NCBI GenBank assembly: GCA_018333525.1
Contig: JAGXTF010000088.1
Coordinates: 1 to 64,000 of the forward strand
Source: Bacteroidota bacterium
GTDB taxonomy: Bacteria > Bacteroidota > Bacteroidia > NS11-12g > UBA955
DNA length: 64,000 nucleotides
Reading direction: 5' to 3'
Shown: positions 1 to 64,000 of the stretch, piece by piece
How positions within the stretch are numbered: position 1 is the first letter of the stretch
Layout of the letters: every line of letters starts with the position of its first letter
Position numbers and translations under genes: made by a program
Notes under the pieces: generated by a model
Seen by the model: only the letters and a program-made list of their open reading frames with translations
Told to the model about the DNA's origin: nothing
Databases searched by the model: none

Positions 1-2
1 CC

Positions 3-3000
3 GTAACAGGCGGAACCATCCAGGGTTCCAATACCAACAACAGCATCAACGTATTGTGGAATGCAGCAGGTACAGGTTCAGTAAATGTAACCCAGACTAG
101 CGCATTTGGTTGCGACAGCGCGATGAGCAAAACTGTAACCATTATGCCAACTCCGGCACCGGTTATGAGTGGTCCGGATAGTACCTGTTCCAACAAAATA
201 TACACCTATTCGGTTCCAGCTGTTATAGGTAATTCTTACAACTGGATTGTTACTGGTGGATCATTTGTTGGAAGCAATACTGCAAGTACTGTACGAGTTC
301 AGTGGGGAAGTATGGGAGTTGGGTTGATTAGTATCATTCAAACCAGTGCATTTGGCTGTGATAGTACAATTGGAAAAGTGGTTACTATTATGCCAACGCC
401 AGCTCCGGTAATTACAGGACTTGACAGTGTTTGTGAATTCAAGAGCAATTTTTATACAGTTCCATTAATTAGTGGAATTACTTATGATTGGGTGGTAAGT
501 GGCGGAACGGTTATAGGTTCAACCAATACCAATCAGATACAGGTACTTTGGGCAGATGCCGGAATCGGTGTTGTGAGCATCAAAGAGACAAGCACTTTTG
601 GTTGTGATAGTATCATAAACCTTAATGTTAAAATCATGCCGACACCCCAGCCTGTAATAAGTGGTCCCGACAGCGTTTGTTCCAATCGAATTTACACCTA
701 TAATGTTACAACTCCGTTTGGATATGCCAACATCTGGTCCGTTTCCGGAGGTCAAATTCTCGGAGCAAATAATCTGAATTCCGTAACTGTGAAGTGGGGA
801 GGATTTAGCCCTGGTAATGTTTTTGTAACCCAGTCAAGCGCCAGTGGTTGCGATAGCACTGTTTCTTATTATGTAGAAATCTTGCCAACTCCTGATCCAG
901 TAGTATCCGGTTCATCTCCTGTATGTCAATACAAAACATATGAATATTCTGTAATTACCACACCAAATCATACCTATCACTGGTCTGTTAATGGCGGAGT
1001 AATTGTAAGTAATCCCGATAGCAGTGTCATTTTCGTGAGATGGACAAGTCCTGGAAATGCAACGGTAACCGTAAATGAAGTAAGCGAATTTGGCTGTGAC
1101 AGCGCGCTAACCACACCAATTCTGGTAAATCCAACACCAACTCCATTCATTGTAGGTCCTGACAGTACTTGCGAGACCAAAGTATATTCTTACCTCGTAA
1201 CAGCTATAAGCGGACATTCCTACCAATGGACAGTTTCCAATGGTACCATAATTGGTTCACCAAATGGCAGCACAGTACAGGTGAAATGGGGTACAGCAGG
1301 AATTGGCAGACTGAATATCAGACAAATAAGCGGCTTTGGTTGTGATAGTAATGTAAATATTGATATCACTATTATGCCGATGCCAAAACCTGTAATTGCA
1401 GGCCCGTTGGCAACTTGTGAGACCAAGACATACAACTACTCAACGCCAATGGTAGCAGGACATAGCTACACCTGGTTTGTAACCGGGGGCACTATAATGG
1501 GCCCGGATTCCAATAATACCGTAAATGTAAAATGGAACGTTGCCGGTGGTGGAGCCATAAACGTGTTGGAAACTTCGGAATTTGGCTGTGGAACAATAGC
1601 CAGCAACAATATTACCATTCAGCCAACACCAGTGCCAGTAATTGGTGGTCCCGACAGCATTTGCTGGAAGAATATCAGCACTTACTATGCTGGTAAGGTG
1701 AACATGATGAAATCCTGGAATATTGTAGGTGGACGAATTATTGGACCGTCAGTTCTGGATTCCGTTAAGGTAACATGGGATTCTATTCCAGTAGGTATTG
1801 TGGAACTTAAATTGACCAATGCCTTCGGTTGCGACAGCACAGTGCAGAAATTTGTGAATCTGTTACGCTTCCCGCAATTGATCATCTCCGGCCCATCTGT
1901 AATGTGTCTGAGCCATGAAGATTATTTCTACACCGATGGATATGCAAATACTGTGTATACCTGGACAGCTCCGGGTGGCGTATTTACCAATCCATCCACC
2001 CAGAATATCACCAGCATTCGTTACGACATGCCTGGCAAATACAAAATTCATCTGGATTACAAAGCAGGCAACGGTTGTGCCGGATTTGCTGATAAAGCAG
2101 TTCAGGTATTTGGATTTCCAAAACCACAAATTAATGGAAGAGTTAAAGCATGTGCGTATTCCGATGGAAATCTCAATGATGAGAATACCTATTCCGTGAA
2201 GAAAACTACTGCAGATAGTCTGGTTTATACGTGGAAAGTGAGTAATCCTGCTAGCTATATCCAGACATCTAACAACGCCATTAATGTAGATTGGGGCGGA
2301 CCTGGAAGATATCGGATTGCGATATATCAGGTAAATCCAATGACTGGTTGTCAGGATTCCTCTGAATTCTTCGTAGACGTGGATTCTCTGCCACATCCAA
2401 AGATAGATCCGAGCAGTATGATGGGTTGTGCCCCATTGACAGTAACCTTTAGTGAAAGCACAGGCAATCCGAATTACATCTGCAACTGGCACTTCGACAA
2501 TGGAAACGCCATGAATAAGGCCAGCGTTACCAGAACATTCGCCAATATTGGAAATAATAACGTGAAACTGGTTGTAACCAACGAATACGGGTGTGTAGAT
2601 AGCACTACCATGATAGTGCCGTTATATGCAAGACCAAAAGCGAGTTTTGATATTCTTGATCCGGATCCGATTTACACTACTGATACTGTGCATTTCAAAA
2701 ACACATCCACCGGAGCAGTTGATTATTTCTGGGATCTGGATATGGGAGATTATTCCTATAACACAGATACCATGAAACAATACCCTGATCCGGGCAAATA
2801 CAAAGTTTGGCTTTGGGCTTATAACGCCAGTGGCTGTGCCGATTCGGTGAGTAAGATTGTAGATATACGCGTGAAACCATGGATTTATGTACCAAACGCT
2901 TTCACTCCTAATGGAGACGGCCTGAATGATGTCTTCGGTGTGAAAAGCAAATACATAGAATCCTTCGATTTGATGCTCTACAACCGCTGGGGTGAAATTA

Positions 3001-3149
3001 TATACAAAACTCAGGATATAAACTTCGAATGGGATGCAACCTATTTAAGTAAGGAAGTTCCGTCGGGGGTATATGTATACGTAATCTTCGGCCGTGATTA
3101 TTATGGTAAATCGGTTTATTTGAAAGGGGATGTTAACGTTCTGAGATAA
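3..3149 (+). CDS. Giant repeat surface protein, PKD-like repeats with CHU_C-type T9SS domain (5' truncated by window)
   Basis: The reading frame is open from base 3, so the true start lies before the window; about 1048 codons are visible. Roughly the first 620 residues are tandem units of about 82 residues, each with a 'PTP.PVI.GPDSVC' opening, a 'Y.W.V.GG.I.G' core and a 'FGCDS' ending; the GCDS codons recur about every 246 bases from near base 110 to 1825. Two more canonical PKD domains follow (about 2400-2880), then a C-terminal domain beginning 'VPNAFTPNGDGLNDVF' and ending 'GDVNVLR', the gliding-motility-associated CHU_C domain used as a type B T9SS signal. The protein is inferred to be exported through the outer membrane and to act as an adhesin or surface-layer component. 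Ligand unknown. Confidence 0.88.
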   Translation, partial: VTGGTIQGSNTNNSINVLWNAAGTGSVNVTQTSAFGCDSAMSKTVTIMPTPAPVMSGPDSTCSNKIYTYSVPAVIGNSYNWIVTGGSFVGSNTASTVRVQWGSMGVGLISIIQTSAFGCDSTIGKVVTIMPTPAPVITGLDSVCEFKSNFYTVPLISGITYDWVVSGGTVIGSTNTNQIQVLWADAGIGVVSIKETSTFGCDSIINLNVKIMPTPQPVISGPDSVCSNRIYTYNVTTPFGYANIWSVSGGQILGANNLNSVTVKWGGFSPGNVFVTQSSASGCDSTVSYYVEILPTPDPVVSGSSPVCQYKTYEYSVITTPNHTYHWSVNGGVIVSNPDSSVIFVRWTSPGNATVTVNEVSEFGCDSALTTPILVNPTPTPFIVGPDSTCETKVYSYLVTAISGHSYQWTVSNGTIIGSPNGSTVQVKWGTAGIGRLNIRQISGFGCDSNVNIDITIMPMPKPVIAGPLATCETKTYNYSTPMVAGHSYTWFVTGGTIMGPDSNNTVNVKWNVAGGGAINVLETSEFGCGTIASNNITIQPTPVPVIGGPDSICWKNISTYYAGKVNMMKSWNIVGGRIIGPSVLDSVKVTWDSIPVGIVELKLTNAFGCDSTVQKFVNLLRFPQLIISGPSVMCLSHEDYFYTDGYANTVYTWTAPGGVFTNPSTQNITSIRYDMPGKYKIHLDYKAGNGCAGFADKAVQVFGFPKPQINGRVKACAYSDGNLNDENTYSVKKTTADSLVYTWKVSNPASYIQTSNNAINVDWGGPGRYRIAIYQVNPMTGCQDSSEFFVDVDSLPHPKIDPSSMMGCAPLTVTFSESTGNPNYICNWHFDNGNAMNKASVTRTFANIGNNNVKLVVTNEYGCVDSTTMIVPLYARPKASFDILDPDPIYTTDTVHFKNTSTGAVDYFWDLDMGDYSYNTDTMKQYPDPGKYKVWLWAYNASGCADSVSKIVDIRVKPWIYVPNAFTPNGDGLNDVFGVKSKYIESFDLMLYNRWGEIIYKTQDINFEWDATYLSKEVPSGVYVYVIFGRDYYGKSVYLKGDVNVLR

Positions 3150-3341
3150 GAAAAGCTGAAAAATTAGCAATATTGAAATATTGGAATTGTTGGAGAAATA
3201 GAAAAATGGAATGAAATAAAAGTTAAGTAGAATAGATAAATAGAGAAAGGGGTGCCACATTCAATGCCATACGAATAGGTACCCTGAGCGGAAGAGAATG
3301 GAGAGACGACTCTACCGAAAACAAAATGTCTCAATTACCTT

Positions 3342-3370
3342 AAAACCCTGCATTCGCAGGGTTTTTTGTT
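3342..3370 (+). terminator. Rho-independent terminator-like hairpin
   Basis: Arms AAACCCTG (3343-3350) and CAGGGTTT (3357-3364) enclose a 6-base loop and are followed by a T run. It lies 190 bases after the stop of the giant protein. The stretch 3150-3341 holds no convincing gene; a 33-codon open stretch there has no start codon. Confidence 0.7.
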
Positions 3371-3452
3371 TTAAAATTTTTCATGGAAATAAGTCTCAGT
3401 CTTATTAAACACCATGAATCAATAATGTATTTCTCACCACTTCTTTAGGCAT

Positions 3453-3482
3453 AAAAAAAGCCCCAAATTGGGGCTTTTTTTC
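3453..3482. terminator. Bidirectional terminator hairpin
   Basis: AAGCCCC and GGGGCTT arms around AAATT, with an A run on one side and a T run on the other. It sits immediately downstream of the minus-strand tRNA-Asp and can also end transcription arriving from the plus strand. Confidence 0.8.
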
Positions 3483-3485
3483 TTG

Positions 3486-3559
3486 CGGACTGGACGGGAC
3501 TCGAACCCGCGACCTCCGCCGTGACAGGGCGGCATTCTAACCAGCTGAACTACCAATCC
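3486..3559 (-). tRNA. tRNA-Asp (GTC)
   Basis: The minus strand folds as a full cloverleaf. The acceptor stem is GGATTGG/CCAGTCC with discriminator G; U8 and A9 are present; the D arm is GTTC/GAAT; the anticodon stem CCGCC/GGCGG has loop CTGTCAC and therefore anticodon GTC; the T arm contains GGTTCGAGTCC. The 3' CCA is not encoded. No other tRNA was found in the window. Confidence 0.95.
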
Positions 3560-3644
3560 GTTCCTTAAAAAGGACTGCAAAAATACGTACTTGAAATGTT
3601 ACTTTCAAGAGGAATTTAAAAATTATCGGAAGAAGTATATTCCC

Positions 3645-4358
3645 CTAGGGTTTCGGTTTTTCTTTCCAAATAACAAAGCCGAAACTGATAGCACCATAAA
3701 AAGCCGGTGAACCATATGTGCCAGGCTGGGAACTCAGAAACAAGGGGTTGCTGAAATTGTCAACCACAAAAGGGGCACTCCGTTGGATATCGTTTTTGAT
3801 GGTGTACATACCAAAAGCGGGTCCCGCTTCAGTTTCAAAGTAAAAGGCAGGGGAAATCGGCATCCGAAATCCCATACCGCAATGTCCGCGTAATGTGAAA
3901 GTATTATAGTGAGCCGAGGTTTCTTCATAATGAGTAGCGCTTTCCCAGTCGCGCACCCTTTTGATATTGTAAGCCAATGCAACATCGGCATCGAATTCCA
4001 GTTTGCGGGCAAAAAGACCAAGCGCCAAAAATGGTTTTACACGGCTATCATGAAATCCTTTGAAATAATTCCGGTATTCCACAAGACCTTGATAGCCTTT
4101 ATAATCGTATCGCTGATAGTTAACGGTAGAGTTTGTTCTGAAATAACAAAGCCCAAGTTCCATTCCCAGGGTTTTATTATCTGCAATGTCCTTTTCTATC
4201 CCAAACTGCACCACATACCTTCCAATATTGGCAAATTGCAAAATATTCCATCTTGCACGGATGTCGTTGCTGCGAGGGTTTCCGAGGTTTTGAGCGCGGA
4301 GTAAAATGGGGCTCATAAACAAAACAAGCCCGCATAAAATCAATTTGAATCGCTGCAT
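3645..4358 (-). CDS. Putative outer-membrane beta-barrel protein
   Basis: 237 residues. The N-terminus (MQRFKLILCGLVLFMSPILLRAQ) is a Sec signal peptide. The mature part has alternating hydrophobic/aromatic strands such as 'YVVQFGIEKDI', 'TLGMELGLCYF' and 'PFLALGLFA', and ends 'AISFGFVIW', as expected of small Bacteroidota outer-membrane barrels. It begins one base after the stop of the LVIVD lipoprotein gene, so it is probably the last gene of a three-gene minus-strand operon. Family not identified; function unknown. Confidence 0.6.
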   Translation of the reverse strand: MQRFKLILCGLVLFMSPILLRAQNLGNPRSNDIRARWNILQFANIGRYVVQFGIEKDIADNKTLGMELGLCYFRTNSTVNYQRYDYKGYQGLVEYRNYFKGFHDSRVKPFLALGLFARKLEFDADVALAYNIKRVRDWESATHYEETSAHYNTFTLRGHCGMGFRMPISPAFYFETEAGPAFGMYTIKNDIQRSAPFVVDNFSNPLFLSSQPGTYGSPAFYGAISFGFVIWKEKPKP

Positions 4359-4359
4359 A

Positions 4360-5115
4360 TTAATTGGCCGAAACAGGGATTACACTCAATTGTTCCAAAG
4401 TACCGGTACCGTATTTATATTGGTATAATCCATTGCTGCCCACCACAATAAAATGATCACCCTGAGAGATTACATCAAAACATGGTACCCTGTTTTCAAA
4501 TTTTAACTGTTTTGGATTCACTGGATCCTTAATGTCAAACCATTTAAAGCCATAGGAACCTTCCCCAACTACCAGATTGTCCCCATCCGCATCCAACCCG
4601 TGAGGTTGTTGCATAGGAATTGTAGTAAGTCTTTGGGGATTGGTAATATCGCTAAGATCTACTACCTCCAGTTGGTTTGCCGCGCGATTGCATCGAGTGC
4701 CATCGCGCAGGGTTACATATGCATAATTTCCCTGGGCTACAACGGGATCACAGCTCACTACATGGTCATAACGGCTTACATAGCCGGGGTTTGCCCCATT
4801 GGTTACATCATAAATTAACATTCCGGAAGTAGTGCCTACCAAAAGGTATTTTCCATAAGGAAACAGGGTTTCCAATCCGCTGCCCGGATTCAGGATAGTG
4901 GCCAGTTCCGCAGAACTGTCGGCAGAAATATTATAAACTTCAATGGCATTGCCACCTGCAATGCGATACATATAGTCGCCCATAATAGTCATGGCCGCCA
5001 TGGAACCACCTTCCCCTGTAGATGAGTTGCCTGTATCTGAGGACATGCTTTTATCCTTGGAGCAGGAAAACAACAACAGTACTATGGCTGAGGAAATCAA
5101 GATGAGATTTTTCAT
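4360..5115 (-). CDS. LVIVD-repeat lipoprotein
   Basis: 251 residues from the ATG at 5115-5113. An in-frame ATG lies five codons earlier, but the chosen start gives an ATGA overlap with the upstream gene and puts the signal peptide MKNLILISSAIVLLLFSC at the N-terminus. LLFSC is a lipobox, so the protein is probably a membrane-anchored lipoprotein. The body has beta-propeller-like LVIVD repeats, for example 'GDYMYRIAGGNAIEVYNIS', 'YAYVTLRD' and 'NQLEVVDLSDITNPQ'. The repeat family is known in bacterial surface proteins; the specific role is unknown. Confidence 0.72.
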   Translation of the reverse strand: MKNLILISSAIVLLLFSCSKDKSMSSDTGNSSTGEGGSMAAMTIMGDYMYRIAGGNAIEVYNISADSSAELATILNPGSGLETLFPYGKYLLVGTTSGMLIYDVTNGANPGYVSRYDHVVSCDPVVAQGNYAYVTLRDGTRCNRAANQLEVVDLSDITNPQRLTTIPMQQPHGLDADGDNLVVGEGSYGFKWFDIKDPVNPKQLKFENRVPCFDVISQGDHFIVVGSNGLYQYKYGTGTLEQLSVIPVSAN

Positions 5116-5672
5116 TGGTTTTTCCAGCATTTAGGGGATTTTAAATTGGTATAAAGCCAACCGACAACCACGCCTTTCGCAGGATCGGGGCATTCAAAAT
5201 AGGTGCGGCTGGACCATCGGTTGGTCATATCTGCCTGGGGTGGATATTGTTGGTATTTGGTATCCAATTCTACGCTTTGGGTTATTCTCGGGTGGTCCAT
5301 GTCACTGACATCAATCACTGCGATTTTCCCGGCGTAGTCTGCATAAAGAAAATTACCTTTCATGGCAACATCGATATTTCCCGGTATTTCCAAAAATGCT
5401 TTGTTTAAAGGTTTGGAAGGATCTGTGTTGTCAATTACATGAACTCCACTAAATGGTTTATTAACCAACAATAAGTTTCCTTTCACATAAATTTTACCGG
5501 TTTCAGAAAGCGGTTTGGCACTTGTGGTGCGAATCAGGTCTTTAAGTGTACCTGATGATGCATAAATGGGTTTGAAGCCCATATAGTTGTAGGAATAGTA
5601 CATTCTGTTGTCGCGTGTGCACCCGGCGAATAACAAAACTATTCCAGCGAAGAGGGTAAAGTATTTTCCCAT
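5112..5672 (-). CDS. LVIVD-repeat lipoprotein (short)
   Basis: 186 residues with signal peptide and lipobox (MGKYFTLFAGIVLLFAGC, cysteine 18). At least two LVIVD-type repeats are visible: 'LLLVNKPFSGVHVIDNTDPS' and 'FLYADYAGKIAVIDVSDMD'. It is the first gene of the operon and shares an ATGA overlap with the next LVIVD lipoprotein. Because both proteins have their own signal peptide and lipobox, this looks like a genuine pair and not a frameshifted single gene. Confidence 0.7.
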   Translation of the reverse strand: MGKYFTLFAGIVLLFAGCTRDNRMYYSYNYMGFKPIYASSGTLKDLIRTTSAKPLSETGKIYVKGNLLLVNKPFSGVHVIDNTDPSKPLNKAFLEIPGNIDVAMKGNFLYADYAGKIAVIDVSDMDHPRITQSVELDTKYQQYPPQADMTNRWSSRTYFECPDPAKGVVVGWLYTNLKSPKCWKNQ

Positions 5673-5798
5673 AAGTTGGAGGTTGAATTGACCAATAATA
5701 CAATTGAAATCGCAGATACCCCTAGATGCATCAGAATTTAGATTTCAAATTCATCAAAGGAGCATAGCTGTTACCATGTTTTGTGAAAATGATTCATG

Positions 5799-5852
5799 CG
5801 GTTTGTCATTTTTTTTGCTTGCCAGGGCCGCAAAAAAATCGCCAAACCGCCA
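5799..5852 (-). repeat. Dispersed palindromic hairpin element, copy 1
   Basis: In the 5673-6015 gap. Read on the minus strand it is TTTGGCGATTTTTTTGC, an 11-base spacer, then GCAAAAAAAATGACAAA. The two arms are near-complementary. The same two arms occur in the opposite orientation at 60902-60942 with a different, 7-base spacer. The rest of the gap is AT-rich and shows no gene. Confidence 0.6.
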
Positions 5853-5948
5853 GCCCAAGCTCCATTTTAAATGGTGCTATTTTTATGGAATCTAAATTAA
5901 TACCTACTTAGTATATACCATATAATCCAATATCCCTGTAATTAAAAG

Positions 5949-5971
5949 TTAAAATATTCTGAATATTTTAA
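5949..5971. repeat. Perfect 23-bp AT-rich palindrome
   Basis: TTAAAATATTC, T, GAATATTTTAA: 11-base arms around one base. It lies 45 bases downstream of the nhaA stop. It could end transcription of nhaA or bind a regulator; nothing decides between these. Confidence 0.45.
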
Positions 5972-6015
5972 TAATTAAAACGATTTTTATTTTACAACTT
6001 CAGCAATGAATGAAT

Positions 6016-7221
6016 TTAATTAAGAGTATCTATTTTTCTGGAAGGATATGCCAACAATAAATAACCCAAAAATGCAGCTAATGCGGATGCAATCAGTATG
6101 GCAATCTTGCCCAGGTCTATCATGTTTTTCTCATCAAAAGCAAGATTGGTAACAAAAATAGACATCGTAAATCCAATTCCTCCAAGAATGCCTGCACCAA
6201 GCAGTTTCCGGTTGGTAATGTTTGTTGGAATTTGGGACCATTTCAATCGTTGACTGCCCTTGGAAAATAAATAAATCCCTATAGGTTTCCCAAAGAATAA
6301 TCCAAGAATAATTCCCAAACTTTCAGGTCCCAAAAGGTCAGGTATCATTTCTGATCTAATTTCAATTGCCGTATTCGCAAGAGCAAATATGGGAATGATA
6401 AAAATATTTACTGGTTTTTGAAGAAATTTTTCCAGAATATGTGCGGCGGAATTATGTCCTCCGCCTTCAAATGGAATCGCGATAGCCAGCAATACTCCGG
6501 CCATGGTAGCATGTATGCCTGAGTGCAACATAAAATACCACAACAATATCCCCAATGGCAAATAATACCAAAGGGATTTCATTTTTAATTTATTAAATAG
6601 CATCAACAAAGCAAATAAAGCCAATGTTAGAATTAAATAAAATCCTGAAAACTCAGTACCATAAAAAACTGCAATTAAAATGATTGCACCCAAATCATCC
6701 ATGATTGCCAGTGCAGTTAGAAATACTTTCAATGCATTGGGTATTTTATTCCCCAGCAGGCCTAATATAGCAATGGCAAATGCAATATCAGTTGCCGTTG
6801 GAATCCCTGCCCCAATAATCGTCTCCGGAGAATTTACGTTGCAAATAAAATAAATCACCGCCGGTACTATCATACCTCCAATTGCTGCGATTACAGGAAG
6901 TATTGCAGTTTTTTTATTGCTGAGTTCACCAACCAGAAATTCTCTTTTTATTTCCAATCCAACCAATAGAAAAAACAAAGCCATCAACCCTTCATTAATC
7001 CAGGCAGAAAGACTGTGTTCTAATTGCACAGGTCCTGCGTGTACAGGCATACTTGTGTCCCAGAAATTGCGGTAATCAATACCTCCAATACTGTTGGCAG
7101 TAAAAAGGGATATCAATGTACACAGTAAAAGCAGGATACCTCCGGTCTGGCTACCTGTAAAGAAGCCTTTAAAAAGTGCGGTGATTTTAAATTCGCTAAC
7201 CTCTCTAATTTTTCTTACCAT
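6016..7221 (-). CDS. nhaA: Na+/H+ antiporter NhaA
   Basis: 401 residues from the ATG at 7221-7219; a longer in-frame start at 7275 would overlap the divergent ribD start and adds a poor N-terminus. Inner-membrane protein with about 12 hydrophobic segments. Hallmarks of NhaA are present: 'GLMALFFLLVGLEIKREFLVGEL', the ion-binding aspartate in 'GIPTATDIAFAIAIL', and the aspartate pair in 'ALAIMDDLGAIILIAVFY'. The C-terminal helices 'GAGILGGIGFTMSIFVTNLAF' also match. It exchanges sodium for protons for pH and salt homeostasis. Transcribed alone, divergently from ribD. Confidence 0.96.
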   Translation of the reverse strand: MVRKIREVSEFKITALFKGFFTGSQTGGILLLLCTLISLFTANSIGGIDYRNFWDTSMPVHAGPVQLEHSLSAWINEGLMALFFLLVGLEIKREFLVGELSNKKTAILPVIAAIGGMIVPAVIYFICNVNSPETIIGAGIPTATDIAFAIAILGLLGNKIPNALKVFLTALAIMDDLGAIILIAVFYGTEFSGFYLILTLALFALLMLFNKLKMKSLWYYLPLGILLWYFMLHSGIHATMAGVLLAIAIPFEGGGHNSAAHILEKFLQKPVNIFIIPIFALANTAIEIRSEMIPDLLGPESLGIILGLFFGKPIGIYLFSKGSQRLKWSQIPTNITNRKLLGAGILGGIGFTMSIFVTNLAFDEKNMIDLGKIAILIASALAAFLGYLLLAYPSRKIDTLN

Positions 7222-7241
7222 GAATGCTACGAAGTTATATG

Positions 7242-7249
7242 TAATTTTG
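7242..7249 (+). promoter_or_regulatory. TAnnTTTG -7 box before ribD
   Basis: TAATTTTG, ending 4 bases before the GTG start of ribD. It matches the Bacteroidota -7 consensus; no clear -33 TTG at the usual distance. If used, the leader is almost absent. Confidence 0.4.
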
Positions 7250-7253
7250 TAAA

Positions 7254-8270
7254 GTGTCGGGAATTCATGAACCATTTATGCAGCGTTGTATTGACCTTGC
7301 AGCTCGTGGGCTGGGACAAACGTTATCCAATCCTCTGGTAGGTTCGGTGGTGGTATATGACGGTGAAATCATTTCAGAAGGCTGGCATGCAAAGTTTGGG
7401 GAAAGACATGCAGAGCGCATGGCTATTGATGCAATAAAACACGATGCCCGGTTGAAGAGAAGTACCTTATATGTAAATCTGGAACCTTGTTCCCATCACG
7501 GTAAAACCCCTCCTTGTGCCGATTATATTCTGTCTTGCGGAATCCCTGAGGTTGTATATGGAATGGAAGATCCCTTCGAAAAAGTTTCAGGAAGGGGATT
7601 GAAATTATTGCGGGAAAATGGAGTTCGTGTAATTGGTCCCGTGTTACAAAAAGAGTGTGAATTCTTAAATCGCCGGTTCATCACATTTCAGACTAAAAAA
7701 AGGCCATATATTATATTAAAATGGGCAGAAAGTGCAGATGGATTTATTACCAACGATAGCAAATCCAGAATTCAAATTAGTGGAAATGAAGCCAATATTT
7801 TACTGCATAAATGGCGATCCGAAGAAATGGCAGTGTTAGTAGGAGCGAATACCGCCGTGGCAGACAGCCCTTTGCTGAATGTGCGCAATTGGGATGGAAT
7901 TACTCGTAACAGAATATTTTTTGACGGAAATTTACGCGGGGATTACAAAAGTGGATTTGGTAAAACTCTGGTTTTTAACAGAATTGAAAACTGGGAAGAT
8001 GGAGATATAGAGTATATTCAATCCCACAGTGAAAATTTCATTCCGGAAATGCTGGAATTATTATATAATCGACAAATAAATTCGGTATTGGTGGAAGGTG
8101 GAACCCATACGATAGAAAAATTCAAAGAACTTAAAATTTGGGATGAAATAAGGGTAATTCGAAGTAAAAGCATCAAGTTGGAAACAGGAATTGCAGCACC
8201 TGAAGCAATTGGTTTGGAAAAGCAACATACAGATTTGGGTGCCGATATAGTATATTTTTACAACCAATGA
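7254..8270 (+). CDS. ribD: Bifunctional riboflavin biosynthesis protein RibD
   Basis: 338 residues. The N-terminal deaminase domain has the zinc motifs 'HAERMAI' and 'PCSHHGKTPPC'; the C-terminal reductase domain includes 'RPYIILKWAESADGFI' and ends with 'VLVEGGTHTIEKF'. It performs deamination of the GTP-cyclohydrolase product and reduction of the ribose side chain in riboflavin synthesis. The GTG start at 7254 is chosen because 'HEPFMQRCIDLA' aligns with the usual RibD N-terminus; an ATG eight codons later would remove that part. First gene of a run through base 10643, with an ATGA overlap to the next gene. Confidence 0.95.
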   Translation: MSGIHEPFMQRCIDLAARGLGQTLSNPLVGSVVVYDGEIISEGWHAKFGERHAERMAIDAIKHDARLKRSTLYVNLEPCSHHGKTPPCADYILSCGIPEVVYGMEDPFEKVSGRGLKLLRENGVRVIGPVLQKECEFLNRRFITFQTKKRPYIILKWAESADGFITNDSKSRIQISGNEANILLHKWRSEEMAVLVGANTAVADSPLLNVRNWDGITRNRIFFDGNLRGDYKSGFGKTLVFNRIENWEDGDIEYIQSHSENFIPEMLELLYNRQINSVLVEGGTHTIEKFKELKIWDEIRVIRSKSIKLETGIAAPEAIGLEKQHTDLGADIVYFYNQ

Positions 8271-9136
8271 TCTGGCTATTACTGAGTATTGTTTTCAGCA
8301 CTGCGTTGTTTGTGGTTTTTAAGTTTGCAGCCAGACATGGAATTCATATTCTGCCATTAATTGTAATCAATTATTTTATATGTTTTATTACCGGAAATCT
8401 AATTCCCGGGCATTCATCCGTTTTTGAAAAGGATATACTTTCAGGTAATTGGGTTTTTCCTGTAGCCTGTATGGGTATTTTGTTCATCACAGGGTTTTAT
8501 TCCATGGGTTTTGCAACCAAAAAAGCAGGGGCTGCGTCCACCTCTGTAGCTGCAAAAATGAGTGTAATCATTCCTGCATTGGTATCTATATTTCTGTTTA
8601 GGGAAAAATTAGAAATATTGCAATATCTGGGAATTATCATTTCTATTTTCAGTGTATACTTAATGGTGGAACCAGCAGAAAACAACAACCGCCTGCATAG
8701 GGGTCTTGGCTTGTTGTTGTTGGTGTTTTTATCATCAGGAATGGTGGATACAGGTTTAAATCTTATTGGACATTATTATGGTAAAACCACCGATGTGTAT
8801 ACAACATCCACCATCATGTTTGGCACGGCTGGAATTTTGGGTCTTATACTTTTTTTTATCATTAAAAAGAAGGAGACATTTGGCTGGAGAGAAGTAATAT
8901 GCGGTATATTTTTGGGCTGGTTGAATTATACGAGCCTGATTGCAATTTTGAAAGGGTTGATTTATTTTAAAGGAAGCACTGCGTGGTTTCTTGCAGTGAA
9001 TAATATTGGGATAGTGGCTTTATCGACCATAGTCGCTGCCCTGTTTTTTGGGGAGCGATTACACAAGTCCGGTTACTGGGGCTTGGTACTTGCATTGGTA
9101 GCAATTATTACATTGAATTTTCATGCTTTTTTCTGA
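8267..9136 (+). CDS. EamA/DMT-family membrane transporter
   Basis: 289 residues, almost entirely hydrophobic, about ten transmembrane segments in two homologous halves. The first half contains 'GFYSMGFATKKAGAASTSVAAKMSVIIPALVSIFLFREKL', split here only by loop changes, and the second 'TIVAALFFGERLHKSGYWGLVLALVAI'; a 'FxEK/ERL' turn after helix 4 or 9 is typical of drug/metabolite transporters. Overlaps ribD by ATGA. The substrate cannot be read from sequence; its place behind ribD suggests flavin or a related metabolite only weakly. Confidence 0.8.
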   Translation: MIWLLLSIVFSTALFVVFKFAARHGIHILPLIVINYFICFITGNLIPGHSSVFEKDILSGNWVFPVACMGILFITGFYSMGFATKKAGAASTSVAAKMSVIIPALVSIFLFREKLEILQYLGIIISIFSVYLMVEPAENNNRLHRGLGLLLLVFLSSGMVDTGLNLIGHYYGKTTDVYTTSTIMFGTAGILGLILFFIIKKKETFGWREVICGIFLGWLNYTSLIAILKGLIYFKGSTAWFLAVNNIGIVALSTIVAALFFGERLHKSGYWGLVLALVAIITLNFHAFF

Positions 9137-9737
9137 CACATATAAAGAGATTCAATCATCGGCACAAGATTCTTTGCGAGAGCGGGGGAGTAAATTTATT
9201 GCATTTGCATATCCGGTAAAATCAGAAAATGAGGTAAAAAAATACCTGCATGATTTGCGGTCCGAATATTCCGATGCGACACACCATTGTTATGCGTATA
9301 TTTTAAATCCGGACAAAAGTGCACAAAAAAGCAGCGATGACGGAGAGCCTTCCAATTCAGCAGGGAAACCTATTTTGCGGACAATACTTTCCATGGACCT
9401 CACGAATACGCTGGTAATTGTAGTGAGATATTTTGGGGGTACTATGCTTGGAATTCCGGGTTTGATTCAGGCATACGGTGATGCGGCCAAGCTTGTCCTG
9501 AAGAATGCACAGGTAATAGAGCAATATATGGAATCTCATTTTGAAATTCTGGTTGATTTTGAATTAGAAAGCCATGTATATGCGCTTATTAAGAAATTGG
9601 AAATTCGAATCATCAGTCAGGATTACTCAGATAAAGTAATATTGAAAGTGGCCGTTCGCAATAGCAAGCTAAATGAATTTAAATCCGCAATGGACAAAAA
9701 TTATAAAGTTGAAATAAAAGAAATTAAAAAAGGTTAA
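9123..9737 (+). CDS. YigZ/IMPACT-family protein
   Basis: 204 residues. The N-terminal UPF0029/IMPACT domain is clear: 'RERGSKFIAFAYPV', 'DATHHCYAYIL', 'DDGEPSNSAGKPIL' and 'VVRYFGGTMLGIPGLIQAYGDAA'. The C-terminal part is a DUF1949-like ferredoxin-fold domain. Widespread, linked to translation control in eukaryotes; the bacterial role is poorly defined. Starts inside the end of the transporter gene (14-base overlap), so it is translationally coupled. Confidence 0.88.
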   Translation: MLFSDTYKEIQSSAQDSLRERGSKFIAFAYPVKSENEVKKYLHDLRSEYSDATHHCYAYILNPDKSAQKSSDDGEPSNSAGKPILRTILSMDLTNTLVIVVRYFGGTMLGIPGLIQAYGDAAKLVLKNAQVIEQYMESHFEILVDFELESHVYALIKKLEIRIISQDYSDKVILKVAVRNSKLNEFKSAMDKNYKVEIKEIKKG

Positions 9738-9740
9738 TAG

Positions 9741-10643
9741 ATGCATAAAAAAATATTATTTACCATGGTATTAATGGTTTCAGCAAATGGGCTTTTCTCA
9801 CAAATCAAGGCAAAGGTGTTTGTTGAAAGTAATGCTGTCCTACAGGGGGTTCCGTTTAAAACATCTGTAATACTAACCGGCACTAATTCAAATAATAATA
9901 TTCGAATAAACTTGGATGGAAATGAAACAGATAACAATGCAGATAGTTCAGTATTTACTATATATCCGGTAATGCCGGGGGAGTACGTAAAATCAATGTA
10001 CATTCAAGTTTTGGATAAAGATGTTTTGCTTTATTCTGATTCTTTCCATATAAAGTATATTGTATATCCACCAATTGCCTACATAAACAGCGATGAGAGC
10101 AATATTATTTACAGGAAAATAGCCACTCATATGACCATTACGGTTCCGGGAATAGATCCTAAAAATGTGATGATTTCTGCTTCTATGGGTAACGTCAAAA
10201 ATCTGGGTAAAGGGAAATATGTGTTTTATGTAAATAACGTGGATGACCGGGTAATTGTTAATGTTACTGCTCGGATTGGTGACAGGTTCATACCCATGGG
10301 ATCTAAAATATTCAGGGTAAAATCATTACCTGAACCGACAGTTAGATTTGAAACGGGTTTGGACTCCAACAATCAAAAGTTAATTTCATATCTGTATTTT
10401 TCAATGCCAGGAGAATTGTCATATTTGCAATTGAAGTTGGATTCCTTTCAGTTAAAATGGTATTCTTCCGGAAATTGTAAAAATTATTCAGGCAATTATG
10501 ATAAATTAAAACAAGTTGTTAATTCAATTGGAAATACGTTAAAACCAGGAGATGTGTTAATAATGGAAAATATCTATTTTTCCTTAATATCGGAAGCGGA
10601 TAAAATATCTGTTACAGGTAAATGTTTTCTTATTTGGAATTAA
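9741..10643 (+). CDS. Stand-alone GldM C-terminal-like periplasmic protein
   Basis: 300 residues. The first 20 (ending LFSQ) form a cleavable signal peptide, not the uncleaved transmembrane anchor of true GldM. Residues about 105-200 resemble the GldM/PorM immunoglobulin-like periplasmic domains: 'IIYRKIATHMTITVPGIDPK', 'ISASMGNVKNLGKGKYVF', 'MGSKIFRVKSLPEP'. The last 100 residues resemble the GldM C-terminal domain. GldM normally has about 510 residues and sits with gldK, gldL and gldN; none is here. It follows yigZ by 3 bases. Possible roles are an accessory periplasmic ring part or a diverged duplicate; the GldM relationship is by eye. Confidence 0.62.
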   Translation: MHKKILFTMVLMVSANGLFSQIKAKVFVESNAVLQGVPFKTSVILTGTNSNNNIRINLDGNETDNNADSSVFTIYPVMPGEYVKSMYIQVLDKDVLLYSDSFHIKYIVYPPIAYINSDESNIIYRKIATHMTITVPGIDPKNVMISASMGNVKNLGKGKYVFYVNNVDDRVIVNVTARIGDRFIPMGSKIFRVKSLPEPTVRFETGLDSNNQKLISYLYFSMPGELSYLQLKLDSFQLKWYSSGNCKNYSGNYDKLKQVVNSIGNTLKPGDVLIMENIYFSLISEADKISVTGKCFLIWN

Positions 10644-10663
10644 TTTAACATTTCTTTTCTCAT

Positions 10664-11311
10664 TTATCGAGAATTCGAAAACAATTTAAATTTCAAAAAC
10701 TTAATTGTCCTTCCCATTCCCAACCACATTTTCTCATAATATGTCTGAATTTCCAATATCTCAGGAACCACTTGTAATTGATATACATTGGTAATGTTTT
10801 CCAAAATTTCTAAGCTTTCTTCCGCAATCGTTTCCAGGGTGCTTTCATAAAATAAATCTGAATCTGTTTTCAGGTTTATCACACAATTGGGTTTGGCTAT
10901 ATTGCGATACCGGTTGAGAAATACCTGAGAGGTTAATCTCTTTCTCAGTTTTTGTGGCTGTGGATCCGGAAAAGTAATCCAGATTTCCGAAACCTCGTCT
11001 TTTTCAAAATGTTTTTCAATAAAATCTATTTGAATTCGCAAAAAACGCACATTTCTTAAATCTTCTTTCAATGCCGTTCCGGCTCCTTTCCATAATCTGT
11101 TTCCTTTGATATCAATACCAATAAAATTCTTTTCGGGAAACATTTTGGCAAGGCCAACCGTATAATCGCCTTTGCCACAGGCTAGTTCCAGTACAACCGG
11201 ATTCGTATTCCCAAAAATTTCATGCCATTTCCCTTTGGTATCGCTATTAAAATCCAGGGTATTGGTAAAACTCTCGAATTCCCTGAACTTTTCCGTTTTA
11301 TTTTTACTCAT
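10664..11311 (-). CDS. trmB: tRNA (guanine-N7-)-methyltransferase
   Basis: 215 residues from the ATG at 11311-11309; the longer frame adds an unlikely 17-residue cysteine-rich extension. The SAM-binding loop is 'VLELACGKGDYTVGLA', followed by 'FIGIDIKGNRLWKGA' and the TrmB signature 'EIWITFPDPQPQKLRKRLT'. It methylates G46 of tRNAs. Convergent with the GldM-like gene and divergent from aat, with only 53 bases between the two starts. Confidence 0.95.
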   Translation of the reverse strand: MSKNKTEKFREFESFTNTLDFNSDTKGKWHEIFGNTNPVVLELACGKGDYTVGLAKMFPEKNFIGIDIKGNRLWKGAGTALKEDLRNVRFLRIQIDFIEKHFEKDEVSEIWITFPDPQPQKLRKRLTSQVFLNRYRNIAKPNCVINLKTDSDLFYESTLETIAEESLEILENITNVYQLQVVPEILEIQTYYEKMWLGMGRTIKFLKFKLFSNSR

Positions 11312-11364
11312 CCGCGCTGCAAAAAAACAACAGGAACCCAAATTTCTTTTGCAAATTTGCATAA

Positions 11365-11946
11365 ATGTTTCTGTCGACCGAATTGCTTTTACAGGCGTAC
11401 ATTTCCGGAGCCTTTCCCATGGCGCATCCGGAGCAGAATGGCGCCATATATTGGCATACTCCGGCGGTGAGAGGTATTATTCCCCTCGACCACAGATTTA
11501 AGGTTCCGGCTAACCTGCGCCGCTTGTACAAGCAACAAAAATTCGATATTTATGTGAATCGCGCGTTCGAGGAGGTTATCCGCAAATGTGCGGAATTGAG
11601 GGAAGGGGATACCTGGATTTCTGAAGAAATTATCGATGCTTATGTGGAGCTCCATCATCGCGGTTTTGCACATAGCTTCGAGGCCTGGCGCGATGGAAAG
11701 CTGGTTGGTGGACTCTATGGAGTGGCAATCAGCAAAGCTTTTTTTGGTGAGAGTATGTTCTTTTTGGAACGCGATGCAAGTAAAGTAGCCTTTGTTTATT
11801 TGGTAGAATTCCTTAGAGAGAAGAACTTCAAATTATTGGATACCCAATACTTAAATCCTCATTTAAAGCAGTTTGGGGCATATGAAATTAAGCACGACAC
11901 TTATATGGCTTTGTTGGATGAAGCACTAAAAGAGGTGCTTATGTAG
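11365..11946 (+). CDS. aat: Leucyl/phenylalanyl-tRNA--protein transferase
   Basis: 193 residues. The family core is clear: 'AYISGAFPMAHPEQNGAIYWHTP', 'RGIIPLD', 'THE-type' substitute 'WISEEIIDAYVELHHRGFAHSFEAW', 'LVGGLYGVAISKAFFGESMF', and the C-terminal 'LLDTQYLNPHLKQFGAYEI'. The enzyme adds Leu or Phe to proteins with basic N-termini as an N-degron for ClpS/ClpAP. Divergent from trmB. Confidence 0.93.
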   Translation: MFLSTELLLQAYISGAFPMAHPEQNGAIYWHTPAVRGIIPLDHRFKVPANLRRLYKQQKFDIYVNRAFEEVIRKCAELREGDTWISEEIIDAYVELHHRGFAHSFEAWRDGKLVGGLYGVAISKAFFGESMFFLERDASKVAFVYLVEFLREKNFKLLDTQYLNPHLKQFGAYEIKHDTYMALLDEALKEVLM

Positions 11947-12013
11947 GGGTTTTTCAAATATAAATAGACCTTTCTCTTCCCATGCATTCAAAAAAATTAA
12001 CCATATTTGTCTG

Positions 12014-12763
12014 GTGGAATTGCTTTGTAAAATAGGTGAGCTGTCTTTCAAAACTGATTTGAGGCATGGACGTGATATTTCCCTGTCTTTTGGTCCCGGA
12101 GGGGATAACCCATCCGCATTTGGAATACCATCAGCAAAAATTGCACCTATTCGAATTGGTGATTTTGTTGGAAGTGTAGACTTGGGCAGCGGAGCCAATT
12201 GCGATGTAATAGAATTCTGTGCACATGGTAATGCTACCCATACAGAATGTATCGGGCATATTACTCCAACTCATGAAAATGTGGGAGATTGTTTGCATCA
12301 GATTTTTTTTACTGCGGATTTGATTACGGTTCAAATGGAAAATATTAAGGGAGAAAGTTTGATTACTAATTCTATATTGAAGCAGATTCCCGATAATCGG
12401 GCTGAGGCAATTATAATCCGCACGCTTCCAAATGACATGGATAAAAGAAGCAGAGAATGGTCCGGGAATCAGCCACCATACTTTCACCCGGAAGCAATAT
12501 TACAATTGAGAAATGCAGGTTATTTACATCTGCTCACAGATTTGCCATCGGTAGATCCTGAAGAGGATGAAGGTCTTTTAAAGGCCCATCATGTTTGGTG
12601 GAATTACCCCGATGCCCCTCGAATGCAAAGCAGTATTACCGAATTGATTTTTGTAGCTGACGACATTCCGGATGGCCGATATTTATTAAACCTTTCTTTT
12701 CCAAAAATTCGCAGCGATGCAAGTCCGTCGCGTCCGTTTTTATTTCCTTTAATTCCGGTATAA
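12014..12763 (+). CDS. Cyclase-family hydrolase (kynurenine formamidase-like)
   Basis: 249 residues with a GTG start. Near residue 20 is 'DISLSFGPGGDNPSAFG', and the metal-binding region is 'FCAHGNATHTECIGHITP', a variant of the HxGTHxDxPxH motif of the cyclase superfamily (PF04199). The C-terminal part carries 'DLPSVDPEEDEGLLKAHHVWW', which matches the end of the fold. It would be a metal-dependent amidohydrolase; the substrate is unknown and no tryptophan-degradation genes are near. It abuts the GT9 gene with no gap, so the two are co-transcribed. Confidence 0.75.
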   Translation: MELLCKIGELSFKTDLRHGRDISLSFGPGGDNPSAFGIPSAKIAPIRIGDFVGSVDLGSGANCDVIEFCAHGNATHTECIGHITPTHENVGDCLHQIFFTADLITVQMENIKGESLITNSILKQIPDNRAEAIIIRTLPNDMDKRSREWSGNQPPYFHPEAILQLRNAGYLHLLTDLPSVDPEEDEGLLKAHHVWWNYPDAPRMQSSITELIFVADDIPDGRYLLNLSFPKIRSDASPSRPFLFPLIPV

Positions 12764-13798
12764 ATGAAATTTCCTTCGAGGGAACAATGGCTTTATTTTT
12801 TCAATATTCTGGTATCCCGATGGGTGAATTCCGGAAAAAATATTTCGGCTTATTATCCTGAAAATATTCTCTGTATAAAATGGGATGAGATTGGAGATCT
12901 GGCAACGTCTACCCATGTGTTTTCGCTGCTACACAGCAAATTTCCAGATGCAAAAATAGATGTGATTACAAAGCCATATTCCGCAACATTGTTACTTGGA
13001 AATCCAAATATAAATCAGGTTTTTACGGATATTTCTGCATGGAATAAAAAATATGATTTTGTGATTGAAATGCGTGGAACATCGAAAAGTTTATGGAAAA
13101 TTTTCCGTTATTTTCCAAAAGTACGATTGGACAGAGGTACAGTAAGAGCAAGACATCGCGGCATGCAATTGCATGAGTATGATACCAATTATGAAATTAT
13201 TAAACCGATAATTGGGAATTTGGAAAATCGCCATCCCGAGATTTTTATAACGCAAAATGCTTTAAAGAGAATTGAAGAATTTATTAACCATAATGGGTTA
13301 GTGAGGTATGCCGTTATTCATGCCGGTGCACGAAGAGAGTTGCGGCGATGGACCGATTCCGGGTATGCGGAAATATGCAACTGGTTATATGCCGTAAAAG
13401 GACTTCAGTTGGTTTTTGCAGGTACCGTTGATGAAGAAAATCAAATTCAAAAAATTACTGAAAAATTAAATGTACCATTTACCCTTTTTACCAATCATTT
13501 TGATTTGATGGAACTTTCAGCATTATTACAAAAAGCAACATTATTTGTGGGAAATGAAAGTGGTCCTCTTCAAATCGCATGTGCATTAAAAACCCCATTG
13601 GTGGCTCTTTTCGGCCCTGGTGTTCCCACCGTGTTTTATCCTAAAACCAGCAATAGTGCCATGATACACCATGTACTGGAATGCAATCCCTGCGATCAGA
13701 TTCATTGTGTTCACCCTGAAAACACATGCATGCAACGAATTACTGTGTTGGAAGTAAAAACCGCAATTGAGAGCGTTTTAACAAACGCAAACAGTTAA
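12764..13798 (+). CDS. Glycosyltransferase family 9 (ADP-heptose:LPS heptosyltransferase-like)
   Basis: 344 residues. The N-terminal half has 'ILCIKWDEIGDLATSTHVFSLLHSKFPDAKIDVITKPYSA'-type GT-B features, read in separate pieces. The C-terminal nucleotide-binding half has 'YAVIHAGARRELRRWTDSGYAEICNWL' and 'LFVGNESGPLQIACALKTPLVALFGPGVP', which identify GT9. A cysteine-rich tail (CNPCDQIHCVHPENTC) is typical of many GT9 enzymes. Likely transfers a sugar to a lipopolysaccharide or similar surface glycan. Immediately follows the cyclase-family gene. Confidence 0.87.
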   Translation: MKFPSREQWLYFFNILVSRWVNSGKNISAYYPENILCIKWDEIGDLATSTHVFSLLHSKFPDAKIDVITKPYSATLLLGNPNINQVFTDISAWNKKYDFVIEMRGTSKSLWKIFRYFPKVRLDRGTVRARHRGMQLHEYDTNYEIIKPIIGNLENRHPEIFITQNALKRIEEFINHNGLVRYAVIHAGARRELRRWTDSGYAEICNWLYAVKGLQLVFAGTVDEENQIQKITEKLNVPFTLFTNHFDLMELSALLQKATLFVGNESGPLQIACALKTPLVALFGPGVPTVFYPKTSNSAMIHHVLECNPCDQIHCVHPENTCMQRITVLEVKTAIESVLTNANS

Positions 13799-13809
13799 AA
13801 AAATATGAA

Positions 13810-13817
13810 TATTTTTG
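13810..13817 (+). promoter_or_regulatory. TAnnTTTG -7 box before the Hsp70 operon
   Basis: TATTTTTG, 28 bases before the start of the small first gene of the Hsp70 triad, in the only gap between that operon and the GT9 gene. No obvious -33 TTG. Confidence 0.42.
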
Positions 13818-13845
13818 CATTTTATAAATTTATTATAAGATTCTG

Positions 13846-14157
13846 ATGAAAGACGTTATTGACATTATAAACCAACTGGCACAACTGGAATTGCGGATAA
13901 AAGGAACTGCAGATGAAGGCGCATGTGAAAGAAATTTTTCCCGCATTAAAGAGTCCTTAAAAAATATGGGATATGATTATAAACTTCCCCTGTATGAAAA
14001 ATATGCAGAAACCAGTACCGATTTGGAAGCGACGATTACAGGAACAAACACTGAAAATCTGATTATCAAAAATATTGTGAAACCTATAATTTACAGGGAC
14101 AACAAATTGGAACAAAAGGGAATTGTGATGGTGGAGGCTGCGAATGAAAACCATTAA
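13846..14157 (+). CDS. Small protein of the Hsp70 triad, possibly GrpE-like
   Basis: 103 residues, acidic and soluble, no signal peptide. The N-terminal 40 residues look helical (MKDVIDIINQLAQLELRI). The C-terminal end, 'NLIIKNIVKPIIYRDNKL' followed by 'KGIVMVEA', resembles by eye the beta-wing of GrpE that ends in 'RPAxVxVA', but the length is about half of GrpE. It overlaps the Hsp70 gene by 14 bases, so the two are made together. A minimal nucleotide-exchange factor is a guess; otherwise function is unknown. Confidence 0.6.
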   Translation: MKDVIDIINQLAQLELRIKGTADEGACERNFSRIKESLKNMGYDYKLPLYEKYAETSTDLEATITGTNTENLIIKNIVKPIIYRDNKLEQKGIVMVEAANENH

Positions 14158-16651
14158 TTTTGGTATTGATCTGGGAACTACAAACTCCCTGATAGCCCGC
14201 TATTCACAAGGTAAAACAGAGGTATTTAAAAATCCGGTTGGGTTTAAGGAGACGTTGCCCAGCTGTGTGGCATTTCGGGGCGAGCGAATTATAGTAGGAG
14301 ACAAGGCAAGGGAATGGGTGCAAAAGGATCCGTTAAATGTTTTTTCTGCATTCAAAAGAAAAATGGGTACAGGAGAAAAATATTTTATTCCTGCCAAACT
14401 CGAATCTATTTCGGCTATTGAACTAAGCGCAATGGTTTTGCGCGAGTTGAAGAATTTCATCTATTCCGGTGAAAACCCGGAGAGTATGGTTATTACCATT
14501 CCTGCAAGTTTTGATACCGTTCAAAGCAATGCAACCAAGCAAGCCGGTTATCAGGCAGGATTCAAGGAGGTGGTATTGTTACAGGAGCCTATAGCTGCCA
14601 GTCTTTCTTTTTTCAACAATCGAGCCCAAATAGACCAGGGAAAATGGCTGGTGTATGATTTGGGTGGAGGAACCTTTGATGCCGCAATTATTGAGGTGGT
14701 GAACGGTGAAATGAAAGTATTGGACCATCAGGGAGATAATTTTTTAGGTGGTGTGGACATAGACCATATTATGGTGACAGAATTGCTCATTCCCAAATTG
14801 ATAGAGCTAAGTGGAAAGCCGGATTTGGCAGATCATATTGCAACTCGCAACGGCCCGTACGAACGTTTGTATTATATTTTGTTACAAAAAGCTGAAGAAT
14901 GTAAAAAGGAATTAAGCAGCCAGCTTGTTTCTGAAATTGATTTTACATTTGAGATTCCGGGTGAGGCGCCGATGGATATTTTTATGGAAATACCGCGATC
15001 GGAATTTGAAATATTAATTGATCCGATAATATCCAATTCTACAGGTATGATTGCGGAATTGTTAGAGCGGAATGAATTGGAAAGCAAAGATATTTCAGAA
15101 ATTATTTTAATTGGTGGCAGTACATTAATACCCTTGGTGCGAGAGAAGCTGGAATCTGAATTTGAAATTCCTTTAAATTATTCCGTAGATCCAACCAATG
15201 CTGTTGCAATAGGTGCAGCTTATTACGCCGGTACCAAAATGGCCCGATTGGAAGAAAAAACGGAAGAACAGGAGCAGGGACAAGAAATTCCCGATGCTCC
15301 TTTATTGGAATTCAAACTTGCATATAACAATTCCACAAGGGATAATGAAGAATATGTAAAGGCAGTAATTCTTGGTAAAAATCCGGCGGTGTTTTACCGT
15401 ATACTTCGCCAGGATGGAGGCTATGATAGTGGTCTGAAACAATTAAAAGGGAATGACTTTGGTGAATTTGTAAGTTTGAGAGAGCAAACTGTAAACGTAT
15501 TTCATATCCGTTTTTATGATGAAAATCAGAACGAAATAAAAACGGGATCTAATAAGATAGAAATCACCCAGGGTTTGTACAGCCTTTATGGACAGCCACT
15601 TCCGGAGGATATTTGTCTGGAAGTTGATGATTTGGAAAACAATACTACAATTTGCGAACTGGTATTCAAACGCAACAGCATTTTGCCTTTGAGCAAAACG
15701 ATTTATAAAGAAATTTCGCGCACCATAAAAACCGGAGAAAAGGACAGTATAATTATCAACCTTTTGGAAGGCGATCACACCACACATCCCAATGCAAATA
15801 AGATTATCGGTGTTATAGAAATTGCGAATGACAAACTCAACGGACAAGTGGTGCGTGGAAGTGAAGTGGAAATAAAAATAGAAATTAGTGAAAGCAGGGA
15901 TGTGCATGTAAATGCCACCATATTATTTACCAATCAGGAGTTTTCTGAAGTATTTAGTCCAACGGAAAAGTATGTGAGTATTTCGAAATTAAAAGAGGAA
16001 ATTATTCAATTGCGGGATGAGTTTGAAATTGCGCTGCATAAGGCGGCGGATGATGAAGATTTTGAAAATGCCCAACATATCATGAATTCCATTTCGGATT
16101 TGGACAATTTGCAGAAAGATGCTTTAAAACTGAGGGATGGGGACTTGACCGATACCCGATATCAGTTGGAAGAGCAAAAGAGAAAAATTGCGAAACACTA
16201 TTACAATACACGAGGCAAAAATACGCGGGTGCAATCGGAAATGATGGAATATACCGACAGCCGAAATGCAATCAGGAACTGGTTGGATACTATTGATGAT
16301 ATTCCGGAAGATTTGCACAAAAGATTTGATAAAATTACCGAAAAAGAGCATGATATTCTGAAATCAAATAGTTATTTTTTAATTAAAAGTCAAAATAATG
16401 CTTTGAATCGCCTGGCTTGGAGAATGATTTTAAAATCCGCACATCTCACCACCACATATTTTCATATTTATGCAGAAAAGGATGAAACGGAATTTACCAA
16501 TTATTCTCTGGCTAAAAAGGCCATTTCACGAGGAGAAAAGGCACTTGACAGGCAAAATTTTATTGAATTAAGCAGTGTGTTGAGTGAGTTGATGGGGCTG
16601 TCCAAATCCTCGCAAGCAGAGTACTTTATAAAAGGAACCGGTTTGGGGTAA
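14144..16651 (+). CDS. Divergent Hsp70 (DnaK-like) chaperone
   Basis: 835 residues. The N-terminal ATPase domain (about 1-385) is intact: phosphate-1 'GIDLGTTNSLIARY', phosphate-2 'VYDLGGGTFDAAIIEV' (about 170-185) and adenosine 'EIILIGGSTLIPLVREKL'. About 130 residues of unfamiliar beta-rich sequence then precede a recognisable substrate-binding beta region near 511-610 ('NSILPLSKTIYKEI', 'INLLEGDHTT', 'NKIIGVIEI'). The C-terminal 220 residues are helical and charged, larger than the DnaK lid. The C-terminus is not the EEVD-like tail of housekeeping DnaK. Both neighbours overlap it (14 bases and 1 base), forming a dedicated operon. Probably a specialised chaperone. Confidence 0.88.
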   Translation: MKTINFGIDLGTTNSLIARYSQGKTEVFKNPVGFKETLPSCVAFRGERIIVGDKAREWVQKDPLNVFSAFKRKMGTGEKYFIPAKLESISAIELSAMVLRELKNFIYSGENPESMVITIPASFDTVQSNATKQAGYQAGFKEVVLLQEPIAASLSFFNNRAQIDQGKWLVYDLGGGTFDAAIIEVVNGEMKVLDHQGDNFLGGVDIDHIMVTELLIPKLIELSGKPDLADHIATRNGPYERLYYILLQKAEECKKELSSQLVSEIDFTFEIPGEAPMDIFMEIPRSEFEILIDPIISNSTGMIAELLERNELESKDISEIILIGGSTLIPLVREKLESEFEIPLNYSVDPTNAVAIGAAYYAGTKMARLEEKTEEQEQGQEIPDAPLLEFKLAYNNSTRDNEEYVKAVILGKNPAVFYRILRQDGGYDSGLKQLKGNDFGEFVSLREQTVNVFHIRFYDENQNEIKTGSNKIEITQGLYSLYGQPLPEDICLEVDDLENNTTICELVFKRNSILPLSKTIYKEISRTIKTGEKDSIIINLLEGDHTTHPNANKIIGVIEIANDKLNGQVVRGSEVEIKIEISESRDVHVNATILFTNQEFSEVFSPTEKYVSISKLKEEIIQLRDEFEIALHKAADDEDFENAQHIMNSISDLDNLQKDALKLRDGDLTDTRYQLEEQKRKIAKHYYNTRGKNTRVQSEMMEYTDSRNAIRNWLDTIDDIPEDLHKRFDKITEKEHDILKSNSYFLIKSQNNALNRLAWRMILKSAHLTTTYFHIYAEKDETEFTNYSLAKKAISRGEKALDRQNFIELSSVLSELMGLSKSSQAEYFIKGTGLG

Positions 16652-17745
16652 TGCCATACCATTCGCCATTACATATTCTTGAAGCCCTGCATCTGGATCC
16701 TGAAAATTTAGATGATGAAGGAATTACGCGCCTTCGAAAAAAAATCCTGACAGAATTTCAAATTACCAGCGATTATACCATTAAAATTGGAGGAAAAGAC
16801 TTTACAAAAGATGCGGTTTTGAAGTCTGTTGATGCATTAAGGGAGTTGGAAGGTAAAAATGCGCATTTGTTTATATTTCGAAATAAGGATCTGCTTGCAT
16901 TTTGTGAAAATCCGGAAAAGGCGACCAACCCCTATCAGAAGGTATCCAGCGTAATTGGAGAAAATGAAGATGCTGTATTAAAAGGAATTTTAGTGGATGC
17001 AGAACTGGAATACTTTCAATTTATTCTCCGAAACAACCATTACAAACATGCTTTTGCTTTTTATAATTGGTTTATGGGTTTGGAAAATACCTATCATTTC
17101 AGGATGGAGGAGATCATTGTAAGACATACCCGTAGAGTGATTTCCCATTTAGAAATAGAGGATAAAAATGTAATCAGGACCGAATACAAAAATTCCCAGT
17201 ATTTATGGATTGTAGAAGGGAGTTGGGTTGAATTTTACAATAATTTGAACGAAGATTTTGAATTCCTGATTAACGAACTGGCATTGTGTATGATCAACTT
17301 TGCCGTTGCTTTTCAAGGAGTTCATGTAAAATTTCTGGTGCGAATGAGTAAAAAAATGCTCATGATGCAATGTGATGAAGAATATAAAAATATTTTAAGA
17401 AGAAATCACAAAATATATGCAGAAAACGATGAATCATCTTTGAAATCTTTTGGCTTTCGGTCTGTATTTGCAATTATTTGGGTAATAGTTTTGATTTTTC
17501 GGTGTAACAATTCCTGTAATTCTACTTCAGATTTTTCGCGTCACAACTATGACAGAATAGATTATCAAATTCCAAAAGACATATTGAATTCTGAAAATTA
17601 CCAGCGGCTGAAAAGAATGGCGGATAGTCTGCATCAAGCAAGATTGGGAACCAATAATGCGGATACTGTGAGAATAAAAGTAAAGAAATGGAAGCCGGAT
17701 ACCACGAAGATGCCTGCATGGTCAGGAGATTCCCTAAAACACTGA
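16651..17745 (+). CDS. Unknown protein with one transmembrane segment, Hsp70 partner
   Basis: 364 residues, coupled to the Hsp70 gene by a TAATG overlap. Residues 1-265 are soluble and charged, with no recognised domain and no HPD motif, so it is not a classical J-protein. A single hydrophobic helix near 268-284 ('SVFAIIWVIVLIF') is followed by 'RCNNSCNS' and a polar 75-residue tail ending 'WSGDSLKH'. It could tether the Hsp70 to the membrane or present clients to it; this is inferred from operon position only. Confidence 0.7.
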   Translation: MPYHSPLHILEALHLDPENLDDEGITRLRKKILTEFQITSDYTIKIGGKDFTKDAVLKSVDALRELEGKNAHLFIFRNKDLLAFCENPEKATNPYQKVSSVIGENEDAVLKGILVDAELEYFQFILRNNHYKHAFAFYNWFMGLENTYHFRMEEIIVRHTRRVISHLEIEDKNVIRTEYKNSQYLWIVEGSWVEFYNNLNEDFEFLINELALCMINFAVAFQGVHVKFLVRMSKKMLMMQCDEEYKNILRRNHKIYAENDESSLKSFGFRSVFAIIWVIVLIFRCNNSCNSTSDFSRHNYDRIDYQIPKDILNSENYQRLKRMADSLHQARLGTNNADTVRIKVKKWKPDTTKMPAWSGDSLKH

Positions 17746-17762
17746 CATCCGGATGGATTAAG

Positions 17763-17793
17763 TTGAAAGCGAGGCTGTCAATCCTTAATTTTG
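17763..17793 (+). promoter_or_regulatory. Bacteroidota-type promoter before rnz
   Basis: TTG (17763-17765), 20-base spacer, TAATTTTG (17786-17793). This matches the -33/-7 consensus of the phylum well. The -7 box ends 7 bases before the rnz ATG, so the mRNA would be nearly leaderless. Confidence 0.6.
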
Positions 17794-17800
17794 CCAACTC

Positions 17801-18718
17801 ATGCACCGCGCTTTTGAAGTGACTGTATTGGGCACATCCAGTGCTTCTCCTACCAAAACCCGACATCCCAGTGCGCAATTTGTTCGCATGGAAGGAGATT
17901 ATTTTCTGTTGGACTGCGGGGAAGGTACACAGTTACAAATGGTGCGGTTCGGTCTGCGTATGCATCGGATACAGTATGTATTAATTACCCATATGCACGG
18001 AGATCACTTTTTTGGTTTGCCGGGATTGGTCACGAGCATGGGGTTGTTTGGACGAACGGAACCACTCACCATTGCCGGACCTGCGAATCTCGAAGCTACC
18101 CTTAAAACTATTCTGGAATCCGGGGATACAAGATTGCCGTTTGATTTGGATTTTATAGTGTGTAATCCATTTGTTCCTGAGATTATTATCAAAAATGGAG
18201 GGTGGCAAATTGAATCTGTACCTCTCAAACACCGCATTGACTGTACGGGATATATTTTGCGTGAAACCGGACCTGAGTTAAAGTTGAATGTGAAGCGATG
18301 CGAAGAATTATCTATTCCGATTTCAGCATATGAATCCATCAAATACGGTGCAGATTACAGGTTGGACGACGGGCATCTGATTGCAAATCACGAACTCACG
18401 TTACCGGGAAATAAAAACCGGAGCTATGCTTACATCAGCGATACGATATATGATGAAAATGTAGCTTCTTTTGTAAGTGGTGTTGATTTGTTATATCATG
18501 AATCCACCTTTTTGCACGATTTGAAAAAGAGAGCATTGGAAACATTTCACACTACAGCTAAGGAAGCCGGAATAACAGCAAAAAACGCCGGAGTTAAAAA
18601 ACTTTTAGTAGGGCATTTTTCGGCCCGGTACCATACAATAGAGGAATTAACTCTTGAAGCCAGAGAAGTATTCCCAAATACTGAAGCGGCGGAAGAGGGT
18701 AAGACTTATCAGGTGTAA
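17801..18718 (+). CDS. rnz: Ribonuclease Z
   Basis: 305 residues, the usual size of bacterial RNase Z. The zinc motif is 'HMHGDHFFGLPG', preceded by 'FLLDCGEGTQLQM'; further ligands are in 'YISDTIYDENV', 'LLYHESTF' and 'LLVGHFSARY'. It removes the 3' trailer of tRNA precursors, which fits a genome whose tRNA-Asp in this window does not encode CCA. Transcribed from its own promoter. Confidence 0.95.
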   Translation: MHRAFEVTVLGTSSASPTKTRHPSAQFVRMEGDYFLLDCGEGTQLQMVRFGLRMHRIQYVLITHMHGDHFFGLPGLVTSMGLFGRTEPLTIAGPANLEATLKTILESGDTRLPFDLDFIVCNPFVPEIIIKNGGWQIESVPLKHRIDCTGYILRETGPELKLNVKRCEELSIPISAYESIKYGADYRLDDGHLIANHELTLPGNKNRSYAYISDTIYDENVASFVSGVDLLYHESTFLHDLKKRALETFHTTAKEAGITAKNAGVKKLLVGHFSARYHTIEELTLEAREVFPNTEAAEEGKTYQV

Positions 18719-18802
18719 TCAGAACTTCAAATCCATGATTCCTAAAATAAACACAAGGTACCTTCGTTAATAAGTAAAATCGTAGGAAATGCAGGCCACA
18801 GT

Positions 18803-18810
18803 TAATTTTG
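18803..18810 (+). promoter_or_regulatory. TAnnTTTG -7 box before ftsK
   Basis: TAATTTTG, 11 bases before the ftsK start. No TTG at the expected -33 distance. The 18719-18821 gap holds nothing else of note. Confidence 0.4.
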
Positions 18811-18821
18811 CCTGAATTTAT

Positions 18822-21287
18822 ATGGCAAAACAGCCAAAAAAAGAAAATAGTAAAAAAGACTTTGATTCAGATCACGGTCCGGAACCCGGAATAAAAGTCA
18901 CCGGTGAGGATGTGCGTGGAATTGCAACTTTAAGAAATGAACAGGCGAGAAAAATCGCAGGATTTTTGTTATTGGTTTTTACTGCTGTTTTGCTCATTAG
19001 TTTTATTTCATTCTTTTTTTCATGGAAAAGCGATCAGGACTATTTTTCAGGTGGTGCAGACTGGGAACAATACAAACAGATGGATGGAACCATCAGCAAT
19101 GCCATGGGACTTTTGGGCGCAAAACTCAGTTTTTGGTTTATCCAAAATGGATTTGGAATTGCTGCATTTTTTCTGCTTCCATGTGTTGCTTTATTCGGCT
19201 TGCATTTTTTATTTAATTACAAACCATTTCAGTTGTTGCAGGTTTCTCTGCACACTTTAATTATTACGGTTTGGGCCAGTTTATTTCTTGGTTTTGTATT
19301 TCAATGGACACCTTCTTTACAAATTTATGGAGGTACTTTTGGATACTTTGGAGTTCAAAAATTAAACCAGGCTATTGGCGGAATTGGTACGTTTTTAGTT
19401 TTGTTCGCCTTTGCAATTATTTATTCTATAGTATTTCTGAATTACAATCCATTTTTAAAAATTAAGTGGTTTCAAAAGAAGGAAAAACCTGAATTGAATT
19501 TGGAGGATACGAAAGCCCAGGTTGCCACAATTGAGGAAGAAATTGAAGAGGATTTGCCGAATGAGGAACCGGAAGAAGAAGAAATAAATTTAGCTGATTT
19601 ACCCCCAATTACGATAAAAGAAAAAGAAGAGCCGGTGCGGGAAATCGAATTTGAACCCGCTGCAAAAACCTTAGTTTTAAATGTAGATGATTCTTTTGAA
19701 ATTGAAGACCGTACCAAAGCGGAAGATGAGCTCGTAACCGAAAATACAGGTGAACTTTTACCTGAAAGAAAAGGAATTGATACGCTTTATGACCCAACTG
19801 CAGAGTTGAGTAATTATAAATTTCCTTCTTTGGATTTGCTGATGGATTATGAGCAAACAAAACAGGAAATTGACATGGCTGAAATCGAAAGTTCCAAAAA
19901 TCTGATTATTGAAACACTGAAGAATTATAATATCGGAATTTCTAAAATTAAAGCCAGTGTAGGGCCAACGGTAACTTTATACGAAATCATTCCTGCTCCA
20001 GGTGTAAAAATATCCAAAATTAAAAACCTGGAAGATGATATTGCTTTAAGTCTTGCGGCACTTGGAATTCGAATTATTGCACCTATTCCGGGCAAAGGAA
20101 CTATTGGAATAGAAGTGCCCAATAAGCATCCGGAAATGGTGCCAATGCGCACAGTTTTGGCAAGTAAGAAATTTCAGGATTGTGATTTTCAATTACCTGT
20201 GGCATTGGGCAAAACCATATCCAATGAAATTTTTGTTGCTGATTTGGCAAAAATGCCACACCTGTTGATGGCGGGTGCAACTGGCCAGGGTAAATCCGTT
20301 GGGTTAAATGCAATACTGGTGTCTCTGCTGTATAAAAAACATCCTGCATATATAAAATTCGTATTGGTGGATCCCAAAAAAGTGGAGCTCACTTTATACA
20401 ATAAAATTGAAAGACATTTTCTTGCAAAATTGCCCGGTGATGGAGAGGCAATAATTACGGATAATCAAAAGGTAATTCATACTTTGAATTCCCTATGCGT
20501 GGAAATGGACAACCGTTATAAATTATTACAGGATGCCATGGTACGCACTATTGTGGAATACAATGCAAAATTCCTTGGCAGGAAATTAAATCCTGAAAAC
20601 GGGCATCGGTTTTTGCCATATATCGTGGTGGTAATTGATGAGGTTGCGGATCTGATTATGACCGCCGGAAAAGAAATTGAAACTCCAATTGCCCGGTTGG
20701 CGCAGTTGGCCAGGGCAATTGGTATACATCTGATTCTTGCAACACAAAGACCATCTGTGAATGTAATTACAGGTATGATAAAAGCGAACTTCCCATCGCG
20801 AATTGCATTTCGTGTAACCAGTAAAATTGACAGCCGCACAATTTTAGACAGCAATGGGGCGGACCAGCTTATTGGTAAAGGAGACATGTTGTATCATGGT
20901 GGCAATGACATGATTCGACTGCAATGCCCATTTGTAGATACACCGGAGGTGGATCGCATCGTGGATTTTATTGGAGAACAACGGGCGTATCCAACCGCAT
21001 ACATTTTGCCGGAGGTGAAAGATGAATCAGGGGGTGGTGGATCTGAAGGTTTTGACCCCAACGAAAAAGATGATTTGTTTGAAGATGCCGCCAGAGTTGT
21101 AGTTTTGAGTCAGGTGGGGAGCACCAGCATGATTCAACGCAAATTAAAAATCGGATATAACCGGGCGGGCCGGCTTATGGATCAATTGGAAGATGCAGGT
21201 GTGGTGGGTCCAAATCAGGGCAGCAAAGCCAGACAGGTACTGATTCCCGATGAATATAGCTTGGAACAGTTTTTGAATAACTTATAA
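18822..21287 (+). CDS. ftsK: DNA translocase FtsK/SpoIIIE
   Basis: 821 residues. Four N-terminal transmembrane segments lie between about 45 and 215, then an acidic linker rich in E (about 225-320). The motor domain has Walker A 'GATGQGKSVGLN', Walker B 'YIVVVIDEVADLIM' and 'ILATQRPSVNVITGMIKANFPSRIAF', separated by usual spacing. The C-terminal 65 residues form the DNA-reading gamma winged helix ('QRKLKIGYNRAGRLMDQLE'). It pumps chromosome ends at the division septum and activates XerCD at dif; a Xer recombinase is encoded 3.3 kb downstream. Followed after 5 bases by lolA, an order also known elsewhere. Confidence 0.95.
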   Translation: MAKQPKKENSKKDFDSDHGPEPGIKVTGEDVRGIATLRNEQARKIAGFLLLVFTAVLLISFISFFFSWKSDQDYFSGGADWEQYKQMDGTISNAMGLLGAKLSFWFIQNGFGIAAFFLLPCVALFGLHFLFNYKPFQLLQVSLHTLIITVWASLFLGFVFQWTPSLQIYGGTFGYFGVQKLNQAIGGIGTFLVLFAFAIIYSIVFLNYNPFLKIKWFQKKEKPELNLEDTKAQVATIEEEIEEDLPNEEPEEEEINLADLPPITIKEKEEPVREIEFEPAAKTLVLNVDDSFEIEDRTKAEDELVTENTGELLPERKGIDTLYDPTAELSNYKFPSLDLLMDYEQTKQEIDMAEIESSKNLIIETLKNYNIGISKIKASVGPTVTLYEIIPAPGVKISKIKNLEDDIALSLAALGIRIIAPIPGKGTIGIEVPNKHPEMVPMRTVLASKKFQDCDFQLPVALGKTISNEIFVADLAKMPHLLMAGATGQGKSVGLNAILVSLLYKKHPAYIKFVLVDPKKVELTLYNKIERHFLAKLPGDGEAIITDNQKVIHTLNSLCVEMDNRYKLLQDAMVRTIVEYNAKFLGRKLNPENGHRFLPYIVVVIDEVADLIMTAGKEIETPIARLAQLARAIGIHLILATQRPSVNVITGMIKANFPSRIAFRVTSKIDSRTILDSNGADQLIGKGDMLYHGGNDMIRLQCPFVDTPEVDRIVDFIGEQRAYPTAYILPEVKDESGGGGSEGFDPNEKDDLFEDAARVVVLSQVGSTSMIQRKLKIGYNRAGRLMDQLEDAGVVGPNQGSKARQVLIPDEYSLEQFLNNL

Positions 21288-21292
21288 AAAAA

Positions 21293-21949
21293 ATGGAGAT
21301 AAATTTCTTTAAAAGTGCAGGTATACTGGGTTTGACCTTCATGTTTACCGGCGTTTTACAGGCTCAGAGTGATGCAAAGGCAACAGCCATATTGAATAAG
21401 GTAAGTAAGCTCTATAAGTCTTATTCTACTATTAAGGCATCATTTACGGTCACCACCACTTCTGCTGCGGGGAAATCTACTTCTTCCACAGGAACAGTAT
21501 GGATTAAAGGCAGTAAATACAAACTGGATTATGCCGGACAGGAAATATTTTGCAACGGAAAATTTGTTTGGACCTATAACAAAGCGGACGCTGAGGTAAC
21601 CAAAGAAAATCACAAAGTGAAGGACAATTCCATCAATCCTGCCGATATTTTTACCATTTACAACAAAGATTTTAAAAACGCCTATGAAGGTCCAACCGTA
21701 AAGAATGGAAAGACTTACGAGGTTATAAAAATGGTGCCAAAAAGAAAAGTAACTTATTCTTATTTAAAATTAGAAATTGATAAAAGTACCAATAAAATTC
21801 AAAGCCTGATTCAGCATTTTAAGAATGGGACAGAAATCACCATGTCGGTAAATTCCATGACACCAAATACAGCATTAGCCGATTCTTTTTTTGAATGGGA
21901 TGCCAAGTCCCATCCGGGAGTTTCTGAAGTGGATCTGACGAAAAAATAA
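21293..21949 (+). CDS. lolA: Outer-membrane lipoprotein carrier protein LolA-like
   Basis: 218 residues with an N-terminal signal peptide ending LQAQ. The domain 'ILNKVSKLYKSYSTIKASFT' followed by 'GTVWIKGSKYKLDYAGQEIFCNGKFVWTYN', split across strands, matches the LolA/LppX half-barrel. It carries lipoproteins across the periplasm to the outer membrane, relevant to the several lipoproteins in this window. Lies 5 bases after ftsK and ends at a strong terminator. Confidence 0.83.
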   Translation: MEINFFKSAGILGLTFMFTGVLQAQSDAKATAILNKVSKLYKSYSTIKASFTVTTTSAAGKSTSSTGTVWIKGSKYKLDYAGQEIFCNGKFVWTYNKADAEVTKENHKVKDNSINPADIFTIYNKDFKNAYEGPTVKNGKTYEVIKMVPKRKVTYSYLKLEIDKSTNKIQSLIQHFKNGTEITMSVNSMTPNTALADSFFEWDAKSHPGVSEVDLTKK

Positions 21950-21963
21950 CTTTTGATACAAAC

Positions 21964-22000
21964 AAAAAAAGCCATTCATTTTTAATGAATGGCTTTTTTT
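21964..22000. terminator. Bidirectional terminator between lolA and sucD
   Basis: AAAAAAAGCCATTCATT and AATGAATGGCTTTTTTT form a long stem with A and T runs on either side. It serves the convergent lolA and sucD genes. Confidence 0.88.
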
Positions 22001-22067
22001 ATGAATGTTCAATTTAAATTTTTTACAATAATTAAATTGTAAAATTGAATTGAGATTAATTTTAAAT

Positions 22068-22934
22068 TTAAATCACCTCTTTCATGCGTTGTCCAATTTC
22101 AGCAGGACTTTCCACCACATGAATACCACATTCGCGCATGATTGCCATTTTTGCAGCTGCAGTATCGTCTTTACCACCTACTATTGCCCCCGCATGGCCC
22201 ATTCTGCGACCTGCCGGTGCTGTTTGCCCTGCTATAAAACCTACAACGGGTTTATTTCCATTTTCTTTGATCCAGCGTGCTGCTTCCGCCTCCATGCCAC
22301 CGCCTATTTCACCAATCATTACAATTCCTGCAGTTTCAGGATCATTCATAAATAATTCTACCGCTTCTTTAGTGGTCGTCCCAATTATTGGATCTCCACC
22401 GATACCAATAGCAGTGCTTTGTCCCAGACCGAGTTTGGTTAATTGATCCACTGCTTCATAGGTGAGTGTTCCGGATTTGGATACCACACCAATATTGCCC
22501 TTTTTGAAAATGAACCCTGGCATAATACCAATTTTGGCTTCTTCCGGAGTAATAATACCCGGGCAGTTGGGCCCGATTAAGATTGAATTTTTGCGTTCAA
22601 GGAATTTTTTCACCATAACCATATCCTTGGTTGGAATTCCCTCCGTAATGGCTACAATCACCCCAATTCCGGCATCTGCCGCTTCCATGATGGCATCGGC
22701 TGCAAATGCAGGCGGAACGAAAATAATACTCACATTCGCACCTTCCTGTTTTACGGCCTCAGAAACGGTATTAAATACAGGTCTGTCTATATGCAGGCTG
22801 CCGCCTTTACCCGGAGTAACCCCACCAACTACTTTGGTACCATAGTCTATCATTTGAGTGGCGTGAAAGGTTCCCTCATTTCCGGTAAAACCTTGTACAA
22901 TTACTCTGGAATTTTTGTTTACTAAAATGCTCAT
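22068..22934 (-). CDS. sucD: Succinate--CoA ligase, alpha subunit
   Basis: 288 residues, standard size. The CoA-binding N-terminus has '[19 protein letters not shown]'; '[13 protein letters not shown]' and the phosphohistidine loop '[13 protein letters not shown]' are present. It interconverts succinyl-CoA and succinate in the TCA cycle with production of a nucleoside triphosphate. The beta subunit gene sucC is not adjacent, as in many Bacteroidota. Another TCA enzyme, aconitase, is 14 kb away. Confidence 0.96.
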
Positions 22935-23008
22935 GAATGCTGAAAAAAGTGCCGCGAAAATAAGTAAAAAACCAGCCTCAGGGAATAACTGATGGAATTT
23001 TAAGTAGC

Positions 23009-23599
23009 TTACTTCTCAATCATCCCGGTCAGCTGCGGATCATCTGGTTTTACTTTGCTGGGAAAATAGGCGAGTAGTTTGCCATTTTCATCCAAAAGGA
23101 ATTTATTGAAATTCCACATTACTTCTGCATCCAGTACCCCATTTTTAGCCTTTTGAGTTAAAAAAGCATACAAGGCATGTTGGTTTTTCCCTTTCACTTC
23201 AATTTTTTCAGTGAGCAAAAAGGTTATTTGATAATTTTTGGTGCAAAATTCACGAATTGCTGCAGTATCGCCTGGCTCCTGTCCGCCAAACTGGTTGCAG
23301 GGACAGCCAATAATTACCAGTTTATCTTTGTACTTATTTTGCAATACCTCCAAAGCTTCATATTGTGGGGTATAACCACATTCGCTGGCTGTATTTACAA
23401 TTAATATTTTTTTCCCTTTGAAACTCGAAAAATCAATGGTCGATTTTCCATCTAAAGTTTGAATGCGAATAGGATACAGAGAAGATGCTGCGCTCGAGTC
23501 CTCGGGGAAAATGGCCGTTTTGTTCTGACCTGATATACAGGCTTTTAATGTGAGCACCAGGCCACCTGACAGTATAAATGCAAAAATTCTGCGAAACAT
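23009..23599 (-). CDS. Glutathione peroxidase-family protein, exported
   Basis: 196 residues from the ATG at 23599-23597; the longer frame has a poor N-terminus and bypasses a TAnnTTTG box. The first 25 residues form a signal peptide with a possible lipobox-like cysteine ('LTLKAC'). The catalytic tetrad regions are present: peroxidatic cysteine in '[15 protein letters not shown]', glutamine in '[11 protein letters not shown]', and '[14 protein letters not shown]'. Cysteine replaces selenocysteine, so thioredoxin is the likely reductant. It removes peroxides in the periplasm or at the membrane. Confidence 0.9.
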
Positions 23600-23606
23600 G
23601 GAATTG

Positions 23607-23614
23607 CAAAAGTA
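23607..23614 (-). promoter_or_regulatory. TAnnTTTG -7 box before glutathione peroxidase gene
   Basis: Minus-strand TACTTTTG, 7 bases before the chosen ATG. Supports the shorter start. No clear -33 element. Confidence 0.4.
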
Positions 23615-23763
23615 ACAATAGTTGTTCCGGAAAGTTCTGAGCATAGATCGTGTTTAGGATAATTTTCCTATACCATATTTCAATGCAGATGGGTGAAAAA
23701 GAAGTCAAAAGAACGCCAAATAATATGTGCAAAGGGGAAGATTCTTTAAATTCGTAGTTTCAA

Positions 23764-24627
23764 ATGAAAGCTTTCCGAATATTATCAGGTCTGGCGTTGG
23801 TAGCAATGTCTTGTAAAGAACAACCGAAAGGGGTGAAATTTACAGAACCTGAAAAGCCCTTGCTCGACACTACCTATGTTATTGGTACAGTGCCCCCTGC
23901 ACAGGATAAAATTGTAGCACTTTTTGATGTTACCGGAGTGCGATGTAACAACTGCCCCGAAGCTGCTTCTCTGGCCAGAAAAATTGCAGATACCCTGCAT
24001 CCTGGGCGTGTTGTAGTTGTTGCACTTTATCCTAGTTCTCTTCCCAGTCTTACATCGCCCTGGCCGGGTTTTGAACCCTTGACCAGTGATGCTGCGGATG
24101 CAATAACCGGTAATTTGGGTGCTATTCCAAACCTACCAATTGGCGCAGTGGACCAGATAAAACCTGCCGGAAGCTATTATTTGGACAGAAGTACCTGGAA
24201 TGGGCATGTAAACAATCAATTGGCGAAAACCACTCCATTGAATATTGATTTGCATACACAATGGATAACGGCAGACAATAAAAGCAGGGTAGAAGTAAAA
24301 GTGACTTATACATCAGCCGTTACGGCAAAACATCTCATTTTTATCGGACTAATTGAAAGTAATGTGGAAAGCAAACAATTGGATAAAAATGCTCCCGGTG
24401 GTTCGCTTGAAAATTATATACATAATCATGCAATGCGTGAATTAATTACCGCTTCAACAGGCGATACATTAAATGCACAATTAACAGCAGGAAGGGTTTT
24501 TGAAAAACAATATTATGTAAAAACAAAAGATACCTGGAAACCTGAAAATATCGAGGTAGTAGTTTGGATTGTGGATGCCACTACCAAAGAAATAATTCAT
24601 ATTTCGAAAGAAGAAATAAAACCATGA
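23764..24627 (+). CDS. Omp28-like lipoprotein with thioredoxin-type CxxC
   Basis: 287 residues. The N-terminus 'ILSGLALVAMSCKEQ' is a signal peptide with a lipobox-like cysteine. Residues about 50-75, 'IVALFDVTGVRCNNCPEAASLA', carry a CxxC motif in the position seen in Omp28-related proteins of Bacteroidota, followed by 'VVALYPSSLPSLTSPWPGF'. The C-terminal half is beta-rich, with 'YIHNHAMRELITASTGDTLN', a common Omp28 signature. Possibly a periplasmic or outer-membrane thiol protein; exact role unknown. Overlaps the Xer gene by ATGA. Confidence 0.75.
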   Translation: MKAFRILSGLALVAMSCKEQPKGVKFTEPEKPLLDTTYVIGTVPPAQDKIVALFDVTGVRCNNCPEAASLARKIADTLHPGRVVVVALYPSSLPSLTSPWPGFEPLTSDAADAITGNLGAIPNLPIGAVDQIKPAGSYYLDRSTWNGHVNNQLAKTTPLNIDLHTQWITADNKSRVEVKVTYTSAVTAKHLIFIGLIESNVESKQLDKNAPGGSLENYIHNHAMRELITASTGDTLNAQLTAGRVFEKQYYVKTKDTWKPENIEVVVWIVDATTKEIIHISKEEIKP

Positions 24628-25532
24628 ATTCGGATTGGGCGGAAATTTCCGAATCTTTTGCCCGATACCTTCTCCTGGAAAGATCACTTTCCGGTAACAG
24701 CATTGAAGCTTACAACAATGATGTTCGCAAATTACAGGAATGGGCAGCATTGAAAAACATCCATAAATCTCCGCTGGAATTTGATATAAATCTCTTGCAG
24801 GATTTCTCTGCTTATTTGGCCGATATGGGTTTTTCTGCAATGTCGCAGGCACGGATAATTTCGGGAATCAGAGGCTTTTATAAATTTTTGGTCATGGATA
24901 ACAGACTTGCAGAAAGTCCGGCAGATTTTTTGGAACCACCCAAAACCGGAAGAAAATTACCTGTGGTTTTGAGTGCGGATGAAATAGATGAAATGATATT
25001 GCAGATTGATCGCAGCAATCCTTCCGGAGAGCGGGATGTAGCGATGATGGAAACCTTGTACAGCTGTGGATTGAGAGTATCTGAACTTGTGGGTTTGCAA
25101 ATTACCGATGTGCATTTTGATGAACAATATTTGCGTGTGATTGGAAAAGGAAATAAAGAGAGATTGGTTCCAATTGGAAACCGCGCATTAAAACATCTGA
25201 AAATATATACCCGTGAAGTTCGAATCCACCAAAATGTGCAGCAAAATTCCAGAAATATTGTTTTTCTCAATGTGAGAGGTGGAAAACTCAGCAGACAATC
25301 GGTATTTTTATTAATAAAGAAGCTGGCATTAAATGCAGGAATTAAAAAGGTTATCAGCCCGCACACTTTCAGGCATAGTTTTGCAACACATTTGGTAGAA
25401 GCAGGTGCAGACCTTCGTGCAGTGCAGGAAATGCTGGGCCATGAAAGTATAACAACAACCGAAATTTATACCCACCTGGACCGCAATTATCTTGCAGAAA
25501 CGATATTAAAATTTCATCCCAGAAGTAGTTGA
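24624..25532 (+). CDS. xerD: Tyrosine site-specific recombinase XerD/XerC-type
   Basis: 302 residues from the ATG at 24624; a longer frame from 24564 lies inside the Omp28-like gene. The N-terminal SAM-like DNA-binding domain spans about 1-90. The catalytic residues are visible: Arg in 'SCGLRVSELVGLQ', Lys in 'IGKGNKERLVPIG', 'HTFRHSFATHLVEAGADLRA', 'LGHESITTTEIYTH' with the Tyr nucleophile. Length and order match XerC/XerD housekeeping resolvases, which act with FtsK at dif; no flanking att sites or phage genes suggest otherwise. XerC versus XerD cannot be settled here. Confidence 0.9.
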   Translation: MNSDWAEISESFARYLLLERSLSGNSIEAYNNDVRKLQEWAALKNIHKSPLEFDINLLQDFSAYLADMGFSAMSQARIISGIRGFYKFLVMDNRLAESPADFLEPPKTGRKLPVVLSADEIDEMILQIDRSNPSGERDVAMMETLYSCGLRVSELVGLQITDVHFDEQYLRVIGKGNKERLVPIGNRALKHLKIYTREVRIHQNVQQNSRNIVFLNVRGGKLSRQSVFLLIKKLALNAGIKKVISPHTFRHSFATHLVEAGADLRAVQEMLGHESITTTEIYTHLDRNYLAETILKFHPRSS

Positions 25533-25535
25533 ATT

Positions 25536-26549
25536 CTAAAATTTAAGAGCAGAAAAAACTCTTTTTCCTTTTGCAAAAAAATTCCAAACCAAGCCGGATT
25601 TCATCACAGTTTTAAATTCTGATAGTGTTTTTGAATTTGGGGTTTCTTTCACATCCAATTTCATTTTTTCATAAGCCCGGTGTGCTTTCCAAACTTGAGG
25701 AATATGGCTCCATTTCCCTTGCAAAATAAAAAAGCAGGCAGCCAATCCATCGAGTAATTTTCTTCTAAAAATAATTTTATTTTTTTCTGATGGATGCAAA
25801 TTTTTATACAACATCAACAAATTATTTCTGAAATTCAGAAAGGTTTTTCTCGGTGATAAATTACTCAAAGTTCCGCCGCCCATATGATAAACTACACTTT
25901 CGGGACATACATAATTCTTATATCCCAAAAGCTGCAATCGCCAGCACAAGTCGATCTCTTCCATATGCGCAAAAAAATGTTCATCGAGGCCTTTGGCTTT
26001 TTCCCAAGCTTCTCTTTTTACCAGAAAACATGCGCCTGTAGCCCAAAATATTTCGCAGTTGTCGTTATATTGATTGAAATCCGATTCTACATGGCCAAAT
26101 ATTCTACCCCTGCAAAATGGATAACCGTATTGGTCCAGAAATCCTCCGGACGCACCGGCATATTCAAATTTATTTCTGTGATAAAAATCCAATAATTTGG
26201 GTTGTACAGCGCCCAGATCCGGGTGCGAATTTATCAGTTGAAATAAAGGGTCAAGCCATCCGGGTGCAGGTTCCGCATCGCTGTTCAATAAAATAAAATA
26301 ATCTGCTTTTCTATTTTTTAGAACTTCATTATATCCACCAGCATATCCTAAATTTTTTGAAAGTACAATACACTCCAATTGAGGTAAGTTTTCTTTTACC
26401 CATTCTGCACTACCATCTGTACTGGCATTGTCGGCAATTACCACATTTACACCAGGTAAGGCCGAATTTTCCAATACTTTGGGTACCAGAAGTTCCAGCA
26501 GGTTTTTTGTGTTGTAATTAAGTATTACAATATCGATACTTACCTGCAT
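25536..26549 (-). CDS. Glycosyltransferase family 2 (rhamnosyltransferase-like)
   Basis: 337 residues. GT-A features: 'DIVILNYNTKNLLELLVPKV', 'VIADNASTDGSAEWV', 'KNLGYAGGYNEVLK', the 'LLNSDAEPAPGWLDPL' metal-binding region, and 'WATGACFLVKREAWEKAKGLDEHFFAHMEEIDLCWR' distributed over the acceptor domain. It probably transfers a sugar to a surface polysaccharide or glycoprotein in the cytoplasm. It is coupled by a TAATG overlap to a small unknown gene upstream. Confidence 0.9.
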   Translation of the reverse strand: MQVSIDIVILNYNTKNLLELLVPKVLENSALPGVNVVIADNASTDGSAEWVKENLPQLECIVLSKNLGYAGGYNEVLKNRKADYFILLNSDAEPAPGWLDPLFQLINSHPDLGAVQPKLLDFYHRNKFEYAGASGGFLDQYGYPFCRGRIFGHVESDFNQYNDNCEIFWATGACFLVKREAWEKAKGLDEHFFAHMEEIDLCWRLQLLGYKNYVCPESVVYHMGGGTLSNLSPRKTFLNFRNNLLMLYKNLHPSEKNKIIFRRKLLDGLAACFFILQGKWSHIPQVWKAHRAYEKMKLDVKETPNSKTLSEFKTVMKSGLVWNFFAKGKRVFSALKF

Positions 26550-26923
26550 TAATTGTTGTCAGTTTGTCTTTTGGCGAAGGGATAAAAAATAAATCTGGCG
26601 TGCTCTCCGTATACAAAAAATACGCACATAAATTGTTTGGGATCTCCGTATGCAATTTTAAAAATATCAGACTTGTCTTCCGGAATAATTCCTGCTTCGA
26701 TAAAGTCTTCCAACATAGAAACATGGATTGAAAAAGGCACTTTGTATTCGGAAGCATCAAACAATAACTCTCCAATATCCATGGTGCCACTGTGTGCCAC
26801 ATAAATGGGATATTCGGTATAACCGCCATCCAGCATTTCCCGGGTAATTTCCATTAGTTCTGTGCTGAACCCTGAAATTTCTGCTTCGAGTAATTTTAGT
26901 TCTTTTTTTAGCGGATCATCCAT
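26549..26923 (-). CDS. Small conserved-looking protein of unknown function
   Basis: 124 residues, acidic, no signal peptide. It starts with a charged helix (LKKELKLLEAEISGF), then a compact alpha/beta part with 'YPIYVAHSGTMDIGELLFDA' and 'FMCVFFVYGEHARFIFYPF'. No family recognised. Its stop overlaps the start of the GT2 gene, and only 5 bases separate its ATG from the stop of the VPS10-like gene upstream, so it belongs to that minus-strand run. Confidence 0.6.
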   Translation of the reverse strand: MDDPLKKELKLLEAEISGFSTELMEITREMLDGGYTEYPIYVAHSGTMDIGELLFDASEYKVPFSIHVSMLEDFIEAGIIPEDKSDIFKIAYGDPKQFMCVFFVYGEHARFIFYPFAKRQTDNN

Positions 26924-26928
26924 GAAAA

Positions 26929-29409
26929 TTATTTTCTTACAAGAACCTTGGAAATTTTGGATTCCTGATTATTGATAATTTTCACAAAATAAAGGCCATT
27001 TTTATATTCGTTAACAGGGATATGGATATTATTGTCCATAACTCTGGACGTATAAACCAATTTTCCCGAGGCATCAAAGATGGAAACGGACGCATGGTTA
27101 ATAGTTCCTGTAATTGAAATTTGAATCCTATCTGATGCCGGGTTCGGATATATCTTTACTTCCGGTTCTTTTGGGGTTGATTTTGTTGAAACCGAATTTG
27201 AAAGGGGTATGCACCACATTCCACGGCCATGAGTATATACAAACAGCACCCTGTCGGCACGCATTTTAATTTCATGAACTGCAACATTGGGAATTCGCAT
27301 TTCTTTAACCCAGGTTTTACCACTATCTGCGCTGTAGTAAAGTCCAAAATCTGTACCTGCGAAAATATTTTTATCTGGAAACATGGGATCCACCGCAACA
27401 AAATTTACTGGTAATCCAGTTGGCAAATTTCCTGAAATATTCAGGAATTGTGGTTTTGCACTATCCAGTCCTGAAACCCTCCAAACCCGACCCTGATTGC
27501 TGAAATTATTGAATCCGATAAAAATGGTATTCTTATCATTTGGATGTACAACAATAGAATTTATAAAATCACTGGTAATGATTGCCGGAAAGGCTGCATT
27601 ATGAGAAATTTCACTTCCGGGAGTAGCATCGATTGCATTATTAATTCTATACAATTGAGCCGCAGCGCCACCCACGTAAACCACAGGATTGGCTTGACCC
27701 GAAATGCCAATTGCTTTAACTGAAGCATGTAAATTGGTGATTTGGGTCCAGTTATCACCACCATCTCTACTGCGATAAATGTATTTATCTGTGCGGTAAT
27801 AAAGTTGCTCCTGATCAGCAGAATTAACTGCATAGGCATTGATAAAACTTACTCCATCATTTGTAAATCTTGAATCGCTAATATCGTCTGTAAAAGATGG
27901 TATTATGGTTGGATCAAAATTGCGTATTCTTCTGATTCCCGCATTTTGGGTTGAAAAATAAGCTACACTACCATCTTGTAAGCCAATATGGGCATAGGCA
28001 CCATCCGCACCGTAGAATTTTTGGCTCGTTAAAACCCCGGTGGCAACATGGGTTCCATTGTCCTGAGCCCCACTAATAGATGCATATCCATCAGGTCCAA
28101 AATTTCCGGCATAAAACTGGGTAACCTGATAGCCATTGTTCAGGGTTGCATTTAAAGCACCTGACGAATATTTGTATTTATAGATGCCACCATCAGTTCC
28201 TACCAGGAAATAAATGGTATTTGTATTAAATGATGCAAATGCATGATGGTCTGAATGCCCCACTGTTTTGGCAGTCCAGGTACTTCCTCCATTGTTCGTT
28301 TGTGCAATATTTACACCACCGGTTACTACCTGATTGGAGTCATTTGGATTTACACCTATCATTACACAATATGCCTGATATCCGGCACCAATTGCTGTTG
28401 GCGCGGTTTGCGCTTTCCATGTTCTGCCACCATTGCTGCTTTTATAAAAGGCTTTTGGTGGGTCGTTAAATCCAAAACCTTCCACCAATGCGTATACCAC
28501 ATTTGGATATTTCTGACAATTTGCGAGTTGTATTCTCCGGTAGGTTCCGCTTCCTGGCCATCCGGTTATAGCCACATTCTTAAATGTACCTTTTTTTCCC
28601 CCGCTGTCACTGTAATACATGGGATTTCCATTCATGGTGGCCATAATTCTGTTATCCGGAAGTACCAGTATGGAAGTGAGCATATTGCTTCCCCCGAATA
28701 GCACCTGTTCCCAGGTATTTCCTCCATCGGTGGTTCTAAACAAACCTTTGGAATTGGTGCCAACAAAAATGGTATTTGAATCGGTAAGGGAATGTTTGAT
28801 GTCCCAAATGGTTTCAAATCCGGCCAAACCAACTGTGGATGGAATTACGCTGAAAGTTCTTCCACCATCTGTGCTTTTATAAATTCCGTTTCCATCAACA
28901 TCCGCCGAATTCGCACGTCCTTCACCGGTTCCATAATAGACAATATCCGGGTTAAAGGGGTTTGAAACAAAACAACTGGCCATAAGGGATGTTTCCTGAT
29001 CATTTAAAGGACTCCAACTGGCACCTCCATTCTCACTGCGCCAAACACCACCTGAAATTGCTGCAGCCAGAAGAAATTGGTCATTCCTTGGATCTACCCA
29101 TATACTTCTGGTTCTACCACCGGTGGTTTTTGGGCCCAGTTCCAAAACCGTATCAATCAGGTTTTCTGAAGCCCTGCTGCGTATTTGAGATTTATCCCAG
29201 GCAGCCCATTTTGCGCGCATCCAATGCGGATAACTGCCATCGGCGGCCTTTTTCTGGTTGTACCATTCTTCGTAAAACCCCGGATTTTCACCATACTCTC
29301 CACCGGAACGGCCCGATTTTATGTTTGCAATTTGCATAGCTCCGGCTGCAAATGCCAAAACAAATGCCACAAACGCAAACTTGTTAAGCCTTTGAAAATC
29401 AAATTTCAT
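26929..29409 (-). CDS. VPS10/Asp-box beta-propeller T9SS protein, paralogue 1
   Basis: 826 residues from the ATG at 29409-29407. An N-terminal hydrophobic signal is followed by about 700 residues with many Asp-box (BNR) turns: 'RSENGGASW', 'KSTDGGRTF', 'RTTDGGNTW', 'KSSNGGRTW', 'QTNNGGSTW', 'RSRDGGDNW', 'YSADSGKTW'. This predicts one or two multi-bladed propellers of the sortilin/VPS10 type. The end, from 'EVKIYPNPASDRIQI' to 'KVLVRK', is a type A T9SS sorting domain. Surface-bound or secreted; substrate unknown. Very similar in order and motifs to the next gene, so this is a tandem duplication. Confidence 0.88.
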   Translation of the reverse strand: MKFDFQRLNKFAFVAFVLAFAAGAMQIANIKSGRSGGEYGENPGFYEEWYNQKKAADGSYPHWMRAKWAAWDKSQIRSRASENLIDTVLELGPKTTGGRTRSIWVDPRNDQFLLAAAISGGVWRSENGGASWSPLNDQETSLMASCFVSNPFNPDIVYYGTGEGRANSADVDGNGIYKSTDGGRTFSVIPSTVGLAGFETIWDIKHSLTDSNTIFVGTNSKGLFRTTDGGNTWEQVLFGGSNMLTSILVLPDNRIMATMNGNPMYYSDSGGKKGTFKNVAITGWPGSGTYRRIQLANCQKYPNVVYALVEGFGFNDPPKAFYKSSNGGRTWKAQTAPTAIGAGYQAYCVMIGVNPNDSNQVVTGGVNIAQTNNGGSTWTAKTVGHSDHHAFASFNTNTIYFLVGTDGGIYKYKYSSGALNATLNNGYQVTQFYAGNFGPDGYASISGAQDNGTHVATGVLTSQKFYGADGAYAHIGLQDGSVAYFSTQNAGIRRIRNFDPTIIPSFTDDISDSRFTNDGVSFINAYAVNSADQEQLYYRTDKYIYRSRDGGDNWTQITNLHASVKAIGISGQANPVVYVGGAAAQLYRINNAIDATPGSEISHNAAFPAIITSDFINSIVVHPNDKNTIFIGFNNFSNQGRVWRVSGLDSAKPQFLNISGNLPTGLPVNFVAVDPMFPDKNIFAGTDFGLYYSADSGKTWVKEMRIPNVAVHEIKMRADRVLFVYTHGRGMWCIPLSNSVSTKSTPKEPEVKIYPNPASDRIQISITGTINHASVSIFDASGKLVYTSRVMDNNIHIPVNEYKNGLYFVKIINNQESKISKVLVRK

Positions 29410-29417
29410 GTAAGGTG

Positions 29418-29425
29418 CAAAAATA
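29418..29425 (-). promoter_or_regulatory. TAnnTTTG -7 box before VPS10-like paralogue 1
   Basis: Minus-strand TATTTTTG, 8 bases before the ATG at 29409. Suggests this paralogue can be transcribed separately from the one upstream. Confidence 0.4.
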
Positions 29426-29487
29426 ACCAATATCCCCGCTTTTTCCTTAAATCCGCCCTTCGCGGGCATTTTCCTGACAAATTTTTG

Positions 29488-31965
29488 TCAATGAATCATA
29501 ATTTTTTCGGTTTGTTTCATTTTATCCGTAATAACCCGCACAAAATAATAGCCAGGGCTCAATGCAGATGCATCCACCGATTTAGAATGGCCCGTAAAAG
29601 TTTCGGATAATATCCTTCTCCCTCTGGTATCATATATTTCGTAATTCGCACTAACCGGAACTTCGGATAAGCGAATCTGAAATGTTCCCTGATTTGGATT
29701 CGGAAATACTTTTATTTCGGCACCTTGATGAAACAGTGGATTCGCGCCTTGCAGCTGCAATACCCACATTCCCCTTCCATGGGTATACAAAAATAAAACG
29801 CCGTCTTTTCGCATCTTAATTTCGTGCACCGCAACATTGGGAATGCGATTTTCTTTATTCCAGGTTTTTCCGCTATCGGTGGAGTAGTACAAACCAAAGT
29901 CGGTTCCTGCAAACAGGTTTTTATCCGGAAATCTTGGGTCTGTTGCCACATGGTTCACCGGAAGGCCAGGTGGAAGATCTCCACTAACATTTGTAAAAAC
30001 AGGGTTGGAGCCATCTAACCCGGTAATTCTCCAAATTCTGGGTTGAAGGCTATAATTGCTGAATGCAGCGTAAATGCAGTATTTGTTTTTTGGATGAATG
30101 GCAATTGCATTTAGAAAATCATCCGTAATAGCAGCGGGTACAAAACTGTTGTAAACCACCTCAGTTCCCTTTGCTGCAGTAAGCGCATTTTCAATTTTAT
30201 ACAATTGCGCGGCACTTCCTCCACAATACACCACCGGATTGGTTTCATCGCTTATGGCAATTGCTTTTAAGCCACTGTGCACATTGGTGAGTATATCCCA
30301 TGCATCGCCACTGTTGGAGGTTCGGTACAAATAGCGATTGGTGCGGTAATACAATTGATTTTGATCTGCCGGATTCATCCCATAGGCATTAATAAAATCT
30401 GTACCATCTGTTCTAAAACGCTGATCCAGTATTTTTTTAATATCCCCACTTTTTGGATTATTGTATGCATTGAAATTTCGTATTCTCCTGATTCCGGTAT
30501 CCTGCGAAGAAAAATATGCCACCGATCCATCTTGCAAACCGATATGTGCGTAAGCACCATCAGCGCCAAAAAACTTTTTAGTTGTTAAAACACCGGTTCC
30601 AACCTGTGTGCCATTATCCTGAGCCCCGCTAATGCTTACCGCGCCTAAAGCACCATAAGATCCGGCATAAAACTGAGTAACATTATATCCATTATTCAGA
30701 TTCTTCTTTACAGCTGTATCATTCCAGCTATAACGGTAAATTCCGCCGTCTGTGCCCGCGAAAAATTCATTACTTCCATCAAAAGCCGCAAAACCATGAT
30801 GATCAGCATGCCCTATTTTTTTGGGATTCCAGGTGAGTCCGCCATCATCGGTTTGGGAGATTTTTACTCCCGCAGCGACCACGCGCGTGCTATCCGTGGG
30901 ATGAACACCCAACATCAGGCAATATCCCTGATAGCTCGATCCCACACCCCGCGGTCTGGGCATTTTTTGCCAGTTTTTGCCCCCATCCCTGCTTTTATAA
31001 AATGCAATTGCAGAATCCCAAAAATTCACCGCTTCCACAATAACATACATTACTTCGGGATACTTCTTACAATTTGACATCTGCATTCTGCGATATTGTC
31101 CGGCATTTGGGAAAGCTGGAAATGTAACAGCTGTAAATGTACCCGGGTTGCCATTGCTGTCACTTACATACACCCTGTTGGATTGCATGGAAATAAAAAC
31201 CCTGCGGTTTGGCAACAACAAAATATTATTTACCTGACTGTTGCCACCGTTGAATACCTGCTCCCAATTGTTGCCTTTATCGGAACTGCGCCACAAACCA
31301 TTGGTTTGGGTTCCTACAAATATGGTATTGCTGTCATCCGGGGAATGTTTGATATCCCAAATGGTTTCAAAACCCTTTAATCCAATGGTTGAACTGAGTA
31401 CTTTAAAAGTTTTGCCGCCATCTGTGGATTTATAAACTCCATTTCCATCTACATCGGCGCTATTCGCTCTTCCCTCACCGGTGCCATAATAAATTTCATC
31501 GGGATTGAAAGGGTTGGAAGTAATGCAGGAAGCCATTAGAGAAGTTTCATTGTCATTCAAAGCTTTCCAGGAACTGCCCGCGTTTTCGCTGCGCCACATT
31601 CCCCCACTTATGCCGGCTGCAAGAATTATATTTTCGTTTCTGGGATCAATCCAAACCGATCTGGTACGACCTCCAATGTTATTGGGCCCAATTTCATAAA
31701 CTGCTTCAATTGGGTTTTCTGTAGATCGGTTTCGAATTCTCTTATCCCATGCTGCCCATTTCGCGCGCATCCAATGTGGGAAAACGCCGTTAGCCGGCAT
31801 TTTTTCGCGCAACCACTGGTCATAATATCCGGGATTTTCTCCTTCTCCTTCTCCTTCGGTACGTAATTGCAATTCTCTCAACCCAAATCCGGCATAAATG
31901 AATGCAATAAAAATACTGCAGGCAATAAGGAAATAAAATCCGGAAAATTTATTTTTTAATACCAT
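29488..31965 (-). CDS. VPS10/Asp-box beta-propeller T9SS protein, paralogue 2
   Basis: 825 residues. It has the same plan as paralogue 1: signal anchor, 'GENPGYYDQWLREKMPANGVFPHWMRAKWAAWDK' region (shared in both, split here by differences), repeated Asp-boxes, 'GTGEGRANSADVDGNG', 'ISGAQDNGTQVGTGVLT', and a C-terminal 'IKVFPNPNQGTFQI' type A T9SS domain. Paralogue 1 lacks the local 'EGEGEGE' stretch after the signal. It starts 5 bases after the end of the persulfide dioxygenase-like gene, so it may be transcribed with it; this link to sulfur metabolism is positional only. Confidence 0.88.
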   Translation of the reverse strand: MVLKNKFSGFYFLIACSIFIAFIYAGFGLRELQLRTEGEGEGENPGYYDQWLREKMPANGVFPHWMRAKWAAWDKRIRNRSTENPIEAVYEIGPNNIGGRTRSVWIDPRNENIILAAGISGGMWRSENAGSSWKALNDNETSLMASCITSNPFNPDEIYYGTGEGRANSADVDGNGVYKSTDGGKTFKVLSSTIGLKGFETIWDIKHSPDDSNTIFVGTQTNGLWRSSDKGNNWEQVFNGGNSQVNNILLLPNRRVFISMQSNRVYVSDSNGNPGTFTAVTFPAFPNAGQYRRMQMSNCKKYPEVMYVIVEAVNFWDSAIAFYKSRDGGKNWQKMPRPRGVGSSYQGYCLMLGVHPTDSTRVVAAGVKISQTDDGGLTWNPKKIGHADHHGFAAFDGSNEFFAGTDGGIYRYSWNDTAVKKNLNNGYNVTQFYAGSYGALGAVSISGAQDNGTQVGTGVLTTKKFFGADGAYAHIGLQDGSVAYFSSQDTGIRRIRNFNAYNNPKSGDIKKILDQRFRTDGTDFINAYGMNPADQNQLYYRTNRYLYRTSNSGDAWDILTNVHSGLKAIAISDETNPVVYCGGSAAQLYKIENALTAAKGTEVVYNSFVPAAITDDFLNAIAIHPKNKYCIYAAFSNYSLQPRIWRITGLDGSNPVFTNVSGDLPPGLPVNHVATDPRFPDKNLFAGTDFGLYYSTDSGKTWNKENRIPNVAVHEIKMRKDGVLFLYTHGRGMWVLQLQGANPLFHQGAEIKVFPNPNQGTFQIRLSEVPVSANYEIYDTRGRRILSETFTGHSKSVDASALSPGYYFVRVITDKMKQTEKIMIH

Positions 31966-31970
31966 CGGAA

Positions 31971-33365
31971 TCAGGCGTTTGCCGCTTCAGGTATTACAAT
32001 AGAAATATCAGTAGTTTTTATTTGGTTATAACCACCGTATACATTTTTAATTCTGTTAAAACCATGTGCTTTTAAAATAGAACAGGCAATCATACTTCGG
32101 TATCCTCCTGCACAATGAATTTCGTATTCCGCTTCGGGATCCAACGTATCTAACTTATCCTGCAGGTCTTCCAGATTTAACAAATGCGCATTTTCAACAA
32201 TGCCCTGGGCCCACTCTGAAGGTTTTCTTACATCCAGAATATTCACTTCCGAATATTTTTTATCTAACGCGAATTCTTCCGGAGTAATACTGATGACCAT
32301 ATCCAATGGTTTGTGGTTCTCCTGCCAAACATCCATTCCACCGCTCAGGTATCCTTTGATATTCGAAAATCCAACACGGGTAAGTCTTACAATGCTCTCT
32401 CTTTCCTTACCCGCTTCGGCAACTATCACTATTTTTCTATCCAAATCAAAAAGTGTGGCAGCCCAAATGGCATATTGGCCATTCAAGCCAATATTGATTG
32501 CTCCCGGAATAAAGCCAATCTCGTACAAGTCGGGAATTCTGGAATCCAATACCAATGCACCGGCTTTTATTTCATTATCAAATGCAGCCAAATCCAAACC
32601 TTTGGCTTCTTTTAAGATGTCATCTATCAGGCTGTAACCGTTTTTGTTTAACGAGGCATCTTCAAAAAAGTAGGAAGGGGGTGCTGCAATTCCATCGGTT
32701 ACAACTTCAATGAATTTATTTTTGTCCATTGCCTGAAGGGCATAATTGCTCTGTTTTTCCTTTCCGATAGTGCTGGCTTTTTCAGGGCCCAAACTCTTGC
32801 CACAAGCACTTCCGGGGCCATGTCCTGGATATACCAGAATATGGTCATCCAGTTTCAGGATTTTATTATGCAAAGACTCATATAGCATTCCGGCCATGTC
32901 TTGCATAGACATATGAAGTCCCGCCTGACAAAGGTCTGGTCGGCCAACATCTCCAACGAACAGCGTATCACCGGTGAAAACTGCTCTCGCATCTCCGTTC
33001 TCATCCTTTAACAGATAACAGCTGCTTTCCGGAGTATGGCCCGGTGTGTGTAAAACCTGCAACTGGGTATTCCCTAAATTAAAAATGTCATTGTCATGCG
33101 CAACAATACATTCAAAACCACATTCTGCATTGGGGCCAAAAACAATGGTAGCGCCGGTTGCTTTTGCCATGTCCAGATGCCCGCTCACAAAGTCAGCATG
33201 AAAATGGGTTTCAAAAATATACTTGATTTTCGCGCCCCGTTCACTAGCCATCTTCACATATATCTCGTAATCGCGGATGGGATCAATTACCGCAGCTTCG
33301 CCTTCACTTTCCACATAGTACGATGCCTGTGCCAGGCAATTGGTGTATATCTGTTCAATATGCAT
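31971..33365 (-). CDS. Persulfide dioxygenase-rhodanese fusion (CstB-like)
   Basis: 464 residues. Residues 1-240 form a metallo-beta-lactamase domain with 'ETHFHADFVSGH' (His54, His56, Asp58), 'HTPGHTPESSCYLL' and 'VFTGDTLFVGDVGRPDL'. A first rhodanese-like domain (about 265-360) lacks the catalytic cysteine in its loop ('VAEAGKERESIVR'); the second (about 370-460) has it in 'HCAGGYRS' (Cys418). This MBL / pseudo-rhodanese / rhodanese order is that of CstB, which oxidises persulfides and makes thiosulfate. Divergent from a TauE-like exporter, fitting sulfur detoxification. Confidence 0.87.
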   Translation of the reverse strand: MHIEQIYTNCLAQASYYVESEGEAAVIDPIRDYEIYVKMASERGAKIKYIFETHFHADFVSGHLDMAKATGATIVFGPNAECGFECIVAHDNDIFNLGNTQLQVLHTPGHTPESSCYLLKDENGDARAVFTGDTLFVGDVGRPDLCQAGLHMSMQDMAGMLYESLHNKILKLDDHILVYPGHGPGSACGKSLGPEKASTIGKEKQSNYALQAMDKNKFIEVVTDGIAAPPSYFFEDASLNKNGYSLIDDILKEAKGLDLAAFDNEIKAGALVLDSRIPDLYEIGFIPGAINIGLNGQYAIWAATLFDLDRKIVIVAEAGKERESIVRLTRVGFSNIKGYLSGGMDVWQENHKPLDMVISITPEEFALDKKYSEVNILDVRKPSEWAQGIVENAHLLNLEDLQDKLDTLDPEAEYEIHCAGGYRSMIACSILKAHGFNRIKNVYGGYNQIKTTDISIVIPEAANA

Positions 33366-33372
33366 GAATTTA

Positions 33373-33380
33373 CAAAATTA
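33373..33380 (-). promoter_or_regulatory. TAnnTTTG -7 box before the CstB-like gene
   Basis: Minus-strand TAATTTTG, 7 bases before the start codon. The nearest TTG upstream is 26 bases away, longer than usual. Confidence 0.38.
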
Positions 33381-33486
33381 CGCAGCAGATTTCACTTTTT
33401 AAAAGACAATTATCTCGCTTTGGCCGTAGGCAGGTAATTTTAAGACTACTGCTTACCACAGACTCAGATTTCCTTTCTTTGCATTT

Positions 33487-34227
33487 TTGAAAGACGCGAG
33501 TATTATTTTATTCCTTTTGGCTGCATTATTCTCAGAAATTCTGGGAACAGTAGGAGGCTTTGGCTCTTCTGTTTTTTTTATTCCAATTGCTAACTTTTTT
33601 CTGGATTTTCAGAGTGTTTTGGGCATTACGGCTCTATTTCATGTGGTAAGTAATATTTCTAAAATTTATCTTTTTCGCAATCAGTTTGATTGGAAAATTA
33701 TCTTGTGGATAGGGTTGCCTTCTGTAATCCTTGTTATTCTGGGAGCCTTGTTGAGCGCGGCATGGGGAAGCCATTTACTGCAATTGATTTTAGGTATATT
33801 TTTATGCATATTTTCAATATTTTTTTTAATAAAACCAAATCTTACACTAAAACCAAAGCGGTTGAATATGGTTGGCTACGGGGGACTCGCCGGATTTTTA
33901 GCCGGGTTAATTGGTACGGGTGGCGCTATTCGCGGTTTGATGCTGAGTTCTTTAGGCATTTCCAAAGAATTATTTGTGGGCACTTCAGCAGTTATTGATT
34001 TTGGCGTGGATCTTTCCAGAACCGTGGTTTATGGATTGGAAGGGTTTATACATTTACATGATATGGTTTACATTGCCGGACTATTTGTAGTGGCATTTTT
34101 GGGGAGTTATATTGGGAAATTAATCATCGATAGAATGAAGCGGGAATGGTTCCACCGCGTAGTATTGATTTTCGTTTTTTTCAGCGGATTGGCTATGATG
34201 GTGAAATACTTTAATCCAACACTATGA
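33487..34227 (+). CDS. TauE/SafE (TSUP) family exporter
   Basis: 246 residues, about eight transmembrane segments, with a TTG start; no in-frame ATG allows a complete first helix. 'LGTVGGFGSSVFFIPIANFF' in the first repeat and 'GYGGLAGFLAGLIGTGGAIRG' in the second are the paired TSUP motifs. Members export sulfite, sulfoacetate or related anions. The divergent CstB-like gene 121 bases away suggests sulfite or thiosulfate as substrate. Overlaps the next gene by ATGA. Confidence 0.85.
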   Translation: MKDASIILFLLAALFSEILGTVGGFGSSVFFIPIANFFLDFQSVLGITALFHVVSNISKIYLFRNQFDWKIILWIGLPSVILVILGALLSAAWGSHLLQLILGIFLCIFSIFFLIKPNLTLKPKRLNMVGYGGLAGFLAGLIGTGGAIRGLMLSSLGISKELFVGTSAVIDFGVDLSRTVVYGLEGFIHLHDMVYIAGLFVVAFLGSYIGKLIIDRMKREWFHRVVLIFVFFSGLAMMVKYFNPTL

Positions 34228-35129
34228 ATATAGTTGAAACTGCAATAGAAAAGGATCCCGGGTGTTTCCAAATTGCGGAAATAAGGGTAAATAATTCCAG
34301 TTGGATGTATTTATACAGCAACCAACATATCAATACATTTTTAAATGCAAAAGTACTATTATTCGGTATGCCGGTATTTCCGGAATTACATACTGAATTG
34401 GGGTGGATGGAATGCATTACCGACTTTGCAACAGCAAATGGATTTCAAAAAATTATCGGCCCTCTGGAAGGAAATACCTGGAATGATTACAGATTCGGTT
34501 ACACATCAGACAAGGCACTGTTCCTCACAGATGTGAGCAATCACCATTCGTTTGTAGAGGGTTTATTGAATTCCGGGTTTCTACCGAAATTCCATTATTT
34601 TTCATCCAAACTTACATCCAAAGAAATAAAATCTCCGTTTATAACAGGTCGTAGTTTTTTTGAAAATGAATTACAAGTAGAGGAATTGGATAAGGAAGAT
34701 ATTTTAAAATTGCTGCCGGATTTGTATTCGCCTGTATGCAACATCTTTTCTGATAATTTATTTTACAGTCCGTTAAGTAAGGATAATTTTTATTCAAAAT
34801 ATCAGAAACTGGTAGAAATATTGTTGCCAGGAGATTTGTTTTTGGTACGGGATAAGCAGGATATAGTTGGGTTTTGCCTGAGTTTGCGAGATTTACTGAA
34901 CCCCCATCAAAATGGAATGATAGTGAAAACCATAGGAAGAATATCAGATAAAAAATATGCTGGATTGGGAGCATGGATTTCTGAAATTATTTACAAAAAA
35001 TTTGTAAGTAGCAATTATGAATATATGATACACGCCTTTATGCATGAAGATAATAATTCTCTGAGAATTTCGAAATTCTATCAGGGTGAAATTATAAAGA
35101 AATACGCCATTTATGAAAAAGACATTTAA
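34224..35129 (+). CDS. Putative GNAT-like acyltransferase
   Basis: 301 residues, soluble. The C-terminal 140 residues carry a possible GNAT fold, 'DLFLVRDKQDIVGFCLSLRDL' and 'TIGRISDKKYAGLGAWISEIIYKKF', with 'YAGLGAW' in the place of the acetyl-CoA pyrophosphate loop. The N-terminal half includes 'FQKIIGPLEGNTWNDYRFG', known in similar Bacteroidota proteins with N-acetyltransferase annotation. Substrate unknown. Coupled to genes on both sides (ATGA overlap before, 17-base overlap after). Confidence 0.55.
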   Translation: MNIVETAIEKDPGCFQIAEIRVNNSSWMYLYSNQHINTFLNAKVLLFGMPVFPELHTELGWMECITDFATANGFQKIIGPLEGNTWNDYRFGYTSDKALFLTDVSNHHSFVEGLLNSGFLPKFHYFSSKLTSKEIKSPFITGRSFFENELQVEELDKEDILKLLPDLYSPVCNIFSDNLFYSPLSKDNFYSKYQKLVEILLPGDLFLVRDKQDIVGFCLSLRDLLNPHQNGMIVKTIGRISDKKYAGLGAWISEIIYKKFVSSNYEYMIHAFMHEDNNSLRISKFYQGEIIKKYAIYEKDI

Positions 35130-35706
35130 AATAGCCTTGCTTATTCTGGTTGCAGGATTGCTGGCCGCATACTTTCTTGCTCCTTTCGGCAAAAGTGGTA
35201 TTGACGATAAGAAATCCGTAGAATATTCCATGCAAATAAATGTATCCAGAGATTCCGCCTGGAAATATTTAAGTAACAGCAATTCTGCAAGGGAATGGAG
35301 TGTGTTTGTACATCATATTTCTACACTAAATGCAACTGAAGTACCAGATGGAAAACCAGGAAGCAAAAGGCGATGCTTTTGTCGCGAAGATGAAACCGGA
35401 CGTAGGTGGGATGAACAGATTCTGTCTGTTCAGCAAGATAGTTTTCGAACCATCAGTATAGAAAATATGGTAAAATTTCCGATGACTGCAAATCATTTGG
35501 AAACACAACAGATTTATAAATCCATTTCTGAAAATAAATGTGAAATAACCCTTCGATTATATTACATCGGTAATAATTTCTCTTTTTGGGATGGATTAAA
35601 AACAAGAGCTGCAGCTTATACCATACAATCTATTTTCAGAAGAAATCTGGAAAATATGAAAGAGATTTTGGAGGGGAGGAAACGCAAATACGAATGGAAA
35701 GAATAG
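35113..35706 (+). CDS. SRPBCC-family (START/Bet v1-like) membrane-anchored protein
   Basis: 197 residues. The N-terminal helix 'IALLILVAGLLAAYFLAPF' is a membrane anchor. The rest is a helix-grip domain: 'YSMQINVSRDSAWKYLSNSN', 'GSKRRCFCREDETGRRWDEQIL' in pieces, and a long C-terminal helix. Members bind hydrophobic ligands in a cavity. Overlaps the GNAT-like gene; ends in a terminator shared with the convergent Fic gene. Confidence 0.72.
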   Translation: MKKTFKIALLILVAGLLAAYFLAPFGKSGIDDKKSVEYSMQINVSRDSAWKYLSNSNSAREWSVFVHHISTLNATEVPDGKPGSKRRCFCREDETGRRWDEQILSVQQDSFRTISIENMVKFPMTANHLETQQIYKSISENKCEITLRLYYIGNNFSFWDGLKTRAAAYTIQSIFRRNLENMKEILEGRKRKYEWKE

Positions 35707-35708
35707 CC

Positions 35709-35739
35709 AAGGCCCCTTTGGCGGAGCCATTGGGGCCTT
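35709..35739. terminator. Convergent hairpin terminator
   Basis: AAGGCCCC and GGGGCCTT arms around a 15-base loop, between the SRPBCC and fic stops; it overlaps the fic stop codon. There is no long T run, so the strength is uncertain. Confidence 0.55.
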
Positions 35740-36799
35740 AACGCGGCTCCAAAATAGACAGGTATTTCTGAATAGATTCTATTTCAGTTTCTACAATAAA
35801 TTGGAGGAACTTTGTTTTATTTCCGTCCCTTTGTGCAGCTTCCAAAGCATCATAATATTGCAATCTGCTTTTGGAATCACCTTTGATATTGGCAATAACA
35901 TAGCCTTCTCTCAATAACAGAAGATTCATGATAAGCCTGGCTGTGCGACCGTTTCCATCCACAAATGGATGGATGGTTACCAGTCTTTCATGCATTTCTG
36001 CAGCCAGAATAATCGGATGCAATTGTGCTTGGTTGCTCAGGTACCATTCAAAATATTCTTCCATTTTTTTGGGAACCAAAAATGGCTGAACCGGAACAAA
36101 TTCACTTCCACCTATATTCACCTGCACATTTCTGTATTTGCCGGCGTTGGCATTGTCTATTCCACGCAATACCAATTGGTGTACCTGTAACAATTTGGAA
36201 GCATTTAGCGGGTTGTTTTTCGAAATTAGATCAAGTACAAAGGCTATTGCATCGCTGTGGTTTATGGCTTCCAGATGCTCGCGCATGCTTTTTCCTGAAA
36301 TGGTGAGGCCTTTGTTTACCACCAAATCTGTTTCTCTCAGTGTCAGGGTATTTCCTTCAATTTTATTGCTCTGAAAAGTATATTCCAATTCGAGCGCTTC
36401 CACAATTTTCCTGCTGTTCAGGTGTCGCAGATGGTGCAGCTTTTTTTTCAAAGCATCTGCTTTTTTTAGCAGGGCTTTCATTCCATGTGGCATGGAATAG
36501 GCATCCGAAGTTTGCAGCTTTTGAATTTCACTTTCTGCAAGCAATAATGCTTCCATGGCATGCGGCTCATCGCGCAGTTCATATAATATCCGGCTACCCG
36601 CCCAGCGTACGAGAAGGTCTTTGGAATCGAGATCCAATAACTCTGCAATTAGCAATACCTGTTTTTTATTTGGGATCCGCTTTCCGCTTTCAAAACGACT
36701 GTATAAAGCCGCATCTATACCAAGCCCAATGGCAATTTCGCGAGAGAGCTTGCAGGCTTTTGTGCGCTGTTTTGCGATATGGGTGGCAAAGGGATTCAT
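35738..36799 (-). CDS. Fic-domain protein with N-terminal HTH (class II, self-inhibited)
   Basis: 353 residues from the ATG at 36799-36797. Residues about 5-60 look like an XRE-type helix-turn-helix ('GLGIDAALYSRFESGKRIPNKKQVLLIAELL'-like region in parts). The inhibitory motif (S/T)xxxE(G/N) is present as SNKIEGN (Ser144, Glu148). The Fic core has the catalytic motif HPFVDGNGRTAR at 277-288 with His277. The expected activity is AMP transfer to a hydroxyl side chain of a protein target. No antitoxin gene is adjacent; the built-in motif serves that role. Targets unknown. Confidence 0.9.
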   Translation of the reverse strand: MNPFATHIAKQRTKACKLSREIAIGLGIDAALYSRFESGKRIPNKKQVLLIAELLDLDSKDLLVRWAGSRILYELRDEPHAMEALLLAESEIQKLQTSDAYSMPHGMKALLKKADALKKKLHHLRHLNSRKIVEALELEYTFQSNKIEGNTLTLRETDLVVNKGLTISGKSMREHLEAINHSDAIAFVLDLISKNNPLNASKLLQVHQLVLRGIDNANAGKYRNVQVNIGGSEFVPVQPFLVPKKMEEYFEWYLSNQAQLHPIILAAEMHERLVTIHPFVDGNGRTARLIMNLLLLREGYVIANIKGDSKSRLQYYDALEAAQRDGNKTKFLQFIVETEIESIQKYLSILEPR

Positions 36800-36926
36800 G
36801 ATAGACAAAAAACAACATGACAAAAATAGTCAATTTATTTCGCATTGCCAAACATACCCGAAAATGGCTATTTAGAAATATTAATAAAGTTTAAAGATGT
36901 TTTTAGAATGTATCGCGAAAAAGGAT

Positions 36927-39194
36927 TTAAGCACCCACACCCTTGCGAATCAGGTTCAAAGCTCCGCCGGCTTTAAACCATTCGATTTGCTGTGCATTGT
37001 ACGTATGATTTACCTGAATTGTTTCGCTGCTTCCGTCTTTGTGATGCAATACCAGCGACATGGATTTTCCTTCTTCAAAAGTGGTAAGTCCAATTACATC
37101 TATAATATCCCATTCCTGGAATTTATCGTAATCATTTTTATCGGCAAAAGTCAATGCCAGCATGCCTTGTTTTTTCAAATTGGTTTCATGAATTCTGGCA
37201 AAAGATTTTACCAGAATTACGCGCACTCCCAAAAATCTGGGTTCCATAGCTGCATGCTCTCTGCTGCTGCCTTCTCCATAATTTTCTTCACCCACCACAA
37301 TGCTGAATTCACCAGCCGCTTTGTAAATGCGCTGTACTGCCGGAACACTTCCATATTCCCCGTTCAATTGATTCAAAACATTATCGGTTTTATCATTAAA
37401 TGCGTTAACTGCACCTATCAACATATTGTTGCTGATATTATCCAAATGTCCGCGGTATTTCAACCAGGGACCAGCCATGGAAATATGGTCGGTAGTGCAT
37501 TTTCCTTTTGCTTTTAACAACAATCGCAAGCCTTTGATATCGCTACCTTCCCACTTCGCAAATGGGGCCAGTAATTGTAATCTGTCACTCGTAGGACTTA
37601 CCAAAACTTCCACTTTACTTCCGTCTTCTGCAGGAGCCTGGTATCCGGCATCCTCCACGGAGAAGCCTTTTGCAGGCATTTCAAAACCTGTCGGTTCATC
37701 CAGTTTCACCTGTTCTCCTTTATTGTTTTCCAGGGTATCAGTAAGAGGATTAAAAGCCAGTGTTCCAGCAATTGCCAATGCGGTTACAATTTCAGGACTC
37801 GCAACAAATGCATGGGTATTTGGATTCCCGTCGTTTCGTTTGCTGAAGTTTCGGTTAAAGGAGGTGATAATGCTGTTTTTGCGAGTTGGATCATCCGTAT
37901 GTCGCGCCCATTGGCCGATACAAGGTCCACATGCATTAGCCAGAACTACCCCGCCGATTTTATCAAATTCAGCCAAATATCCGTCGCGTTGCACGGTATA
38001 ACGCACCTGCTCACTTCCCGGAGTAATAGTGAATTCTGATTTTGCTTTTAATCCTTTTTCTGCTGCCTGTTTTGCAAGAGATGCTGAACGGCTGATATCT
38101 TCATAACTGCTGTTGGTGCAGGATCCTATCAACCCCACTTCCAATTTCTCAGGCCATCCGTTTTCTTTTACGGCTGCAGCAAATTTGCTGATTGGCCATG
38201 CCAAATCCGGTGTAAACGGACCATTCACATGGGGTTCTAATTCCGATAAATTAATTTCAATTACTTCATCAAAATATTGTTCCGGATTCATATAAACCGC
38301 AGCGTCTCCTACGAGATGTTCATGAATGGCATCCGCCATATCCGCAATATCCGCGCGATCTGTTCCACGCAGGTATTCACTCATTTTAACATCGTAACCG
38401 AATATGGAAGTAGTTGCTCCAATCTCAGCACCCATGTTACAAATGGTACCTTTTCCGGTACAACTGATACTTTCGGCGCCAGGGCCAAAATATTCCACTA
38501 TTTTATTGGTACCGCCTTTTACTGTAAGAATTCCGGCAACCTTTAATATCACATCTTTTGCGCTGGTCCATCCATTCATTTTGCCGGTTAGTTTTACGCC
38601 GATAATTTTTGGGAAAAGCAATTCCCAGGCAAATCCCGCCATAACATCGCTTGCATCAGCCCCACCTACGCCTATTGCAACCATTCCGAGTCCACCTGCA
38701 TTAACCGTATGCGAATCCGTACCAATCATCATTCCTCCTGGAAAAGCATAATTTTCCAATACCACCTGGTGAATGATTCCCGCACCCGGTTTCCAGAATC
38801 CAATTCCATATTTGTTGGAAACGGATGAAAGGAAATCGAATACTTCTTTATTCTTATCCAATGCAGATGCAAGATCCGCGCTGGCACCATCTTTTGCCTG
38901 AATTAAGTGGTCGCAATGCACGGTACTTGGTACTGCCACTTTTGGCCTTCCACTCTGCATAAATTGCAACAAAGCCATTTGCGCAGTGGCGTCCTGCATG
39001 GCAACGCGATCTGGTGCGAAATCTACATAAGATTTACCTCTTACAAATTCATGGTTCACATCCCCATTCCAAAGGTGGGAATACAAAATTTTCTCAGTAA
39101 GTGTTAATGGTTTGCCAAGAATATTGCGCGCAGCATCAATTCTGGAAGGCATTTTGGAATAAACGGAACGGATGAGATCGATATCGAAAGCCAT
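36927..39194 (-). CDS. Aconitate hydratase (mitochondrial-type)
   Basis: 755 residues, the length of the mitochondrial-like aconitase common in Bacteroidota, shorter than AcnA. The cluster cysteines are in '[15 protein letters not shown]' and '[11 protein letters not shown]'; '[22 protein letters not shown]' and '[21 protein letters not shown]' belong to the active site. It isomerises citrate and isocitrate in the TCA cycle with a [4Fe-4S] cluster. Apparently monocistronic. Confidence 0.96.
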
Positions 39195-39664
39195 AATCTG
39201 CCGCGAAATTCGGTAATTTCAACCAAAATCCCCAGCATCATTTGCAAATAATCATGGGCTATAATTTTCTGAATTCCATATTTTAAAAAAATGCGAATTT
39301 TCATAGGAACGAAATGCAATCGAATCTGCTTCTTTGAGATAAATTCAATCAGGTATTAAAAAGAAAATCCCAGGTGAAAATGTGAAAACAATATTTAATA
39401 AAAAACTTAAACGCTTAATATTTCAGATAATATTTTTAATAAAATAAAAATGCAGAAGCCCTTGTTCCCAAATACTGAACGTACATTAGACAAAACTTCT
39501 TTGCAAACTTCAAAATCTATTTTAATTTAATTAATCTACTGTTAATTCACACTTGTGGGTGAAATTCAATTGCGGATTCCTGTCAGAATTGTGTAAGTTT
39601 GAGAAAAATGCCGGGGTAAATCAGACACAGCGTTGTATCATTTTTTACCCCAAAATATGCGCCT
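39195..39664. other. AT-rich intergenic region between aconitase and the 2365-residue protein
   Basis: 470 bases with no gene seen. It contains the divergent promoters of both genes; 39360-39440 is very AT-rich. No large repeats noticed. Confidence 0.6.
39570..39601 (+). promoter_or_regulatory. Likely promoter of the 2365-residue surface protein
   Basis: TTG (39570-39572), 21-base spacer, TAAGTTTG (39594-39601), a fair match to the phylum consensus. Transcription would start near 39607, giving a leader of about 58 bases. Confidence 0.5.
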
Positions 39665-42600
39665 ATGAACAAAATATTTACAACCCTGATTGCATCCCTT
39701 TCATTCTTTACTTCCCAACTACATGCAAGCGTTCCGCCCGTAGCGCAATTCAATGCCAGCTCATACAGCGGTTGCGCCCCATTAACTGTAACTTTCTACA
39801 ATTCCAGTTCCGGAAACGGAAGTTATAACTGGACTTTCGGCGACCCTGGTAGCGGCCCTGCTGATAGCAGCCAGGCGTGCAGTCCAACCCACACATTCAT
39901 CAATCCCGGTACTTATACGGTTACGATGAATTATTTTCTGAACAACACCACCTACACCGCTACTGCTACGATTACGGTTTATCCCAAACCCAATCCTTCC
40001 ATTGCAGGAATGGACACCATTTGTGATGGATCCACTACTACCTACACAGCCAGCGGGATGACAGGTTCCGGATTTTTCTGGACCATCAATGGCGGAACTA
40101 TAGTAGGACCAAATAATAACAATACCGTAAGTGTATTGTGGCCCACACCGGGAACGGGTTCCCTCACCGTAACGGAAACTACAGTAAACGGTTGTTCCAA
40201 TAGTAAAACCATTAATGTTTTGGTAGCCAGCCAGCCCCGAATAGGTAATTTTTGTCACCAGACAGGAGGGAGTTCCGGTAACCAACCGGATAAAGACCGC
40301 AAAGATTGTCTCTGCGCATTTAATCTGAATACCCTGTTTGCAATTGACAATACGAGTCAGTTGTTTAACCCTGCACTTTACAATTTTCAATGGACGGTTA
40401 CCGGCTCAGGATCGCTTTTTAGCGGTCAGGGCACCAATACTGCCGTGATTCAGGTAGGCGCAGGACCAACCGTTACCGTTACTCTGGTGGTTTGGAATGA
40501 TTTCGGTTGCACCGATACACAAACCTGCATATTTGATGTTTGCCCTTCACCAACAGCTAGCTTTAAAGCTGATACTGCATGTCAGGGTGGAACAACCCAT
40601 TTCAATGCATCTGCTTCTACCATACTTTCACAACTCACCACATTTAACTGGGATTTTGGGGATTATTCTACCGCTACTACAACCACCCCAATTACCAGTC
40701 ATTTGTATGCAACTCCGGGAATTTATACCGTAAAATTGCGCGTTAAAAATGCGAGTGGTTGTACCGATGATACCACCATAAAAGTTCTTGTAAATAGTGG
40801 TACTCCACCTCCAATTCTTTGCCCGGGAACCGTTTGCCACAATACCAAACATTGTTATTCAACGCCGTATTATCCGGGTGCTACATACACCTGGACTGTT
40901 ACAGGTGAGGATACTTTTGCGCTGAGCTCCAATGACACCGGTATTTGTGTAACCTGGGGCGATGGGCCCTTGGGAAATATAACTTTGGTTGTAACCGGCG
41001 GACCTTATTCCTGTGGATACAATTCCATCGATATACCTATTTTCCCGAAAGACCTTGAAATTACTGGCCCGGATACGGTTTGTTCCGGGGCTACGGTGAA
41101 TTATCAGGTACCTCTAATTCCCGGTAGTTGTTATAGCTGGATGCCCGTGAATCCGAATATTCAGGTAAGTTCCAATGCCGGTAACCAAATTTCTGTACAA
41201 GTGCCATTTAATTTTGTTGGCACATTTAATATCATCGCAGATGTTCGGAATGAAATTACATGTTGCGATGGAAAAGATACATTTACAGTTGTGGTACAAG
41301 GTCCAATTGTTTTGGATACCATTCAGGCAGTTTGCGAATATTCAACCCAAACTTATACCGCAAATGTTCCCGTAACATGGACAGTTTATAACGGAACCAT
41401 AAATGCTTCATCTCCAACGAGTATTAATATTACATGGGGAGGTGCAAGTATTGGTACCATTCACGCTGCGGCAATCAATCCCAATTTGGTTTGCAACAAT
41501 ACCATTGTTGCACAAGTGCAACTGGTACCATTACCGCCAAATCCTGCAATTAACGGACCTACCATGGTTTGCGTTGGAAAACCAGCGAATTACAATTATA
41601 TCACATCCCCTGCAATCGCTGGTTCCAATTGGTCAATCACACCGTTTGCATCGCATACACCGATAAATAATACCGACAATGTGGTTTTTGCAACACCTGG
41701 CAATTACACCATTACGGTGAATTATTTTAATATCAATTACAATAATTCCGGAACTTTTAATTGCTATTCTACATCAGTATTAAACGTGTTGGTTGTAGAT
41801 ACTCTTTGCCCTGTAATTTCCGGCCTCGGAAATACCTGCATTGGTTCCACACAAACCTATACTTTATCTTCCAATCCGGGAGGAATATGGCAATGGCAAA
41901 TTATAGGCGGTCAAATTATTTCTTCTACACCAACAAGCATTACCATACAATGGGGAAATATCAATCAGGGACAGGTGAATATTCAAAACTCATTGTGTTC
42001 CGGTTTCTGCAGCAAATTGGTAAATATTAATGCAATTCCGGTTGGATTAATCGTAGTTTCAGATTCTACTTGTAAAGGAGATTCTGTAAAATTAACAGGC
42101 CCTCCGGGTTATACATATTCGTGGAATACAGGTGCTACAACTCAAAGTATTTGGGCAACATCCACAGGTTTGTATAGTCTCGCAATTACACAATTAGGTT
42201 GTACAGCAACATTGAATTACAATTTAAATCCAATGCCAAAAAAGCCAAAGCCAAATGTGTATTTAAATTACAATTGTATGATTGCTCCAAACACTCCAAT
42301 TCCTTTTCAGATTATGGCAACCCAAAATCCGAACTGGAGTTATTCCTGGAGTCCGCAAACTGCAATTCCTGCAAATAGTGATACCAATTATTTGCATTAT
42401 ACTACCGTTCAAAATAGCACGCATACCGTAATTGTTACCAATCAATTCGGATGCAAAGACACAGCTTCAATTACAGTTACTGGACCATGTATTGATACGG
42501 TAATTTGTTTGAATCCTCCTTGTCCTCCGCCTTGCACCTGCAATGCTACTTATACAGTAAATTATAATCCGTGCACCGGATATTTTTCCATAACACCAAT

Positions 42601-45600
42601 AACCGGTGGACCATATTCCGGATATTATTGGAATTTCGGAGATGGAGATTACAGCAATTATGCTTCACCCCAGCACTGGTTTTCAACAACAGGTAACCAT
42701 ACGGTTACGGTTGCAGTTTGGTGCGGATGTAACTGGGTTTCACAAACGGTTGTAATTAATGTTCCATACATTATTCGTCCAAGACTAAAACACAGTTTCC
42801 CATTTTCCTGTAATTACAATACCATTAAATTGGAATATAAAACAGGTGCAAGTACAGTACTTGGTGTTGGCCTGAGTTATCAGATTAATTGGGGTGACGG
42901 ACCTACGACTTCTATTTCGGGATTACCGCAAAACCATACATATACAAGCGCGGGAACTTATATAATTTCATATACCGTAAATGCAGTTTCACCACCTTGT
43001 TCTAAGACCGTTTACGATACTGTTACCATACTTCCGTTTCAAGCCGATTTTGGTTTTTGTGATAGTGGTTGTGTAGGGCAGGCGGTTCAATTTTATGACA
43101 AGAGCACTTCATGGTCGCCAATTGTAGGCTGGTACTGGACATTTGGCGATGGATTCAACTCCAATCTGCAAAGTCCATTTCATATTTATAATGCAGTTGG
43201 ACCTTATACTGTAACGCTGGTAATAACCAATTTCCAGGGCTGTAAAGACACCGTAAGTTACACCATAAATATTACTACTTTTAATGCGGGAACTCTTGCA
43301 TTTACAGTAAATGGATCTCCTGCTACCGGCAATGTATTTAAAATATGCGATGGTGGATTTGTAACTGCTACTGCAGCAAATGTTCCTTCATGGACTTATT
43401 CCTGGAATAATGGTGCATTTATTTACAAGGATACCTTCAGAACCAGCGGTGTTTATTATGTGGTAATTGCAAATGGAGATGGTTGTACAGACACACTAGG
43501 GCCGTTTACGGTTATTGTTAATCCAAATCCAAATGCAACCATTCTTGCGGCTGACAGTGTTTGTGCAACAGGGAATCTCACCTTAAATGCATTGAACGGA
43601 TTGGGATATTCTTACAATTGGAATATCAATAATGGTGCATTTACAGATACATTTAATCCATCTACTTTCTATAGTTTACCCGCAGGTGCATATAACGTGG
43701 TACTCACCATTACCAATGCATTCGGATGCAAAGCAGCAGACACGGCAAATATGATTTTAATGCCTGTTCCGGTTGTTACTGTTTCCCCAAATTTCATTGC
43801 TTTTTGTCAGGGAAATACTGCAGCGCTCACAGCAACGGTAACGGGCTCTTATTTAAATCCAATTCAATGGAATAATGGAGATACAGGAATGACAACCGTG
43901 GCTTATACCCAGGGACTTTATACGGCCACGGCAACGGATTGGTTTGGTTGTGTGGGAAGCGGCAGCAGTTATGTAGTAGTAAATCCGCTTCCGGATTTGA
44001 GCAATATTCCAAAAGGATGTTATAAAATATGTAAAAATCAGGGACCGGTAAAAGTGTGTGGTCCAATTCCATTATTGGGCGAAGCATTTAATTACAATTG
44101 GACACAAAACGGAAATCCTTTCAGCACCAATCAAAGTGTTGCGATCACTGCAAATGGAACTTATCAGTTAATAGTTACAAATACCATTACAGGATGTACG
44201 GATACTTCTGATATTTTTGATATTCAATTCGTTCCCGGGCCATCAGCGGTTATTGGTTCGCCTACACCGAATCCAACTATTTGCAAAGGTTCGCAGGCAT
44301 GCATTACCATTGTTGTACAAAATCCCGATCCGGATATTATTTACAATTGGTATGTAGACGGAGATCCGCTGCCAATTGAAACGTCAGATACCATCATTAT
44401 TTGCACTCCCGGAATTTATATTTTGGAAGCATTTAAAAGCAATTGTTGCAAAGCATATGATACTATAATAATTGAAGAAGGAGATTGTTGTTTTGATGTT
44501 AAAGATCCAAACTTTCATTTAATTCAGGATAGTACGGTTTATACTACAACTCAATGGTGGGACGGTAAATATTATGTTGCAGGTCGTGTTTACGTTCGCA
44601 ATAAAGCAGTGCTGGACATGACTACCATTGATGTGGTTTTTGACCGGGATGGTGAAATTATTTTTGAAGATAGTTCTGTTATTCGTGCAAATAATAGTGT
44701 ATTCCGACCATGTGATATGCACGATGTTTGGGTTGGATTTACCTTTAAAGACAGCAGCAGCGGATTCATACACAGCAATACATACAAGAATGCAAAACAT
44801 GCAATAGATGTGAATACTAAAGGTCCGGAAGGAGTGAAAATCACGGACAATGTATTTACAGATTGCCATATCGGCGTGCGAATCAACAGGGGTTCCAGAA
44901 TTTACAACCAGGGAATTACGAATAATTCTTTTGTGATTTCTGATTATGATTTTACCATTAATACACTATATCCGAATTACGATTATTTTGGAATAAAACT
45001 GGAAAGTGTGAGAATGGATGAAATTGTTTCGCAAAACCAATTCAGGAATAGCGACAGAACGCAACAAAACAATAAATTTTATGGTATTTATATGCTGCGA
45101 TCCCTTGCAAATCTGAGTGAAAATAAATTCACCAATATGTACAGAAGTTTTGATGTTGTTTCTAATATCGGTTTGGTGAATATCGAAAATAACGAAATTG
45201 AAAAAGACTTTCAGGGCAAGTTCCCGAGTGATGTTCAGATACGCCTCACCAATTGTACACTGCCAACTTTGATATACGCCAATGAATTGCGGAATTCAGA
45301 TAATAAATGGGCTCGAACTACAGGTATTTATGCCGATGTGATGAATGGAATGAATATCCGCGATAACAACATCAAAGGTTTTGATATCGGTATCTGGACG
45401 CGCAGAACTACAAATTCTGTGGTGAATGAAAACGATATCGACCTCAGCGGGGATATTGGAATTTTGGATACCGCAAGTAAAAATATCGATATCAATTGCA
45501 ACATTGTTCGCATGAAAGATTGTGTGGTGAAATTCCCGAATACTTGCAACGCAATTGGAATTTATATGCAACAGGGTGATAGCATGAATGATATTTATAC

Positions 45601-46762
45601 CAATTGTGTATTTGATACCCGACGTGCAATTATGGTTCAACGAATGACCGGAACTGCCACTATTCCGCGAATTGTAAATAACTACTTGTACAATTACCAA
45701 TATGCAGGTGTTGCTTCCATCAATCACTTTGGAGACATTGGCGGAGTAGGGCGCGATGGAAGAAATACTTTTACCAGTAACAATGCCGGAGGAGGTGCAT
45801 TTGATATTACCGCCGTTGGTGGAATCGTAAATCAACGCTGTAATTTTGGTATTATTCAAACTGCTGGTACAGTAAATTCAAATCCTTGTCCGGGCTTAAC
45901 TATGTACAACAGCTCGGCAGCCTGCGGTCATCAGATTGTAAATCCCAAATATTATAAATTAAATCAATGGGATATTTGCGATCAGTATTTTGGTAAAAGT
46001 GCAATCATAATTATTGAACATGATGGTGGACATGATTGGGGTGTAGACAAAGGTAAAATTGCGACCATACAACTGGCAACATTGCAAAAGCAGGAAGTTA
46101 TGTTGGTAGCAATGGTGCTTTCAGAAGAAAAAGATAAAAATAATTTTGATCTCTGGATGAATCGAATTCGCAATGAAAAATTGCTTACCAGTTTTGAAAT
46201 TCATTGGTTGGAATGCCAATGGAACTACGACAATGCGAGTACGAATGTCGCAATTCAGAAATTATCATCCTTTGCAGTTGCAAATGAAGAAGAACAGCAA
46301 CAAAAAGATATATGGATGACCATCTGGAATGCAGAAATAAGCGATAGAATCGATGCCGCTGCATTTGCCAATATGGCATTAATTGACAATAGCAATACCT
46401 CACAATCTTCGCTGGCGAGGGATGTTATGCAAAGTGCCAATGGAGATAAAGATCACAAATTTGCAGTACCATTTGTGGAACCGGAACCAGAAATTGCCGG
46501 CAACCTGAATGATGCGTTTATTCATTTAATTCCGAACCCTGCAAGTGAAAAAGTAAATGTGGAATTCAGAATCAAAGGAAGTGGGGAAGCGCAGGTGAAC
46601 TTGTATGATGCAGTAGGAAATAAAATCGACCGCCAGGCCATGCAACTCACCCAGGGCCGCTACCAGTTCGACCTCCGAAACCTTTCACCAGGATTATATT
46701 TGGTTTCTGTGCTCGATACCGAGACGCAGGAAAAACATGTGGCAAAATTAATTGTTGAATAA
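39665..46762 (+). CDS. 2365-residue PKD and beta-helix T9SS surface protein
   Basis: A signal peptide (about 1-21) is followed by roughly 1600 residues of PKD and PKD-like domains, with many 'GCAPLTVTFYNSS', 'W.FGDG', 'PGTYTVT' and 'GC.DT' motifs. Residues about 1640-2060 change character: short strands with 'N.F', 'NNSF', 'ENNEIEKD', 'RDNNIKGFDIGIWTRR' repeats, as in right-handed parallel beta-helices of the pectin-lyase type. About 170 charged, helical residues follow, and the last 85 ('LIPNPASEKVNVEF' to 'KLIVE') are a type A T9SS sorting domain. It may be an adhesin or polysaccharide-acting surface protein; catalytic residues were not identified. Own promoter and terminator. Confidence 0.88.
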   Translation: MNKIFTTLIASLSFFTSQLHASVPPVAQFNASSYSGCAPLTVTFYNSSSGNGSYNWTFGDPGSGPADSSQACSPTHTFINPGTYTVTMNYFLNNTTYTATATITVYPKPNPSIAGMDTICDGSTTTYTASGMTGSGFFWTINGGTIVGPNNNNTVSVLWPTPGTGSLTVTETTVNGCSNSKTINVLVASQPRIGNFCHQTGGSSGNQPDKDRKDCLCAFNLNTLFAIDNTSQLFNPALYNFQWTVTGSGSLFSGQGTNTAVIQVGAGPTVTVTLVVWNDFGCTDTQTCIFDVCPSPTASFKADTACQGGTTHFNASASTILSQLTTFNWDFGDYSTATTTTPITSHLYATPGIYTVKLRVKNASGCTDDTTIKVLVNSGTPPPILCPGTVCHNTKHCYSTPYYPGATYTWTVTGEDTFALSSNDTGICVTWGDGPLGNITLVVTGGPYSCGYNSIDIPIFPKDLEITGPDTVCSGATVNYQVPLIPGSCYSWMPVNPNIQVSSNAGNQISVQVPFNFVGTFNIIADVRNEITCCDGKDTFTVVVQGPIVLDTIQAVCEYSTQTYTANVPVTWTVYNGTINASSPTSINITWGGASIGTIHAAAINPNLVCNNTIVAQVQLVPLPPNPAINGPTMVCVGKPANYNYITSPAIAGSNWSITPFASHTPINNTDNVVFATPGNYTITVNYFNINYNNSGTFNCYSTSVLNVLVVDTLCPVISGLGNTCIGSTQTYTLSSNPGGIWQWQIIGGQIISSTPTSITIQWGNINQGQVNIQNSLCSGFCSKLVNINAIPVGLIVVSDSTCKGDSVKLTGPPGYTYSWNTGATTQSIWATSTGLYSLAITQLGCTATLNYNLNPMPKKPKPNVYLNYNCMIAPNTPIPFQIMATQNPNWSYSWSPQTAIPANSDTNYLHYTTVQNSTHTVIVTNQFGCKDTASITVTGPCIDTVICLNPPCPPPCTCNATYTVNYNPCTGYFSITPITGGPYSGYYWNFGDGDYSNYASPQHWFSTTGNHTVTVAVWCGCNWVSQTVVINVPYIIRPRLKHSFPFSCNYNTIKLEYKTGASTVLGVGLSYQINWGDGPTTSISGLPQNHTYTSAGTYIISYTVNAVSPPCSKTVYDTVTILPFQADFGFCDSGCVGQAVQFYDKSTSWSPIVGWYWTFGDGFNSNLQSPFHIYNAVGPYTVTLVITNFQGCKDTVSYTINITTFNAGTLAFTVNGSPATGNVFKICDGGFVTATAANVPSWTYSWNNGAFIYKDTFRTSGVYYVVIANGDGCTDTLGPFTVIVNPNPNATILAADSVCATGNLTLNALNGLGYSYNWNINNGAFTDTFNPSTFYSLPAGAYNVVLTITNAFGCKAADTANMILMPVPVVTVSPNFIAFCQGNTAALTATVTGSYLNPIQWNNGDTGMTTVAYTQGLYTATATDWFGCVGSGSSYVVVNPLPDLSNIPKGCYKICKNQGPVKVCGPIPLLGEAFNYNWTQNGNPFSTNQSVAITANGTYQLIVTNTITGCTDTSDIFDIQFVPGPSAVIGSPTPNPTICKGSQACITIVVQNPDPDIIYNWYVDGDPLPIETSDTIIICTPGIYILEAFKSNCCKAYDTIIIEEGDCCFDVKDPNFHLIQDSTVYTTTQWWDGKYYVAGRVYVRNKAVLDMTTIDVVFDRDGEIIFEDSSVIRANNSVFRPCDMHDVWVGFTFKDSSSGFIHSNTYKNAKHAIDVNTKGPEGVKITDNVFTDCHIGVRINRGSRIYNQGITNNSFVISDYDFTINTLYPNYDYFGIKLESVRMDEIVSQNQFRNSDRTQQNNKFYGIYMLRSLANLSENKFTNMYRSFDVVSNIGLVNIENNEIEKDFQGKFPSDVQIRLTNCTLPTLIYANELRNSDNKWARTTGIYADVMNGMNIRDNNIKGFDIGIWTRRTTNSVVNENDIDLSGDIGILDTASKNIDINCNIVRMKDCVVKFPNTCNAIGIYMQQGDSMNDIYTNCVFDTRRAIMVQRMTGTATIPRIVNNYLYNYQYAGVASINHFGDIGGVGRDGRNTFTSNNAGGGAFDITAVGGIVNQRCNFGIIQTAGTVNSNPCPGLTMYNSSAACGHQIVNPKYYKLNQWDICDQYFGKSAIIIIEHDGGHDWGVDKGKIATIQLATLQKQEVMLVAMVLSEEKDKNNFDLWMNRIRNEKLLTSFEIHWLECQWNYDNASTNVAIQKLSSFAVANEEEQQQKDIWMTIWNAEISDRIDAAAFANMALIDNSNTSQSSLARDVMQSANGDKDHKFAVPFVEPEPEIAGNLNDAFIHLIPNPASEKVNVEFRIKGSGEAQVNLYDAVGNKIDRQAMQLTQGRYQFDLRNLSPGLYLVSVLDTETQEKHVAKLIVE

Positions 46763-46767
46763 CAAAA

Positions 46768-46793
46768 AAGAGGGCGATTATTTCGCCCTCTTT
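46768..46793 (+). terminator. Rho-independent terminator after the giant gene
   Basis: AAAGAGGGCGA and TCGCCCTCTTT arms around a 4-base loop, with T-rich sequence after it. It lies 6 bases after the stop. Confidence 0.88.
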
Positions 46794-46883
46794 CTTTTAT
46801 TTTATAATAATTGTTTCATTTTATATTAATAGGAATAATGAATGAAAAAAAAGCAATTATATTTTTTATTATATTTTGTTATC

Positions 46884-46907
46884 ACTTTTTGACTTGATGC
46901 AAAAAGT
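46884..46907. repeat. Palindrome of a probable dispersed Bacteroidota repeat
   Basis: ACTTTTTG (46884-46891) and CAAAAAGT (46900-46907) around 8 bases, followed by 'AACCAAAAAGATTAAGGC'. Similar sequences are remembered as frequent intergenic repeats in this phylum; only one copy was noticed in this window. Confidence 0.45.
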
Positions 46908-46918
46908 AACCAAAAAGA

Positions 46919-47560
46919 TTAAGGCTGCCATGCGTTAAAGTCCCACGCTTGCTTGTAGCGGAAAGCCCGTCCGTACCGGCACAGGCGGACCATCGGCGAT
47001 CTTCTCCCATTCGGTGGAAGCTCCCTCAATTTTTTGCCCCTGATACCAACGCTTAGGAACTCCAACGCATGGAGACCAATCGTCCTATTAATAAAAATAA
47101 ATTTATTGAAATTATTTTTTATTAATATATAAATGGGTTTGGTTATTTTATTGGAAATAGAATTAATTCCACTTTCATCTTTGTACTGAACCAATGATAA
47201 AATGAGAGATTAATTTAATTTGTGAAAATAATGTTGCAACCCGGTGATGGCCCTCCCGGAGAAAAAGCGTAGAAAAACAAGATGATGGATTTGTGTGAGG
47301 GGGCGGCCCGGCGACAGCAAGGGCGCGGGAAGCCGATTCAGTTTTTGTCAAATAGTGAGTTTTATTGTTGCAACCCTTCGACAAAAACCTTAGCGGCGTG
47401 GTAAATCCAAATCGTAGTTTTTTAGCTTTTTATCCGAGGGCCTAGCCTTTGGTTCCACCTTTGGGCAATGCCAAAGGTGGTAAAATTAAATTCAAACCAG
47501 CGCGATTGGTACTCATGCTTCATCAGGTACAACCATGAAAACTCCAACCGTATCCATTAT
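46919..47560. other. Non-coding, locally GC-rich intergenic region
   Basis: About 640 bases without a credible gene. Open frames on the minus strand (46919-47194 and 47175-47384) have no recognisable content. Composition changes abruptly: GC-rich blocks near 46965-47070 and 47240-47335 in an AT-rich background. GTTGCAACCC-type repeats and a GTTTTTGTC/GACAAAAAC inverted repeat lie inside. It may hold a structured RNA or a decayed mobile element. Confidence 0.5.
47233..47388. repeat. GTTGCAACCC direct repeats and inverted repeat
   Basis: GTTGCAACCC at 47233-47242 and again at 47367-47376; each has a palindromic GTTGCAAC core. GTTTTTGTC (47341-47349) and GACAAAAAC (47380-47388) flank the second copy as an inverted repeat. 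Confidence 0.5.
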
Positions 47561-47626
47561 CGCGTAATACAAAAAACCTGGAATTCTTAATCACTTGTTA
47601 CATTCAATCTCAAAATGAGCAGCAAA

Positions 47627-47678
47627 GTTTTGAATATTCAAATGCAATGAATATCATTGATGTATCAACATTCAAAAC
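47627..47678. repeat. Inverted repeat just upstream of the delta-60 gene
   Basis: GTTTTGAAT (47627-47635) and ATTCAAAAC (47670-47678), 34 bases apart, 12 bases before the ATG. Could be an operator or an mRNA leader structure. No TAnnTTTG box was found in this leader. Confidence 0.4.
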
Positions 47679-47690
47679 ACGTACTAATTC

Positions 47691-49253
47691 ATGAAAAATC
47701 TTATTCTTGCATTTATTTGCTTCACCCTGTTTTACAACAATGACCTCATGGCGCAGCCACCGGCTGGTACTCTTGACAAGACTTTTGGTGGAACAGGTAT
47801 TGTGATCAAATCTCTGGGCACATATTCCGATGCTGCTGTTTCAGCGATTATTCAACCATCCGATGGAAAAATCCTGATTTGCGGGTATTCGGATACCGAT
47901 GTGGGAGCCAACGTGATGGTTGCAAGATTTAACCTCGATGGAACCCTGGACAAAACATTTAATGGTACTGGTAAAATCATTACACCGGTTATGGTTTCCA
48001 ATGATGATTTGGCAAATGCAATTGATGTGCAAAGTGATGGCAAAATTGTAGTAGGGGGGTATGCCTATAACGCTACGGGGCAATTCGATTTTCTTGCATT
48101 GAGATATACAACCTCCGGTGCATTGGATAATACTTTTAATGGCAAAGGATACAATACCATTTCTTTTGGTTTGGCTACAAGTACCAGGCTGTCTGCAATT
48201 GCCATTCGACCCGATGGTAAAATCATTCTCGGTGGTATTGTGGATTCCATAAAAAATTATTTTGCCTTCGCCAGGTTAAAAACAGACGGGACATTGGATC
48301 CTACATTTCACAGCGATGGAAAATTTACTCTCCCCATAAGCCATCCGGGAACTGAAATGGGGAAAATTGTTTTACAATCTGATGGGAAAATTGTGGCGGC
48401 AGGCCATGGGTCCGCTTCTGCTATTCTTGTACGGCTGAAACCGGATGGCAATTTGGATTCAAGCTTTGGAGTCAAAGGCACAAGCATGATTAAACTCGGA
48501 ACTTCCCTTACTGAAATCTTTGGTTTGGCTATGCAGGCAGATGGAAAATTTGTAGTTGCCGGAGATATTACTGCCAGTTCAAAATATTCCGCAATGGTGG
48601 CCAGGTATAAATCAAATGGAACATTAGACAGCACGTTTGGAACAAATGGTGTATACAGCACCAATTATGGCGCTTCCACCTATGATATGTTTCAAAGTAT
48701 AGCCATTCAATCTGATGGAAAAATAGTGTCTTGCGGGTTCACTTTTCCGGGAAATTATGCGGATATGGCATTGTTGCGATTGAATAGCAATGGCAGTGTA
48801 GATACTTCTTTTAGCAGCGATGGAAAAGTAGTTACTTCTGTGAGCGGTGATGATGATTTTGCAAACTGTATTTTGATCCAAAAAGATGGCAAAATTTTGG
48901 CTGTAGGGTACGATTTTAATGGATTTTTTTACGATGTATCTTTGGTGAGATATTTACCCGTTTTTACTTTAGGGAAAATAGATCTGCATCAAATGAACGG
49001 TCAGGCATTTGTTTATCCCAATGCCATTCAAAAAAGCGCCACACTGAGATATGAGTTGTTTAATGAAACCTTACTTGGTATTAAACTATTCGATATGCAG
49101 GGAAAAGAAATTTCAGTACTTCTCAAAGCCGAATTGCAAAATGCAGGGGTACATGAAATTCCTGTGATTCTGCCTGACGATCTGGCCCAGGGAAATTATG
49201 TGGTTGTTCTGGAATCGAACTCGGACAGAATCGCCATTAAAATTCAGAAATAG
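47691..49253 (+). CDS. Delta-60 repeat propeller protein with T9SS-type C-terminus
   Basis: 520 residues with a signal peptide ending at 'LMAQ'. Seven or so delta-60 repeats of 50-60 residues follow, each with 'QSDGKIVVGGY', a variable strand, and 'LARYKSNGTLDSTFGTNG'-like ends. These repeats are predicted to form a beta-propeller. The last 90 residues, beginning 'FVYPNAIQKSATLRYEL' and ending 'IKIQK', resemble a type A T9SS domain, less canonical than the others here. Exported; ligand unknown. Confidence 0.85.
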   Translation: MKNLILAFICFTLFYNNDLMAQPPAGTLDKTFGGTGIVIKSLGTYSDAAVSAIIQPSDGKILICGYSDTDVGANVMVARFNLDGTLDKTFNGTGKIITPVMVSNDDLANAIDVQSDGKIVVGGYAYNATGQFDFLALRYTTSGALDNTFNGKGYNTISFGLATSTRLSAIAIRPDGKIILGGIVDSIKNYFAFARLKTDGTLDPTFHSDGKFTLPISHPGTEMGKIVLQSDGKIVAAGHGSASAILVRLKPDGNLDSSFGVKGTSMIKLGTSLTEIFGLAMQADGKFVVAGDITASSKYSAMVARYKSNGTLDSTFGTNGVYSTNYGASTYDMFQSIAIQSDGKIVSCGFTFPGNYADMALLRLNSNGSVDTSFSSDGKVVTSVSGDDDFANCILIQKDGKILAVGYDFNGFFYDVSLVRYLPVFTLGKIDLHQMNGQAFVYPNAIQKSATLRYELFNETLLGIKLFDMQGKEISVLLKAELQNAGVHEIPVILPDDLAQGNYVVVLESNSDRIAIKIQK

Positions 49254-49264
49254 GAACTGAACGA

Positions 49265-49315
49265 AAGCGGTTGGTGCTATTTCTTTGCGCGCCGAGACGA
49301 GACCATCAACCGCTT
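49265..49315. terminator. Long-loop hairpin after the delta-60 gene
   Basis: AAGCGGTTG (49265-49273) pairs with CAACCGCTT (49307-49315), extendable inward by three pairs. There is no T run, so it may be a weak terminator or a structured element. Confidence 0.4.
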
Positions 49316-49372
49316 CCGCCTAACCCCAATTGAGGGATATTTAGAATATTATTGTATACCATCTAAATATTC

Positions 49373-50302
49373 TTGCGCACATTTCCAATTCTTTTGATTA
49401 TCGCCATTTCTGCCAGTGGTTGTGCTACTCTGTTCAATTCAAAAAAGCAGCATATCAAAATCATTGCCGGAGATGAAATTAATAAAATTTACGTCGATAC
49501 CCAAAGAGCGAGAGCATTAGATTCCATCACCTATCTGGTAAAACGCGGTAAACAACCAATTAAGCTAACTATCTATACAGACAGCGGCATTTTTTTGGAT
49601 AGTATAAATGCAAAAAATTCCACCATGTTTTGGCTGAATATTTTTAACGATGGAATTGGATTCATACCCGATTGGAAAAATCCAAAACGATATGGATTTC
49701 GAAAATATAACACAGTAGAATACGCAAATAATAAAATCAAAATACATAAATATAACAGTTTTACATACGGAGATATTCGTTTCAATCTCAGCTTCCCTTT
49801 CATCAATTCCATATATACCAATCAAACTGATACCACAAAAGGAAAGCAAACCGGTTGTTGGGGCATTGAAGGTGGCCTGGATTATTTCATTAACCGCAAC
49901 AATTATCTGAGCTGCAATATGGGCTCGGCAAGTACATTATTTCTGGGTTTACCGCATGCTTTACATGGAGAATTTTCAGAATATTTCACCAATTATTTTC
50001 AATTGAAATACATGCATCGACTTCAAAATACAGAAATTGGTATTGGTGTACATTTGGCAAATAATGTATACCAAATGGACAACACAGGCCCATCCAACAA
50101 ATTGTATCCATACAGAATAAATAAAGGATTTGGCCCCAATTTATCTATTCAAAAAAAAATAACCGGACGTTTTTATCTCGGTGCGCTATACCAACCCAAT
50201 TTATTTCGAATGGAAAGAAATACAACATTTGAGTACGGTCATTTTCTGAGTTTTTATTTTGGTTGGCATTTTCCAACCGGATTTAATTTGCCGTATTTTT
50301 GA
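49373..50302 (+). CDS. Lipoprotein of unknown function, possibly outer-membrane barrel
   Basis: 309 residues with a TTG start; a stop codon lies three codons upstream. 'LLIIAISASGCATLFNSKKQ' is a signal peptide with lipobox (SGC). Early residues resemble the small PEGA-like lipoprotein region of other Bacteroidota ('HIKIIAGDEINKIYVDTQRA'). The second half has alternating aromatic strands ('YFQLKYMHRLQNTEIGIGVH', 'FGPNLSIQKKITGRFYLGAL') and ends with '...FYFGWHFPTGF', as in outer-membrane barrels. Function unknown. Confidence 0.65.
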   Translation: MRTFPILLIIAISASGCATLFNSKKQHIKIIAGDEINKIYVDTQRARALDSITYLVKRGKQPIKLTIYTDSGIFLDSINAKNSTMFWLNIFNDGIGFIPDWKNPKRYGFRKYNTVEYANNKIKIHKYNSFTYGDIRFNLSFPFINSIYTNQTDTTKGKQTGCWGIEGGLDYFINRNNYLSCNMGSASTLFLGLPHALHGEFSEYFTNYFQLKYMHRLQNTEIGIGVHLANNVYQMDNTGPSNKLYPYRINKGFGPNLSIQKKITGRFYLGALYQPNLFRMERNTTFEYGHFLSFYFGWHFPTGFNLPYF

Positions 50303-50330
50303 ATTTCACTGTTCCACCTATTTTTGCATA

Positions 50331-50669
50331 ATGGCCTATAACCAAATTCTGGCGAGCCGCATCCGGGCGAGATTTGCCGCCCTTTCCAATGTGGAAGAAA
50401 AAGAAATGATGGGAGGTCTCACTTTCATGTATAACGGGAAAATGTGTGTCGGCGTCATTCAGGATGAAATGATGTGCCGTATAAATCCGGAACTGCATGA
50501 CAAAGTAATCCAACAATCCGGTTGCAGAACCATGGATTTTACCAAACGACCCATGCGCGGATATGTAATGGTAAACGAAAGCGGTATGCAAAGCCATGCC
50601 AATTTTGAATACTGGATTGGGTTGTGTCTGGATTTTAATCAAAAAGCAAAATCCTCCAAACGCAAATAA
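50331..50669 (+). CDS. TfoX N-terminal domain protein
   Basis: 112 residues from the ATG at 50331; the longer frame overlaps the previous gene and lacks sense. 'EEKEMMGGLTFMYNGKMCVGVIQDEMMCRI' and 'YVMVNE' are typical of the TfoX/Sxy N-terminal domain. TfoX proteins influence competence in gammaproteobacteria; short versions in Bacteroidota have no proven role. Candidate TAnnTTTG boxes lie at 50294-50301 and 50319-50326. Confidence 0.82.
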   Translation: MAYNQILASRIRARFAALSNVEEKEMMGGLTFMYNGKMCVGVIQDEMMCRINPELHDKVIQQSGCRTMDFTKRPMRGYVMVNESGMQSHANFEYWIGLCLDFNQKAKSSKRK

Positions 50670-50785
50670 AAATATACAGGCAAAAAAAAACTATTATTTC
50701 TTGTTGTCTATGATCTGCGATTTTTACAAGCAATATGTCTGTTTTCCGCATTAAACCTTTTCCATTTTTTTGCATCTAAGGCATT

Positions 50786-52012
50786 ATGCGCAAAACCTTA
50801 CTCCTGTTTTTATCCGTTTTTTTTCTGCAATTTTCTCATGCACAAAGTCCAGAAATTACAAGCTGGATTTTAAATACCGACAGTTCAAAAGGATATAACA
50901 ATATTCTTTCCAATGTGCAAATGGTTCAATATTCCGCCAATAATGTTTACGTAAGCTCCACCTGTATTCCCGGATATGATATTGGCCCATGGGCGGGGAA
51001 TCCCAATACACCTGCCAACCAGAATTTTGTATTTAAAATAACCCGTAATCCACAAAAAAATACCGGTACTTTAATTGCCACAAATCTTGGTCACATCGGT
51101 ATATGGACTAATGGTGTGTCCATTTTTAATCCCAAAGATGCAATGAGTTATAACAACCAAGGTGTTTGGAATCAAAATGCCATAGTGGTGGAAGGTCCTT
51201 CCTTTGATGATTGTCTGGGGCATCCGGCGCCAAATGGGGAATATCACCACCATTTAAATCCCACCTGTTTGTATAATGATTCCAATGCAACGGTACATTC
51301 TCCAATTATTGGTTTCGCATTCGATGGATTTCCAATTTATGGTGCATATGGGTATTCTGATACGCAGGGAGGTGGCGGTATTCGGAGAATGCAGAGCAGT
51401 TATCACAAAAGAAATATCACCAAAAGAACCACCTTGCCGGGTGGTGCCGCTGCATCTTCCGCAGGGCCGGATGTTTCAGGCACTTATCCGATAGGATATT
51501 ATATAGAAGATTTCGAATACATAAAAGGTTCAGGAGATCTGGATGAACACAATGGCAGATTCTGCAAGACACCGGAATATCCCCAGGGTATGTATTGCTA
51601 TTTTGTTACACTGGATAGCAACCTGATTGCAGAATATCCATATGTTCTTGGTACAACTTATTATGGAACTGTGCAGTCCGGAAATACCGGCCCGGGCAGC
51701 GGGCACAATACCATAAGTGAATCGGTTACTGTGTACAATGGTACCAATCAAACCCGGATGCCGGAATCGAATGCCATGCGATTATTTCCGAATCCGGCTG
51801 GTGAAAAAGTTGTGTTGTGGTTGGAAAATGGGATGCCAAGTAACCTGAAACTGGAATTGCGAAATTCCTCTGGGACACTTGTATTTTCTCAAGATTTCAT
51901 TCAGCCTATGGTGAGCAATACTTTGGATCTTAAAGAACTTGCACCGGGCATGTATCACTTAAGCGTTTTTTCAGGATCTATGCGCTGGAACAGGACTTTG
52001 CAGATACAATAA
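50786..52012 (+). CDS. YHYH-domain protein with T9SS sorting domain
   Basis: 408 residues with a signal peptide ending 'SHAQ'. The YHYH domain covers about 60-300, with 'GPSFDDCLGHPAPNGEYHHHLNP', 'IIGFAFDGFPIYGAYGY' and 'DLDEHNGRFCKTPEYPQGMYCYFVT' in order, each near a conserved His cluster that may bind metal. The last 80 residues, from 'MRLFPNPAGEKVVLW' to 'NRTLQIQ', form a type A T9SS sorting domain. Secreted or surface-attached; activity of the family is not established. Confidence 0.88.
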   Translation: MRKTLLLFLSVFFLQFSHAQSPEITSWILNTDSSKGYNNILSNVQMVQYSANNVYVSSTCIPGYDIGPWAGNPNTPANQNFVFKITRNPQKNTGTLIATNLGHIGIWTNGVSIFNPKDAMSYNNQGVWNQNAIVVEGPSFDDCLGHPAPNGEYHHHLNPTCLYNDSNATVHSPIIGFAFDGFPIYGAYGYSDTQGGGGIRRMQSSYHKRNITKRTTLPGGAAASSAGPDVSGTYPIGYYIEDFEYIKGSGDLDEHNGRFCKTPEYPQGMYCYFVTLDSNLIAEYPYVLGTTYYGTVQSGNTGPGSGHNTISESVTVYNGTNQTRMPESNAMRLFPNPAGEKVVLWLENGMPSNLKLELRNSSGTLVFSQDFIQPMVSNTLDLKELAPGMYHLSVFSGSMRWNRTLQIQ

Positions 52013-52047
52013 ATCACCGGCTAACTACAATCAGGGTTAGATGACTG

Positions 52048-52065
52048 CCGAAAAAAACATTTCGG
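52048..52065. promoter_or_regulatory. Dyad upstream of the Rrf2 promoter (possible operator)
   Basis: CCGAAA, six bases, TTTCGG. It ends 6 bases before the -33 element of the rrf2 promoter. Rrf2 regulators often bind dyads at their own promoters; direct evidence is absent. Confidence 0.4.
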
Positions 52066-52070
52066 ATAAA

Positions 52071-52101
52071 TTTGTCGGAAAAGAAAATATGATTATTTTT
52101 G
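52071..52101 (+). promoter_or_regulatory. Bacteroidota promoter of the rrf2-oxidase operon
   Basis: TTTG (52071-52074), 19-base spacer, TATTTTTG (52094-52101). This is the best match to the phylum consensus in the window. Transcription should start near 52105-52108, about ten bases before the ATG. Confidence 0.65.
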
Positions 52102-52117
52102 CCGCCGCAATTACCCT

Positions 52118-52552
52118 ATGTTTTCTAAATCCTGTGAATACGGAATTAAGGCAATCATCTATATTGCTAACCAGTCTTTGCAAAAAAGAAGGGTAAAATT
52201 GCAGGACATTATTGGGGAAGTTGGATCCCCTGAAGCTTTTACAGCAAAAATCTTACAGGAACTTGCCAGAAATAAAATTATTATTTCGCATACCGGACCA
52301 TATGGCGGGTTTGAAATGGATGTGAAGAATATGAAAAAGGTACGATTAAGTGAAATTGTATATGCAATAGACGGAGATGCCATTTATAATGGCTGCGGGC
52401 TGGGTTTAACCGCCTGCTCAGCATCACAGCCTTGTCCCATACACCATAAATTTGTTAAAGTAAGAAATGAGCTGAAAATAATGCTCGAAACAACTACCAT
52501 ATATGACCTGGCAGTAGGGCACAAAAATGCCGCTACCTTTTTGAGACGATAA
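52118..52552 (+). CDS. Rrf2-family regulator with three cluster cysteines
   Basis: 144 residues. The N-terminal winged helix-turn-helix includes 'SKSCEYGIKAIIYIANQS' and 'SPEAFTAKILQELARNKII', with the wing 'GPYGGFEM'. Cys93, Cys100 and Cys106 ('GCGLGLTACSASQPC') have the spacing of NsrR/IscR-type iron-sulfur cluster ligands, so it probably senses NO, redox state or iron. It starts the operon with the oxidase (49 bases before ccoN) and is the likely regulator of it. Confidence 0.88.
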   Translation: MFSKSCEYGIKAIIYIANQSLQKRRVKLQDIIGEVGSPEAFTAKILQELARNKIIISHTGPYGGFEMDVKNMKKVRLSEIVYAIDGDAIYNGCGLGLTACSASQPCPIHHKFVKVRNELKIMLETTTIYDLAVGHKNAATFLRR

Positions 52553-52601
52553 AAAAATTTGACCACATTTAAGACAATAAAGTCCGAAATATAAAAATCA
52601 A

Positions 52602-54359
52602 ATGGAAAGTAGAAATTTATGGGGAGAATCAGGAATCTGGATTACCGTCCTGTTAATTGTGATTCCCGTTTTGGCGGCAACCATCATTATGGTTGTAAAA
52701 GCCGTTGTAACGCTAAACAAATATCTGCGAGAACAAGAGTTGGAGAAATTCAGGAAATATGTCAAGGAATTAAAGCCTGACGAACTTGAAAAATTGGAAC
52801 GAAGGAAAAAAGAACTCGAATTTGAGCTCAGCCACAATGAACTCAGTGGTGATGCCACACCAAAAGACAGCAGAGGACTAATAGACTATGTTGACGAGGT
52901 TGCCGAACTCCGTTTTGTAGAAACCAAAAAGAAAAGTCAGCCACGGCCATCTATTGATCCTGTACTAACCAGACTTATTCTCTGGTATATCGGATGTGCC
53001 ACATTCTGGCTGTTGTTTGGTACCACCATTGGAGAATATCTTGGAATTAAATTTTCAGCGCCTGATATAGATCATTACAGTTGGTTGAGTTTTGGCCGCC
53101 TGAGACCTGTTCATACCAATGCCGTTTTTTGGGGCTGGGCATCGCTGGCCATGGTGGGGCTTGCTTATTATGTGGTTCCAAGGGTTAGCAATGTGCAGAT
53201 ATACAGCATTCGATTGGGTTATCGAACCTTGATTTTAATAAACCTGTCTGTGATTTTGGGAAGTATTTTTTTAATGGCAGGAATCAATAATGGAGGTGGA
53301 GAATACCGGGAATACATATGGCCGATAATGGTATTGTTCGGAACAGGAATTATTCTGTCTTTGTATAATTTTTATAAAACCATTGCAAAAAGAAATACAA
53401 AAGAAATTTATGTGTCCAATTGGTATGTGATAGCGGCCATGATGTTTTTGTTGGTTATTGCAGTAGTAGCATATTGGCCGGGGTGGCAGAATGGCCTTGG
53501 AGAAACCATTGTACAGGGATATTATATGCATCAGGGAGTTGGTATGTGGTTTATGTTATTCAATCTCGGATTGATGTATTATTTTCTTCCGCAGCAATTA
53601 AATAAACCTATTTATTCTTACAGTCTGGGAATACTTGCTTTCTGGACACAAATTCTTTTTTATACGCTTATAGGAACGCACCATTTTATATTTAGCGCCA
53701 TACCCTGGTGGATGCAGACCATAGCAATTGTAGGTAGCGCAGGAATGATAATACCGGTAGTTGCAGGAACCACAAATTATCTGATGACGTTTAAAGGATC
53801 CTGGAGAAAATTATCCGGTAGTTATACCCTTCCTTTTTATCTCATTGGTATTATCTTCTATTTTACAGGTTCTCTGCAAGGAACTGCAGAGGCATTCCGT
53901 TTTACGAATCTCGTCTGGCATTTTACTGATTTCACGGTAGCGCATTCTCACCTAACCATGTATGGCATTATCACATTTATGTTATGGGCATTTGTATACA
54001 CCATTGTCCCCAGACTTACTGGTAAAGAACCTCCGCAGATTTTAGTCGGTGCGCATTTCTGGCTGGCATTAATCGGCTTGTTGTTTTATACGATTCCATT
54101 AATGGTTGGTTCCACATTACGGGGCATGATGTGGATGGATGGAAAGCCTTTTATAGACAGTGTGGAGTTGATGGCGCCTTTCTGGTTGTGGCGTGCAATT
54201 GGAGGTACATTAATGTGGCTTTCCCATATTCTTTTTGCATACAATGTCTATGTAATGATAAAGAAAAAAGATACCAAAAAAATACCCAAATCATCGAAAG
54301 AAATATTAAAGATGAAAATGGAATTGGAAATGGAAAATCAAGTGGAAATAATTAAATAA
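52602..54359 (+). CDS. cbb3-type cytochrome oxidase core subunit, CcoN-like
   Basis: 585 residues. An N-terminal transmembrane helix (12-35) and a charged coiled coil (about 40-80) precede the 12-helix oxidase core, an extension most CcoN lack. Haem and copper ligands are visible: His171 ('LRPVHTN'), His310 ('YYMHQGVG'), His360-361 ('GTHH'), His448 and His450 ('TVAHSHL'). Tyr354 is where CcoN has its cross-linked tyrosine, and no NorB-like glutamate follows His310. So oxygen reduction is expected; NO reduction is not excluded. Spaced 6 bases from the next gene. Confidence 0.85.
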   Translation: MESRNLWGESGIWITVLLIVIPVLAATIIMVVKAVVTLNKYLREQELEKFRKYVKELKPDELEKLERRKKELEFELSHNELSGDATPKDSRGLIDYVDEVAELRFVETKKKSQPRPSIDPVLTRLILWYIGCATFWLLFGTTIGEYLGIKFSAPDIDHYSWLSFGRLRPVHTNAVFWGWASLAMVGLAYYVVPRVSNVQIYSIRLGYRTLILINLSVILGSIFLMAGINNGGGEYREYIWPIMVLFGTGIILSLYNFYKTIAKRNTKEIYVSNWYVIAAMMFLLVIAVVAYWPGWQNGLGETIVQGYYMHQGVGMWFMLFNLGLMYYFLPQQLNKPIYSYSLGILAFWTQILFYTLIGTHHFIFSAIPWWMQTIAIVGSAGMIIPVVAGTTNYLMTFKGSWRKLSGSYTLPFYLIGIIFYFTGSLQGTAEAFRFTNLVWHFTDFTVAHSHLTMYGIITFMLWAFVYTIVPRLTGKEPPQILVGAHFWLALIGLLFYTIPLMVGSTLRGMMWMDGKPFIDSVELMAPFWLWRAIGGTLMWLSHILFAYNVYVMIKKKDTKKIPKSSKEILKMKMELEMENQVEIIK

Positions 54360-54365
54360 AATCGC

Positions 54366-55355
54366 ATGCATTTTTTTGATGATCATAAAAAACTTTTCAG
54401 GATGGCACTTGGCCTGTTCCTGGGGCTCACCATAATAATTGCAGTTATTCCTGCATTAAAAAATCAGGCAAATAATGCACCGCTGCCAAATTCAGAACCG
54501 CTTAGCAAAGCAGCTGAAGAAGGCAAAAAAATATTTATCGCAAATGGTTGTGTGGCCTGCCACACCCAACAGGTGAGAAATGTGGATATGGATAAAACCT
54601 GGGGAAACAGACCCGGAATTGCAGCAGATTATGCAGCCAATACCAGAATAGATTTTTGGAGGAATACAGCCACTCTCATGGGCACTGAAAGAACCGGACC
54701 GGACCTGACAAATATAGGTATACGGCAACCTGGAAAAGAGTGGAATCTCTTGCATTTATACCAACCACGTGCGGTGGTGAACAAATCCATCATGCCTGCT
54801 TATCCCTGGTTGTTTGATGTAAAAAAAGAATTGGTAACGGGCGATGTGGAATTGATAGTACCGGATGAATTTAGAAAAGGTGTAACCGGTAAAATTGTGG
54901 CCACCACCGATGCTTTAAACCTCCTTGCATATTTGCAGAGTTTGAAACAAACGCCGTTGCCACAAGGTATGCAAGAGAGTGAATTTTTATATAAAAAGAA
55001 AAGTGAAGTTCCCTCAGCTTCCGGTGCAGATAAACTGCCCGACGGAAAAATGGTTTATGCAAATAATTGTCAAAGCTGTCACCAGGAAAATGGGGAAGGT
55101 CTAAAGGGTGCATTTCCACCATTAAAAGGAAGCAAAATTGTGCACGGAAATGATCTGGAATTGTATGTTACGATTATCATGAAAGGTTATGATGCAAGAG
55201 AGGAATATGCTTCCATGGGAGCAATTGGAACCATCAACCATTTTACACCGGAAGATGTGGCTGCACTGATCAATTTTGAAAGAAGCAGTTGGGGAAACAA
55301 TGGAAAAAAAGTGAGTGCCGCTGAAGTAAAAAAAATTATGGAAACCCTCAAATAA
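54366..55355 (+). CDS. CcoO fused to a second cytochrome c domain
   Basis: 329 residues. An N-terminal transmembrane anchor (about 11-30) is followed by a CcoO-like domain: haem c site CVACH (62-66), 'RTGPDLTNIGIR', 'LLHLYQPRAVVNKSIMPAYPWL' with Met143 as likely axial ligand. After a linker near 205-225 comes a second haem c domain: CQSCH (235-239), 'GAFPPLKGS', with Met284 as likely ligand. Usually CcoO and CcoP are separate; here one polypeptide supplies CcoO and a CcoP-like haem. It would deliver electrons to the CcoN-like core. Confidence 0.85.
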   Translation: MHFFDDHKKLFRMALGLFLGLTIIIAVIPALKNQANNAPLPNSEPLSKAAEEGKKIFIANGCVACHTQQVRNVDMDKTWGNRPGIAADYAANTRIDFWRNTATLMGTERTGPDLTNIGIRQPGKEWNLLHLYQPRAVVNKSIMPAYPWLFDVKKELVTGDVELIVPDEFRKGVTGKIVATTDALNLLAYLQSLKQTPLPQGMQESEFLYKKKSEVPSASGADKLPDGKMVYANNCQSCHQENGEGLKGAFPPLKGSKIVHGNDLELYVTIIMKGYDAREEYASMGAIGTINHFTPEDVAALINFERSSWGNNGKKVSAAEVKKIMETLK

Positions 55356-55371
55356 ATAAAATAATTTACTG

Positions 55372-55635
55372 ATGAAACGCGGAATATTAATTGTTTTTTT
55401 TGCAGTGCTTTCACAGCATTTTGCACTCTCATGCGATGCCTGTGAGAAACAGCAGCCAGCCATCACCCGTGGGATTACACATGGTAACGGACCTAATAAC
55501 AACTGGGACTGGGTGATTGTGATTGTTATGGTGGTTATTACTTTGGTAACCCTTTGTTTTTCAATATGGTATTTAATAAGGCCGGGTGAAAATCAATCCC
55601 GACATATCAAAAGAACCATTCTGAACTTGCAATAA
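55372..55635 (+). CDS. Small membrane protein of the oxidase operon
   Basis: 87 residues: a signal peptide, a short periplasmic part with a cysteine pair (SCDACEKQQP), and one transmembrane helix near 48-70. It lies 16 bases after the CcoO fusion. Size and position are like CcoQ-type assembly or stability subunits, but no homology is visible; CxxC could bind copper or haem-delivery partners. Function inferred from position. Confidence 0.62.
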   Translation: MKRGILIVFFAVLSQHFALSCDACEKQQPAITRGITHGNGPNNNWDWVIVIVMVVITLVTLCFSIWYLIRPGENQSRHIKRTILNLQ

Positions 55636-55644
55636 TTAATTATT

Positions 55645-56052
55645 ATGAATAAAGAAAAAAGCACAATCTATCTTTTTGTAGATGACGATGCACAGCCTAT
55701 TGCCGAATTGGTCACACCTGTACAATTTGAACTGGATACCAGAAAATTAACCGATGGGGAACATACACTTAAGATTGTTGGAAAATCTCCTACAGGAAGG
55801 GAGGGAATAAAAAAAATAAAATTCATGGTTCGGAATGGTCCTGCAATTGATTTGTCAGGAATTAAAGAAAATGATGTCGTAGATGGTGTCATCCCATTAA
55901 TGGTAAATGCCTACGATAAAGGAAATCAGAACAATTTCAATATTGTTGGCAGTGAAACTCCTCAGAATGTACCCAACTGGCTGTGGATTTTGCTGGTTGC
56001 TTTTCTGGGTTGGGCAGTTTTTTATACCATTACTAATTTTAATTTATCATGA
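55645..56052 (+). CDS. Tail-anchored protein of the oxidase operon
   Basis: 135 residues. Residues 5-90 form an immunoglobulin-like beta domain with 'YLFVDDDAQPIAELVTPVQF', 'TDGEHTLKIVGKSPTGREG' and 'GPAIDLSGIKENDVVDG'; a C-terminal transmembrane helix ('WLWILLVAFLGWAVFYTI') anchors it. There is no N-terminal signal peptide. Its final helix resembles the one found in CcoP N-termini, so it might substitute for the missing CcoP anchor. The gene overlaps the globin gene by ATGA. Confidence 0.6.
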   Translation: MNKEKSTIYLFVDDDAQPIAELVTPVQFELDTRKLTDGEHTLKIVGKSPTGREGIKKIKFMVRNGPAIDLSGIKENDVVDGVIPLMVNAYDKGNQNNFNIVGSETPQNVPNWLWILLVAFLGWAVFYTITNFNLS

Positions 56053-56456
56053 TGTATTACAGAAATACAAAAAGAGAAATAATTTGTTTGGATGATATTA
56101 AAGAACTGGTGGATTCCTTCTATTCTAAAGTTCGTGAAGATGAGGTTTTGAGTCATATTTTTAATGATCGCATTCAGAATCGCTGGCCGGAACATCTCGA
56201 AAAAATGTACCTTTTTTGGCAAACGGTATTGCTTGAAGAACACACTTATCTCGGGAGTCCATTTTTACCGCATGCGCAACTTCCTGTTGGTATAGAGCAT
56301 TTTAACCGTTGGATGGAATTGTTTAATAAAACGGTGGATGAGAGATTCGCAGGAATTACAGCTACAAAAGCCAAATGGCAGGCAGAAAGAATGGCTGAAA
56401 TGTTTCATTCCAAAATTGAATTCTACAAAAACCATCATCTAAAACCTTTGAAATAA
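56049..56456 (+). CDS. Group III truncated haemoglobin
   Basis: 135 residues, the usual size. 'DDIKELVDSFYSKVREDEVL', 'FWQTVLLEEHTYLGSPFLPH' and 'GIEHFNRWMELFNKTVDERF' match TrHb3; His84 is the likely proximal ligand and Trp57 lies in the distal pocket region. Group III globins are linked to NO or oxygen chemistry. Placement as the last gene of an Rrf2-oxidase operon suggests NO protection of the oxidase or oxygen delivery. The 56457-56637 gap contains a small hairpin (56476-56495) without a T run. Confidence 0.9.
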   Translation: MMYYRNTKREIICLDDIKELVDSFYSKVREDEVLSHIFNDRIQNRWPEHLEKMYLFWQTVLLEEHTYLGSPFLPHAQLPVGIEHFNRWMELFNKTVDERFAGITATKAKWQAERMAEMFHSKIEFYKNHHLKPLK

Positions 56457-56637
56457 AAAAAGCGCATTTATTTATGCAGTTTCATTAAAAACTGCAAAAG
56501 TTATACTACGTCAAACCAGGCACGTTAACCGTTGACAAACATTCCGGAATTATCCTGAGATGGGTAATCAAGTCAATACCAGTCTTTCTGACAATTCCAT
56601 GACGAACCAATTGCTTAAATTCGAGTCTTATCATTGA

Positions 56638-59600
56638 ATGTCAAGGTTTTATTATTTATTTTTTATTGTTTTTTTTATTTTTAGTTCATCCAAAACTTTT
56701 GGTCAATGCACAATTGAAGGACCAAGGAATGGTTGTGTAAATGATATAATTACCTATACCATTAAATCTTCCGCTGCGCCTGCTTCATATAGTTGGAATT
56801 TTGGCACTTATGGAAATAGCAGCAATGCAGCTCCGAGTATTAAGGTTACGGCTACCGGATCCGTTACCATTACCTGCGAAATTACCATGTCAAACGGCAG
56901 CAAATGTAAAGACACCCATTTGTTAATGATTCAACCCAATCCGGTAGGAAAACTCGCCATAGATCCATCTTCCAATTTATGCGCGAATGGAAATCGTGTT
57001 TGTTTGAAAGATGCAAGTACAAAAGGTGCGGCTGATATTGAAAAAATAATTGTGTTGTGGTTTGACGGAAGTACATCCAAAACGCAAAAACCTTTGGGAT
57101 TGATGTGTCGTTCCTTTTCGGGTGCAGGCACATATTCCTACAACCTGGAAGTGGCAGATGCTTTCGGATGCAAACACAATTCCACAGCAACTGTTACCAT
57201 CAATCCATCACCTAAAATTCAGGGAAAATATTCATCCATCCCATATTGTGATTCAGTGCAGTTTTGTTTTGATGGTCTTACGAATGGCGGTACAACCGGA
57301 ATTACATATGAATGGTATAACAATCCCGGAAAATCTGTTATATCCACTAGTAACGTCATTTGTAAAACATATAAAGCAGGTGAATACGGTTCGTTTAAAT
57401 GCAAAGTAACCAACAGTTTTGGATGCCCGGATTCCTTTTATTTTTATGGCAGCGCACCGGTGCGAAAAATTGTGGCTAAAATAAGCGGAAGAAAATTTTG
57501 CAAAAAAGATATGACGCCATCCAATGCATTTTTTGCATCCAATGAATTTTTAAATTGGTACATCAATGGAAAGCTAATGGGTACGTATGATACGCTTCCA
57601 TTAAAAATGATTTCCCATGGCTGGAATTATGTGAAAGGCGAGCAGCTTCCACCATGCAAAGGAGTGGTATACGATTCTTTTTATGTAACAGATGTAACAG
57701 CATCAGGAATTGCATTTAATAACGTACGGGCAAAAGTTATTGATACCGTTTTTTTTCTGGATGTTGGAAGTTATTCCCCGGGTACAAAAATTTACAGATT
57801 ATGGAGTTTTAATGACGACGAGGCTGATTCCTGCACCACATCTATAAAACAGAATTTAAATCCATGGCAAAATTGCAACTACAGTTATGATAGTTTGGCC
57901 AGACATTATTACCATAAAAAGAAATGTTTTGAAGCAAATTTATATGTTTATGATAGTGTTTCAGGTTGCTATGATGATACCACGATTGAAGTGTATCGAT
58001 ATGATTATTGCAACGAGCTGATTTCGCCGGAGATAGTCTGTTTGGGGGATCCGGTTATATTTAGTATGACAAAAGCGGCATATTATAAGGCGGGGACTTT
58101 AAATTTTCTTTATACCGATACAGGTAATCCGCGAAATGTATATACGTTGAAACCCTCACCTGTTTTATTTTATACGTACAGTTCCGTTGGATATAAAAGT
58201 CCCATTTTTAAGCGCTTTTATTATGATGAAATTGTATGGAAAGACAGTGCCGGAAAAATAGTAATTGACAGCATGAGAAAGGACGGTTGGGTTTCAGATA
58301 CTTTTTTTAATGGCGTGTTGGTGAAATACAGGCCAAATGCCTCCTTCTCTCTTGTAAAACCGGGTCTCTGCCCACCATGGAAAACAACGCTTAAATTCAT
58401 GGCCAGTACCTGGGAGGATCCGGATACCATGGTGGTGAATTGGGGAGATACCATAGAATATTTCACCAATTATTCCGGGAAATTAGGCTATCTGGACAGT
58501 TTAAAGCACCAATATAAAAAGCCCGGTATTTATGATATCAGCGTGAAACTGAAGCCTAAACAAGGGTGCACCAATGAGTATTTTGGATTTTTGGGAATTG
58601 GCACCCATATGAATTTTACACCTGAATTAAATTGCAACTGGCGGAGGGTGAAGTTTAATGAAAGCGTAAAAATGTATGGGGATACCAATGAAATTCAGAC
58701 TGACTCCAATGAATTATTCTGGGATTTTGGAAATGGTACTTATGGAGTTGGTTCGGATCCGATTGCCAAATATTCCAAAACTGGCACATATAAAGTCACC
58801 TTAAAATATCTGAAAAAAGGTGGTTGCAGCGATTCATTTTCCCGGGATATTACGCTTAGCGGTCCGGTTGCTGCAATGAAAAATGCGCCAATTATTTATT
58901 GCAGCGAATTGCATACGTTTTATGATTCTTCTTACATGAGTGGAGTTACAAATGGCGATTTTATTACCAAAAGAATTTGGAATTTTGGCGATGGCACTGC
59001 CGATCTTTTTGGGACCAGTATTTCTCATATTTATCCAACAGGTGGAACCTATGTAATTCGTTTGGTTGTGCAAACCAACAAAGGTTGCAGCGATACCATT
59101 TATCAATCTTTAAAAGTATTGGGACCTGAAGTTTACGCGAAAATAGGCACCGATAGTTCGGGATGTCCTCCACTGTATATTCGGTTTGATAATTATTCTA
59201 AACAATGCGGCAATTATATCTGGCAGTTTGGAGATCCTATGAATAACATTTATTCCACGCATGCAGATACATCCGTGAGTTTTACTTACACCAAACCCGG
59301 TGTTTATTTTGCCAAATTAATTGGTGGCGATAGTTTTTTTAACCCAAATACCGGCAACCGGTATTTTTGTTCTGCTACCTATCCCAAAACAGGGGATAGC
59401 GCGCTGATGATAGTGGTATACCCAAATGCAATTACCGATTTTGAAATGCCGGATTCTGTATGTCCGAAAATGACATTTGAAATTAAGAATACCAGCCCTG
59501 TTCCTGTAAAAGAGTATACCTGGAAATTACCAAATTACACTCAAAATAATATTCCTTTTGGCAGTATTTATTACAGATTTGAAGATACCGGAACCTATGC

Positions 59601-60216
59601 TATCGGCGCATTTCCACAATTGGATACTTCCTATAAATTCTGTCCGGATTCTGCATGGAAAAAATTAAAGGTGGTACAGCATTTTACTTCATTTGTGCAT
59701 GATTGTAAAAAGAGTCATGCACCGGCCATTCATTTTAAAAATACTTCAGTTCCACAATCGGATATTTACCGGTGGACGGAAATGAATCCAGTAGATTCTT
59801 CACAAAAAGACCTGGCATATTCCAGGGATATCAATCTCCAGTATAATTTAGATACGGGGAAACATATTGTTTGCCTGAATACCACCGATTCTGCCTATTG
59901 TTATTATCGTTCCTGCACCACGCTGATTGTAAAGAATTATTTGGCCATTGCCAATGTATTTACTCCGGGAACGGATGGTTTTAACGATGTTTATAAAGTT
60001 CCATTTGACGGGTATCAGGATTTTGAAATGAAAATTTTCAATCGGTATGGGGAGCGGATATTTTATACCACCAATCCAAAAATATATTGGAATGGGAAGG
60101 TGGAAAACAAAGGTGCAGAGCTGCCTTCAGGCACGTATTTTTACCAAATAACCTTCAAAGAAGAATGTCATAAAGAAAAAACCATGATCAATGGTTCTGT
60201 GAATTTGTTGCGGTAA
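56638..60216 (+). CDS. 1192-residue PKD protein with CHU_C-type T9SS domain
   Basis: An N-terminal signal peptide ends at 'TFGQ'. The body has several PKD or PKD-like domains ('PASYSWNFGTYG', 'ELFWDFGNGTYG', 'KRIWNFGDGTADLF', 'GNYIWQFGDP') separated by longer cysteine-containing stretches of unknown fold. The C-terminus from 'AIANVFTPGTDGFNDVY' to 'NGSVNLLR' is a gliding-motility-associated CHU_C domain, the type B T9SS signal. Similar in plan to the protein at the start of the window but not tandem-repetitive. Probably surface-exposed. No clear promoter or terminator seen. Confidence 0.87.
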   Translation: MSRFYYLFFIVFFIFSSSKTFGQCTIEGPRNGCVNDIITYTIKSSAAPASYSWNFGTYGNSSNAAPSIKVTATGSVTITCEITMSNGSKCKDTHLLMIQPNPVGKLAIDPSSNLCANGNRVCLKDASTKGAADIEKIIVLWFDGSTSKTQKPLGLMCRSFSGAGTYSYNLEVADAFGCKHNSTATVTINPSPKIQGKYSSIPYCDSVQFCFDGLTNGGTTGITYEWYNNPGKSVISTSNVICKTYKAGEYGSFKCKVTNSFGCPDSFYFYGSAPVRKIVAKISGRKFCKKDMTPSNAFFASNEFLNWYINGKLMGTYDTLPLKMISHGWNYVKGEQLPPCKGVVYDSFYVTDVTASGIAFNNVRAKVIDTVFFLDVGSYSPGTKIYRLWSFNDDEADSCTTSIKQNLNPWQNCNYSYDSLARHYYHKKKCFEANLYVYDSVSGCYDDTTIEVYRYDYCNELISPEIVCLGDPVIFSMTKAAYYKAGTLNFLYTDTGNPRNVYTLKPSPVLFYTYSSVGYKSPIFKRFYYDEIVWKDSAGKIVIDSMRKDGWVSDTFFNGVLVKYRPNASFSLVKPGLCPPWKTTLKFMASTWEDPDTMVVNWGDTIEYFTNYSGKLGYLDSLKHQYKKPGIYDISVKLKPKQGCTNEYFGFLGIGTHMNFTPELNCNWRRVKFNESVKMYGDTNEIQTDSNELFWDFGNGTYGVGSDPIAKYSKTGTYKVTLKYLKKGGCSDSFSRDITLSGPVAAMKNAPIIYCSELHTFYDSSYMSGVTNGDFITKRIWNFGDGTADLFGTSISHIYPTGGTYVIRLVVQTNKGCSDTIYQSLKVLGPEVYAKIGTDSSGCPPLYIRFDNYSKQCGNYIWQFGDPMNNIYSTHADTSVSFTYTKPGVYFAKLIGGDSFFNPNTGNRYFCSATYPKTGDSALMIVVYPNAITDFEMPDSVCPKMTFEIKNTSPVPVKEYTWKLPNYTQNNIPFGSIYYRFEDTGTYAIGAFPQLDTSYKFCPDSAWKKLKVVQHFTSFVHDCKKSHAPAIHFKNTSVPQSDIYRWTEMNPVDSSQKDLAYSRDINLQYNLDTGKHIVCLNTTDSAYCYYRSCTTLIVKNYLAIANVFTPGTDGFNDVYKVPFDGYQDFEMKIFNRYGERIFYTTNPKIYWNGKVENKGAELPSGTYFYQITFKEECHKEKTMINGSVNLLR

Positions 60217-60353
60217 TTATTGCGTGAAATTACAATTATGGTGTTCAACAATTTCTATTATAAACAATCTTAAGTTCCGATATTTTATTTCTGGATTTTG
60301 CATCTTTTTTACTGTATGTTATTTTTCATTTATTGAGCTATTATATCAACATT

Positions 60354-60849
60354 CGACCCTTTCAGGGTCGCTGTACTTCTATGTAGAGAGTGTTTAAGAA
60401 CATTCGAATCCTTCGGATTCGTTTCCATTCATTTCATGTATTGTTTTCTTAATCCTGAAGGGATTACATGTCCTTAAAAAAAATAAGTACCTCCGGCGTT
60501 CGACCCCTCCAGGGTCGGGAAATCAGAGCAATGCTGTTCCAGCATTGTGCGACCCCTTCGGGGTCGCTGTCTTTTTACGTAGAGAGTTTTTAAGTACATT
60601 CGCATCTTCCGGATTAATTTACTTGAATTGCATGTATTATTTTCTTAATCCCGAAGGGATTATATGTCCTTAAAAAATAAAAGTTCATGGCTTTCGACCC
60701 GGAAAGGGTCGCATCTTCTACTTGTTGAGCAAAAAGAACATTCGAATCTTCCGGATTAATTTACGTGAATTGCATGTATTGTTTTCTTAATCCCGAAGGA
60801 ATTCCATACTCTAAAAAAAACAATATCGCATCCGACCCTGTAGGGGTCG
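60354..60849. repeat. Cluster of short palindromes in degenerate tandem units
   Basis: Three palindrome types recur. CGACCC..GGGTCG at 60354-60370, 60501-60517, 60550-60566, 60695-60711 and 60833-60849. CGAATCC..GGATT at 60405-60421, 60601-60617 and 60743-60759. TAATCC..GGATTA at 60450-60466, 60646-60662 and 60788-60803. Order and intervals are kept: successive units start 196 and then about 142 bases apart. No gene lies inside. Confidence 0.85.
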
Positions 60850-60850
60850 C

Positions 60851-60890
60851 ACAATGCTAACCCCGGGTCCCATCCCGGGGTTAGCATTGT
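60851..60890. repeat. Perfect 40-bp hairpin
   Basis: Arms ACAATGCTAACCCCGGG and CCCGGGGTTAGCATTGT, 17 bases each, perfect, around TCCCAT. It closes the palindrome cluster. A degenerate relative with GCAATGCT/AGCATTGT arms lies at 60529-60548. Confidence 0.85.
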
Positions 60891-60898
60891 GTTATGAT

Positions 60899-60942
60899 TT
60901 GTTTGGCGATTTTTTTGCAGCGGTAGCAAAAAAAATGACAAA
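60899..60942 (+). repeat. Dispersed palindromic hairpin element, copy 2
   Basis: TTTGGCGATTTTTTTGC (60902-60918), 7-base spacer, GCAAAAAAAATGACAAA (60926-60942). Same arms as the minus-strand copy at 5799-5852. It directly follows the 40-bp hairpin. Confidence 0.6.
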
Positions 60943-61083
60943 CAATGAAACGAACATGGTTTAAAAAGCTGCAATTAGAAATAGGTTAAATGAAGAAAAA
61001 ACAGAAAATGATAACAGCAATATATCTACAGCGGTATAATCATTTATATTTTATTCCGACGCTGTAAGGACCCCATATTCCCA

Positions 61084-61107
61084 AACCCCGGGTTTCAACC
61101 CGTGGTT
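61084..61107. repeat. Imperfect CCCGGG-type hairpin relative
   Basis: AACCCCGGGTT and AACCCGTGGTT around TC, followed by CGCAATGCAC. Core and flank resemble the perfect hairpin at 60851-60890. The remaining 60943-61270 sequence shows no gene. Confidence 0.6.
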
Positions 61108-61270
61108 CGCAATGCACCAGAGCTCTCCACACACCTGAATTATTACTGAATCATTTCTTAACTGTTGTATAAACAAAAACATACTGTGATGTGTAACAGG
61201 TAACACAATAATATTTCTGTAATCAAGTCTTAATGAATTGATAAGACAAGGAACAAATGCCGGTATCAAT

Positions 61271-61288
61271 GGGCAAATACATTTGCCC
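61271..61288. promoter_or_regulatory. Palindrome overlapping a -7 box before the phytase-like gene
   Basis: GGGCAAAT, AC, ATTTGCCC: 8-base perfect arms. TACATTTG (61278-61285), a TAnnTTTG box, lies inside it, 21 bases before the ATG. A protein bound here would block the promoter. Confidence 0.42.
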
Positions 61289-61306
61289 CGCTTAATTCAA
61301 ACAAAT

Positions 61307-64000
61307 ATGAAAAGACAAGTTCCTTCCCTGATCCTATGTTTTATGTGTATGCTTGGCATACATGTAAAAGCACAGATTAATCTGCTGCAGGATTACAAAA
61401 ACAATTATTCCGCTAACATCGGAACCTTTCAAAACGTCAAATTTCGCGAAAGCGGATTCTCCGGCATGTTCCCAATTGCCGGTACTAACGGAAAAGAATT
61501 CTGGATCTGTTCAGATCGCGGAGTGAACATCGACGCCGCAAATGCAAATCCTTCTACTTGCCGCCCTACCTACGACAAAATTTTCTCCTTTCCTTCTTAT
61601 GCACCAAAAATTCACCGCATCAGATTGAACGGAGATTCTTTGCAAATCATTCAGACCATAAGCATCAAACGTCCTTCAGGTACTGGTGCAACAGGTGTTT
61701 TAAATCCGGATGGATTTGGAAGTACATCTACAGAAAAAGCATCCACAGATACCGTATTAAATTGCGCCAATTTTAATTCCAAAATTGCTGCCAAAGATAT
61801 TTGGGGTATGGATGCCGAAGGCCTTGTTGTAGATAAAGATGGCAATTTCTGGATATGCGAAGAAAATGGTCCTACCATCTGGAAATTAAATAAAAATGGT
61901 GTTTTAATAAAACGTTTTACGCCATACGCCAATCTTTCCGGTGCACAGGCACAGGATGTTCAAATAGATGAAGTATTTAAATACAGAAAAAACAACCGCG
62001 GTTTTGAAGGAATTGCATTGGCTCCAAATGGAAAAATATATGCAATTATTCAAAGTCCTTTGTTGTATCCAACCCAATCGGTAGGTGAAAGCACAAGAAT
62101 ACATCGCATCTTGGAAATTGATCCTACCAACAATTCTACCAAAATGTATGCGTATTTAAATGATGGAATTATTGGCGCATCAGGTTCCAACCAAATTCGC
62201 CTCAAAGATTGGAAAATAGGAGATATGGCTGCAATTAATGACAGTACTTTTCTTGTATTGGAAGCTGCATCGCGCGGTACTTCCGATTACAGAAGAATTT
62301 ATCAAATCAATATTAATAGTGCAACCGCAGTTTCCTCCGGCTTATATGGTTCGTCAACTTTAGAAGGCCTTGCAGATGCAAGTGGCCTTGCCACTTATGG
62401 AATTGTTCCGGTGAAGAAAACACTTTTTATGGATCTGGATGCAAATGGCTGGCCATCCACTCTGGAAAAAGCAGAAGGATTGGCAATCATTAACGACAGC
62501 ACCATCGCCATTTGTAATGACAACGATTATGGTCAGATTTCAATTGGAGAAAATGGAATTGCAACAGCAACTTCAGTGGTAGGACATGTCTTAAAATATG
62601 GATTAAAAGGCAGCAATAAATTGCAGAATTTAAAATACAGCGGTCCGGTTTTATTTCAGGGAGTTTCTGCTCAAAACAGCAGCCAGAGTCCCTACATTTT
62701 GCCAGCAGAAGCGGGTTCAAATTATACTGCAATACTCACTGCGGGGGATAATGTAAATGGATATAAAATGGCTGGGATTCCAGATGGAATTGGCGCGTTT
62801 GACAATAACAACGGAACATTTACAGTGCTTTTAAACCATGAACTTGGCAACACTTCCGGTATTACCCGCGCTCATGGTTCAACAGGTGCTTTTATTTCAA
62901 AATGGAATATCAATAAATCGGATTTGTCTGTTAATTCCGGTGAAGATTTAATTAAAAATGTAAATCTTTGGAACTCAGGATCATCTTCTTATACACAGTA
63001 TGGCTATTCCAATCCATCCACACTTGCCAGATTTAACAGATTTTGTTCCGCAGATTTACCTGCCTCTTCTGCATTTTATAATGAAGCAACAGGTTTTGGA
63101 ACACAGGAATTAATTTATTTAAATGGTGAAGAAGCCGGTAACGAGGGACGTGGATTCGCGCATATTGCTTCAGGTACCAATGCAGGAACTACATGGGAAC
63201 TTCCAAGACTCGGAAAATTTTCGTGGGAAAATGCACTTGCAAATCCTGCAACCGGAAATAAAACGGTTGTTGCAGGAACGGATGATGCAACTCCAGGTCA
63301 GATTTATTTTTATATCGGAACCAAAACAAATTCAGGTAATGAGATCGAAAAAGCCGGTCTTACCAATGGCAAATTATTTGGTCCGGTTGTTTCAGGAATG
63401 CCAAACGAATCCAGCGGATCATTTGCTTCTCCTGGAACAACTTTTACAATGGCAGACCTCGGAAACGTGGAGAATATTACAGGCGCAACTTTGGAAAGCA
63501 ATAGCAATTCTGCAGGCGTAACACGTTTTCTGAGACCGGAAGACGGAGTCTGGGATCCTATGCATCCAAGCGATTTTTATTTTGTCACTACAAATGGATT
63601 CGGAAGCCCAAGCCGACTTTGGAAAATGCATTTTTCTGATTTGGATGATTTAACAAAAGGAGGCACTATTACCGCTGTTTTAGATGGCACTGAAGGACAG
63701 CAAATGATGGACAATATTGGTATAGATAATTCAGGACATATTTTTATTCAGGAAGATGTAGGAAACAACAGCCACAATGGAAAAATTTGGGAATACAATA
63801 TCCAAACCGATAGTTTGAAAGTCGTTGGAATACATGATTCCACCAGATTTCAAAACGGTGGAACAAATTTTCTTACCCAGGATGAAGAAGCATCTGGAAT
63901 TGTAGATGTTCAAAAAATTCTGGGTCCGGGTTGGTTCATATTAGACGATCAGGCACATTACGGCATTTCCGGTGAAGTAGTGCAGGGTGGCCAATTGCTC
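61307..64000 (+). CDS. Secreted phytase-like/PhoX-like fusion protein (3' truncated by window)
   Basis: The frame stays open from the ATG at 61307 to the window end (898 codons visible). A signal peptide (about 1-22, ending KAQ) is followed to about residue 420 by an esterase/phytase-like domain (PF13449 type): 'FSGMFPIAGTNGKEFWICSDRG', 'GMDAEGLVVDKDGNFWICEENGP', 'RGFEGIALAPNGKIYAI', 'KAEGLAIINDSTIAICND'. From about 460 the sequence resembles PhoX/DUF839 phosphatases: 'GIPDGIGAFDNNNGTFTVLLNHEL', 'RPEDGVWDP', 'DNIGIDNSGHIFIQEDVGN'. Both domains point to release of phosphate from organic esters outside the cell. The C-terminus, where a T9SS signal may lie, is not visible. Confidence 0.8.
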   Translation, partial: MKRQVPSLILCFMCMLGIHVKAQINLLQDYKNNYSANIGTFQNVKFRESGFSGMFPIAGTNGKEFWICSDRGVNIDAANANPSTCRPTYDKIFSFPSYAPKIHRIRLNGDSLQIIQTISIKRPSGTGATGVLNPDGFGSTSTEKASTDTVLNCANFNSKIAAKDIWGMDAEGLVVDKDGNFWICEENGPTIWKLNKNGVLIKRFTPYANLSGAQAQDVQIDEVFKYRKNNRGFEGIALAPNGKIYAIIQSPLLYPTQSVGESTRIHRILEIDPTNNSTKMYAYLNDGIIGASGSNQIRLKDWKIGDMAAINDSTFLVLEAASRGTSDYRRIYQININSATAVSSGLYGSSTLEGLADASGLATYGIVPVKKTLFMDLDANGWPSTLEKAEGLAIINDSTIAICNDNDYGQISIGENGIATATSVVGHVLKYGLKGSNKLQNLKYSGPVLFQGVSAQNSSQSPYILPAEAGSNYTAILTAGDNVNGYKMAGIPDGIGAFDNNNGTFTVLLNHELGNTSGITRAHGSTGAFISKWNINKSDLSVNSGEDLIKNVNLWNSGSSSYTQYGYSNPSTLARFNRFCSADLPASSAFYNEATGFGTQELIYLNGEEAGNEGRGFAHIASGTNAGTTWELPRLGKFSWENALANPATGNKTVVAGTDDATPGQIYFYIGTKTNSGNEIEKAGLTNGKLFGPVVSGMPNESSGSFASPGTTFTMADLGNVENITGATLESNSNSAGVTRFLRPEDGVWDPMHPSDFYFVTTNGFGSPSRLWKMHFSDLDDLTKGGTITAVLDGTEGQQMMDNIGIDNSGHIFIQEDVGNNSHNGKIWEYNIQTDSLKVVGIHDSTRFQNGGTNFLTQDEEASGIVDVQKILGPGWFILDDQAHYGISGEVVQGGQLL

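Follow-up and report, generated by a model that had tools for sequence, protein, structure and literature searches.

A divergent Hsp70 operon of Bacteroidota with a reduced GrpE homologue and a membrane-anchored, probably J-like partner, in which the HPD motif and its pairing arginine are both missing

In the DnaK–DnaJ–GrpE cycle, R167 of DnaK is the arginine that pairs with the HPD of J proteins, while the coiled coil of GrpE is a heat sensor and its tail helps eject substrate. To our knowledge, HPD is regarded as the defining, invariant trigger of Hsp70 action, and the HPD–arginine trigger is otherwise universal. Among specialized systems, the J-like domain of Pam16 in the mitochondrial import motor is unable to activate Hsp70 and is paired with Pam18, which is a true J protein (PMC5773037). 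In Actinobacteria and Firmicutes, the GAP1-N2 systems have GTPases together with an HSP70, a GrpE and a DnaJ-fused FNIII protein (PMC7159879), and the DnaK1–DnaJ3–GrpE set of cyanobacteria is linked to type IV pilus motors (PMC9239167). A PubMed Central search, the coverage of which leaves out preprints and most subscription papers, gave no paper on the operon described here among the matches listed.

The operon lies in a 64,000-nt stretch of DNA, the whole of which is referred to here as the window. It consists of three co-directional ORFs, with adjacent genes sharing bases, and has the following features:

13846..14157, + strand: mini-GrpE gene, 103 aa (ORF)
14144..16651, + strand: divergent Hsp70 gene, 835 aa (ORF)
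14159..15235, + strand: ATPase domain, residues 6–364 (Pfam HSP70, motifs intact)
14573..14575, + strand: V144 codon, at the DnaK R167 position, i.e., catalytic E minus 4 (alignment count)
15236..15601, + strand: inserted region between ATPase and substrate domains, residues ~365–486 (without profile match)
15602..16285, + strand: substrate-binding domain, residues ~487–714 (hhalign to 28 DnaK)
16286..16648, + strand: extra C-terminal tail of ~120 residues, ~715–835 (outside the DnaK-aligned part)
16651..17745, + strand: third gene, for a membrane-anchored, probably J-like protein, 364 aa (ORF, hhalign and hydropathy)
16663..16878, + strand: J-like domain without HPD, residues 5–76 (hhalign)
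17449..17505, + strand: transmembrane span, residues 267–285 (hydropathy 2.04)

These coordinates bear out the three-gene layout given in an earlier note on this DNA, with overlaps of 14 bases between the small gene and the Hsp70 gene (14144–14157) and of 1 base between the Hsp70 gene and the third gene (16651, within TAATG); the start given there, 13810, lies 36 bases 5′ of the first ATG. A glycosyltransferase gene precedes the operon at a distance of 47 bases. The Bacteroidota promoter pattern matched the window 8 times against 6.9 expected, and none of the matches was upstream of the operon. When the operon proteins were searched singly against Pfam, NCBIfam and PADLOC, the Hsp70 ATPase domain was the sole match, PADLOC matching none of the three proteins, and a PDB sequence search produced no convincing match for either partner of the Hsp70.

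The 835-residue protein has what marks an Hsp70, an actin-like ATPase domain with its motifs and a substrate-binding domain. The Pfam HSP70 match (E = 1.5e-68) is confined to residues 6–364, where the phosphate and adenosine motifs are intact (GIDLGTTNS at 7, VYDLGGGTFD at 170 and GGST at 324). Residues ~487–714 aligned with the SBD-beta and lid of 28 DnaK proteins (hhalign score 67.4, E = 8.5e-9; ≤19.3 across 30 shuffles), with the beta part (~487–592) scoring 57.9 on its own and the helical part continuing to ~714. The inserted region of ~120 residues that precedes this domain matched none of the profiles tried and includes a DGG.D.G motif conserved in 10 relatives; the tail profile scored only 21.0 against the DnaK C-terminus, and a PDB sequence search with the Hsp70 C-terminus found nothing convincing. 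The intact ATPase domain, extra region and long tail noticed earlier are thereby confirmed by Pfam, motifs and hhalign. The protein misses the NCBIfam DnaK cut-off (232.1 bits vs 822.55), and in our tree its family (n = 46) is monophyletic with respect to 12 DnaK and one HscA (support 0.893).

The 103-residue protein had been proposed to be a minimal exchange factor, in an operon where GrpE was unrecognisable and might have been replaced. The idea of an exchange factor is supported by hhalign, Foldseek and VIA matches to GrpE; that of a replacement was wrong, as the small protein is itself a GrpE, too divergent to reach the Pfam and NCBIfam thresholds. Its profile scored 47.0 against 29 GrpE (E = 3.7e-7), compared with at most 19.1 for 100 shuffles and 17.1 for the reversed control, and a Foldseek search of the PDB with its AF2 model (pLDDT 87.7) placed GrpE at all of ranks 1–12. 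Superposed on 1dkg_B, the model gave a VIA Z of 9.4 over 97 residues at an rmsd of 3.8; it has short helices at 2–18 and 24–40 followed by a six-strand beta domain, and spans E. coli GrpE 89–195, with model residue 1 aligned at GrpE residue 89. AF2, Foldseek and VIA thus place in it the bundle helices and C-terminal beta wing of GrpE; the N-terminal coiled coil and disordered tail are absent, and the ORF is without an upstream coding extension. Single-sequence Pfam and NCBIfam scans with the 103-residue protein gave no match above thresholds, and a longer relative, at L128, matched the Pfam GrpE model with E = 0.0057 and so fell short of its curated cut-off. Judged by profiles and model, the protein is a GrpE homologue reduced to its C-terminal body rather than a full-length GrpE, and very probably serves as a minimal nucleotide exchange factor. 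We also considered a spurious ORF and rejected this because the ORF is conserved at 22 of the 25 close loci. In five plasmid records (Pseudomonas, Aminobacter, Vibrio, Polaromonas and Sinorhizobium) the small partner is annotated as a hypothetical protein.

Profile and structure searches led to GrpE for the small protein; for the third, profile comparison led to HPD-less J-like domains. The third-family N-terminus scored 30.8 by hhalign against J-like type a, and 39.3 in the reverse direction (shuffles ≤16.4; unrelated profiles ≤18.7). J-like type a in turn scored 27.0 against 28 DnaJ J-domains (shuffles ≤15.5), over 22 columns only, and the similarity of J-like to canonical J domains is mainly in helix I. 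Compared directly with canonical J domains, the third protein reached no significant score (17.8; shuffle maximum 19.7), and the N-terminal domain of the family had no Pfam, NCBIfam or PDB match. The J-like domain profile gave weak, mixed PDB matches, including 2cug and 7vpx (E = 0.81 and 3.8), both probably J-domain structures; we do not count these matches as evidence. The AF2 model of the 364-residue protein was unusable (pLDDT 39.7). HPD-less J-like domains related to this N-terminus also adjoin wider relatives of the 835-residue Hsp70. The third protein had been described as a single-pass membrane protein and suggested to be a membrane tether or client adaptor. The anchoring is supported by the strong span at 267–285, to which a second, borderline hydrophobic stretch at 203–221 can be added, and a simple hydropathy measure finds one or more spans in 26 of the 29 family members and none in three. 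A role as tether or adaptor alone is unlikely: with a match to HPD-less J-like domains over the first ~76 residues, the protein probably fills the DnaJ slot. The family's C-terminal domain past the membrane is variable, and is TonB-like in one relative.

Both sides of the HPD–arginine pair are missing from these families. The R167-equivalent is arginine in 28/28 DnaK vs 1 of the 45 readable Hsp70-family members (47 in all), having been lost in 44 and kept only at L120; the two members that could not be read by the active-site regular expression, L130 (QEQ) and L137 (LEP), are without the arginine by eye. The HPD tripeptide occurs in 0/29 third-family proteins, and in 0/13 of a second set counted.

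A survey of the neighbourhood across Bacteroidota, as the earlier note had proposed, found that the genes travel together, and its concern that they might rarely be neighbours therefore falls away. In the 395-genome search, 21 loci were taken as close by a cut at E <1e-90, the next row being at 7e-35. At the 25 close loci scored for linkage the mini-GrpE gene is directly upstream of the Hsp70 gene in 22, none having been found at L125–L127, and the third gene is nearby in 20 and elsewhere in the genome in the other five. In genome G207 the mini-GrpE gene is disrupted by an insertion sequence, and the interrupted small protein of L034 was excluded from the alignment of 34. Far loci were scored apart, with a GrpE-like gene upstream in 9/11; L144 is outside both scorings. 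The order third, small, Hsp70 at L121, L124, L133 and L034 mirrors the order J-like, GrpE-like, Hsp70 at L043 and L144. A single-sequence search with the third protein found it in 14/395 genomes, and a close Hsp70 is present in 13 of these 14. A chance neighbourhood was rejected, since the same three families co-occur across Bacteroidota (Fisher p = 2.4e-23, from related genomes that are not independent and a profile partly built from the same loci); given these problems of kinship and profile origin, we rely more on the 13/14. The distribution is sporadic (27/395 genomes); G179, where a contig end leaves only a fragment, and G156, a weak match (E = 6.7e-4), are excluded from the counts. AAA/kinase and TerB genes are carried by wider relatives, which have BREX, ZorA or restriction-type genes near them. 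Phage records searched with a plasmid relative of the Hsp70 C-terminus gave no match. The genome with the operon also encodes an ordinary DnaK, an HscA-like protein, GrpE and DnaJ.

We favour, at roughly two chances in three, the reading that the operon encodes a complete, dedicated, membrane-tethered Hsp70 triad, which acts beside the housekeeping DnaK–DnaJ–GrpE and in which J-to-Hsp70 signalling has been rewired. Computation shows that the small protein is a GrpE homologue, and also shows the Hsp70 architecture, the linkage, the membrane span and the loss of HPD and the R167-equivalent; the J-like function of the third protein and the triad's binding partners, location and clients are what we infer. 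A narrower reading, in which the third protein is a membrane tether or client adaptor only, with a helical, non-J N-terminal domain, and the Hsp70 cycles alone with mini-GrpE, would fit the insignificant direct match to canonical J domains, the lack of HPD in every family member and the unusable AF2 model; we consider it unlikely in view of the significant whole-domain match to J-like domains found in the equivalent operon slot. Somewhat less likely again is that the operon is no general chaperone but serves in stress or as an anti-phage module: the gene company of the wider relatives and the sporadic distribution speak for it, whereas the operon's neighbours in the window resemble housekeeping genes (ORFs judged by eye) and PADLOC was blank for all three proteins. 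That the Hsp70 is served by the housekeeping DnaJ, with mini-GrpE and the third protein as accessory specificity factors, we regard as quite improbable; the genome does encode ordinary DnaJ and GrpE, but the Hsp70 has lost the HPD-pairing arginine, and in place of the short linker of DnaK it has ~120 residues between the ATPase and substrate domains.

If the operon does encode its own rewired triad, the J-like protein, anchored in the membrane, would keep the Hsp70 close to the inner membrane on its cytoplasmic side and promote client capture and ATP hydrolysis via a contact other than the HPD–arginine pair, after which the wing of mini-GrpE would open the ATPase domain for ADP release. Because mini-GrpE is without coiled coil and tail, this cycle is expected to depend less on temperature and to differ in how clients are released, and the variable domain of the J-like protein past the membrane may sense or contact an envelope partner. 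Tentatively, and at rather less than even odds, we speculate that more than one bacterial phylum has a second class of orthogonal Hsp70 triads in which both halves of the HPD–arginine trigger were lost and a different contact took its place, possibly via the inserted region, exchange being left to a mini-GrpE without heat sensor, and that in Bacteroidota the J-like partner ties the triad to the inner membrane and envelope signals. Bacteria may thus possess an Hsp70 with an unfamiliar mode of activation. With an Hsp70 family that is without the HPD-pairing arginine and has HPD-less J-like partners, it can be tested directly whether the trigger is dispensable and by what other means a J partner might drive the cycle, and mini-GrpE, with the presumed heat-sensing coiled coil and substrate-releasing tail gone, is a natural experiment that bears on which parts GrpE can do without.

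With DnaK–DnaJ–GrpE the operon shares the ATPase and substrate domains of Hsp70, a GrpE-type exchange factor and a probable J-related partner; it differs in that its GrpE is cut to the C-terminal body, its Hsp70 has an inserted region, HPD and its arginine partner are both absent, and the J-like partner is membrane-anchored. The mitochondrial import motor of Pam16, Pam18, mtHsp70 and Mge1 likewise has a membrane-placed Hsp70 that works with a GrpE-type factor and a J-like domain that is degenerate (PMC5773037); the motor also has a true J protein, Pam18, whereas no HPD partner was found in the operon. The GAP1-N2 GTPase conflict systems also bring an accessory HSP70, a GrpE and a J partner together at one locus, although no GTPase was seen beside the operon in the window (PMC7159879). 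The cyanobacterial DnaK1–DnaJ3–GrpE is, like the proposed triad, a specialized bacterial Hsp70 set at a membrane machine; it differs in that it relies on the only GrpE of the cell and on a DnaJ homologue that is annotated as such (PMC9239167).

The three genes below form a real, conserved and unannotated Hsp70 set, with overlaps of 14 bases (small-protein and Hsp70 genes) and 1 base (Hsp70 and third genes).

13846-14157, forward strand, ORF for the small protein (103 residues)
14144-16651, forward strand, ORF for the Hsp70 (835 residues)
16651-17745, forward strand, ORF for the third protein (364 residues)

Contig C88, the window, belongs to a genome of 3.7 Mb in 118 contigs, which has five places matching an Hsp70 profile, those on C59 (an ordinary DnaK) and C101 (HscA-like) among them, as well as three J-domain places and one ordinary GrpE, adjacent to DnaJ on C89. 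As ordinary DnaK, GrpE and J-domain genes lie elsewhere in the genome, the operon is additional to the housekeeping system.

In the class, a profile of the Hsp70 C-terminal region found relatives in 27 of 395 genomes, and in a sample of the phylum it found them in 13 of 395; the 21 strong class loci and four further strong phylum loci made up a linkage set of 25. Rare adjacency of the three genes in other genomes, which would have counted against the earlier note, is not what this survey showed: the small-protein gene lies directly upstream of the Hsp70 gene and on its strand at 22 of the 25 loci (interrupted at one), and at 20 the third gene is no more than 1.7 kb away, in varying order and strand. 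Nineteen of these 20 came from a standard profile search and the other, L123, from one with filters off (E-value 6.5e-12); the five remaining loci all belong to family f3, and in each of these genomes a third-protein homolog is encoded elsewhere. A search with the window third protein alone matched 14 of 395 genomes, 13 of which carry a strong Hsp70, and the gene is present in two of 57 near relatives, namely the window genome, itself counted, and G032, where the operon is complete. The distribution is therefore sporadic but linked. In genome G207 (locus L034, 8733-10352) the small-protein gene is split by ~1.1 kb with reverse-strand ORFs that by eye resemble IS3-type transposase, and because of this interruption the triad there may be inactive.

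Single-sequence scans of the small protein gave no convincing match. A profile of its family (n=34) aligned with one of 29 Bacteroidota GrpE proteins over 103 columns, reaching the GrpE C-terminus (score 47.0, E-value 3.7e-7), as against at most 19.1 for 100 column shuffles, 17.1 for the reversed profile and at most 20.0 with 11 unrelated profiles. An AlphaFold model built from four sequences (window, L009, L043 and L044; pLDDT 87.7, pTM 0.78) has two helices and six strands, and its top 12 Foldseek matches in the PDB were all GrpE or GrpEL1, the best with probability 1.00 and an E-value of 2.1e-3, none being under 0.001. VIA-align placed the model on residues 89-195 of E. coli GrpE (Z 9.4, rmsd 3.8, 97 residues), the top non-GrpE row having a Z of 4.0. 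We take the small protein to be a GrpE homolog (probability roughly 0.93), a mini-GrpE lacking the first ~88 residues of GrpE, i.e., the disordered tail and coiled coil, which an excerpt of PMC12915176 describes as helping to eject substrate and sense heat in E. coli. In more distant relatives the domain stands at the end of longer proteins (212–323 residues), 8 of 8 of which are predicted to have a membrane or signal span, and one of these matched nearly the whole Pfam GrpE profile (E-value 0.0057, under the curated cut-off). At L128, L129, L131, L132, L138, L139 and L140, the GrpE-like domain follows a predicted signal/coiled-coil region and a membrane span in proteins of 300–323 residues, apparently a membrane-anchored exchange factor.

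Pfam covers only residues 6-364 of the Hsp70. A profile of the family's C-terminal region (n=41) aligned with that of 28 DnaK proteins from residue ~487 to ~714 (score 67.4, E-value 8.5e-9; 30 shuffles ≤19.3), residues ~365-486 matched none of the profiles tried, and the DnaK-type hydrophobic linker pattern, looked for across the family, occurred in no member. In a tree of ATPase domains that included 12 DnaK and one HscA for comparison, the 46 family members, plasmid-borne ones included, formed one clade (support 0.893). DnaK R167 pairs with the aspartate of the J-domain HPD tripeptide, according to an excerpt of PMC7289447; arginine occupies this position in 28 of 28 DnaK proteins versus one of the 45 readable members among 47 in the family, the window Hsp70 having V144. 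At L129 (4795-9783) two tandem Hsp70 genes stand behind a single GrpE-like gene, and the downstream product (818 residues), which begins INYGIYFNDS where DLGTTNS is usual, may by its sequence be ATPase-dead.

Plasmids of Pseudomonas, Aminobacter, Vibrio, Polaromonas, Sinorhizobium and Haliscomenobacter carry wider relatives of this Hsp70, and so do IMG/VR contigs. In the first five plasmid records the upstream gene of ~114–123 residues is annotated as hypothetical; an AAA ATPase gene follows the Hsp70 gene in Haliscomenobacter, Vibrio and two IMG/VR loci. TerB and BREX genes adjoin the Haliscomenobacter locus and ZorA lies near that of Polaromonas. Plasmid loci L144, L148 and L149 have genes of the BREX, ZorA or restriction type in their vicinity, which suggests a possible connection with defence islands. 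An IMG/VR contig (L043, 1-14463) carries J-like, GrpE-like, Hsp70 and AAA genes together, among ORFs resembling, by eye, phage-tail or contractile-injection baseplate proteins.

The third protein was recognized by none of the libraries scanned, the sole match among 16 proteins of its family being a TonB C-terminal domain (Pfam E-value 2.6e-18) in the L030 protein, identified as its carrier by sequence. The window protein has one clear membrane span (residues 267-285), and 26 of 29 members have at least one. At L030 (5842-7185) the TonB domain stands after the span, a placement suggesting a cytoplasmic N-terminal domain; it also hints at variation on the envelope side and at possible contact with outer-membrane transporters. 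Loci of the wider Hsp70 relatives encode a protein opening with an 'NP..iLg ... lFWf' domain, of which 13 were collected. The third-family N-terminus matched J-like type a of these domains (n=9) over 72 columns (score 30.8, E-value 1.7e-5; 39.3 in the other direction; shuffles ≤16.4, unrelated profiles ≤18.7). Against canonical J domains, type a scored 27.0 over 22 columns of helix I (shuffles ≤15.5) and type b 22.1 over 44 columns (shuffles ≤13.5); the third family, compared directly, scored 17.8, within the shuffle range. On these comparisons we regard a J-like identity for the third protein as probable but not certain, and we lean towards its being J-derived. HPD is present in 0 of 29 third proteins, 0 of 13 J-like domains and 28 of 28 DnaJ proteins. 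The AlphaFold model of the third protein, built from two sequences, was unusable. Genome G225 has six third-family matches and L136 has two tandem third genes beside one Hsp70 gene, as if several adaptors shared a single chaperone.

We propose a membrane-tethered Hsp70 that would be served by a J-like activator and a mini-exchange factor dedicated to it, with the J side rewired. The strongest argument for the rewiring is a correlation in sequence, namely the coordinated loss of HPD in the partner and of its arginine in the Hsp70, together with displacement of the linker region by an insert. No HPD-bearing partner was seen in the window operon, so the J-like domain would either act through another contact or be a docking part only. 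Any specific physiological role is held with less confidence than the J derivation. The closest functional parallel to the triad is the mitochondrial import motor; in an excerpt of PMC5773037, the J-like Pam16 is described as unable to stimulate Hsp70 and as working with a true J protein, Pam18.

What the first reader, a model, noticed from the sequence alone, without database searches (positions are those of the whole stretch)
52048..56456. Rrf2-controlled compact cbb3-like oxidase with CcoO-cytochrome c fusion and group III globin
Six genes run in one direction behind a near-perfect promoter. The core is CcoN-like with oxygen-reductase residues; the second subunit joins CcoO to a second haem c domain; classical CcoP is absent and two small membrane proteins take its place; the last gene is a TrHb3. 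The regulator has three cysteines like NsrR. Together this suggests an NO- or redox-responsive respiratory module.
Basis: partly seen in the sequence, partly recalled or inferred. Interest (0 to 1): 0.62.

Follow-up and report, generated by a model that had tools for sequence, protein, structure and literature searches.

The report
Nitric-oxide-regulon divergent cbb3-type oxidase operon
A six-gene operon, found in hundreds of Bacteroidota genomes, encodes a divergent relative of the oxygen-respiring cbb3 enzyme; a DNA switch it shares with nitric-oxide-handling genes suggests that it removes or withstands nitric oxide, and it may be the missing nitric oxide reductase of some denitrifiers.

Summary
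The operon is Rrf2, CcoN-like, CcoO fused to cytochrome c, two small membrane proteins, and a group III truncated globin, behind a good Bacteroidota promoter. The CcoN forms its own clade (SH-aLRT 99), apart from canonical CcoN and NORs, with at least 419 relatives. All metal ligands and the cross-link tyrosine are kept in 97/97 sequences. Glu323, Ser240, His243 and Trp203 (P. stutzeri numbering) are replaced in 97/97. A 26-bp palindrome precedes the Rrf2 gene in 61/66 loci (shuffles 7/1320), just upstream of the -7 box. In the host genome its 12-bp core occurs five times, and only two sites lie in promoters: this operon and the gap between ScdA/RIC and a norCB-like pair. Elsewhere it precedes qNOR and norC. 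Neighbours include RIC, hemerythrin and, in two loci, the nos cluster. NosZ co-occurs (12/16 vs 116/379). Six NirK+NosZ genomes, three of them Kaistella, have no NOR-type haem-copper enzyme besides this one. Most likely it is an NO-induced, NsrR-type-controlled respiratory enzyme that consumes NO, perhaps a C-family NO reductase that keeps the tyrosine. An NO-tolerant O2 oxidase is the main rival. No function was tested.

The parts
52060..52081 (.). palindromic operator TTTCGGATAAATTTGTCGGAAA, core GATAAATTTGTC
   Evidence: Core matches the clade consensus AATAAAGGACAAATTTGTCCTTTATT found in 61/66 Rrf2 upstream regions; the window's own flanks differ and score -7.2 on the PWM. One of two promoter-located copies of the core in the genome.
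52094..52101 (+). Bacteroidota -7 promoter element TATTTTTG (TAnnTTTG)
   Evidence: in 56/62 homologous loci the -7 box follows 9-14 nt after the operator, null 5%
52118..52552 (+). Rrf2-family regulator, NsrR-like, C93/C100/C106, H109, C6, E7
   Evidence: PF02082 2.5e-20; invariant residues in 66 homologues; below the cut-offs of both IscR and NsrR models
52573..52584 (.). possible second operator, weak (GACAATAAAGTC), at the conserved second position between Rrf2 and CcoN
   Evidence: read from the sequence; many homologues have a strong second operator about 510 bp after the first; weak in the window
52602..54359 (+). CcoN-like catalytic subunit of a distinct C-family clade, with an extra N-terminal TM helix
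   Evidence: COX1 2.2e-82; tree SH-aLRT 99; residues
54366..55355 (+). CcoO fused to a second mono-haem cytochrome c domain
   Evidence: FixO 4.9e-25 and Cytochrom_C 1.6e-16; both CxxCH motifs and M143/M284 invariant in 77 homologues
55372..55635 (+). small membrane protein 1: signal peptide, CxxC (C21, C24), one TM
   Evidence: C21, C24, H37, H78, K80 invariant or nearly so in 66 homologues; no family
55645..56052 (+). small membrane protein 2: Ig/FN3-like domain plus FixP_N-like TM, haem-less CcoP stub
   Evidence: weak FixP_N 0.076 and Big_7 0.015; low-confidence model with strands then helix 111-131, pLDDT 64.6; weak FN3 hits only
56049..56456 (+). group III truncated haemoglobin, start overlaps the preceding stop
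   Evidence: 2ig3 5.5e-13; in 38 of 81 loci

Best explanation
This is an NO-induced respiratory module. An NsrR-type Rrf2 repressor sits on a palindrome over the -33 region of its own operon and is released when NO attacks its Fe-S cluster. The operon then makes a compact C-family haem-copper enzyme. Electrons pass from periplasmic cytochrome c to the fused haem c, to the CcoO haem c, to haem b, and to haem b3-CuB. There NO is consumed, most likely by reduction to N2O, with O2 reduction probably kept as well. TrHb3 and, in relatives, RIC and hemerythrin deal with NO in the cytoplasm. Shown: gene content, clade, residues, shared operator, co-occurrence. Inferred: NO sensing, electron path, substrate.
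For: Operator in 61/66 Rrf2 upstreams against 7/1320 shuffles, none in 16 canonical ccoNO loci. In G000 the only two promoter-located cores are this operon and the RIC/norCB-like gap; in G497 this operon and norC. Operator also before qNOR and norC in L126, L128 and L099. RIC near 30, hemerythrin near 23, TrHb3 in 38 of 81 loci. In L129 nosZ-L-D-F-Y runs straight into this operon; in L130 nos is divergently adjacent. NosZ 12/16 vs 116/379, p 0.0005; NirK 4/16 vs 26/379, p 0.03. G287, G386, G504, G516, G517 and G518 have NirK and NosZ but no other NOR-like haem-copper gene. K-channel Ser240 and His243 lost in 97/97. P. stutzeri cbb3 reduces NO (Forte 2001, cited in PMC12816887; also PMC8780969).
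Against: The cross-link tyrosine is kept in 97/97, and its absence is held to mark NORs (PMC3084760). The Glu residues near the metal in cNOR/qNOR are missing. The host genome has a qNOR and lacks NirK and NosZ, so there it is not needed for denitrification. NOR replacement in the random sample is weak (4/15 vs 0/15, p 0.05), samples are not phylogenetically independent, and 11 NirK+ NOR- genomes lack the clade. The regulator is not confidently NsrR by sequence.
Confidence: 0.55

Rival explanations
1. NO-tolerant oxygen reductase: the regulon swaps the NO-sensitive canonical cbb3 for this version so that O2 respiration continues while NO is present; NO removal is left to NOR, RIC and globin.
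For: Tyrosine and all ligands kept; NOR-lacking denitrifiers also exist without this clade; the host has a qNOR too. From my own knowledge, P. aeruginosa CcoN4 is a precedent; PMC10968556 describes the NO-tolerant oxidase of that species.
Against: Loss of the K-channel Ser and His in every sequence fits poorly with an efficient O2 proton pump; adjacency to nos; NirK+NosZ genomes with no NOR.
Confidence: 0.33
2. Ordinary high-affinity cbb3 oxidase under a general Fe-S or redox Rrf2 (IscR-like), with no special tie to NO.
For: The regulator scores higher against IscR (42.8 bits) than NsrR (25.3) models.
Against: Separate clade with changed pocket and no CcoP; operator shared with NOR and RIC promoters; the genome already has a canonical ccoNO next to a CcoI-like ATPase.
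Confidence: 0.09
3. Not a respiratory catalyst but an NO or O2 sensor or scavenger feeding the globin or RIC.
For: Small unknown subunits with CxxC and Ig-like domains.
Against: All haem and copper ligands and two haem c sites are strictly kept.
Confidence: 0.03

Closest known systems
cbb3-type (C-family) cytochrome c oxidase, e.g. P. stutzeri 3mk7
   Same: Six His ligands, helix-VII tyrosine, CcoO homologue; best PDB matches 9g6b and 3mk7, E 1.8e-62 and 3.1e-62
   Different: About 31-32% identity to canonical CcoNO; no CcoP; E323Q, S240G, H243A, W203G; own regulator and NO-type operator
cNOR / qNOR nitric oxide reductases
   Same: Same superfamily; qNOR and norC share the operator in relatives; no complete cytoplasmic K-channel analogue
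   Different: Tyrosine kept, no Glu near the non-haem metal; separate branch
NsrR regulons (PMC1274295)
   Same: Rrf2 with three Cys; regulon of nor, dnrN/RIC and globin genes; palindromic operator
   Different: Cx6Cx5C spacing plus invariant Cys6; a different operator sequence; not over any model cut-off
SAR11 nirK-cbb3 region (PMC12816887)
   Same: The same suggestion that a cbb3-type enzyme may serve as NOR in a NirK+ NOR- organism
   Different: There a canonical ccoNOQP-GHIS with Crp/Fnr; here a distinct clade with an NsrR-type operator
PRK14486 CcoO/cytochrome c fusion
   Same: Same domain order, 111 bits
   Different: Far below the model's cut-off of 447

Membership tests
C-family haem-copper enzyme | H60, H207, H257, H258, H345, H347 and helix-VII Tyr251 | tested here: met
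   97/97 sequences
Authentic cbb3 oxidase | conserved Glu323 (I take this to be the 'mandatory Glu' of PMC5492636) | tested here: not met
   Gln in 97/97; canonical 8/8 Glu
Authentic cbb3 oxidase | CcoNOP with di-haem CcoP | tested here: not met
   no CcoP in the operon; only a haem-less FixP_N-like stub
Authentic cbb3 oxidase | alternative K-channel Ser and Tyr (PMC3084760) | tested here: not met
   Ser240 to Gly 97/97, Tyr237 kept, His243 to Ala 97/97
cNOR/qNOR | no cross-link tyrosine (PMC3084760) | tested here: not met
   Tyr251 kept 97/97
cNOR/qNOR | groups with NORs in a tree | tested here: not met
   separate branch, SH-aLRT 99 vs 100 for qNOR and NorB; deep order unresolved
cNOR/qNOR | reduces NO to N2O | not testable with these tools
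   needs enzyme assays
NsrR | three cluster Cys plus an acidic N-terminal residue | tested here: inconclusive
   three Cys and E7 conserved but different spacing and an extra C6
NsrR | regulon of NO genes | tested here: met
   operator before qNOR, norC, RIC and this operon
NsrR | releases DNA on NO | not testable with these tools
   needs a DNA-binding assay with NO
Group III truncated haemoglobin | homology to a TrHb3 structure | tested here: met
   2ig3 5.5e-13

The most novel reading that the evidence does not exclude
The clade is an undescribed family of C-family nitric oxide reductase that keeps the oxygen-reductase tyrosine, and it fills the NO step in NirK+NosZ Bacteroidota that look nor-less.
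Probability: 0.38. Interest if true: 0.82.

Novelty: new variant of a known kind. Interest (0 to 1): 0.62.

Why it matters
In a genome survey 9% of Bacteroidota with denitrification genes carried nir and nosZ but no known nor (PMC12569097). Nor screens built on known families would class this protein as an oxygen reductase. If it reduces NO, N2O budgets and denitrifier counts for a dominant nosZ phylum change, and the rule that the tyrosine separates oxidases from NORs fails. If it is an NO-tolerant oxidase, it shows how Bacteroidota keep breathing during denitrification. The Kaistella strains, with only two haem-copper enzymes each, make the question directly testable.

Tried and rejected
- Sigma-70 promoter scan: no site in the operon's promoter.
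- Muntyan 2015 is not held.
- Plasmids: no relative at E 1e-90.
- Glu323-to-Gln as a unique mark of the clade: rejected, since a second C-family lineage (L121-L123) also has Gln.
- The qNOR query as a complete NOR test: rejected, because it misses NorB-like 446-471 aa proteins. I replaced it by a full COX1 inventory of 13 genomes.
- CcoN fold model: low confidence (pLDDT 64.8), not used for geometry.
- Small protein 2 fold search: only weak FN3-like hits.
- Row CcoNO_L151 in the tree is probably a wrong ORF picked by my script and is ignored.
- A held-literature search for the same gene set found nothing that described it; subscription papers are not covered.

Full report
**Observation.** Six ORFs run on the + strand at 52118-56456. 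They are an Rrf2 regulator, a CcoN-like protein (COX1 2.2e-82), CcoO fused to a second cytochrome c domain (FixO 4.9e-25 at residues 9-156; Cytochrom_C at 226-304), an 87-aa and a 135-aa membrane protein, and a globin. The globin matches the C. jejuni group III truncated haemoglobin 2ig3 at 5.5e-13. The window is contig C88 of a 3.7-Mb Bacteroidota MAG. The same genome holds aa3, a canonical CcoNO fusion, a qNOR and a NorB-like gene. NosZ and NirK are not found in it.

**Spread and conservation.** A pattern scan of genome contigs gave 419 relatives and 80 loci were kept. In an even sample of 395 genomes of the class, 19 matched at the set cut-off; three of these are a 33%-identical sister lineage, leaving 16. 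Clustering the neighbours of 81 loci gives CcoN 81, CcoO-c 80, small protein 2 73, small protein 1 68, Rrf2 66, TrHb3 38, ScdA/RIC 30, hemerythrin 23 and ferredoxin 17. The block is therefore an old, selected unit.

**Clade and residues.** In a maximum-likelihood tree the clade is one side of a branch (SH-aLRT 99), apart from canonical CcoN (100), qNOR (100) and NorB-like proteins (100). The deep order is unresolved and some long branches meet. In 97 clade sequences every haem and copper His and Tyr251 is kept. Trp203 to Gly, Ser240 to Gly, His243 to Ala, Leu247 to Gln, Val346 to Ser and Glu323 to Gln occur in all 97 (P. stutzeri numbering). A Ser and a Tyr make up the alternative K-channel of C-type oxidases together with the cross-link tyrosine (PMC3084760); that this Ser is Ser240, and that His243 belongs to the same path, is my own knowledge. 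A second C-family lineage, L121-L123, also has Gln at 323.

**Operator.** A 26-bp palindrome, consensus AATAAAGGACAAATTTGTCCTTTATT, lies upstream of Rrf2 in 61 of 66 loci; shuffles give 7 of 1320. Sixteen canonical ccoNO loci have none. In 56 of 62 sites a Bacteroidota -7 box follows 9-14 nt later, against a null of 5%, so the palindrome sits where a repressor would block the promoter. The window's copy keeps the core but not the flanks and scores low on the matrix; it is supported by the exact core, its position, and the -7 box.

**Regulon.** The exact core GAYAAATTTRTC occurs five times in the host genome; the pattern read backwards, as a control, occurs zero times. Three copies are inside ORFs. 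The two in promoters are this operon and the gap between divergent RIC and norCB-like genes (RIC domains). In a second genome searched in the same way, G497, two of its five copies are promoter-located: again this operon and norC. The matrix also hits the promoters of qNOR (L126, L128), norC (L099), DUF2249 genes (L068, L072) and hemerythrin (L066, L085). Genes of this kind are the usual members of NsrR regulons (PMC1274295). I conclude that the operon is in an NO regulon. That Rrf2 itself senses NO is inferred: it scores below both the IscR and NsrR models, has Cys spacing x6/x5, and carries an extra invariant Cys6.

**Link to denitrification.** In L129 the nos cluster (nosZ, L, D, F, Y) is followed on the same strand by Rrf2-N-O-s1-s2-TrHb-Hr-RIC. 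In L130 the nos genes are divergently adjacent. In the 395-genome sample NosZ is in 12 of 16 clade genomes and 116 of 379 others (p 0.0005), and NirK in 4 of 16 versus 26 of 379 (p 0.03). These genomes are not independent: seven of the 16 are one genus. Of 59 clade genomes, 16 have NirK and ten of those lack a qNOR/cNOR hit, all ten with NosZ. A full COX1 inventory then leaves six genomes (G287, G386, G504, G516, G517, G518) in which aa3 and/or canonical CcoN and this enzyme are the only haem-copper genes over the cut-off. Three of these are Kaistella palustris, K. gelatinilytica and K. jeonii (loci L061-L063), with just canonical CcoNO and this enzyme. The random-sample test of NOR replacement is borderline (4/15 vs 0/15, p 0.05), and NOR-less NirK genomes without the clade exist.

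**Mechanism.** Best reading: NO frees the Rrf2 repressor, and the complex takes electrons from cytochrome c through two haem c sites to the binuclear centre and consumes NO. P. stutzeri cbb3 already has NO reductase activity (PMC8780969, PMC12816887). The main rival is an NO-tolerant O2 oxidase, favoured by the retained tyrosine, whose absence is held to mark NORs (PMC3084760). I give NO-regulon membership about 0.85, NO consumption as the main role 0.55, and tolerant oxidase 0.33.

**Novelty.** No held paper describes this gene set. The CcoO-cytochrome c fusion is known at the level of an annotation model (PRK14486). It is filed as a new variant of C-family enzymes, not as a member of authentic cbb3 nor of cNOR/qNOR, since defining features of each were tested and not met.

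Noticed in passing
L136:8988-10316 (own genome C6); also NorB-like proteins in L168, L169, L179: NorB-like protein next to NorC and RIC lacks the first non-haem-metal His (YGSMVGSWN in place of HLWVEG) and has AHxM where cNOR has AHxH; it shares the operator. Its function is unclear.
   Followed up: partly
L121-L123 (G185, G218, G146): Another C-family CcoN lineage with Gln at position 323, next to a large multi-haem CcoO-like protein and a protein with an N-terminal lipoprotein-like signal.
   Followed up: partly
52118-52552 and 66 homologues: Cys6 next to Glu7 is invariant in the Rrf2 regulators, a possible extra Fe-S ligand not seen in known NsrR.
   Followed up: partly
L072:5887-7152, with the DUF2249 protein at L072:5014-5874: A 422-aa, sub-threshold COX1-like membrane protein (NnrS-like in my reading) sits behind a DUF2249 protein with the same operator upstream of that gene cluster.
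   Followed up: partly
55372-55635: Small protein 1 has an invariant CxxC and His in its exported part, with no known family; copper or redox role possible.
   Followed up: no
L124 and L106 (G248): One genome carries two copies of the clade, one in a 722-aa open frame.
   Followed up: no
50786-52012 and 56638-60216: Flanking genes are ordinary T9SS-secreted YHYH and PKD/CHU_C proteins.
   Followed up: yes
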